Positions 1 through 31,515 of a stretch of 31,515 nucleotides of DNA are shown one piece after another. The stretch's first letter is position 1, and each line of letters begins with the position of its first letter. The position numbers and the translations under genes are program-made. Origin of the DNA: a virus. The notes beneath the pieces were generated by a model, which searched no databases, was not told where the DNA came from, and saw only the letters and a program-made list of their open reading frames with translations. The stretch lies in the IMG/VR virus record IMGVR_UViG_3300027759_000291, positions 1 to 31,515 of that record. One strand, given 5' to 3'.

Positions 1-1
1 A

Positions 2-211
2 TACGGAATACAAAAAATGAAACAGTTCAAGATATACTTACATAGTGAGAGTGTGGATTTAATCAGTGAGTTTACTAATTTTAAGTTTAAGAAGGACAGA
101 ACTGGTGCAATAACAAATAATACCATAGGCAAGGACCACTTAATTGATGCTTTGAAATATGGTATAGTACAATTTTTAGATAAACCAAAAACAAAATTAA
201 CAATAATATGA
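2..211 (+). CDS. terL: Terminase large subunit, C-terminal fragment (cut by the window edge)
   Basis: This is the last 69 codons of the packaging ATPase/nuclease, open at the left edge of the window. It matches the end of the complete terminase at 29084-30244, with only three conservative differences visible after the shared MKQFK segment (K/R, L/I and I/V near the end). It contains the last acidic motif of the RNase H-like nuclease, GKDHLIDALKY. The TGA stop overlaps the ATG of the following tail chaperone (ATGA at 208-211), implying translational coupling. The internal ATG at 17 is not the real start, because the reading frame continues upstream and the homologous protein is full length. 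Confidence 0.9.
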   Translation, partial: YGIQKMKQFKIYLHSESVDLISEFTNFKFKKDRTGAITNNTIGKDHLIDALKYGIVQFLDKPKTKLTII

Positions 212-897
212 TAGAAATACAACTTAATGATAGGGTAGTAAAAGTACAACCTGAAATCACAATAGAACAATTCCAAAGATTACAGAACAAAGAGGAAATC
301 TATAAAACATCTCCGCCTGACTTATTGTCATTATTCTTAAATGTTCCTGTTAATGAACTCAAGGATTTACCCTTAAATCAAATGGAGTTTGTTCAGTCAT
401 ACCTGATGTCCCAAATGACGGAAACATCCCTTAAAGATGAATTATATAATGTTTTCACTCATAATGGAGTGGAGTATGGTTTGGAAAATGATTGGAGTAA
501 ACTTGCTTGGGGTGCTTGGATGGACATGGAGGTATTCTCATCAGAAAAGATAGAAGAGAATATCCATTTGATTATGGCGATATTATACAGACCCATTACT
601 GAAAGGAAAAATGGAAAGTATAAGATTAGTCCATACAAGGCAGATGAAATAGAAGATAGAGCCTATGAGTTTAGACAACTACCGATTAAGTATTGGTTTG
701 GGGCAAGCAGTTTTTTTTTTCTAACCGCAACAATATATACCAGCAATATAAAGAGTTCTTTGATGTGGACGAACAAAACCAATCAGATGATAATGAAGGG
801 GTGGGAGATACTACCAAAATGGGTAAAAAAGAGGCTGCCTTTAGATACTATTTTAGTATCACACTCAATCTTGCAGGAGAAGACATTACAAAAATAA
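208..897 (+). CDS. Tail assembly chaperone, zero-frame form (G-like)
   Basis: This 229-residue protein is encoded directly after the terminase, sharing ATGA. Residues 1-165 look like the N-terminal domain of phage tail assembly chaperones. They include MAILYRPIT and a KYWFGAS segment just before a run of Phe codons. At the T10 run (711-720) a -1 slip would join it to the frame ending at 1013, giving about 268 residues, as in lambda gpG/gpGT. In the lambda system both forms bind the tape measure and recruit tube subunits. The zero-frame tail after the slip is basic and has no family resemblance I recognise. The copy at 30241-30930 has the same length. The function is inferred from architecture and C-terminal similarity. 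Confidence 0.75.
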   Translation: MIEIQLNDRVVKVQPEITIEQFQRLQNKEEIYKTSPPDLLSLFLNVPVNELKDLPLNQMEFVQSYLMSQMTETSLKDELYNVFTHNGVEYGLENDWSKLAWGAWMDMEVFSSEKIEENIHLIMAILYRPITERKNGKYKISPYKADEIEDRAYEFRQLPIKYWFGASSFFFLTATIYTSNIKSSLMWTNKTNQMIMKGWEILPKWVKKRLPLDTILVSHSILQEKTLQK

Positions 898-1013
898 ATC
901 AAATTGATGAACTACCATTATTACTTTGTTTGAATACAGCATCTATGATGAAAGAAAGAGTACAAAAACAGAACGAAGAAATGAAGAAAATGGAAAAGCA
1001 GTTCAAACAATAA
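693..1013 (+). CDS. Tail assembly chaperone, -1 frame C-terminal extension (T-like)
   Basis: This frame is probably read only by a -1 slip within 711-720, so the true product is 208-720 fused to this frame. After the slip comes an acidic linker (EFFDVDEQNQ onward). It is followed by a helical domain of the form FRYYFSITLNLAGEDITKINQIDELPLLLCLN, given here in pieces: FRYYFSITLNLAGED, then TKINQIDELPLLLCLN. That resembles the widespread tail chaperone motif WGW-x-LA-GD-x-KI-x-I-x-LPL. It ends in a charged coiled-coil-like tail. The second genome copy (30726-31043) changes several linker residues between similar polar types while the helical domain stays identical, as expected for a translated frame. 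An independent start at the ATG at 693 is possible but has no leader. Confidence 0.75.
   Translation: MVWGKQFFFSNRNNIYQQYKEFFDVDEQNQSDDNEGVGDTTKMGKKEAAFRYYFSITLNLAGEDITKINQIDELPLLLCLNTASMMKERVQKQNEEMKKMEKQFKQ
711..720 (+). promoter_or_regulatory. T10 slippery site for -1 frameshift
   Basis: Ten consecutive T occupy the end of an AGT codon and three TTT codons in the 208 frame. Slipping back one base re-pairs fully and opens the frame ending at 1013. The run is the same length in the second copy (30744-30753). A conserved length argues against a sequencing artefact. I saw no convincing downstream pseudoknot. Confidence 0.8.
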
Positions 1014-1031
1014 AAACACTATTTAATTATT

Positions 1032-1841
1032 ATGGAAGAATATGTTAGTATACATAAGATTGTATCACTTATAAAACAATATCAACAATCACAAGTGGGT
1101 ATAGGGTTAAACTCATTTGGGTTTGGTAATATCGTGGAGTTTGGTAATACAGACAACACAGGTATGACCCCAACATATCCATTTGTATTTGTAACACCAC
1201 AAAATGTATCTTATGAAGAAAATATTGTAACCTACAATATGTCTTTAATCTTTGCTGATAGAATCAATGATGACTTATCAAATGAGGTAGATGTAATAAG
1301 TGATATGGATATTCAAGCCAGAAGGTTTATGTCCTTTATTAAAAGGGGTATGAACCAAACACCAGACTTGTATAACAAGATGGATATGATATTACCAACC
1401 AACGCTGTTCCGTTCCAAGAAAGATTTAATGACTTTGTTGGGGGTGTAGCACTTGATTGTAGTTTTGTTGTATTCACAGATATTAACGCTTGTGATTACT
1501 ATGATGACTTACCAACAACATCAGTTTATTCTCAAGTAATAGATTTTTCAGCAACACCACAATATAACTCAATAGTTTATAGATGTGATGGTAGTAATGT
1601 TCAGGCATGTTATAGTAGTGATAATCAGTATAATATAACTGATTTGGTTGCTTTATTTAACACACCAGCACCAGACCCATTACCCCCAAGTTGTACCACA
1701 CCATCATTTTGTTATTGTTGGACTGACTATGGAACTTATTATGATAATGGTGATGGTAGAGTTAGATGTGAAATGCCTACATCTTTATACAATACTTTAT
1801 GTCCAAGTGGTACATTAACATTAGATGTTATCTATGATTAA
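1032..1841 (+). CDS. Neck/tail-terminator-like structural protein with Cys-rich tail
   Basis: This 269-residue protein follows the chaperone after a short A-rich leader. Residues 1-160 have the look of small Bacteroidota phage neck or tail-terminator proteins: an N-terminal helix (IHKIVSLIKQYQQ), a PFVFV strand, a central segment with polar helices, and VPFQERFNDFVGG before a FVVFTD strand. Residues from about 165 to the end add a Cys-rich region (for example SFCYCW, and RCD and TLCPSG) not expected in a minimal terminator. It may be an added surface domain like the Cys modules in the downstream fibre genes. The N-terminal half is repeated at 31065-31515. The assignment rests on position and general fold impression, not on a catalytic motif. 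Confidence 0.5.
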   Translation: MEEYVSIHKIVSLIKQYQQSQVGIGLNSFGFGNIVEFGNTDNTGMTPTYPFVFVTPQNVSYEENIVTYNMSLIFADRINDDLSNEVDVISDMDIQARRFMSFIKRGMNQTPDLYNKMDMILPTNAVPFQERFNDFVGGVALDCSFVVFTDINACDYYDDLPTTSVYSQVIDFSATPQYNSIVYRCDGSNVQACYSSDNQYNITDLVALFNTPAPDPLPPSCTTPSFCYCWTDYGTYYDNGDGRVRCEMPTSLYNTLCPSGTLTLDVIYD

Positions 1842-1843
1842 AA

Positions 1844-2407
1844 ATGATTGAACAGGGTATACTAAATGATATTGCTGCTCTGTTGAAGGGTTCATTGGTA
1901 AAACAACTTGAGATACCAAGAAAATCCACAACTTATGGTGGACCAGGTAGACCTGGCATAGCAAAACCATTATCAGGTAGATACCCAACACCAATATCAC
2001 CCCCAATAGCATCAGGAAATCTTATTAGAAATATAGATGTTAAGTTTGTTGAGAACTCACAAACAGGAATACCTGAACTTTTGATGGAGATGCCTTTAGA
2101 AGGTTTCTTTGTAAATGAAGGTAGAAGACCTGGTAGATACCCACCTGTTGGACCTATTGATAAATGGGTTAGACAAAAACAATCAGTAAAAGGAATTAGA
2201 GATGCCAAAGGTAGATTTATTCCAAGAAAAACATTGGTATATTTGATTAGAAGGTCTATTGGAAAATATGGTTATGGTGGAAATGACTTTATCAACAAAG
2301 CCTATGATAAGATACAACAACAAGTCCTTGAAAAGTATGGGGATTATGTTGCGGGATACATACAATTCCAAATAGATAATTTTATAGACAAAATAAGAAC
2401 AACATGA
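1844..2407 (+). CDS. Head-tail connector / tail completion protein (gp10-like)
   Basis: This basic 187-residue protein starts 2 nt after the previous stop. It resembles the HK97 gp10-type and Bacteroidota phage connector family. The signature parts are a Gly/Pro-rich segment (about residues 27-50), GFFVNEGRRPGRYPPVGPID, KWVRQK, and RDAKGRFIPRKTLVYLIRRS followed by GYGGNDFI. These proteins sit between the head and the tail and complete the neck. The stop overlaps the next start (ATGA at 2404-2407), so it is probably translated together with the tail tip genes that follow. Confidence 0.6.
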   Translation: MIEQGILNDIAALLKGSLVKQLEIPRKSTTYGGPGRPGIAKPLSGRYPTPISPPIASGNLIRNIDVKFVENSQTGIPELLMEMPLEGFFVNEGRRPGRYPPVGPIDKWVRQKQSVKGIRDAKGRFIPRKTLVYLIRRSIGKYGYGGNDFINKAYDKIQQQVLEKYGDYVAGYIQFQIDNFIDKIRTT

Positions 2408-3789
2408 GTATATCAATATTACACGAACCACCAAAGTTTCAACCAGTATTAACTGATGGAATCTTTTATAATATATCAGCCAGTACCGTCAACAACTATA
2501 GGTTTAGATACACCTATGATTTATATGTTGATGGACAATTAAAGTTCTCTGGTAAAGCAACTCCAAACCCTTATGGTATTGGGGTAATTGATGTTTCAAG
2601 AATACTTAAAACTTATTGTGAAAATAATCCAATAGGTTTATGGGATACAACAAGAATATATCAACACCAGACATTTCCATTTGCTAAACCATATCTACCT
2701 GAAACAATTAACTATAATGTTTATTTTGGTTATGAATACTCATCAACAGAATTAGGTTCTGTAACGGGTTTTACAGGTTCAGGTGATACACAAGGTCAAC
2801 CAAGTGTTCCGGGTGGATTAAAGAAGGTATTCCAATCAACTATGGGGGTAAATGGTAGAGCAACACAACAGGACTTTAACATAGACCCATTTGTATTATC
2901 AGGAGACCCTACAACATCAAATCCAACCAAGACAGGATTGTTCTTAACAAACTCACCAAGAACAAGAGATTTAGAAGAAGATGAGTTTTACACACTTGCG
3001 TTTACAAACTATTATTTGGATTCATCAACTTTATCTGAACCTTATTATGTGAAATACACTTTCTATGATGACCAAGGCTATGAAATCACCGGTGTAACAT
3101 CAGACAACATCACAACAAATGGTGGAGGTCCAAGAACAAATTGTAATCAAGTATATCAGGCATTACCTTATGTTATTCCATCAGGTGATACAGGTTATAA
3201 CACTTTATATGTTGGAGCAGGTCCAAGAAACATATCAGGAATAACACCATCAAACGCAGTTCAATATACAGTTCAGTTGTTTGGAAAGTTCACTGGTACA
3301 ACATCACCAATACAACCAACACCCACACCGACACCAACCCCGTCATCAACACCACAAACATGTCCTTGTATAACTTATCAAGTTAGTAATCCATCATTAC
3401 TGGCTCAAGGTTTCTTTACATATACAGATTGTAATAGAGTATCACAATTATTAGTAATAGACCCTGGACAGACATTTTATGTTTGTGTTTGTAATTCATC
3501 ATCTTATAGTGTTGAAGGACCACTTGTAGTAACCTATGATGGTGCTTGTACTCAACCAACACCAAGTCCTACACCTACTCCATCATCTACTCCTTGTACT
3601 TGTGGTGAATATGAGGTTGATACAACAAATGTATTTGTTGGAGCACCAGTATTACTCTATACCTTCTGTGATGGAACACCAATTACAATGGATTTAGAAT
3701 TAAATCAAATATATCTACTATGTGGATGTGTTGGAACATTTGATGCTTCTGACCCAGCAGTAGTAATAACTTACGCAGGACCTTGTTAA
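2404..3789 (+). CDS. Tail tip/minor tail protein, N-terminal part, with Pro-Thr linkers and two Cys modules
   Basis: The protein has 461 residues. Residues 1-300 look like the N-terminal part of a tail protein family common in Bacteroidota phages (YTYDLYVDGQLKFSGKA, GVIDVSRILKTY, TNSPRTRDLEEDEFYTL, YTVQLFG). At about residue 303 the family pattern stops and a (PT)n linker begins. It is followed by two related modules of about 60 residues, each with CxC near the start, a T-x-C-[ND] turn (YTDCNR, YTFCDG), a VCVC or LCGC motif and a terminal GxC, separated by a second PT linker. The rest of the ancestral protein seems to continue in the next ORF (3803), which would mean the modules were inserted and split the gene. 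It is likely a tail-surface component. Confidence 0.55.
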   Translation: MSISILHEPPKFQPVLTDGIFYNISASTVNNYRFRYTYDLYVDGQLKFSGKATPNPYGIGVIDVSRILKTYCENNPIGLWDTTRIYQHQTFPFAKPYLPETINYNVYFGYEYSSTELGSVTGFTGSGDTQGQPSVPGGLKKVFQSTMGVNGRATQQDFNIDPFVLSGDPTTSNPTKTGLFLTNSPRTRDLEEDEFYTLAFTNYYLDSSTLSEPYYVKYTFYDDQGYEITGVTSDNITTNGGGPRTNCNQVYQALPYVIPSGDTGYNTLYVGAGPRNISGITPSNAVQYTVQLFGKFTGTTSPIQPTPTPTPTPSSTPQTCPCITYQVSNPSLLAQGFFTYTDCNRVSQLLVIDPGQTFYVCVCNSSSYSVEGPLVVTYDGACTQPTPSPTPTPSSTPCTCGEYEVDTTNVFVGAPVLLYTFCDGTPITMDLELNQIYLLCGCVGTFDASDPAVVITYAGPC

Positions 3790-3802
3790 TCAATTAAAAA
3801 CT

Positions 3803-4336
3803 ATGGCAAACTTACCAAACCCCGTACCAACAACATATACACTTGGAAATTGTTCAGGATATACTCCTGTTTCTGAGGTGTTTACAGTCAATTTAGGACC
3901 AATCTGTAATAGGAGTGGAAACCCACAACTACAACTTATGTGGTTAAACAGATATGGACATTGGGATTATTACAGATTTACAGCAAGTAAAAGTGAAGGA
4001 CTTGCTATTGATAGACAAACATATAATACTTGGGATATAAATTGGGGTAGTCCTGACCCTTCAAGAGAACAATGGGCAAGAGGTTTAACTGACTTTCAAG
4101 TTAGTATGGCTGAAACTCATGTTATTAACTCTGGTTTCTTAAATCAACCTGACTTTATGTTCTTACAAGAGTTATACACATCAAACCAAGTGTTTGAGAT
4201 TACAGATGATGGTGGGTTAAGACCTATCAATGTAACTAATCAAGAGTTTACAATTAAAAATAAAGGAAACAGGACTATCACCAATATTGAACTGACTTAT
4301 GTTTACAGCGATGATATTACCTTAATAGGATTCTAA
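3803..4336 (+). CDS. Tail tip/minor tail protein, C-terminal part
   Basis: This 177-residue protein has its own A-rich leader (ATTAAAAACTATG), 13 nt after the previous stop. The segment LMWLNRYGHWDYYRF, then the middle with WARGLTDFQVSMAETHV and the FLQELYTSNQVFEI motif, matches the pattern I associate with the C-terminal half of the Bacteroidota tail protein whose N-terminal half is at 2404. In that family the WLNRYG-WDY segment normally follows a SE-x-F-x-F strand directly; here SEVFTVNLG precedes it within this ORF. It ends 1 nt before the next start. I infer that the two ORFs work together in the tail tip. Confidence 0.55.
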   Translation: MANLPNPVPTTYTLGNCSGYTPVSEVFTVNLGPICNRSGNPQLQLMWLNRYGHWDYYRFTASKSEGLAIDRQTYNTWDINWGSPDPSREQWARGLTDFQVSMAETHVINSGFLNQPDFMFLQELYTSNQVFEITDDGGLRPINVTNQEFTIKNKGNRTITNIELTYVYSDDITLIGF

Positions 4337-4337
4337 T

Positions 4338-6956
4338 ATGGATACTACACTACTGGTTTATCTTAAAGATACTTGGAAAAGGGTGGATATCTACGAAGAT
4401 ATTCCAATTTCTGTTGTAATACAGGAGTTAGATATTAACGCATTAGACACAAGGAAATCACCATACTCAAAACAATTTGTTATTCCAAATACAAGTACCA
4501 ATGCCAATATCTTTGAGCATTACTTTGAGGTTAATGGTATTGATTTCAACCCACTAACAAAGATACAATGTGTAGTTCAATATAGGGGAACTGACTTATT
4601 TACAGGTCTATTAAGATTATCAGCAGTAATACAAAACCCTGGTTATGTAGATTATGAGATTTACATAATGGGACAAGTTGGTGATTTTGCTTCTGAAATA
4701 AGAAACATAACATTACAAGATTTACAATGGGATGATTTACAACATGAATTATCTTATTCAGCAATCACCAAATCTTGGGAAGCAAAAGATAATGATATAG
4801 ATGGTTTATTTGGGGGTAAAGTATTATACCCGATGATAAACTACGGATTACCATATCAAGACAATGGAACAAGGTCAGTACCAGCGTATACCTATTCTTT
4901 TGATGAACCATACTCATTTGACCAATCAACACACTCTGTACCTGAATCTGTGTGGAAACCATCAATAAGATTAAGAGAGGTTATTGATAGAATATTTGCC
5001 CGAACTGGTTATAACATTAAAAGTGATTTCTTTGATACTGACTATTTCAAGTCAATGTATATGGATACTTTCCAAAATGGTAAACTTGGAGTTGATGTAG
5101 CATCAGGTGTTACAAACCAAAATATCTTCAAGACATACATGCGTCCATCATCTGTGATTACCTTCGGTAGTGCGGGTGCCAGACCCCTTAATTTCCAAAC
5201 CTTTAGAGGTGATGGTTATGACCCGTTGAATAACTTTGTATTAGGACCAGGTGTTTCCAATTCAGTGGACCAACCAAACCCACCATTTGATACAAACTAC
5301 TTTAGAGTTCCATTTGTAGGGAACTATTCTTGGAACTTTAGATTTAACTATGATGATAACCATGTGTGTGGTGGTGATATTGATTTCCAAATATACGCAA
5401 GAAAAAGTACTGATTTAGCAACATTAGATACAGCACCACCTTTTGCTGTTAGTCAACTATATCAATTACCAACTTGTGGAGCACAAGCATCAGCAAACTG
5501 GTTCTTTACAGGTAGTTGTGGAACAGGTGAATATGTTAGGTTGTATATTGACTTAAAGAGTTCATCCACACCAGGAAATCAATTAAGATTATTGCCTTAT
5601 AATGAATACAGCATTACAAGTGAAGCACCGATGTGGGATTTGTATTCATCACCTACATTAGCAGGAACACAACTTGTAGACATTAGATTAGGATTACAAC
5701 AGATAAATTGTGTTGAGTTCTTAAAAGCGATTATAACTCTATTCAACTTGGTTGTAGTTCAAGATGAGGTTTCACAATCAATCATTATAGAACCATTTAA
5801 CTGGTATTACAATGAAGCAAACAGAACTGAAAAGAACTGGACACAAAGACAGGACTTGGGGGCATCATATAGAATAGAACCATTATCATTTGAATTACCA
5901 AAGATATTGAACTTTACTTGGACAAAAGGTTCAGAAGAATACTTGAATAAATTATATGAAGATGCTAACAAATGCCAGTATGGTAGATACAAGTATATTT
6001 CTACCAATAACTTATTAACAGGACAACAAGATTATGAAATACCATTTGCTGCCACTCCAACAACTGTGGTTAATGGAGCAGACAACTTTATTATTCCTGC
6101 TGTTTACAGGGAGTTAAACACAACCACATCATCAGGATTTACCTATACAAGTTTACAACCATATTCCAATAAACCACACTTGTTCTTTTGGACTGGTAAT
6201 AGATATGCCTACAAAGATAAGTTTAAACAGGTTCAAGGTACTTGGTATTTGAGTTCAGGTTCAACACCAGTAGAAATAACAACATACCCTTGTGTATCAC
6301 ACTTGAGTTCATTAGATATACAAATACCAAACTTGGTGTCTGACTTAAACTTTAGGTCCACATTTGATTTCTTTGGAAACTACAATACTTTACCAGTTCA
6401 GTTTACTCAATTCAACTTGTGGAACTTATTTTGGGAAGATTATGTGGATAACAATTATTCCAACGAAACAAGAAGATTAACAGGAAGGTTCTTATTAAGA
6501 CCTACTGATGTATATGAAACCAAACTAACAGATAAGATATTTGTTAAAGATAGTTTTTATAGAATAGAAAAGATAAATGAGGCAAGTTTGATTGAGAACA
6601 AACTGACTGAAATATCAATGATTAAAGAAATTGGGGGTTACTACAAAGTAATACCACCAGCACCATATTATACATTATCAGGGAATACACCATATCCAGG
6701 TTTTTCAACAGCATACAATTTAGATTGTTGGACAGGATTTACAATAACCCCCGTATGTAATGGAACAACACCAACACCACCAGTAACTTTAACTACATTT
6801 GGTGTTTCAGGTTTATCAAATAACCAACAAGTTTATTATGATACAGGAACAGAATACAGACCTGTTGGACTTGGAACTTATTTAAGATATACTGCTGATA
6901 CGGCAACTTATGTAGTTATAAATAATGTAGGACAAATCCTACAACAAAATTGTTAA
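4338..6956 (+). CDS. Large tail tip / baseplate hub-like protein
   Basis: This 872-residue protein lies immediately upstream of the tape measure, the usual position for tail tip or baseplate components when gene order is inverted. The N-terminus (about residues 1-130) is a beta-rich domain with YLKDTWKRVDIYEDIPISVV, LDTRKSPYSKQFVIPNT and an FTGLLRL strand. This is a recurrent start for Bacteroidota phage tail proteins that dock to the tail ring. The middle is beta-rich with aromatic residues. The C-terminus (about 800-872) begins with a short TPTPPVT stretch and a beta-rich domain ending in Cys. Its exact role (hub, distal tail or fibre attachment) cannot be decided from sequence alone. Confidence 0.6.
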   Translation: MDTTLLVYLKDTWKRVDIYEDIPISVVIQELDINALDTRKSPYSKQFVIPNTSTNANIFEHYFEVNGIDFNPLTKIQCVVQYRGTDLFTGLLRLSAVIQNPGYVDYEIYIMGQVGDFASEIRNITLQDLQWDDLQHELSYSAITKSWEAKDNDIDGLFGGKVLYPMINYGLPYQDNGTRSVPAYTYSFDEPYSFDQSTHSVPESVWKPSIRLREVIDRIFARTGYNIKSDFFDTDYFKSMYMDTFQNGKLGVDVASGVTNQNIFKTYMRPSSVITFGSAGARPLNFQTFRGDGYDPLNNFVLGPGVSNSVDQPNPPFDTNYFRVPFVGNYSWNFRFNYDDNHVCGGDIDFQIYARKSTDLATLDTAPPFAVSQLYQLPTCGAQASANWFFTGSCGTGEYVRLYIDLKSSSTPGNQLRLLPYNEYSITSEAPMWDLYSSPTLAGTQLVDIRLGLQQINCVEFLKAIITLFNLVVVQDEVSQSIIIEPFNWYYNEANRTEKNWTQRQDLGASYRIEPLSFELPKILNFTWTKGSEEYLNKLYEDANKCQYGRYKYISTNNLLTGQQDYEIPFAATPTTVVNGADNFIIPAVYRELNTTTSSGFTYTSLQPYSNKPHLFFWTGNRYAYKDKFKQVQGTWYLSSGSTPVEITTYPCVSHLSSLDIQIPNLVSDLNFRSTFDFFGNYNTLPVQFTQFNLWNLFWEDYVDNNYSNETRRLTGRFLLRPTDVYETKLTDKIFVKDSFYRIEKINEASLIENKLTEISMIKEIGGYYKVIPPAPYYTLSGNTPYPGFSTAYNLDCWTGFTITPVCNGTTPTPPVTLTTFGVSGLSNNQQVYYDTGTEYRPVGLGTYLRYTADTATYVVINNVGQILQQNC

Positions 6957-6959
6957 AAG

Positions 6960-9900
6960 ATGGCTGAAAAAGTAATAGGATTAAGGATACAACTTAATGG
7001 ATTAAATACAGTAATCACTGATATTAAGACATTAGAAAATGAAATAAGAAAGGCGAAAGAGGACTTAAAACAAGTTGAGATTGGTGGTGATATATTCAAC
7101 CAATTATCAAGAGAGATAAGTCAGGCTGAAACAAAACTACAAGGATTACAAGATACAACAAGGGGTATATCAAAGGAAAAATCACTTGAAGGTTTTGGTA
7201 AACTTGGAGCAGGTATTTCATCATCATTTGCTGCTGCCACAGCCGCTGTATCTTTGTTTGGTAAAGAAAGTGAATCAGTACAGAAGGCAGCAATTACAGC
7301 ACAGAACTTATTAACAATCGCATTATCCATTAGGGGTATTGCTGAAATAAAAGTAGGGGCTGATATCGTGGCAAGAACCATCGCCGAGAAAGCGTCAACA
7401 CTTGCCACCAACGCAACTAATTCAGCCACCAAGGCTTTATACACAACCTTATCCAAGAACCCCTACGGACTTATTATTGCTGCTGTAGGAGCGTTGGTTG
7501 CGGCTTACATATCTTTAACTGATGAAACAGAAAAGGTAAACAAGGCTGCTGAATCACAAAAGAAAATTGACGAGTTAAGGGTTAAATCACAAGAGGATTT
7601 AATTAGAAAGACAACAGAACAATCTATTAGGTTAAGAGCATTACAACTTATTGTTAATGATACCAAGAAAAGTGAATTGGAAAGAAACCAAGCACTGACT
7701 GACTTAAAGAAGGAATTACCTGGTTTAACTGGTTTGGAATTAAGTAGAGCCAACTCATTAAAACTTATCAACGCTGAAATTGAAAATGGTTTATCATTAG
7801 GTAAATTGGAAATACAATCTCAAGCGATAGTGGCAGTGGGTATTGAAAAGGAAATCCGTTTAAGAGAATTAAAAGGGGAACAGGATAAGAACAATCTTAA
7901 GGTTGCTCAAATACAAAAACAGATTGATTTTGAGAATAGAAAAGATGCCCCTGTTGATTATTCAAGACAGGAGAGAATATTCTTATTACAGAAAGACCAA
8001 AATGAATTAAAGGCAACAAACGCCAAGTTAGAGGTTGAAGCAAAGAAACTTAACAAGGATAGAAACCAACTTGAAAATGAATATGATGGTATTGTTGTTA
8101 AGTTAAACGCTAACAAAGCAAGAACAAATCAGGTTGTTGAAGATTACAATAAAGGTCTTAAAGATGAGAAAAAGAACCAAAAGGATGTTAATCAAGCGAC
8201 ACAAGAACAAATTGATAATGTTTCCAAATTAACAATTGCTTATGAAAAACAGATTGGTGAATTACAATCTACAATAGATGCCTACAAGAAGATTGGGGAA
8301 CTTACAAAGATTGATATTCAAGAACCTGCTATTGTTAAGAATATTGAGGCAATCAATGAAGCCCGTAAAGCATTACAATTACCAACATTAGAAAGTGAGT
8401 TTAAGAAAATTGGTATTAGAATATCAACAGTCAATAATCAGTTCAGTATACAAAAAGATATACTACAAAAATCTACTGATGACTTTGGAAAGTACTATGA
8501 ATCAGTTAGAAAGATTATATCAACAGCAGCACAAACTGAAAGTGTTACAGAGTTTGCTGAAACCATCAAGGTGGCGTTAAATGATGCTTCAAGTTTATTA
8601 CAAAGTGGTAAAATAACAAAGGGGGCTTTTGACGCATTTAAGACACTTACAGACCAATATCTTGGTTTCAATAAAGTGGTTAAAGATAACCCATTATTTA
8701 AGTCAGAATCACTAAAATCTTTTTTGGATTTAGAAAAACAAATCTTGATTGGAACTGGTGAATATACATTAGAGTTAAACAAACAAACAGGACAGATTGA
8801 AAAGGTTGCTGTTAAAGTTAGAGATTATACTGGATTACAAGAGAAACAAAATAACCTATTAAAAGATTATGGTAATGAATTAAAAGTTACATACAATAAA
8901 GAACTTGAAGGGTTAAAGTTGACTGGTGATGCCAGAAAAAAGAATATAGAATCATTACTTGCTCAAGGTAAAATTACCAAAGAACAAGCACAAGATTTAT
9001 TATCAGTTAAGGGGGTTGAAGCAGAACAAAGAAAACTTGATGACTTAATCAATCAACTGGTTGAAACAAGATTAAATGCGTTAAGGAAAATAACCATTAC
9101 CATTGTTCAAGAAGAAAACCAAATCAGGGAGTTCTTGTTTAGAGTTCAAGAAGCACAAAAAGAAGGGGCTACTTTATCAGCAGAAGCGATAAAACAAACC
9201 TTACTGAATAACTTGAACTTGGTTATTGATTTTACACAAAGACAAAACAAGGTTGTTATTGATGAAAAGAAATCACAGGTAGACCAACTTGTATCATTAG
9301 AACAACAACTTGCGATTAAAGGAATTGATATTGCCAAACTTACTGAAGAAGAAAAACTTAAAATATTAAAGGCGTATCTTGATAAACAAAAAACAGAAAA
9401 AGATGCTGCTGCTGAAGAAGATAAGAAAAGGGGTAAATTAACCGCTCAAGATATTGCTAATACATTACAAAAGTTTAGTCAGTTAGTATCACAAACAGCA
9501 TCATTAGTAGCACAATCATATCAGTTTCAATTAAAACAACTTGAAGATACAAGTAAAGAAGCATTATCACAAGTAGTAGGTGATACAGAACAAGCAAATC
9601 AAAAGAGAATTGAACTTGAAAAACAATATCAACTACAGAAGGCTGAAATAGAAAAGAGAGCATTGATTAAGTCATTACAATTTCAATTAGTTCAGGCTAT
9701 TGTGGATACAGCACAGGCTGTTGTATCAAACTTGGAAATACCCCCATTAGCGATTGCTGTGGGAATATTAGGAGCAGTACAGGTTGGTTTAATCGCTCAA
9801 CAATTAGCATACGCACAATCACTTGCCGGTGGTGGTATTATTAGGATGGGTGCTGGTGGTATGGTTATGGGTCCATCACACGAAATGGGTGGTGTATCTT

Positions 9901-10166
9901 ACGCTGGTGGAGTTAATTTGGAAGGTGGGGAATCTGTTATCAATAAACAGAGTTCGTTGAACTACGGGGGTTTATTATCACAAATTAACCAATCAGGTGG
10001 AGGACAACCACTTGTAAATAACGCATCTAACTCATTGATGGAAGAAAGATTATTTCAGGCAATATCAAGAGCAAACCAAGAACCTATCAGGGCTTATGTA
10101 TTAAACTCTGAAATAACAAGTGGACAAGCAATCAACAGAAGGTTAAATGAACTTGCCACCTTATAA
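6960..10166 (+). CDS. Tail tape measure protein
   Basis: This is the longest gene, coding for 1068 residues. It is largely alpha-helical, Lys/Glu/Gln-rich coiled coil with hydrophobic segments at about residues 167-186 (NPYGLIIAAVGALVAAYISL) and 928-950 (a PPLAIAVGILG-type segment). The end is a Gly-rich, membrane-active-looking region (GGGIIRMGAGGMVMGP) with GGESVINKQSS, a typical C-terminus of Bacteroidota phage tape measures. In siphoviruses this protein sets tail length at roughly 0.15 nm per residue, suggesting a tail near 160 nm. The chaperone at 208-1013 should coat it during assembly. The chaperone and tape measure are separated by about 6 kb of tail genes, whereas they are usually neighbours. 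Confidence 0.85.
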   Translation: MAEKVIGLRIQLNGLNTVITDIKTLENEIRKAKEDLKQVEIGGDIFNQLSREISQAETKLQGLQDTTRGISKEKSLEGFGKLGAGISSSFAAATAAVSLFGKESESVQKAAITAQNLLTIALSIRGIAEIKVGADIVARTIAEKASTLATNATNSATKALYTTLSKNPYGLIIAAVGALVAAYISLTDETEKVNKAAESQKKIDELRVKSQEDLIRKTTEQSIRLRALQLIVNDTKKSELERNQALTDLKKELPGLTGLELSRANSLKLINAEIENGLSLGKLEIQSQAIVAVGIEKEIRLRELKGEQDKNNLKVAQIQKQIDFENRKDAPVDYSRQERIFLLQKDQNELKATNAKLEVEAKKLNKDRNQLENEYDGIVVKLNANKARTNQVVEDYNKGLKDEKKNQKDVNQATQEQIDNVSKLTIAYEKQIGELQSTIDAYKKIGELTKIDIQEPAIVKNIEAINEARKALQLPTLESEFKKIGIRISTVNNQFSIQKDILQKSTDDFGKYYESVRKIISTAAQTESVTEFAETIKVALNDASSLLQSGKITKGAFDAFKTLTDQYLGFNKVVKDNPLFKSESLKSFLDLEKQILIGTGEYTLELNKQTGQIEKVAVKVRDYTGLQEKQNNLLKDYGNELKVTYNKELEGLKLTGDARKKNIESLLAQGKITKEQAQDLLSVKGVEAEQRKLDDLINQLVETRLNALRKITITIVQEENQIREFLFRVQEAQKEGATLSAEAIKQTLLNNLNLVIDFTQRQNKVVIDEKKSQVDQLVSLEQQLAIKGIDIAKLTEEEKLKILKAYLDKQKTEKDAAAEEDKKRGKLTAQDIANTLQKFSQLVSQTASLVAQSYQFQLKQLEDTSKEALSQVVGDTEQANQKRIELEKQYQLQKAEIEKRALIKSLQFQLVQAIVDTAQAVVSNLEIPPLAIAVGILGAVQVGLIAQQLAYAQSLAGGGIIRMGAGGMVMGPSHEMGGVSYAGGVNLEGGESVINKQSSLNYGGLLSQINQSGGGQPLVNNASNSLMEERLFQAISRANQEPIRAYVLNSEITSGQAINRRLNELATL

Positions 10167-10186
10167 TTAAAAACTATTTATAAAAG

Positions 10187-12454
10187 ATGATTAGAATAAT
10201 AGACCTTGATATAGAAGGAACAATCACAGGGGATACAAAAGTAACTGAAATTGCGTTGGTAGAGATGCCAGCAATAGAACAAAACTTTATTTATTTCACA
10301 AAGGAACAATTTGTTGATACAATAAAAGATTACCCACAATACATTATTGATAACGCAAGAGAAGCAAAGGCTTGGGTTGAGGAAAATGGATATGGTAGTT
10401 GTTTAACACCTGTAGGGAAATCAAGGTTAAATCAATTATCAAAGGGTGAACCTATTTCATTGGAAACAATAAAGCGTATGAAGGCATACGCAGATAGACA
10501 TAAAGTGGACTTACAATCATCAAAGTCATTTGACGATGGATGTGGTTTATTAGCATGGTATTCTTGGGGATTAGATGAAACAGGTAGAGTGGAGAAATGG
10601 TTGGAAAGTAAAATTGGTAAATTAGAACAAATGGATTATCAACCATCATTACCAGCATACGCAAACTATCCTGTAGGTGATAAAACCAAGTGTAAAGACC
10701 CAGCAAAAAATGGTGGTGTTGATTGTAGTAATCCTGATATGTTAGTTGAACCTGTATTATTTGTTAAAAGAAATCCTGGTGAAGACAGGAGTGATTACAT
10801 TAACAGATGTACTGAATATCTAATCAAAAATGAAGGTAAACAACCAGACCAAGCATACGCAATCTGTAATTCAAAAGCAGATGAAGATTTTTCAGTAGGA
10901 CAAAAAGTCAGTTTTGATTATGACGATACTTTAAGTACAATAAGGGGTAAAGGACTTGCTCTACATGAAATACAATCAGGTAGTGAGGTTTATATTATTT
11001 CAGCAAGACATATCAAAGAAGGTATGTATAAGACCGCTGATGAACTTGGAATACCACATAGTAGAGTTTACGCGACTGGTTCAAACAAAGCCAAAATACA
11101 AAAGATTAAAGATTTACACATTACAAAACATTATGATAATAACAATGATGTTATAAACCAACTTGGTAGAATAGGAGTTGATTTTAATTGTCCTTGTTTA
11201 GATGAGTATGTTGCCATAATTGAACCATTACAAGTAACAACTTACACACCTGAAAACGCAGTATTCAACAGAAGACAAGGTTTTACAATGATAGGATTTA
11301 TTGATGGAGAACCAGTGTTTACATCACCTGAAGAAGCGGAACTTTATGGACAAGAAAAACACGGATGTTCAGGACACCATACTCATACTGATGAAGATGG
11401 AAATGTTGTTTATATGGGTTGTGATGTTCATCCAAAAGAGGACTTTAACTTTAGTGTTGAAGATTATAGTGAAGAAGAAAAAGAGGTTGTTAAATTGTTA
11501 AAGTTCTTAAAGGACATTGACTATGAACAATTTGAATCAGTAGTTGGTTCTATGAGGGGAGCAACAGAAGCCGAAATAAAAAGAAGAAAGCATAAAAACC
11601 CAACAATCTATTTCAAGTATGAAAGGGTTTTATCTGGTTATCCTGATAGAGATTTTTGTATGTCTATTGAGAATAGATATTTCCGTAGATTAGAAATAGA
11701 TTTATTAAGGGATATAAATACAGAGTTTGGACACAACGGACAACCATACTCAAAGTGGCTCTACAAGGGTGGACCACAATGTGTCCACGCCTTCCGTAAG
11801 TTCATTGCTCAAGGTGATGTATTAGCAGACCAAGGCATGGCTGAAGGACTTGCTGGTATACCACCACAAAGTATGACTGGTAAAGGTTATTATCCTGGAA
11901 CCGCAAGATATGAAGCAAATCTATCAAAACAACATTTTGGTTATATCATGTCTAATGAAACATCAAAACAGGATTTCTCTGTTGATGATGAAAAAAGGAT
12001 GGTATACTCACCATTGATGATACCAAATATTCTTATACCAAGATTGGATGAAGATACAAATGAGAAATACTTTGTTAAGTTCACCCCATCTGTTATAGAA
12101 AAAATACAAAACCTTTATATGATTGAAAAAAGATTAGACCAAACAAACTATGAACATACTGAAGAAAAGATAGAATCAGTGGTTATGGTGGAAAGTTGGT
12201 TAGTATCTGGTGAATCAGATAAGGCATATCAATTAGGTTTCAGCAGGGGTGATATACCTGATGGGACTTGGATGGGTGGATTTAAGGTATTAAGTACACC
12301 TGAAGGCGATAACATCTGGAATAACTATATCAAGACAGGCAGGGTAAAAGGGTTCAGTGTAGAAGGTAATTTCTTAATGAACTTTTCACGTCTAAAAACT
12401 GATGAGTATTTATTAGATGAAATCATAAACATTATTAAACAAATAACAGATTAA
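10187..12454 (+). CDS. XkdF-like prohead protease polyprotein with nested HAD and other domains
   Basis: The protein has 755 residues. Residues 1-40 (TEIALVEMPAIEQNFIYF) match the start of XkdF-type prohead proteases. The rest of that protease resumes only at about 594-730 (EKRMVYSPLMIPN, YEHTEEKIES, VVMVESWLV, GTWMGGFK, KGFSVEGNF), with H657 and S670 as likely catalytic residues. In between lie: 55-145, a small phage domain (AREAKAWVEENGYGSC, GEPIS, DDGCG); about 195-232, a NPGEDRSDYINRC/AYAIC motif; 240-335, a HAD-like phosphatase fold with DYDDT (D244, D246), IISAR, a Lys-rich helix and HYDNNND; a GHHTHTDEDG Cys/His segment; and 480-545, an ENRYFRRLEID/YKGGPQCVHAF domain resembling a Mu gpF-type C-terminus. 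Protease function is inferred from motifs and from its place before scaffold and capsid. Confidence 0.75.
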   Translation: MIRIIDLDIEGTITGDTKVTEIALVEMPAIEQNFIYFTKEQFVDTIKDYPQYIIDNAREAKAWVEENGYGSCLTPVGKSRLNQLSKGEPISLETIKRMKAYADRHKVDLQSSKSFDDGCGLLAWYSWGLDETGRVEKWLESKIGKLEQMDYQPSLPAYANYPVGDKTKCKDPAKNGGVDCSNPDMLVEPVLFVKRNPGEDRSDYINRCTEYLIKNEGKQPDQAYAICNSKADEDFSVGQKVSFDYDDTLSTIRGKGLALHEIQSGSEVYIISARHIKEGMYKTADELGIPHSRVYATGSNKAKIQKIKDLHITKHYDNNNDVINQLGRIGVDFNCPCLDEYVAIIEPLQVTTYTPENAVFNRRQGFTMIGFIDGEPVFTSPEEAELYGQEKHGCSGHHTHTDEDGNVVYMGCDVHPKEDFNFSVEDYSEEEKEVVKLLKFLKDIDYEQFESVVGSMRGATEAEIKRRKHKNPTIYFKYERVLSGYPDRDFCMSIENRYFRRLEIDLLRDINTEFGHNGQPYSKWLYKGGPQCVHAFRKFIAQGDVLADQGMAEGLAGIPPQSMTGKGYYPGTARYEANLSKQHFGYIMSNETSKQDFSVDDEKRMVYSPLMIPNILIPRLDEDTNEKYFVKFTPSVIEKIQNLYMIEKRLDQTNYEHTEEKIESVVMVESWLVSGESDKAYQLGFSRGDIPDGTWMGGFKVLSTPEGDNIWNNYIKTGRVKGFSVEGNFLMNFSRLKTDEYLLDEIINIIKQITD

Positions 12455-12461
12455 AAAGATT

Positions 12462-13238
12462 ATGGATGCAACAACAGCAATCAATAATATCCGCAAAATG
12501 TTAGGATTACAATTTAAGAAAGAGACCTTCAAGTCAACTTTCCTTGTTGATGGAACTACAGAGGTTACAAACAACATGGAAGAAGATTTTCAAGTAGGTC
12601 AAACTCTTTATGTAGTCAAAGAATCCACACTTGTACCAGCACCTGAAGGTAGTCATACTACAAGAGATGGTATGGTTGTTTCAGTTGATACTGAATCTAC
12701 CATCATCGCTATTGTATCAGAAGACAAATCAACAGACGCAGAGGTAGAACAGGAAGCAAGTAAAGATATGGTCTACACCGAAGCAAAAGACAGTCAAGGA
12801 CAAATCCTTGAATCAAGTACTTTTGATGTTGGTGAAGATGTATTTTTGGTTAAGGATGATGGTAGTAAAACACCAGCACCTGATGGCGAACACCAAGTGG
12901 TATTGAAAGATACAAGTGGAAATGAGAACAAGATTAGAATTATGGTAAAAGATGGTAAAATCATCCAACGTGAAAATGTTGAAGGTATGATGAAACCAGA
13001 AACTATGACTACTGATTTCTCTAAAGACATTGAAGATATTAAATTATCATTAAACAACCTCCTTGAACTGGTTGGTTCTATGAACGGAAAGTTTAAGACC
13101 GAGTTTAACTCATTAAAAACCGATTTTGAATCATTTAAGAAATTACCTGAAAGAAAGGCTGTAGAAGAAAAGAAACACTACACTGAATCTTTTGCGGATT
13201 ACAGATTAAACTTGATTAAGAATCAATTAAAAAAATAA
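12462..13238 (+). CDS. Capsid scaffolding-like protein
   Basis: This acidic 258-residue protein lies between the protease and the major capsid protein, the standard place for a scaffold. Residues about 40-160 contain two related segments: FQVGQTLYVVKEST-PAPEGSH and FDVGEDVFLVKDDGS-PAPDGEH. Each is a beta repeat often seen in Bacteroidota phage scaffolds. Residues about 190-258 are helical and coiled-coil-like (DIKLSLNNLLELVGSMNGK, FKTEFNSLKTDFESFKKL), ending in a lysine-rich tail that could bind the capsid shell. The protease is expected to remove it during head maturation. Confidence 0.7.
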   Translation: MDATTAINNIRKMLGLQFKKETFKSTFLVDGTTEVTNNMEEDFQVGQTLYVVKESTLVPAPEGSHTTRDGMVVSVDTESTIIAIVSEDKSTDAEVEQEASKDMVYTEAKDSQGQILESSTFDVGEDVFLVKDDGSKTPAPDGEHQVVLKDTSGNENKIRIMVKDGKIIQRENVEGMMKPETMTTDFSKDIEDIKLSLNNLLELVGSMNGKFKTEFNSLKTDFESFKKLPERKAVEEKKHYTESFADYRLNLIKNQLKK

Positions 13239-13247
13239 ATTAAAATA

Positions 13248-14195
13248 ATGGAAAACAATAAGAAAAAATTATCATTTTCGTATGACCTTTCAAATTTACC
13301 CGTGTACAATTCTTATGGCTCGGATATGTTGATTAAGGCGATTTTAGGGCTTACACTGCCTAAATATGCGAGCATACGCGCAAATTTGAAAGGTACTACT
13401 GAAAAAGTAGGTTTTGTAACAAACGATATTTATTTACAGGATTTGAGTTGTGGATTTGACCCATCAGGTACAACTACACAATCATTAGTAACTGTAGATT
13501 TATGTAATAAAAAATTGAATCAGACTTTATGTCCATACAGTCTCTATGATACCTATTTAAGTCAGTCATTATCAAATGCTAACTTTCACGAATCGGTTCC
13601 ATTTGAGGAGGTGATATTAACAGACATTTCTAACAGAATTGCTAACCAAGTTGAAAAACAACTTTGGCAGAACACTACCACTACTGGTGGAACTTATGGT
13701 TCAGCATGTTTTGCGGGAGTAGGACAACTCGTAACCAGCGGAAACGGGGCTACCCAAATCGCATATTCTGCTGCTACTCCGTCCACAGGATTGGACGTAT
13801 TTACTACGATTTACCAAAATATCCCAAGTAATGTATTGCACATGGACGATTTAACAATTTTTACATCGTATTCTAACTATAGAGGTCTCGTTGCAAGTAT
13901 GAGGAACAACAGTTTTGTCAACCTATTTACGATGGATACTGCTGGTTCTACAAGTGGTGAGGACTGGGCATTGATGTTACCGGGTAGCAATGTCAAAATC
14001 GTTCCAACTGTAGGTTTAGATGGTGTTTCTGCATACTACGCAGGTCCTGCTTCTTACTACATGGTTGGTATGAATGCTGAGATGCAAACAATCAAAGCAA
14101 TCTATGACCCTTTTGAGGACATCGTAAAAATTAACGCACACGTAACATACGGATTAGGTATCTTTGATGTTGCTTCTTTCTGTGTTTGTAAATAA
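13248..14195 (+). CDS. Major capsid protein (HK97-fold type)
   Basis: This 315-residue protein directly follows the scaffold and starts after an A-rich leader (AAATTAAAATAATG). Features consistent with a short HK97-fold capsid subunit are a helical segment (VEKQLWQNTT, about residues 135-145), a DDLTIFTSYSNYRGL loop followed by a helix, and a C-terminal strand run (ADLKxG-like YAGPASYYMVGMNAEMQTIK, DPFEDIVKINAHVTYGLGIF). Several Cys residues at the end (FCVCK) are unusual. Codon and base use are slightly richer in G and C than in neighbouring genes, as might be expected of a very highly expressed gene. No delta domain longer than the scaffold gene is seen, which fits a separate scaffold. Confidence 0.8.
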   Translation: MENNKKKLSFSYDLSNLPVYNSYGSDMLIKAILGLTLPKYASIRANLKGTTEKVGFVTNDIYLQDLSCGFDPSGTTTQSLVTVDLCNKKLNQTLCPYSLYDTYLSQSLSNANFHESVPFEEVILTDISNRIANQVEKQLWQNTTTTGGTYGSACFAGVGQLVTSGNGATQIAYSAATPSTGLDVFTTIYQNIPSNVLHMDDLTIFTSYSNYRGLVASMRNNSFVNLFTMDTAGSTSGEDWALMLPGSNVKIVPTVGLDGVSAYYAGPASYYMVGMNAEMQTIKAIYDPFEDIVKINAHVTYGLGIFDVASFCVCK

Positions 14196-14201
14196 TCATT
14201 A

Positions 14202-14278
14202 GTGTTTCTGTTTGGTTGTTTCTCCTTTCTATTACCATACAAAGTTAAGGAAAGTAATTGGAACAACCAAACAAACAC
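14202..14278 (+). other. Long-range hairpin between capsid and tube genes
   Basis: Arms at 14202-14220 and 14262-14278 are complementary over 17 base pairs, with one 2-nt bulge on the left arm and a loop of about 41 nt. No U run follows, so it is not a classic terminator. It could stabilise the capsid mRNA or be a processing site. Confidence 0.6.
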
Positions 14279-14314
14279 ATAAAATAAATTAAAAAAATAT
14301 AAAATAGAAAAATT

Positions 14315-14866
14315 ATGGCAGCATGTTATATTTCTACTGGCTACACTCTTGATTGTAGAACGTCCTCTACAGGGGGCATCAAGACCATGTGGGTGCTTGG
14401 TGGAGTGGGCAATGAAATCACTGGTTATACAGTTACTAATTCACAGGTTACAGCAATCGGTGGTGTTGGTACTTGGTTTCAATTCCAACTTCCGAAGCAG
14501 TCTGGTTCTTTAAGTGAAACACTTGGAATCAACACTGTATCACAGTCAGTAACGTTCCAACCAGAGGTGGTTGTTAATTTACCGAAACTAAATACTACCC
14601 TTCGTGACACATTTGTTGACTTGGTATCTCAAAACTCAATCTATGTTTTGATAGAAGATAACAACAATCGTTATTGGTTGGTAGGTTTGGATAATGGACT
14701 TTTGGTTACAGCAGGTTCATTGAACTCAGGTCAGGCTTATACGGACCTTAACGGAGCAACCGCTCTTACAATGACTGGTGGTGAACCAACATCTATCCGT
14801 GAGGTTGATGTTACTACAACTATCGCAGCAGTATTTACTGCGGGTGGTTTCACGTTCCAATCATAA
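14315..14866 (+). CDS. Probable major tail (tube) protein
   Basis: This 183-residue protein follows the capsid gene. Its pattern fits Bacteroidota phage tail tube proteins: a short Cys-containing start (GYTLDCR), GGIKTMWVLG, a central QFQLPKQSGSLSETLGI strand pair, LPKLNTTLRDTFVDL, VLIEDNNNRYWLVGLDNG, then AYTDLNGATALTMTGGEPTS. It is compact, beta-rich and likely present in many copies, which fits its placement between the capsid hairpin and a strong terminator. A head decoration protein is the main alternative. The start is preceded by an A-rich stretch (AAAATATAAAATAGAAAAATTATG). Confidence 0.65.
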   Translation: MAACYISTGYTLDCRTSSTGGIKTMWVLGGVGNEITGYTVTNSQVTAIGGVGTWFQFQLPKQSGSLSETLGINTVSQSVTFQPEVVVNLPKLNTTLRDTFVDLVSQNSIYVLIEDNNNRYWLVGLDNGLLVTAGSLNSGQAYTDLNGATALTMTGGEPTSIREVDVTTTIAAVFTAGGFTFQS

Positions 14867-14874
14867 AAAAATAC

Positions 14875-14914
14875 AAGATAATTATAGGGGAGTTAAACGC
14901 TCCCCTTTTATCTT
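14875..14914 (+). terminator. Two-tier hairpin terminator after the tube gene
   Basis: The inner stem is AGGGGAG (14886-14892) with CTCCCCT (14900-14906) around a 7-nt loop. The outer stem is AAGATAA (14875-14881) with TTATCTT (14908-14914). A short T run follows the inner stem. It separates the capsid/tube genes from the adhesin genes. Confidence 0.75.
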
Positions 14915-14937
14915 AAAGCCGAGTATATTTATTAAAG

Positions 14938-16440
14938 ATGCCACCAAATCCGTATAGAAGACAGCCAAACATCAATGATATGATGTATCCAAAGGGTTCT
15001 AAACAGCCAAGACAAGTATGGGCTGCTGTATTAAATGTGTATAAAGAACCACCTTCAACAACACCACCAGTAACCCCATCACCAACGCCTACAAGTGTTA
15101 CACCAACACCAACCCCTACCAATACAAGTACACCTTCACAAACGCCTTCTGTTACACCTACAATAGGATTAAGTCCAACACCTACAAGTAGTTTAACACC
15201 TACCCCAAGTGTTACGGCAACTAATACTCAAACGCCTACAAATACACAAACACCAAGTGTATCACCAACAAGTACCTTAACGCCTACTCCAAGTGTTAGT
15301 CCAACAAATACTCAAACGCCTACAAATACACAAACACCAAGTGTATCACCAACAAGTACCTTAACGCCTACTCCAAGTGTTAGTCCAACAAATACATTAA
15401 CACCTACTCCAAGTGTATCACCAACCAACACACAAACACCAACACCTACATCAACTGATACAAGAGCGTGTAGAACTTATGTAATAACAGATACAAGTGT
15501 ATTTCCAATTTGTGGTACTTTTGTATGGATTGATTGTAATGGTAGTAATCAAAGTCAAGCATTATGTTTAGGTAGTAGTTCAACAATATGTGCTAAACAA
15601 AGTTCAGTATATGTTGGTGGCGGTTCTGGAACAATAACCGATATTGGAACTTGTCCTTTACCTACACCAAGCCCTACTCCAACCAATACACAGACACCAA
15701 CCCCAAGTGTTAGTCCTACAAATACAACTACACCAACACCTACCAATACACAGACACCAACACCTACAACTCCAAAAGTTATATTGAGTGGTGGAACTGT
15801 AACTGATGCTGGTGGATTTAGAACTCACACCTTTACATCAAACGGGACTTTATCTGTAATACAGGGTGGTCCAGTAACTATGTTGATGGTCGCAGGTGGT
15901 GGTGGAGGAGGCGGTGGTCGTTCCTCTAATGGAGGAGGCGGCGGAGGCGGTGGAGGACAAATCTACACCGCATTTACTATTAGTGTTGGTGGAACAATTA
16001 GTATTGGTGCTGGTGGAGCAGGTGGTGGAAACTCACAAGGAGGAACAAATGGTGATAATACAACAGGTTTAGGATTTACTGCCATCGGTGGTGGTGGAGG
16101 AGGAGGAGCCAACCCCGCAGGTTGTGGTTCAGCCGCAAGTGGTGGTAATGGTGGTGGAGCGGCTTGTTTCTGTGGAACAATAGCAACTGGAACCGCAGGA
16201 CAAGGTAATAGTGGTAATGCTTCTGGCTCACCAGTAGCAGGTAATGCTGGCGGCGGTGGTTCATCAAACAACCAAGCAGGATACTCTGTTGGTGGTGCGG
16301 GAGCAAGATGTGATGGTATTGTATCACAAGGAGCAAGTGGAGCAGCCAATACAGGTAATGGAGCAGGCGGAGGTTCTGGTTCTATTGGTAATGGTGGAAC
16401 TGGTGGTTCAGGTATTGTAAAAATAACATACGCACTATAA
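14938..16440 (+). CDS. Modular adhesin/tail fibre with Pro-Thr linkers and Gly-rich domain
   Basis: The protein has 500 residues. It begins with a short basic head ([20 protein letters not shown]) that may anchor it to the virion. Residues about 39-176 are Pro-Thr-Ser-Asn repeats, including two identical 28-residue units. Residues 177-238 are a Cys-rich module (CRTYVI, WIDCNG, ICAKQ, DIGTC) related to the two modules in the tail protein at 2404. A second PT linker follows. Residues 280-500 match a Gly-rich adhesin domain: a [12 protein letters not shown] strand, [13 protein letters not shown], then glycine runs and a final [12 protein letters not shown]. Such Gly-rich domains tip phage fibres and bind host receptors. 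The exact receptor is unknown. A TATATTTA box lies at 14924-14931, but no clear -33 element is present. Confidence 0.7.
15223..15390 (+). repeat. Two identical 84-bp tandem repeats
   Basis: Units 15223-15306 and 15307-15390 are identical at every base and encode 28 residues each ([11 protein letters not shown]..., ending PSVSPT). A third, shortened and diverged unit follows. Perfect identity in a region of otherwise variable PT codons points to recent slippage or unequal recombination, so length variation between strains is expected. Confidence 0.9.
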
Positions 16441-16441
16441 T

Positions 16442-16645
16442 ATGTATAAAATTGGGGATATAGCCTTTGATGAGTATTATGTTAAAAGTGTTGAGTTAGA
16501 ATTAGAGAGTTGTGATTTAACAATAAAGGTAATATTCCATAAAGACAAAATTGAAAGAGAAAAACACTACAAGATAGAAACAGATTGTAATGTTGATATA
16601 AATGAATTGATTAAAAACTTGGGTGATATAATAAAAGATGAGTAA
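16442..16645 (+). CDS. Small acidic protein between two adhesin genes
   Basis: This 67-residue protein starts 1 nt after the adhesin stop and overlaps the next adhesin start by 8 nt, so it is cotranslated with both. It has alternating strands (VKSVELELESCDLTIKVIF) and an amphipathic C-terminal helix (INELIKNLGDIIKDE). I do not recognise the family. Its position would fit a fibre assembly chaperone, but that is only an inference from context. Confidence 0.6.
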   Translation: MYKIGDIAFDEYYVKSVELELESCDLTIKVIFHKDKIEREKHYKIETDCNVDINELIKNLGDIIKDE

Positions 16646-17798
16646 GGTATTTTATAGAAAAAAGTTTAGTGATTATCTTGGTGAACAAAGAGCCATAGAT
16701 GATATTGTTCAATTCTTTCAACCTGATGGTGGAGTTACACCAACACCTACTCCTGTACCTGTAACACCTACACCTACTCCAACCAAGACATCTACTCCAA
16801 CGCCAACACCAAGTATTACTCCAAGTGTTACATCAACACTTACACCTACGCCTACAAAGACAGGAACACCAACGCCGACACCTACAAGGACACCTGCTCC
16901 TGCTTGTGATATTACTTATACAGAATTACCATCACCAACCCCAAGTGTTACACCAACAAGAACACCTACTTTAACACCAACAACAACTCCTACAAAGACC
17001 CCTACACCTACTCCAACGGCAAGTCCTGCTGTTGTGTATGACCCTGACGCACAATTATTCTTTAACGCAATTACAGCATCGGGTGGAACTTTAACAAACA
17101 CAGAAAAAACAGCAGTCAATACATTAGTAATTGACTTAAAGGGATATAATTTATGGACCAAAATGATTGGTTTATATCCTGTTGTTGGAACTACAAATAT
17201 CACACAATCGTTTAACTTAAAAACACCAACAACATATAATTTAGGATTTAATGGAACTTGGACATTTACAACATCAGGAGCATCACCAAGTGCTAATGGA
17301 TATGCGACAACGGGAATTATTCCATCTGTAATCAATTTCCAAGCATCAGGTTCAATTCACTATTCTATGTATATTACTGAAAATAACGCTGGTGCTGGTG
17401 GTTCTTATGATATGGGTTCAAATGATTTAACGGGACAAGATTATTCAGCAATTAGTTCATACGCAGGTAATAATACAGCATACATAAATGTTGGTTCTGG
17501 ATATTTTACAACTTACAATGGTGGAAGTACAAAGAAAAATTGGTTATGGACTAATGATGGTTCAACATCATATATTTACAGTGATGGTGCGGCATTAGCA
17601 TCTGGTTCTAAAGTATTAAGTTCTGGACCAGCATTAGATATTTACATATCAGCGACTAACATAAATGGAGCAGCGCTACAATTTAGTCAAAGAGATTGGG
17701 CTTTAGCATCAATAGGATTGGGTATGGACGCAACAGATGCGACAAATTATAATACCGCAGTTGTAGCATTCCAAACAACATTAGGAAGACAAAATTAA
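16638..17798 (+). CDS. Modular adhesin with Pro-Thr linker and lectin-like C-terminal domain
   Basis: The protein has 386 residues. Residues 1-31 (MSKVFYRKKFSDYLGEQRAI onward) form a virion-binding head, distinct from that of the other adhesins. Residues about 32-132 are TPTP-rich linker interrupted by a short Cys-containing insert (PACDITYTELP). Residues 133-386 start with DPDAQLFFNAITASGGTL, NTLVIDLKGYNLWTKM, GLYPVVGTT and NLKTP. This is a domain found at the end of many phage and bacterial surface proteins that resembles concanavalin/laminin-G folds. It probably binds a surface carbohydrate of the host. The start overlaps the previous small gene. Confidence 0.7.
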   Translation: MSKVFYRKKFSDYLGEQRAIDDIVQFFQPDGGVTPTPTPVPVTPTPTPTKTSTPTPTPSITPSVTSTLTPTPTKTGTPTPTPTRTPAPACDITYTELPSPTPSVTPTRTPTLTPTTTPTKTPTPTPTASPAVVYDPDAQLFFNAITASGGTLTNTEKTAVNTLVIDLKGYNLWTKMIGLYPVVGTTNITQSFNLKTPTTYNLGFNGTWTFTTSGASPSANGYATTGIIPSVINFQASGSIHYSMYITENNAGAGGSYDMGSNDLTGQDYSAISSYAGNNTAYINVGSGYFTTYNGGSTKKNWLWTNDGSTSYIYSDGAALASGSKVLSSGPALDIYISATNINGAALQFSQRDWALASIGLGMDATDATNYNTAVVAFQTTLGRQN

Positions 17799-17802
17799 AG
17801 AT

Positions 17803-18921
17803 ATGGCAACACAGATACAATTACAATCTACGAACTATAACGGACAATTAGCCAATATTACCTTCTATCCTTGTAGTGGGGGAACTATTAGTTTAGGTTA
17901 TCAAACCATACCATATACTTACACAAATGATAATTATGAAGGAACTTATGATTTGTTCTTTTCAGCGTTTAGTCAAACTTGCCAGTTAGTTATTACTTGT
18001 CCAACACCTACGCCTACAGTCACTCCAACCAATACAGCAACTCCTACACCGACTTTAACAACAACCCCTACGGTTACTCCTACTATCACTCCTACAAAAA
18101 CAACAACGCCTACACCGACTTTAACAACGACACCAACACCAACATCAAGTCCAATTCCAGCGTTTAACCCTAATTCATTATCAGGTTTATTGTTTTGGAA
18201 CGATTATACAAATGTTTCAACTTTAACTATTGATAGTAGTGGTGGATATGATAGTGTTAGTCAAGTTCAAGACGCTGCGACAGCATCAGTTATATTTTCA
18301 CAAGCAACAAAATCAAATCAACCAAAATATGTTTCCAACTTATTCTCATCAACAAAAGGTGGATTGATTGGTAATACAAATCAAAACGCAAGTGGTGGTT
18401 TGGTTGGAACTTTAACACTACCTGCCACATATACCATATTTGTTGTTATTAAACCAATTTATTCATCAACATCAACTGGTAATGTTGGAATAGGTAGTGA
18501 TAGTGGTATGGGTTGGGGTGGTGGTAATATGTCCGCAAGATATAATCAATTAAAAACAATAGAAGGTAGTGGTATAAATTATATTGCCGCTGTTGCTTTT
18601 GATAGTGGTGGTGGTGTATTATTTTCTTATCCTGGTATTAGTTCTAATCCATTACCAATTACAAATGGTAATACCTATAAAATAGGTATGGGAACAGAAA
18701 TTAGTGGTGGTAGTTTCAAGTTAAATATGTATAATGGAAATAATACTGTTTATGATACTTGGACAAGTGGTAGTAATGGAGCATCAGCAACACAAAATAT
18801 GGTATTGATGTGGGATAGTTTAGAACACTACGGAGTGATGGAGCAGTTTATGTATAACAGAACTTTAACACCAAGTGAAATTACGCAGGTAATGAATTAC
18901 TTAAATACAAAATACCCATAA
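17803..18921 (+). CDS. Modular adhesin with Pro-Thr linker and LamG/ConA-like domain
   Basis: The protein has 372 residues. Residues 1-66 form a beta-rich head with three Cys (FYPCSG, SQTCQLVITC). Residues about 67-120 are TPTP/TTTP linker. Residues about 121-372 look like a laminin-G/concanavalin A-type lectin: LSGLLFWNDYTN, a YTIFVVIKP strand, and the typical end YNRTLTPSEITQVMNYLNTK. It starts 4 nt after the previous stop. The linker DNA resembles that of the two neighbouring adhesins, so recombination between them could swap heads and binding domains. The target sugar is unknown. Confidence 0.7.
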   Translation: MATQIQLQSTNYNGQLANITFYPCSGGTISLGYQTIPYTYTNDNYEGTYDLFFSAFSQTCQLVITCPTPTPTVTPTNTATPTPTLTTTPTVTPTITPTKTTTPTPTLTTTPTPTSSPIPAFNPNSLSGLLFWNDYTNVSTLTIDSSGGYDSVSQVQDAATASVIFSQATKSNQPKYVSNLFSSTKGGLIGNTNQNASGGLVGTLTLPATYTIFVVIKPIYSSTSTGNVGIGSDSGMGWGGGNMSARYNQLKTIEGSGINYIAAVAFDSGGGVLFSYPGISSNPLPITNGNTYKIGMGTEISGGSFKLNMYNGNNTVYDTWTSGSNGASATQNMVLMWDSLEHYGVMEQFMYNRTLTPSEITQVMNYLNTKYP

Positions 18922-18925
18922 CAAT

Positions 18926-19363
18926 ATGATAATACTAAACGAAGGATACAACAACGCAAACGCAACATGTTCAAGGAATAAAAACTTGACTGGTTCTGTT
19001 TGTTATTTATTTGGATTCAAACACAAACTCTCACAAGAGGTTTGGAGGTTTGTACCATACAGAATACCACCAAGTGTGGGATACTCACCTGGTTATGACT
19101 TATTTAGTATTACAATAGACCCAAGTCAACCTGAAGCATATTTGACTGGGGCAACAACAACAGGACAAACAAATGTTCACTTAATTGAGGGTGAGTATTA
19201 TGTTAAGGTATGGGAACAATCCACAGCCTTATCAGGAAATACAAACCCCAATCTTGCCTATGATGTAGTTTATGAGACCATTGCTCAAGTAAACTATTCA
19301 GGAAATACTAACCCTATCACTTACTCTGGAACAAGTGATATTTATAAAATATACGAAGGATGA
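18926..19363 (+). CDS. Structural protein of unknown role, upstream of portal
   Basis: This beta-rich protein has 145 residues. Two short segments are typical of Bacteroidota phage structural proteins: VWRFVPYRIPPS and EGEYYVKVWEQS, the latter followed by NPNLAYDVVYE. It starts 4 nt after the adhesin gene, and its stop overlaps the portal start (ATGA at 19360-19363). It could be a fibre attachment or head-surface protein. I cannot choose between these from the sequence. Confidence 0.55.
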   Translation: MIILNEGYNNANATCSRNKNLTGSVCYLFGFKHKLSQEVWRFVPYRIPPSVGYSPGYDLFSITIDPSQPEAYLTGATTTGQTNVHLIEGEYYVKVWEQSTALSGNTNPNLAYDVVYETIAQVNYSGNTNPITYSGTSDIYKIYEG

Positions 19364-20433
19364 TAAATATTGAAAAACTAAACTTTGGTGTAAACACCAT
19401 CACATCATTTCAAGAGGTGATAACAAAGGGACAACCTTTTGTATCTTTTGGTGTGGATAACTTATTTCCAAATGAGTTGTATATGTTATTGGACGCTTCA
19501 CCGATTCACAACTCTGCTGTTAGAGCCCGTGTTGATAATTCTGTTGGTTCAGGATACATCAATGACTACAAGATTAACTCAAAACAATACATCAATGATG
19601 TTGCTAAACAAATGTTCTTTGAGTTGATTGTAACAGGTAATCTCTTCTTGGAGGTGGTTTGGCGTAAAGACCGCAGTCAGGGTTTGGCAGGTTTCCATGT
19701 TATTCCAACAAAATACATGAGAGTTCATAAACCTGAACATCCAGGTGAACCAGCCACAAAATATCTTTATTCAAGAGATTGGGCTAATTGGAGAAGGGGT
19801 AGTTCCATTATTGAGTTCAGTGAGTTTGACCCAATGAACTATACCAATAGACAAATAGTTCACATTAGAACTTATGGACCTCAAAGTGAGTATTATGGTG
19901 TTCCATCATATCTTGCTTGTATCAATGATATTAAGTTAAACCACGAGATTACTGTTTATAACCTTGCCAACATCATCAATGGTTGTTCTATGGGTATGTG
20001 GGTTCACTTTAACCAACCAGCACCTGATTCAGAATACGAACAGAATAATATCTTAAGAAAGATTGAAGACAGGTATATGGGTGCTGAAGCAGCAAATAGA
20101 GTGATTATATCTTATGGTGAAGAAGGACAAAAACCTGATATTACACAGATACAAACAAATGTGGAAGATGGTTATTTTTCAAGTATATTTGAGTTATGCC
20201 AGCATCAGATACTTTGTGGTCATAACATACCCGATGCGTCAATTATTGGGCTCCCACAAAGAACCGGATTTAGTTCATCAGCAGACCAATTAGAAACAGG
20301 ATTTAAGTTATTTTTATCAACGAGTATTTATCCATTACAAAAGTTCTTGAATAGAGAGTTAAAACCTATATTAGAATTGATATATCCAAATGACCAAATT
20401 GACTTAACCATAACCCAAAATAACATCATATAA
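19360..20433 (+). CDS. Portal protein
   Basis: The protein has 357 residues, slightly short for a siphovirus portal. Recognisable portal features include an N-terminal wing with NLFPNELYMLLDASPIHNSA, VRARVDNSVGSGY, the GNLFLEVVWRKD strand pair followed by VIPTKYMRVHK, YGPQSEYYGVPSYLAC before the long helix, and a C-terminal ETGFKLFLSTSIYPLQKFLN helix. It forms the dodecameric ring through which the terminase pumps DNA. It lies about 19 kb beyond the terminase across the genome joint, whereas portal and terminase genes usually adjoin. Start overlap ATGA couples it to the upstream gene. Confidence 0.75.
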   Translation: MINIEKLNFGVNTITSFQEVITKGQPFVSFGVDNLFPNELYMLLDASPIHNSAVRARVDNSVGSGYINDYKINSKQYINDVAKQMFFELIVTGNLFLEVVWRKDRSQGLAGFHVIPTKYMRVHKPEHPGEPATKYLYSRDWANWRRGSSIIEFSEFDPMNYTNRQIVHIRTYGPQSEYYGVPSYLACINDIKLNHEITVYNLANIINGCSMGMWVHFNQPAPDSEYEQNNILRKIEDRYMGAEAANRVIISYGEEGQKPDITQIQTNVEDGYFSSIFELCQHQILCGHNIPDASIIGLPQRTGFSSSADQLETGFKLFLSTSIYPLQKFLNRELKPILELIYPNDQIDLTITQNNII

Positions 20434-20434
20434 T

Positions 20435-21076
20435 ATGGCATACAATGTTTTATTTATAAGCGAACAAAAGTTAAAGGACAACACTCCAATCACAGATAAT
20501 GTTGATAGTTCAGAATTAAGATTTTCCATTCAACAATCCCAAGCGATACAAATCCAGGAGAGCCTCGGTACGAATCTTTACGAATATTTGTTAAAGATTG
20601 TTGATGATAATACAATCAATACAGACCCAGCACTTTATAGGTATAAGGCTTTATTGGATAACTTTATTCAACCTACTTTGATTGCTTGGAGTTACTACTT
20701 GTCGTTAGATAATTTTTGGGTCAAGTTTATGAACGTTGGTTTGGTTCAGAATAGAAACGAACAAGGTTCAGCAGTTGACTTAAAAACATTACAATACTTA
20801 AAGAACAACGCAAAAAACCAAGCGGAGTTTCAAGACAATCTATTAAGAAGACATCTATTGTTCCGCTCGGGTTGGTATCCACAATACTTTAGTGGAAATC
20901 TTAATGATGGACAATTACCACCTGAAACCGATTCTGCGTTTAAGGCAAATGTTTCATTACCTGGTACTGGTTATTATTACAACAGAGGGGGTTGGAACAA
21001 CAACTTTAATATGATGGGTCCATTATGTGCTGGTTCGGGTTTCCCAACTTGGTATGGACACTCAAACAACTCTTAA
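20435..21076 (+). CDS. Head-tail adaptor/connector protein
   Basis: This 213-residue protein starts 1 nt after the portal stop. A helical domain with SSELRFSIQQSQAIQIQESL and GTNLYEYLLKI (about residues 25-60), then LDNFIQPTLIAWSYYLSL, fits adaptor proteins of Bacteroidota phages that bind below the portal. The tail from about 165 is Gly/Tyr/Asn-rich (GTGYYYNRGGWNNNFNMMG) and probably flexible. It is the last rightward late gene. The stop overlaps the stop region of the convergent small gene at 21073. Confidence 0.6.
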   Translation: MAYNVLFISEQKLKDNTPITDNVDSSELRFSIQQSQAIQIQESLGTNLYEYLLKIVDDNTINTDPALYRYKALLDNFIQPTLIAWSYYLSLDNFWVKFMNVGLVQNRNEQGSAVDLKTLQYLKNNAKNQAEFQDNLLRRHLLFRSGWYPQYFSGNLNDGQLPPETDSAFKANVSLPGTGYYYNRGGWNNNFNMMGPLCAGSGFPTWYGHSNNS

Positions 21077-21228
21077 CCTTTGTTAAGGTTCTTTAAGGCA
21101 ATTTCCGTTAATCTAATATCTTTTTCAAGATATGCTGGTGTCTTATAACCTGATGATGTAAAGGTTGCCTGTTTAATTCTCAAAGAGTTTAATTTCTTTG
21201 TAAAGAACTCAATTTTTTCATCTTTCAT
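21073..21228 (-). CDS. Small protein, 51 residues, end of leftward operon
   Basis: This ORF begins MKDEKIEFFTKKLNSL and ends ALKNLNKG. It is basic and helical. It lies 11 nt after the stop of the gene at 21240, so it is probably the last gene of the 21621-21451-21240 operon. Convergent overlap with the adaptor gene covers 4 nt. I do not recognise the family. Its support is full use of the gap, consistent spacing and coding-like composition. Confidence 0.6.
   Translation of the reverse strand: MKDEKIEFFTKKLNSLRIKQATFTSSGYKTPAYLEKDIRLTEIALKNLNKG
21075..21090. terminator. Weak hairpin at the convergent gene ends
   Basis: AACCTT and AAGGTT flank a 4-nt loop (TGTT) exactly where the rightward late genes meet the leftward small genes. 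The stem is only 6 base pairs and no long T run follows, so termination is plausible but weak. It also lies within the leftward coding sequence. Confidence 0.35.
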
Positions 21229-21239
21229 ACCAATAAGTA

Positions 21240-21446
21240 TTACTTTTCGTTCTTAAGGTAATTATCAATGGTACTTAACCTTTCACCTATTTCTTTGGAG
21301 TATCCATTTTCAACATAGTCAACAACTACATTGGTAATAGAAATAAGTTCTTTTAGTGTTAAACAATGATTACATGTGTTACTCCACTCTAATACTGTTT
21401 TGAGTGATGATTGTGTTGCGATTTGTCTTTCTTTATTCTGTGCCAT
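21240..21446 (-). CDS. Small helical protein, 68 residues
   Basis: This protein begins MAQNKERQIATQSSLKTVLE and contains an NTCNHC motif (CxxC) in the first helix pair, then LTLKELISITNVVVDYVENG. Similar short proteins occur near early genes of other phages, but I know no function. It starts 4 nt after the stop at 21451 without a promoter of its own, so it depends on the 21621 transcript. Confidence 0.65.
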   Translation of the reverse strand: MAQNKERQIATQSSLKTVLEWSNTCNHCLTLKELISITNVVVDYVENGYSKEIGERLSTIDNYLKNEK

Positions 21447-21450
21447 AATA

Positions 21451-21621
21451 TTAGTATTTGTCTGATAAGTGTTGTTCGTATGCTTCTCTTTCCATTAACT
21501 CTTGATGGTAGTCATCCATCGCTCTTTGTTTGTATAATTCATACTGGTAATCTTCATCACCATGTAATTGATTGTAGTGTTCATCAATCAGTTCTTGTAA
21601 AATATTCTTTGTCTGTCCCAT
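21451..21621 (-). CDS. Small acidic protein, 56 residues
   Basis: The ORF begins MGQTKNILQELIDEHYNQLH and continues with acidic and aromatic residues (GDEDYQYELYKQ), ending HLSDKY. It is predicted to be one or two helices. The promoter at 21626-21657 ends 4 nt before the ATG, so the mRNA would have almost no leader. It is first gene of an operon with 21240 and 21073. The function is unknown. Confidence 0.65.
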   Translation of the reverse strand: MGQTKNILQELIDEHYNQLHGDEDYQYELYKQRAMDDYHQELMEREAYEQHLSDKY

Positions 21622-21625
21622 AGTT

Positions 21626-21657
21626 AAAATATAGTAAAAAGTTTTTAATCAATCAAA
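21626..21657 (-). promoter_or_regulatory. Promoter, TTTG-N20-TATATTTT, leaderless
   Basis: On the minus strand TTTG (21657-21654) lies 20 nt upstream of TATATTTT (21633-21626), one mismatch from the Bacteroidota -7 box TAnnTTTG. Four bases separate it from the ATG of the 56-residue gene. The -33 box lies within the gene at 21645. Confidence 0.6.
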
Positions 21658-21854
21658 TCTACATCAATAGATTTTTTATCATTTTCATCAATTACCAGTT
21701 GTAGTTTTTCAGCCAGTCTGGTATACCCAACCATGTCGGGGAATTGTTTGTTGATGTCCACACAAGCGTTGTAAAGGACTTTAACATCTTGTAGATACAA
21801 AGTCATATCTACATAATTGTAATCTGTTTCGGGGTTAAGTTTTCTGTAATCCAT
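21645..21854 (-). CDS. Small acidic protein, 69 residues
   Basis: It begins MDYRKLNPETDYNYVDMTLY and ends DKKSIDVDLID. It is acidic and probably helical (VKVLYNACVDINKQFP, YTRLAEKLQLVIDEND). No family is recognised. It is transcribed from its own promoter at 21859-21890 with the -7 box 4 nt before the ATG. The gene downstream, at 21451, has its -33 box inside this coding sequence, so the two transcripts overlap. Confidence 0.7.
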   Translation of the reverse strand: MDYRKLNPETDYNYVDMTLYLQDVKVLYNACVDINKQFPDMVGYTRLAEKLQLVIDENDKKSIDVDLID

Positions 21855-21858
21855 ATAT

Positions 21859-21890
21859 CAAAGGTATGCTTATTTTTTTAATATTCCAAA
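21859..21890 (-). promoter_or_regulatory. Promoter, TTTG-N20-TACCTTTG, leaderless
   Basis: The -7 box is a perfect TAnnTTTG (21866-21859) and the -33 TTTG is at 21890-21887. It ends 4 nt before the ATG at 21854. The 20 bases from 21852 to 21871 recur identically at 22203-22222 before the next gene. Confidence 0.8.
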
Positions 21891-21896
21891 TTATTG

Positions 21897-22205
21897 TTAG
21901 ATTTCTCGCCAGTAGTAAATGTATCTCCAAACCATGTTATCATCTTTCTTTGTATCAGTGTACCCCCTGTTAATCATTTCATTAAGAAACATACACTCTT
22001 GAAACATCGCCTTAAACTCATAATCATCATTACCACATCTTTCATAGATGATATCCCTGTCCATACCACTATCCATCATAAATTGGATAAGAGTTAGTTT
22101 ACCAATCATGTGAGACATACTACAAGCGGTGAACATACAAGATTCCATTTCAATGAAAATCTTAACAGGGATGTTTAGGTCTTTAGCGATTTCTGATTGT
22201 TTCAT
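21897..22205 (-). CDS. Small Cys/Met-rich protein with possible N-terminal HTH
   Basis: The protein has 102 residues. The start MKQSEIAKDLNIPVKIFIEM resembles the first helices of a helix-turn-helix. The middle is Met- and Cys-rich (MESCMFTACSMSHMIGKLT), and the end is aromatic and basic (MVWRYIYYWREI). I know no matching family. It has its own promoter at 22210-22240, so it is expressed as a single leaderless transcript. A regulator or host-takeover protein would fit its position, but this is not shown. Confidence 0.65.
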   Translation of the reverse strand: MKQSEIAKDLNIPVKIFIEMESCMFTACSMSHMIGKLTLIQFMMDSGMDRDIIYERCGNDDYEFKAMFQECMFLNEMINRGYTDTKKDDNMVWRYIYYWREI

Positions 22206-22209
22206 ATAT

Positions 22210-22240
22210 CAAAGGTATGCTTTATTTGTTAAACTACAAA
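22210..22240 (-). promoter_or_regulatory. Promoter, TTTG-N19-TACCTTTG, leaderless
   Basis: There is a perfect -7 box (22217-22210), a TTTG at 22240-22237 and a 19-nt spacer. The box ends 4 nt before the ATG at 22205. The -33 box lies inside the end of the gene at 22229. Confidence 0.8.
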
Positions 22241-22414
22241 GTTTATTGTAAAATAATCAAAGTTTCCACCAGTACTCTTAAAGTCATCCAACTCATTGTG
22301 ATAGAGGTATTCTTCAACATCTTCATAAGATGGATATGATGTAAGAATACTGATTTCTTTTGTTAATTCATCGTATTCGTTCCAAAATAAGATATTCAAT
22401 TTATGTGTTTCCAT
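22229..22414 (-). CDS. Small acidic protein, 61 residues
   Basis: It begins METHKLNILFWNEYDELTKE and ends FDYFTINFVV. The composition is acidic and aromatic, with no motif I recognise. Its -7 box at 22419-22426 overlaps the stop codon of the gene upstream (22424), so the two genes are packed with no spare bases. Leaderless expression is likely. A small early protein that blocks a host factor is one possibility for such acidic proteins, with no direct evidence here. Confidence 0.65.
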   Translation of the reverse strand: METHKLNILFWNEYDELTKEISILTSYPSYEDVEEYLYHNELDDFKSTGGNFDYFTINFVV

Positions 22415-22418
22415 ATAT

Positions 22419-22426
22419 CAAAGTTA
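22419..22426 (-). promoter_or_regulatory. -7 box TAACTTTG, shares a stop codon
   Basis: TAACTTTG matches TAnnTTTG and ends 4 nt before the ATG at 22414. Its first three bases are the TAA stop of the gene at 22424-22759. No good -33 TTG lies at 19-20 nt, so this promoter may be weaker. Confidence 0.6.
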
Positions 22427-22759
22427 TTTAGACATCAAAGAAATAATACGAACACACGCTGCTTCAAGTTGGTTATTTCTAACACAAGATAGTTGGTCTT
22501 CTTGTGGTTGAGTTGAAAATGAACGGAAGTAACCAAATACTTCTGTCGCATCTTTTGCTCTGTTAGAAGGTTTAAGAACCATCGCCATATCAGTTTTGGT
22601 GTTTTGGATGATAAGTTCCCATACACCATCAAAACCCATATCAAAACCAATCTTGATGTTAGGTGATTTAGAATACTTCTTTTTCAATTTAGAAGCCAAG
22701 TCGTTCAAGGTTTTACTTCCTTTAATTCCGTTCGGGGTGTTGATTACCAAGTAGTTCAT
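22424..22759 (-). CDS. Hypothetical basic protein, 111 residues
   Basis: It begins MNYLVINTPNGIKGSKTLND, then a Lys-rich helix (LASKLKKKYSKSPN) and a beta segment (IKIGFDMGFDGVWELII). The end contains two Cys. No family is recognised. The promoter at 22795-22826 leaves a leader of about 30 nt, so unlike its neighbours it is not leaderless and could be controlled through that leader. Confidence 0.7.
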   Translation of the reverse strand: MNYLVINTPNGIKGSKTLNDLASKLKKKYSKSPNIKIGFDMGFDGVWELIIQNTKTDMAMVLKPSNRAKDATEVFGYFRSFSTQPQEDQLSCVRNNQLEAACVRIISLMSK

Positions 22760-22794
22760 AGTCGTTTATTTTTTTATAGTGTGATTGTGTCTTA

Positions 22795-22826
22795 CAAAGA
22801 TACTGATTATTTTGATACTACCAAAA
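22795..22826 (-). promoter_or_regulatory. Promoter, TTTTG-N19-TATCTTTG, with leader
   Basis: TTTTG (22826-22822) lies 19 nt upstream of a perfect -7 box TATCTTTG (22802-22795). The ATG is at 22759, giving a leader of about 30 nt. The -33 box lies inside the 3' end of the gene at 22807. Confidence 0.8.
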
Positions 22827-23082
22827 CTTTTTCCATACTTTTTTCAATTACATCAAACAACTCATCTTGTGAGAAACCATCTTTAATGGCTTTAGCACTC
22901 TTAAGATATTTGGTAATTGATTTGTTATTATCAATCTGTTCTACAGTCAATTTCAAGTCATAAAACATACGGGGTAGTGTAGATGATTTATACATCTGTA
23001 GAATAAAGGCAAGATTAGTGTAACCATTACCAATGTACGATTGAGATTGTTTCATTTGTTTGATTGTTTGTCCGTTTTCCAT
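22807..23082 (-). CDS. Hypothetical helical protein, 91 residues
   Basis: The start at 23082 (MENGQTIKQMKQSQSYIGNG) is chosen over 23100 because the promoter at 23087-23118 ends 4 nt before it and would initiate downstream of the longer start. The protein is helical, with YLKSAKAIKDGFSQDELFDV and ending EKVLVVSK. No family is recognised. It is probably expressed alone, leaderless. Confidence 0.65.
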   Translation of the reverse strand: MENGQTIKQMKQSQSYIGNGYTNLAFILQMYKSSTLPRMFYDLKLTVEQIDNNKSITKYLKSAKAIKDGFSQDELFDVIEKSMEKVLVVSK

Positions 23083-23086
23083 ACTA

Positions 23087-23118
23087 CAAAGAAACAACAA
23101 AAAACTGAAACCACCAAA
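23087..23118 (-). promoter_or_regulatory. Promoter, TTTG-N20-TTTCTTTG, leaderless
   Basis: TTTG (23118-23115) and TTTCTTTG (23094-23087), one mismatch from TAnnTTTG, are separated by 20 nt. The box is 4 nt before ATG 23082, the same spacing as the other mini-genes. Confidence 0.6.
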
Positions 23119-23328
23119 CTATTTTGGATTTTTTATAAAAGAATTGTGGTAGTCCTTGAATATATCATAATCCAACTTGGAATCAAACACATCACCAGAA
23201 CACTCACAATCCTTATCTAACGGAGTTTCTATACAATGGATAAGTGTAACCTTCGGTCCATCAAAAAACTTTATTTCTACCTGTTCTGTGGAGTAATTCA
23301 CACCACCAATAATTGTATATGTTTTCAT
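23119..23328 (-). CDS. Small hypothetical protein, 69 residues
   Basis: It begins MKTYTIIGGVNYSTEQVEIK, followed by a CIETPLDKDCECSG Cys cluster and a C-terminal acidic helix. The start overlaps the upstream stop as ATGA (23325-23328), so it is translated by coupling as the last gene of the four-gene operon from 24145. The function is unknown; the Cys cluster may bind metal. Confidence 0.65.
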   Translation of the reverse strand: MKTYTIIGGVNYSTEQVEIKFFDGPKVTLIHCIETPLDKDCECSGDVFDSKLDYDIFKDYHNSFIKNPK

Positions 23329-23633
23329 ATTAACTTATGTTTCATTAAGAATTGTTCGTGTATAGTTAAATCACTATTAAAGTCATAACCAATATTCTCC
23401 AACATTAGTTTTGATTGTTGTTCTACATAATCATTTCTGTCTTGTGAACCTTTTGTGTAATTGATTACCCTTTCTTGATAAATAAGTTCAGAACATTTTT
23501 CACAGAACATTTTATAATCACCCCACTTGTTTATCTCAAACTCATTATTGTGGATATATTCTTTTTCACGAGCACACCAAATATACTCCTCATCATCAAT
23601 ATAGATTATCTTACTCCTTTTGTGATATGCCAT
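23325..23633 (-). CDS. Zinc-ribbon-like small protein, 102 residues
   Basis: Cys/His residues C20, H28, C44 and C47 (FCEKC) suggest a single zinc site. The C-terminus (LENIGYDFNSDLTIHEQF followed by KHKLI) closely parallels the end of the protein at 23807 (LETLGYQFGVDIPPVHIQF, RHNI), so the two are probably paralogues. The start overlaps the end of the HTH gene by 23 nt and the stop overlaps the next start. A DNA- or RNA-binding role is likely, but the target is unknown. Confidence 0.65.
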   Translation of the reverse strand: MAYHKRSKIIYIDDEEYIWCAREKEYIHNNEFEINKWGDYKMFCEKCSELIYQERVINYTKGSQDRNDYVEQQSKLMLENIGYDFNSDLTIHEQFLMKHKLI

Positions 23634-23805
23634 TTCTTAATTGTGGATAATTCCTTTCCTCCCATCTCATCTTGTTGGCAATCTTGGTTATGTGTCCTCT
23701 ACTAACCTTATACCTTTTAGATAAAGATAAATGTGTGTAATTCCCTGTTGCTAACAACTTACGGATGTTTCTTACTTTTTCAACTGATAATTTTATTGCT
23801 CCCAT
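23611..23805 (-). CDS. Small helix-turn-helix DNA-binding protein
   Basis: The protein has 64 residues. LSVEKVRNIRKLLATGNYTH, then LSLSKRYKVSRGHITKIANK and a Trp-Glu end read as a typical three-helix HTH, with the turn around RYKVSRGH. It is the type often linked to phage regulators or homing endonucleases. It is encoded between two paralogous zinc proteins in a four-gene operon and starts 1 nt after the upstream stop. Regulation of the neighbouring divergent promoter is plausible but inferred. Confidence 0.75.
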   Translation of the reverse strand: MGAIKLSVEKVRNIRKLLATGNYTHLSLSKRYKVSRGHITKIANKMRWEERNYPQLRNGISQKE

Positions 23806-23806
23806 A

Positions 23807-24145
23807 TTATTTTATATTGTGTCTTGTATTGAACTGAATATGAACTGGTGGTATATCTACTCCAAATTGATATCCAAGTGTCTCTAATAACCTCTGAACC
23901 CCCTGAAAGTCCTCATCTTGTATTGGGTCTAACTTAAGGTATTCCATATCAATATCATTTGATTCATCTTTATCTTTCTTGGAATAATGTAATTTACATT
24001 GTGTTGAAATCTTAAATGGACCTGTCTTTGATTTGTAAAAGTTATTTTCAGATAGATATGTTCCACAATTTCTACAGAAATAAATCCAACCATCATCTGT
24101 TAACATCCTTCTACGAAGATTAAAATTGATTTGTTCTTTTCCCAT
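23807..24145 (-). CDS. Zinc-finger-like protein, first gene of the leftward operon
   Basis: The start at 24145 (MGKEQINFNLRRRML) gives 112 residues. It is preferred to the ATG at 24163 because the -7 box 24161-24168 places the transcript start near 24156. C24, C27, C50 and H53 (FCRNCGTY, TQCKLHY) form a Cys2-Cys-His zinc pattern. Residues 80-110 (LETLGYQFGVDIPPVHIQF) match the end of the protein at 23325. The pattern resembles small phage zinc-ribbon proteins, some linked to HNH enzymes, but no catalytic HNH is seen here. Confidence 0.7.
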   Translation of the reverse strand: MGKEQINFNLRRRMLTDDGWIYFCRNCGTYLSENNFYKSKTGPFKISTQCKLHYSKKDKDESNDIDMEYLKLDPIQDEDFQGVQRLLETLGYQFGVDIPPVHIQFNTRHNIK

Positions 24146-24160
24146 ATCTATAAATATCAA

Positions 24161-24192
24161 CAAAAATAAGAAAAAACAATTAAATTACCAAA
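24161..24192 (-). promoter_or_regulatory. Leftward early promoter, TTTG-N20-TATTTTTG
   Basis: TTTG (24192-24189) and a perfect TATTTTTG (24168-24161) lie 20 nt apart. Its -33 box is adjacent to that of the rightward promoter at 24196, so both face away from a shared centre. It drives the 24145-23119 operon with a leader of about 11 nt. Confidence 0.75.
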
Positions 24193-24195
24193 CTA

Positions 24196-24226
24196 TTTGT
24201 TTTTTTTATAATTTATATTATATTTA
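24196..24226 (+). promoter_or_regulatory. Rightward promoter, TTTG-N19-TATATTTA
   Basis: TTTG 24196-24199 and TATATTTA 24219-24226 (one mismatch from TAnnTTTG) are separated by 19 nt. The start would be near 24231, just before a series of hairpins, leaving about 190 nt of untranslated leader before ATG 24421. CAAA-CTA-TTTG across the two -33 boxes is a small palindrome and possible operator. Confidence 0.55.
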
Positions 24227-24230
24227 TTGA

Positions 24231-24420
24231 TGTAATACCTGAAATGGTATTGCTCACTTGTCTATAATTCAGGGACTTATAAAAGACAACATCAAGATTC
24301 AAGATGTATAAGTGATAAGAACCCAGACCTTAATATACTTGTTTTTCAGTATGGGGGGCTGGGGGGACTTATCACCTTCATAATCTTCAAGTAGTTATAT
24401 CCAGTAGGTATTTAAGTAAT
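24231..24420 (+). ncRNA. Structured leader with alternative hairpins (candidate switch or origin)
   Basis: No ORF is seen. Helices in order: 24234-24239 with 24246-24251; helix A, 24259-24267 with 24277-24288 (9 bp, AAA bulge); helix B, 24275-24281 with 24307-24313, with an inner 24290-24293/24303-24306 stem; helix C, 24312-24319 with 24368-24375; and a small hairpin 24335-24339/24348-24352 inside C. A and B share bases 24277-24281 and B and C share 24312-24313, so they exclude each other in sequence, as in attenuators. GGGACTTAT is repeated at 24272 and 24364. G6-CT-G6 lies at 24353-24366. A replication origin is the main alternative. Confidence 0.5.
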
Positions 24421-24612
24421 ATGATAGATAAAGATACAATAGGAATTGCTACAGCAAATATAGTTACACCAGTAGCAGTAGGAATAACTTTAATGAATCC
24501 AGTAACTATATTAACAATAGTTTCAATCTTAACATCAATTATTCTAAATGGAGTATTGATATACAAAAATCTCAACAAGAAAAATTACCAGGATACTACA
24601 GAAGAAAAATAA
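24421..24612 (+). CDS. Small membrane protein, possible holin
   Basis: The protein has 63 residues and about 36 of them are hydrophobic: TIGIATANIVTPVAVGITLM and ILTIVSILTSIILNGVLIY, a probable two-helix hairpin or one long helix. It has an acidic start and a Lys/Asn-rich C-terminal tail (KNLNKKNYQDTTEEK). Size, charge distribution and position before a strong terminator fit a small phage holin, but no endolysin is recognised in the window, so the lysis role is only an inference. It is the first gene after the structured leader. Confidence 0.6.
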   Translation: MIDKDTIGIATANIVTPVAVGITLMNPVTILTIVSILTSIILNGVLIYKNLNKKNYQDTTEEK

Positions 24613-24658
24613 GTTTATTATAATTAACTTAATTCTAATGTACCCATGTTAGATTACT

Positions 24659-24692
24659 AAACCCTTCCAAGTCCCATTAGAAGGGTTTTTTT
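24659..24692 (+). terminator. Rho-independent terminator after the small membrane protein
   Basis: AAACCCTTC (24659-24667) pairs with GAAGGGTTT (24680-24688) around a 12-nt loop. A T run continues to 24692. It is a strong canonical terminator. Confidence 0.9.
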
Positions 24693-24858
24693 ATTGCCAA
24701 ATATTTCTTATATTTATTTCAATGAAGTAGTGCTTCGTTCTGATATACTGTCCATATAATTTTTTTTATACTACTTCATCAGTCATACTATACCCCCAAT
24801 TATCTAACATTGGGGGTTTTTTATTTCCAACTCATTTATTTTGATTATATTTATAGTA
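24693..24858. other. Gene-free stretch with an inverted repeat
   Basis: This stretch lies between the terminator ending at 24692 and the next start. It contains a 9-bp inverted repeat, TGAAGTAGT (24723-24731) and ACTACTTCA (24770-24778), around 38 nt, and then a second terminator. No ORF or clear promoter was found. A small RNA bounded by the two terminators is possible but unproven. Confidence 0.5.
24792..24822 (+). terminator. Second rho-independent terminator
   Basis: ACCCCCAAT (24792-24800) pairs perfectly with ATTGGGGGT (24809-24817) around an 8-nt loop, followed by a T run. No coding sequence precedes it within 170 nt, which suggests a non-coding transcript or a back-up for the terminator at 24659. 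Confidence 0.9.
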
Positions 24859-25122
24859 ATGATGAATATAAAAGAAATATTACAAGGTTATTTCAACTTA
24901 TCACCATTAGAAAAGGATGACTTATTGGTTCAACTATCAAATCATTATTTTCAAGAAGGGATAAGTTTGGGTTTAAGTTCAAGTGAAATAGTTGCTTGTT
25001 TCCAACCCCTGATAGATGAAGCAGTTAAAAATGATGACTTTGAGGTAGCACAAGCCTTCAAGGATATAAAAGACGCAATAGAAATAGTATTATTAGAAAG
25101 GATGAAAGAAAATGGGTTGTAA
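24859..25122 (+). CDS. Small acidic helical protein, 87 residues
   Basis: It begins at the ATG pair 24859/24862 (MMNIKEILQGYFNLSPLEKD). The upstream TTG at 24841 is rejected because it needs a rare start and adds a hydrophobic tail unlike the rest. The protein is helical with EGISLGLSSSEIVACFQPL and AQAFKDIKDAIEIVLLERM. It overlaps the next gene by 11 nt. Its family is unknown. A TATATTTA box at 24846-24853 has no good -33 partner. Confidence 0.65.
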   Translation: MMNIKEILQGYFNLSPLEKDDLLVQLSNHYFQEGISLGLSSSEIVACFQPLIDEAVKNDDFEVAQAFKDIKDAIEIVLLERMKENGL

Positions 25123-25378
25123 TTGTAAAGGTGGAAGAAAACAAGTGGTAAATAATTTGGATAATCCAGACCACATACAAAACGCAAAGAACATCGTAGA
25201 ATCAATTATCTCTGTAAAAGATACACAAGACCTCACTGATTTAGATAAGATTGAAATTATGGGGGCTTATTATGGTCTATATCCATCTTCAAGTATCAAA
25301 CCATCAGTGGAAGACGCAATAAATCAAATTAAAATAGGAATAGAAATATATGGAACAAAATATACAAGAAGAAGGTAA
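25112..25378 (+). CDS. Small basic protein with N-terminal CxC motif
   Basis: This 88-residue protein begins MGCNCKGGRKQ, a short Cys/Gly/Lys head also seen in small proteins near terminase genes of Bacteroidota phages. The rest is helical (KNIVESIISVKDTQDLTD, EDAINQIKIGIEIYG), ending in three arginines. The head might bind nucleic acid or a metal ion. It overlaps its upstream neighbour by 11 nt and the terminase small subunit by 29 nt, so the three are translated together. No function is established. Confidence 0.65.
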   Translation: MGCNCKGGRKQVVNNLDNPDHIQNAKNIVESIISVKDTQDLTDLDKIEIMGAYYGLYPSSSIKPSVEDAINQIKIGIEIYGTKYTRRR

Positions 25379-25802
25379 AAGAGGTAGGGGTAGACCCAGA
25401 CTTGAAGAAACCATGAACCCAGAGTGGTACAAGATTGTTATTGACGCTGGTGTTGAAGGAAAACACATTACACAATTCTTAATTGAATTGGGGATAAGTT
25501 GGGAAGGACACTACAGATTATTAAAGACAAACAAAAAATATTCTGAAGCGTTCAATCAATATCAAAAATTATGTGAAGACTGGTGGTTTAATAAAGCGTA
25601 TGAATCTATGAGTGAAAATAATGGTGCTGGTTTTAATACAAAACTATGGCAGGTTATTATGACTAATAAGTTCAAGAATAATTGGAAGAGTGAAAAACAT
25701 ATTGATGTAACCACACAAGGGGAGAAGATAGATAATTCAACCAGTCCACTACAGATTGAAATCATAAGAACACAAATGGGACAAGATGGAACTGAAGGGT
25801 AA
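25350..25802 (+). CDS. terS: Terminase small subunit
   Basis: The protein has 150 residues. Residues 9-18 (GKRGRGRPRL) form an AT-hook-like motif. The following HTH region includes HITQFLIELGISWEGHYRLL, a long helix (KKYSEAFNQYQKLCEDWW) and NTKLWQVIMTNKFKNNWKSE, a combination typical of phage small terminases that recognise packaging sites. The last part (IEIIRTQMGQDGTEG) probably binds the large subunit. It lies upstream of two methyltransferases and about 3.3 kb before the large terminase, a wider separation than usual. The start overlaps the preceding gene by 29 nt. Confidence 0.7.
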   Translation: MEQNIQEEGKRGRGRPRLEETMNPEWYKIVIDAGVEGKHITQFLIELGISWEGHYRLLKTNKKYSEAFNQYQKLCEDWWFNKAYESMSENNGAGFNTKLWQVIMTNKFKNNWKSEKHIDVTTQGEKIDNSTSPLQIEIIRTQMGQDGTEG

Positions 25803-26262
25803 TTTTAATTTACCAAAAAAAGGTTCAGTATTCCAAGTTAAAAATAACTTTGAGAATATTAACTTTGGTAGTGAAACAATAGATAAGATTGAGTTTAAGT
25901 CAGTCATATTGACTATGGGTGGTTGGTTTATAGTTAACACGGATTATAAACCAAAGAGAAAGATGGAAAAGTTGTTACAACAGATTAAGAATACAATTAA
26001 ACTTAATATGAACAAACACTACTTTAACGGGATGATTATTGATGTTGATTCAATACCATACACTTTTGATGAACAAGCAGATGGTTATGTAACCTTTGAG
26101 TATACCCTATTTGTAAACAAGGGGATTAAGTTCAACAAAGAAGAAATTACAATGGTTATGAACGAAATGATTAAAGTTATCCACAATGATTATTTCAAAG
26201 AACCAATAGATTTTGATGTGTATAAAACAAGGGTAGAGTTTAACCAAAACAAAAATGATTGA
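25786..26262 (+). CDS. Hypothetical basic protein, 158 residues
   Basis: This protein begins MELKGNFNLPKKGSVFQVKN and contains FKSVILTMGGWFIVNTDYKP, a Lys-rich helix (RKMEKLLQQIKNTIKLNMNK) and an alternating beta C-terminus with KEEITMVMNEMIKVIH. No family is recognised. It overlaps the terminase small subunit by 17 nt and the first methyltransferase by 8 nt, so it belongs to this packaging/modification operon. The function is unknown. Confidence 0.65.
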   Translation: MELKGNFNLPKKGSVFQVKNNFENINFGSETIDKIEFKSVILTMGGWFIVNTDYKPKRKMEKLLQQIKNTIKLNMNKHYFNGMIIDVDSIPYTFDEQADGYVTFEYTLFVNKGIKFNKEEITMVMNEMIKVIHNDYFKEPIDFDVYKTRVEFNQNKND

Positions 26263-27202
26263 TATTAGATTGGGTGATTGTTTTGAGTTGATTAAAGATT
26301 TACCTGATAATTCAGTTGACTTGGTAATAACCAGTCCACCTTACGCAGATATTGTTAATTACGGAAAGAACATATCCATACAAAAACCAAAAGATTATTG
26401 TGATTGGATATTACCCCTATTCAATGAGATATACAGAGTTCTTAAACCAAGTGGTAGTTTCATACTAAACATCAATGATAATTGTTCCAATGGGTTAAGA
26501 AACCCCTTTATCTATGAATTGATATACCGCAGTCAAAAGGAAACAAAGTTAAAGTTTTATGATACCTACATCTGGCATAAGATGAACGGAATACCAAATG
26601 GGTCAAAGAAAAGGTTTAGAAACAATACAGAGTTTATATTCCATTTTGTTAAGAACCAAAAGGAGTTAAAGTTCTATATGGATAGAGCATTAAAAGAACC
26701 CGCAAAGGCAACAAGTGATAGAGCCAAATATCCTTGGCAACCAAAAGGTAATGGTGATATTGTTGATGGGGAAAGAACAAACAAAAAACCCATTAAGATA
26801 AGAAAGACAAACAAACAGGTTGATTCAACAGGGTCAAGTTGTGATGAGTTTGTTGATAGGTATGTACCTGATAAAGTTAGACCTGATAATGTATTTAGGT
26901 TTCCAACAGCAGGACTTGCTCGTGATAATACCATTAGACACCCCGCACCATACCATAAAGAATTACCCACATATTTCATCAATTTACTAACAGATGAAGG
27001 TGATGTAGTACTTGATGTATTCAGTGGAATAGGCACCACAGGATTGGGGTGTAACAACAGAGAATACATTGGGTTTGAGTTAAATGAGAAATACGCAGAG
27101 TTCTCAAAGAAAAGATTAAGTGGTAATATTGATAAAGAATATGTAATAAACCAATATGACTTGGAAGACAATAACGGAAATAGAAAATACACTTGGGTTT
27201 GA
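26255..27202 (+). CDS. DNA methyltransferase (TSPPY type, amino-group)
   Basis: The protein has 315 residues. Catalytic motif IV is TSPPY at 26-30 and the S-adenosylmethionine site (motif I) is LDVFSGIGTTG at about 252-262, so the order is the beta class. SPPY is typical of N4-cytosine or N6-adenine methylation. Recognition of DNA probably depends on residues about 150-230, which include KKPIKIRKTNKQV. It may protect phage DNA against host restriction or mark packaging or origin sites. A companion methyltransferase lies 85 nt downstream. Confidence 0.85.
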   Translation: MIDIRLGDCFELIKDLPDNSVDLVITSPPYADIVNYGKNISIQKPKDYCDWILPLFNEIYRVLKPSGSFILNINDNCSNGLRNPFIYELIYRSQKETKLKFYDTYIWHKMNGIPNGSKKRFRNNTEFIFHFVKNQKELKFYMDRALKEPAKATSDRAKYPWQPKGNGDIVDGERTNKKPIKIRKTNKQVDSTGSSCDEFVDRYVPDKVRPDNVFRFPTAGLARDNTIRHPAPYHKELPTYFINLLTDEGDVVLDVFSGIGTTGLGCNNREYIGFELNEKYAEFSKKRLSGNIDKEYVINQYDLEDNNGNRKYTWV

Positions 27203-27290
27203 TTCACACAACCATATTGAAGATTGTATTAGAAAAGGAAATAAAACAAGTTATGGTTTCCAATGGAAATTAGAAGAACAAAAATTATGA
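27156..27290 (+). CDS. Mini-ORF, 44 residues, NUMOD1-like homing endonuclease remnant
   Basis: This ORF begins inside the first methyltransferase (ATG 27156, in another frame) and ends at TGA 27288-27290, overlapping the next start as ATGA. It reads MTWKTITEIENTLG, then HIEDCIRKGNKTSYGFQWKL and ends EEQKL. The I-x-x-C-x-x-GNKTxYGFxW pattern matches the C-terminal DNA-binding end of NUMOD-type homing endonucleases. No endonuclease domain is present, so it is either a remnant or a small DNA-binding accessory protein. It fills the whole gap between the methyltransferases. Confidence 0.6.
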   Translation: MTWKTITEIENTLGFDSHNHIEDCIRKGNKTSYGFQWKLEEQKL

Positions 27291-28723
27291 ATATAGATTT
27301 AAGATTAGGAGATTGTTTGGAGGTATTAAAGACAATACCAGATAATTCAGTGGATAGTGTGGTTGTTGACCCACCATATCATTTAACATCAACCAAAGGG
27401 GATAAGAAAGGATTTATGGGTAAAAATTGGGATGGTGGAGATATTGCGTTTAGAACAGATGTATGGAGTGAGTGTTTAAGGGTATTAAAACCAGGTGGAC
27501 ATCTACTATCATTTAGTAGTTCAAGAACTTATCACAGGATGGCTGTGGCAATTGAAGATGCGGGGTTTGATATTAGGGATAGTATTATGTGGATATATGG
27601 TTCAGGGTTTCCAAAATCATTAAACATAGGAAAGGCGATAGATAAAAAACAAGGTATTATTTCGCATTCAGTTTTAGAGTTAAAACAAATTATTATAGAT
27701 TATTTCAATAAGTCTGGATTGAAAAAAAATGAGTTTGATAAATTATGTGGCTTTAGAGCAGCAAATTATATGAGAACAGAAAGTAGAGATGATGATGGTT
27801 GGGGAGAAGCAATACCATCAAATGAAAAATGGTTAAAGATTAAAGAAATATTAAATATTGATACAAATGAATATGATGAATTATTCCAATCAGCAATTAG
27901 AGATGTTATAGGTAAAGGTTCAAGTGGAATAGGTAAAGCATTTACAAAAGATGGTTGGCATAGTGAAACTATGGAGTTTGATATTACAGAAGCAAAAAAT
28001 CAAGCAGCGAAAAATTGGGAAGGTTGGGGTACAGCACTTAAACCAGCACACGAACCAATCTGTATGGCAAGAAAACCTTTAAGTGAAAAGTCCATCGCAG
28101 AAAATGTATTAAAGTGGGGAACTGGTGGAATAAACATAGATGGTTGTAGAATTGAAGGTGAATTAAGAACAACCCCAATCCATAGTGATGATGTTAAAGA
28201 TGATACTACTTTGTTTGGATTACATAAGACAATTCAACATGAAAGAGTAGAAACAACTGAAGGTAGATTTCCAGCAAACATTATTCTTGATGAAGAAGCA
28301 GGTAAACTATTAGATGAACAGAGTGGAACATCAAAGACAAGAGCCAATAAGAATTACAAACACTCCAATACAAATAGTGATAGTGAAATCTTTAATGGTC
28401 GTGGAACATACACCCCAAGACAAGATGAAGGTGGAGCATCAAGGTTCTTTTATTGTCCAAAGACATCAAAGAAAGAAAGAAACGCAGGATTAGAAGAAGG
28501 TAATAAATCATCGCACCCAACAGTTAAACCAATCAAACTTATGGAATATCTTATTACACTTGTAACACCAAAAGGTGGGGTAGTTATGGATTGTTTTATG
28601 GGGTCGGGGTCAACTGGTATCGCAGCAAAGAACTTGGGTTTCAGTTTTATCGGGATAGAAAGAGAACAAGAATACTTTGATATTGCCCAACAAAGAATTG
28701 ATTATGATAAAGATAATCTATAA
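27287..28723 (+). CDS. DNA N6-adenine methyltransferase with inserted HTH segment
   Basis: From ATG 27287 (MNIDLRLGDC) the protein has 478 residues. The longer start at 27263 would lie inside the mini-ORF. DPPY at 28-31 is motif IV. MDCFMGSGSTG near residue 432 is motif I, and SHPTVKP precedes it, a beta-class arrangement. Between GKAIDKK (about 118) and GWGTALKPAHEPI (about 247) lies a helical insert with KQIIIDYFNKSGLKKNEFDK and EKWLKIKEILNI. It resembles HTH domains seen inside some phage methyltransferases and would read the target. The insert is more AT-rich than the flanks. It overlaps the convergent gene at 28702 by 22 nt. Confidence 0.85.
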   Translation: MNIDLRLGDCLEVLKTIPDNSVDSVVVDPPYHLTSTKGDKKGFMGKNWDGGDIAFRTDVWSECLRVLKPGGHLLSFSSSRTYHRMAVAIEDAGFDIRDSIMWIYGSGFPKSLNIGKAIDKKQGIISHSVLELKQIIIDYFNKSGLKKNEFDKLCGFRAANYMRTESRDDDGWGEAIPSNEKWLKIKEILNIDTNEYDELFQSAIRDVIGKGSSGIGKAFTKDGWHSETMEFDITEAKNQAAKNWEGWGTALKPAHEPICMARKPLSEKSIAENVLKWGTGGINIDGCRIEGELRTTPIHSDDVKDDTTLFGLHKTIQHERVETTEGRFPANIILDEEAGKLLDEQSGTSKTRANKNYKHSNTNSDSEIFNGRGTYTPRQDEGGASRFFYCPKTSKKERNAGLEEGNKSSHPTVKPIKLMEYLITLVTPKGGVVMDCFMGSGSTGIAAKNLGFSFIGIEREQEYFDIAQQRIDYDKDNL

Positions 28724-29055
28724 AGAGTTTGTCCAATCAATCCAAGTATTTCATCAATTATATTTTGGATTTCAGTATTCTCTAAACCAAGTGAGTTTCT
28801 ATTCTCATAGATTACTTTTCTCAATTCTCTTAAATAAACAACTGCTTCAACCAATCTTGATTCAGGAATAACCAAAGGAACTCTACCACCAATAATACCA
28901 AAATATGTTTCAGTTAGTTCATCAACATTTTCAATTACCTCTTTGTAAAATTGGTCTAATGCTTCGTGGACACCTAATGATGTTGTTTCTAAATGGGCTA
29001 TGTGCATCAAATCCCTTGATTGGAATAAAATACCTAAAAATATTTCTGGTTTCAT
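28702..29055 (-). CDS. Leftward DUF5856-like (ferritin-fold-like) protein
   Basis: This gene points against its neighbours. Beginning at ATG 29055 (MKPEIFLGILFQSRDLMHIA) or 29061, the protein has 117-119 residues. Features are HIAHLETTSLGVHEALDQFY, VIENVDELTETYFG and two long helices to the end. The two His/Glu-containing helices recall the ferritin/Dps-like DUF5856 family found in phages. The biochemical role is unknown. It overlaps the methyltransferase end by 22 nt and its start lies 29 nt from the terminase start. TATATTTA at 29061-29068 could serve as a -7 box. Confidence 0.65.
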   Translation of the reverse strand: MKPEIFLGILFQSRDLMHIAHLETTSLGVHEALDQFYKEVIENVDELTETYFGIIGGRVPLVIPESRLVEAVVYLRELRKVIYENRNSLGLENTEIQNIIDEILGLIGQTLYRLSLS

Positions 29056-29083
29056 AATCATAAATATACAAATAATAAGTTAT

Positions 29084-30244
29084 ATGAAATTTCAAGTAAC
29101 ACAGGTATGGGAACACATACACGAAGCAGTACAACAAGAAAAGAGATATATCTTTTTAAGGGGTAGTTCAAGGAGTTCTAAAACCATATCAGCACTACAA
29201 TATATTGTATTAGAAGCACTCAAAACCCCCAAGACAAGTATAACCATAGCCCGTGAAACACAAGTGTCTTTAAGACATACAATTCTACCTGACTTTAAGT
29301 TTGTAATGGAATCAATAGATATATGGGATAAGGGTGTATTCCAAAAACAAGAGTTTGTTTATACCTTTGAAAATGGTTCAGTTGTTAGATTTATTGGATT
29401 AGATGATTCCACAGGTAAATTAAAAGGTTTTAAGTCAGACATCATTTTAGTTGATGAGGTAAACACAATAGACAAGAACGCATTTATCCAAATGGATATT
29501 AGATGTTCCAAATACATTATGGCTTTATACAACCCTGAAATACCGATTGACTGGTGGGGCTTGGAATATGAAGGAAAAGAAAATGGGTGTATGTTACACT
29601 CAACTTGGAGGATGAATAGTTTCTTAGATAAAAGAACAATTCAAGCAATCAAGGAACTTATAGACATAGACCCTGATATGGCAAAGATATATTCAGAAGG
29701 TTTAATTGTAGAACCAAGAGAAAAGATATTCACACAACCAGAGTTATATGATGAACTACCAAGACATATCAAGGACAAGTACTACTCAATAGATTTTGGA
29801 TTTAGTAATGATGAGTGTGCTGTGGTGGAAATCAATGTGGATGGAAAGAACCTGTATGTTAAACAACTCATATATCAACTTGGATTAACCAATGAAGATT
29901 TAGCCTATAAACTCAAAGAGGTTGGAATAGACAGAAATGTTAATGTTGTAGCAGATTCAGCAGAACCAAAATCTATAGAAGAACTTAAAAGGTTGGGGAT
30001 AAATGTTAGACCTGTAAATAAAACCAGTATCCTATATGGTATCCAAAAAATGAAACAATTTAAGATATACTTACATAGTGAGAGTGTAGATTTAATCAGT
30101 GAGTTTACTAATTTCAAGTTTAAGAAAGACCGCACAGGGGCAATAACAAATAACACCATAGGCAAGGACCACTTAATTGATGCCTTAAAATATGGAATAG
30201 TACAATTTTTAGATAGACCAAAAACAAAAATAACAGTAATATGA
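29084..30244 (+). CDS. terL: Terminase large subunit, complete
   Basis: From ATG 29084 (MKFQVTQVWEHIHEAV) the protein has 386 residues. The in-frame start at 29000 would overlap the leftward gene and adds a segment unlike terminases. Walker A is GSSRSSKT at 27-34, Walker B is DIILVDE at 119-125. The C-terminal nuclease has D237 (SIDFG), D291 (VVADSAEPK) and D362/D366 (GKDHLIDALKY), the RNase H-like metal site. It pumps DNA into the prohead and cuts concatemers. The end is duplicated at 2-211. The stop overlaps the tail chaperone start, which joins packaging and tail genes in one transcript. Confidence 0.9.
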   Translation: MKFQVTQVWEHIHEAVQQEKRYIFLRGSSRSSKTISALQYIVLEALKTPKTSITIARETQVSLRHTILPDFKFVMESIDIWDKGVFQKQEFVYTFENGSVVRFIGLDDSTGKLKGFKSDIILVDEVNTIDKNAFIQMDIRCSKYIMALYNPEIPIDWWGLEYEGKENGCMLHSTWRMNSFLDKRTIQAIKELIDIDPDMAKIYSEGLIVEPREKIFTQPELYDELPRHIKDKYYSIDFGFSNDECAVVEINVDGKNLYVKQLIYQLGLTNEDLAYKLKEVGIDRNVNVVADSAEPKSIEELKRLGINVRPVNKTSILYGIQKMKQFKIYLHSESVDLISEFTNFKFKKDRTGAITNNTIGKDHLIDALKYGIVQFLDRPKTKITVI

Positions 30245-30930
30245 TAGAAATACAATTAAATGATAGGGTTGTAAAAGTAAAACCTGAAATCACAATAGAA
30301 CAATTCCAAAGATTAAAAGCCAAAGAAGAATTATACAAATCATCACCAGCAGATTTGTTAAGTATGTTATTAGCAGTACCTGTAAATGAACTCAAGGAAT
30401 TACCCTTAAATCAAATGGAGTTTGTTCAGTCATACCTGATGTCCCAAATGACGGAAACATCTCTTAAAGATGAATTGTATAATGTTTTCACACATAATGG
30501 AGTGGAGTATGGATTGGAAAATGATTGGAGTAAACTTGCTTGGGGTGCTTGGATGGATATGGAGGTATTCTCTGCTGAAAACATTGAGGAAAATATCCAT
30601 TTGATTATGGCGATATTATACAGACCTATTACTGAAAAGAAAAATGGTAAGTATAAGATTAAACCATACAAGGCGGATGAAATAGAAGACAGAGCCTATG
30701 AGTTTAGACAACTACCGATTAAGTATTGGTTTGGGGCAAGCGGTTTTTTTTTTCTAACCGCAACAATCTATACCAGCAATATAAAGAGTTCTTTGATGTG
30801 GACGAACAAAATGAACAAGAGGATAAAGATGGGGTGGGAAATACTACCAAAATGGGTAAAAAAGAGGCTGCCTTTAGATACTATTTTAGTATCACACTCA
30901 ATCTTGCAGGAGAAGACATTACAAAAATAA
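30241..30930 (+). CDS. Tail assembly chaperone, zero-frame form, second copy
   Basis: This is the counterpart of 208-897, also 229 residues, after the complete terminase. It differs mainly near the N-terminus (for example RLKAKEELYKSSPADLLSML in place of RLQNKEEIYKTSPPDLLSLF) and after the slip site. The KYWFGASGFFF segment and T10 run are retained. It represents either the same gene in a second strain version or a tandem duplicate. Confidence 0.75.
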   Translation: MIEIQLNDRVVKVKPEITIEQFQRLKAKEELYKSSPADLLSMLLAVPVNELKELPLNQMEFVQSYLMSQMTETSLKDELYNVFTHNGVEYGLENDWSKLAWGAWMDMEVFSAENIEENIHLIMAILYRPITEKKNGKYKIKPYKADEIEDRAYEFRQLPIKYWFGASGFFFLTATIYTSNIKSSLMWTNKMNKRIKMGWEILPKWVKKRLPLDTILVSHSILQEKTLQK

Positions 30931-31043
30931 ACACAATTGATGAACTACCATTATTACTTTGTTTGAATACAGCATCTATGATGAAAGAAAGAGCAGACAA
31001 ACAAAGAGAAGAAATAAAGAAAATGGAGAAGCAGTTCAAATAA
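30726..31043 (+). CDS. Tail assembly chaperone -1 frame extension, second copy
   Basis: This is the counterpart of 693-1013, one codon shorter because CAA became TAA. The linker changes from NQSDDNEG to NEQEDKDG, conserving the acidic character, and the helical domain (FRYYFSITLNLAGED) is identical. This supports its being read through the same -1 slip at 30744-30753. Confidence 0.7.
   Translation: MVWGKRFFFSNRNNLYQQYKEFFDVDEQNEQEDKDGVGNTTKMGKKEAAFRYYFSITLNLAGEDITKINTIDELPLLLCLNTASMMKERADKQREEIKKMEKQFK
30744..30753 (+). promoter_or_regulatory. T10 slippery site, second copy
   Basis: The T run has the same length and the same frame position as 711-720, 30033 bases later, in a copy that otherwise differs at several percent of bases. 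Confidence 0.8.
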
Positions 31044-31064
31044 TAAAAACACTATTTAATTACT

Positions 31065-31515
31065 ATGGAAGAATATGTTTCAATACATAAGATTGTATCA
31101 CTTATAAAACAATACCAACAATCACAAGTAGGTATAGGGTTAAACTCATTTGGGTTTGGTAATATCGTGGAGTTTGGTAATACAGATAACACAGGTATGA
31201 CCCCAACATATCCATTTGTATTTGTAACCCCACAAAATGTATCTTATGAAGAAAATATTGTAACCTACAATATGTCTTTAATCTTTGCTGATAGAATCAA
31301 CGATGATTTATCAAATGAGGTAGATGTAATAAGTGATATGGATATTCAAGCCAGAAGGTTTATGTCCTTTATCAAAAGGGGTATGAATCAAACACCAGAC
31401 TTGTATAACAAGATGGATATGATATTACCAACCAACGCTGTTCCGTTCCAAGAAAGATTTAATGACTTTGTTGGGGGTGTAGCACTTGATTGTAGTTTTG
31501 TTGTATTCACAGATA
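31065..31515 (+). CDS. Neck/tail-terminator-like protein, N-terminal fragment cut by the window edge
   Basis: The first 150 codons match 1032-1482. Changes are mostly third-position (for example in EEYVSIHKIVSLIKQYQQ), so the protein is nearly the same. The gene runs off the right edge of the window. The Cys-rich C-terminal part is not present here. Confidence 0.85.
   Translation, partial: MEEYVSIHKIVSLIKQYQQSQVGIGLNSFGFGNIVEFGNTDNTGMTPTYPFVFVTPQNVSYEENIVTYNMSLIFADRINDDLSNEVDVISDMDIQARRFMSFIKRGMNQTPDLYNKMDMILPTNAVPFQERFNDFVGGVALDCSFVVFTD

Follow-up and report, generated by a model that had tools for sequence, protein, structure and literature searches.

The window analysed here is the whole virus record IMGVR_UViG_3300027759_000291, with a length of 31,515 bases and a G+C content of 34%. 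Two DNA methyltransferases and an XkdF-like protease are encoded in it, along with the terminase and portal genes:

29000-30244, large terminase
19360-20433, portal protein

Two ORFs of 229 aa (208-897 and 30241-30930) hit one and the same PHROG (32199), and the sequences upstream of the two are very similar; they represent a duplicated gene lying near both ends of the record. The close kin of this phage are other metagenomic contigs. Identity of the terminase to those of named phages is at most about 35%; its best 20 matches belong to phages of Bacteroides, Parabacteroides and Phocaeicola, and Flavobacterium phages are also found among the matches. A search of a phage nucleotide database with 11.5 kb of the window gave no match, and tRNA and Rfam searches of the window found none. 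Because of these terminase neighbours and the promoter type described below, the host is probably a member of Bacteroidota.

Between 21,073 and 24,145 the window carries 12 leftward genes. In five of them a TAnnTTTG box with no more than one mismatch ends exactly 4 nt before the ATG (spacing N4, where N is the number of bases between box and ATG). The array includes the following features, genes being named by the position of their start:

21859..21890, minus strand, promoter of 21854, full consensus TTTG-N20-TACCTTTG, spacer ATAT, N4
21645..21854, minus strand, gene 21854, 69 aa, predicted leaderless, N-terminus conserved in the related loci L007 and L048
22210..22240, minus strand, promoter of 22205, full consensus TTTG-N19-TACCTTTG, spacer ATAT, N4
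21897..22205, minus strand, gene 22205, 102 aa, orphan, predicted leaderless
22419..22426, minus strand, box of 22414, TAACTTTG, spacer ATAT, N4, without TTTG
22229..22414, minus strand, gene 22414, 61 aa, orphan, possibly leaderless
23087..23118, minus strand, promoter of 23082, one-mismatch TTTG-N20-TTTCTTTG, spacer TAGT, N4
22807..23082, minus strand, gene 23082, 91 aa, predicted leaderless
21626..21657, minus strand, promoter of 21621, one-mismatch TTTG-N20-TATATTTT, spacer AACT, N4
21451..21621, minus strand, gene 21621, 56 aa, predicted leaderless
22795..22825, minus strand, promoter of 22759, full consensus TTTG-N19-TATCTTTG, N35
22760..22790, minus strand, predicted leader of 22759, 31 nt (N35 minus 4)
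22424..22759, minus strand, gene 22759, 111-aa mini-gene, leadered neighbour

All five starts and boxes named in the initial annotation are present, and the start codon is ATG in each of the five genes. The upstream TTTG ascribed to four of them was likewise found, at 20, 20, 19 and 20 nt for 21621, 21854, 22205 and 23082, respectively. Compared with the sigma-A promoter, 21854, 22205 and the leadered 22759 are exact, 23082 and 21621 have one mismatch each (the 23082 box lacks the near-invariant A, and the 21621 box lacks the G), and 22414 has no TTTG. Among the five N4 promoters only those of 21854 and 22205 are thus exact in both elements. The two variable box positions contain no G (TACC, TACC, TAAC and TATA), as in the TAHHTTTG rule of F. 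johnsoniae (PMC6847099); the same is true for the leadered 22759 box (TATC) and the variant 23082 box (TTTC). The TTTG of 21621 sits within the preceding gene. The array proteins gave nothing significant in Pfam or PHROGs. Their N-termini are conserved in kin for 21854 and 21621 and weakly so for 23082; the remaining two N4 genes are the orphans. As for the 21621 promoter, the same box and spacing are present in L007, and a full box at N7 in L032.

In A+T-rich sequence such boxes could arise by chance, and the initial annotation may have picked the genes that fit. The box alone gives this reading some ground: TAnnTTTG was seen 54 times in the window against 49.8 expected and is no commoner than in shuffled sequence, and three of the five window sites are degenerate. 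Since the box by itself is not enriched, the signal consists in its fixed position. When boxes with up to one mismatch are counted before the 12 leftward genes, five stand at N4, and within N0-N40 every other spacing has three or fewer; five boxes were never reached, at N4 or any other spacing, in 20,000 Markov simulations. N4 also recurs across independent phages. Chance is scarcely credible as the source of the array and is already contradicted for the five-site set, while 22414 and 21621, taken singly, might be chance matches.

The spacing was surveyed in kin (30 terminase loci and 7 mini-gene loci) and in loci with the same promoter, supplemented by a promoter-core scan of IMG/VR that was blind to spacing. 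After removal of duplicates the survey comprised 73 records (720 kb); a site was counted if TTTG-N19/20-TAnnTTTG preceded the ATG of an ORF of at least 35 aa. Full promoters fall into two classes. The first is narrow, with 22 sites at N4 against one at N1, one at N3, three at N7 and one at N8, and with none at N5, N6 or N9-N13 in the 73 records. The second is broad (N14-N32, peak at N24-25), with a few sites beyond. The N4 class makes up about 20% of the full promoters in phages (22/109). The kin search with a background count that the initial annotation had proposed supports its reading, the 22 N4 sites standing against 0 in Markov simulated sequence. Match lengths in the spacing-blind core scan correspond to N4 at eight sites, N10 at one and N17-28 at the rest. 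When the scan was loosened, most of the viral contigs it reached were unrelated, and N4 still outnumbered every other spacing (11/70; N5, 5). None of six named Bacteroidota phages (crAss001 and five Flavobacterium or Bacteroides isolates) contains an N4 full promoter, so general use in Bacteroidota phages is ruled out and N4 is a trait of some phage groups.

Several other loci carry N4 promoters. In L049 (11843-12702) three tandem mini-genes with similar promoters and the AACT spacer at N4 are followed by a fourth with a leader, and one of the N4 promoters overlaps the last codons of the preceding gene; this array is an independent counterpart of that in the window. A CxxC-motif protein family is represented in L014, L018, L019 and L127, with all four boxes exactly at N4; the longest of the proteins has 257 aa and the shortest, truncated at the contig end, 118 aa, and Pfam gave no match for the family. 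In L043 (344-784) SmpB is encoded on a phage contig behind an N4 promoter.

The meaning of the 4-nt spacing could be derived from start-site maps of Flavobacterium. The sigma-A box of F. psychrophilum lies at -12 to -5 (PMC9723704), and in F. johnsoniae transcription starts 4 or 5 nt after the box (PMC6847099). From these mapped positions, N4 would put +1 on the A of the ATG, or about one base away. Base composition around the predicted start agrees with this: T is found at -1 in 19/22 N4 sites, whereas leadered promoters have it there in 28/77 (P = 5e-5); in 53/77 leadered promoters A follows as fifth base downstream of the box. The earlier proposal that transcription begins at or within a few bases of the ATG is supported by the mapped box position, and backed by the sharp N4 class, the T-1/A+1 bias and an orthologue pair that differs by a 22-nt leader. 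Gene by gene, a leaderless start has a strong case in 21854 and 22205 and a moderate one in 23082 and 21621; the weakest is that of 22414.

This orthologue pair is found in L038 and L062, which share a 72-aa gene; the proteins are 93% identical, and the promoters are alike but for a few bases. L038 has TATCTTTG-TGGT-ATG (N4), whereas in L062 the same box is followed by a leader with exactly 22 more bases (N26). Gene 21854 varies in a similar way, being at N4 in the window and at N24 in L048, with no promoter at the ATG in L007. These differences between orthologues identify the leader as a separable part. A fixed class for each gene family, always leaderless or always leadered, is not supported as a rule, since both 21854 and the L038/L062 gene switch. 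For 22759, the natural contrast of the initial annotation, the same promoter was confirmed at N35 with a predicted leader of about 31 nt. Its homologues in kin mostly have a TAnnTTTG promoter with a leader; the L039 homologue has the variant box TATCTTCG, and for the L033 homologue an in-frame ATG further upstream, at N8, is an alternative start.

Strings of the TTTG-ATAT-ATG kind could alternatively represent a translation-initiation element or simply copied sequence. Copying has probably taken some part in the array: TTTGATATATG is common to three window genes, and the identical 20 bases reported earlier for two boxes were found as AAGCATACCTTTGATATATG at 21854 and 22205, within a 41-nt stretch of 80% identity, so one cassette was probably duplicated. 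Copying or a translation element as the whole explanation is very improbable. The 4-nt spacer varies widely in kin (TGGT, TTAT, AACT, TCCT, CCTT, CATC and others) while the box, the spacing and the distant TTTG stay; genes with 20-nt leaders have the same core as their promoter, and rightward genes are without the box (none of 25 has an exact one in the 45 nt upstream).

The boxes could also be real promoters whose transcripts start a few bases inside the ORF or are minor, the proteins being made mainly from polycistronic mRNA started upstream and the N4 boxes merely boosting downstream genes. Tight gene packing would allow translation from longer mRNAs as well; moreover, the TA of the 22414 box belongs to the stop codon of the gene before, and in L007 the ATG of the 21854 orthologue is not preceded by a promoter. 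An exact N4 class with nothing at N5 or N6, combined with conserved N-termini, indicates on the other hand that the ATG is kept in register with the box, which a booster of downstream genes would not require. The polycistronic explanation is quite unlikely.

The reading considered probable is that the N4 sites are Bacteroidota sigma-A promoters placed so that +1 coincides with the A of the ATG, giving leaderless mRNAs of early-type mini-genes. TTTG at -33 and TAnnTTTG at -12 to -5 would be recognized by the host RNA polymerase, the transcript would have the A of the ATG as its first base, and ribosomes would initiate on this leaderless 5'-terminal AUG. Initiation of this kind on leaderless mRNA has been demonstrated in E. 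coli (PMC4965119). Each mini-gene would be transcribed from its own compact promoter. Early expression is suggested by the presence of the boxes in the leftward array and their absence before the 25 rightward genes. As relatives have the same core either at N4, directly before the ATG, or ahead of a leader of about 20 nt, the mini-gene behaves as a compact cassette; the cassette, consisting of promoter, N4 or leader, and ORF, would be gained, lost and exchanged as a unit, and such turnover is observed among the kin. The simplest benefit would be compactness, since some 35 bases hold both promoter and start and may extend into the gene before.

A regulatory benefit, with translation differing from that of host mRNAs, is possible. 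The stronger proposal that the leaderless form serves as a switchable module, by which mini-genes are translated along a route different from that of host mRNAs, is rather doubtful; an example of such a route would be 70S initiation that continues while ordinary initiation is impaired by the phage or by a host defence.

A second motif, TATTTATA, is found at the border of the array and elsewhere in the window:

24149..24156, minus strand, second-type box TATTTATA, 3 nt before ATG 24145
24161..24192, minus strand, promoter before 24145, full consensus TTTG-N20-TATTTTTG, N15, near the second motif
24848..24855, plus strand, second-type box TATTTATA, 3 nt before ATG 24859, directly after a terminator-like hairpin
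about 10175-10182, plus strand, second-type box

In the window TATTTATA thus precedes both divergent first genes, 24145 and 24859. This phage and its kin have about 50 such boxes within 40 nt upstream of an ORF of at least 50 aa; 32 of them stand at N3-N5, where simulated sequence gave 0 or 1. The box is seen in L007, L008, L017, L018, L034, L047, L054 and others, often as ATATTTATAG and often right after a terminator-like hairpin. From its position, TATTTATA may be a second type of promoter from which leaderless mRNA is made. Its identity with a T4-late-type promoter (TATAAATA) is not supported, as TATAAATA has no peak at N3-5. In a general scan of viral contigs the spacings of TTATATTTATAG before ATG were spread out; the claim for a second motif is therefore limited to these phages. 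The divergent region itself (24200-24858) has two more ATATTTATT boxes, near 24220 and near 24710, as well as a 63-aa ORF (24421-24612) and terminator-like hairpins at about 24663-24690 and 24792-24817; a small RNA or short transcripts possibly arise from it.

Leaderless mRNAs are known in the presumed host phylum. They make up 5.5% of mapped mRNAs in F. psychrophilum (PMC9723704); in B. thetaiotaomicron 3.7% of mRNAs have a 5' UTR of <10 nt, with transposases among the examples (PMC7366714), and in F. johnsoniae 13% of leaders are of <=10 nt (PMC6847099). Across 119 Bacteroidia genomes the N4 form is in mild excess, with 319 occurrences compared with 128 for a reversed-pattern control (N6, 175 and 123). 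Its density there is about 1 match per 1.3 Mb, background included, versus 2 exact sites in the 31.5-kb window. Four of these genomes (G041, G081, G115 and G050) are N4-rich, with 13 to 27 each, many more than the rest; summed, they contain 23 sites at N3, 76 at N4, 47 at N5 and 34 at N6, so leaderless genes may be more heavily used in some hosts than in the species with published maps. When 84,980 genomes of bacteria and archaea were scanned for the core, no more than 15 stretches matched, and almost every one carries a Bacteroidota label. Two of the 15 have the N4 spacing; a DDE transposase follows one, and an ORF of 476 aa the other. The mapped host mRNAs and the host N4 excess together indicate that the mechanism is the host's own and is used much more densely by these phages. 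Host leaderless mRNAs share the sigma-A promoter type and the predicted start register with the phage N4 sites; unlike those of the hosts, the phage sites are concentrated in mini-gene arrays and are swapped with a leader on the same core.

Known systems resemble the array in part. In Deinococcus-Thermus a -10 motif adjacent to the ORF likewise sets a promoter element at a fixed short distance, and its leaderless outcome was demonstrated by mutation (PMC12340547). That motif belongs to another phylum and sigma factor, is classical -10-like and serves host genes genome-wide (about 1/3 of genes), whereas the phage box is TAnnTTTG with an upstream TTTG and is confined to the leftward array. Lambda cI is also a phage gene translated from a 5'-terminal AUG (PMC4965119); it is a single regulator gene of an E. 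coli phage, in contrast to the tandem cassettes in these phages of Bacteroidota. The literature found on leaderless initiation in Bacteroidota, which is hardly studied, gives only the rarity of such mRNAs, and arrays of leaderless promoters in phages of this phylum were not found described in it, coverage being incomplete. Bacteroidota do not use Shine-Dalgarno sequences. The mini-genes resemble phage moron cassettes, small genes that each have a promoter and differ between relatives; unlike in morons, the promoter is fused to the ATG, and no terminator was found after the mini-gene cassettes in the window.

The leaderless mechanism is thus already known, and what is new is its dense arrangement in mobile cassettes of early-type mini-genes. 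These phages supply matched natural pairs, in which the same promoter drives nearly the same gene with or without a 22-nt leader, so that the effect of a leader on translation in Bacteroidota becomes directly measurable. The arrangement would also help gene callers to set the starts of small phage genes, and would supply short promoter-plus-start parts for Bacteroidota genetics.
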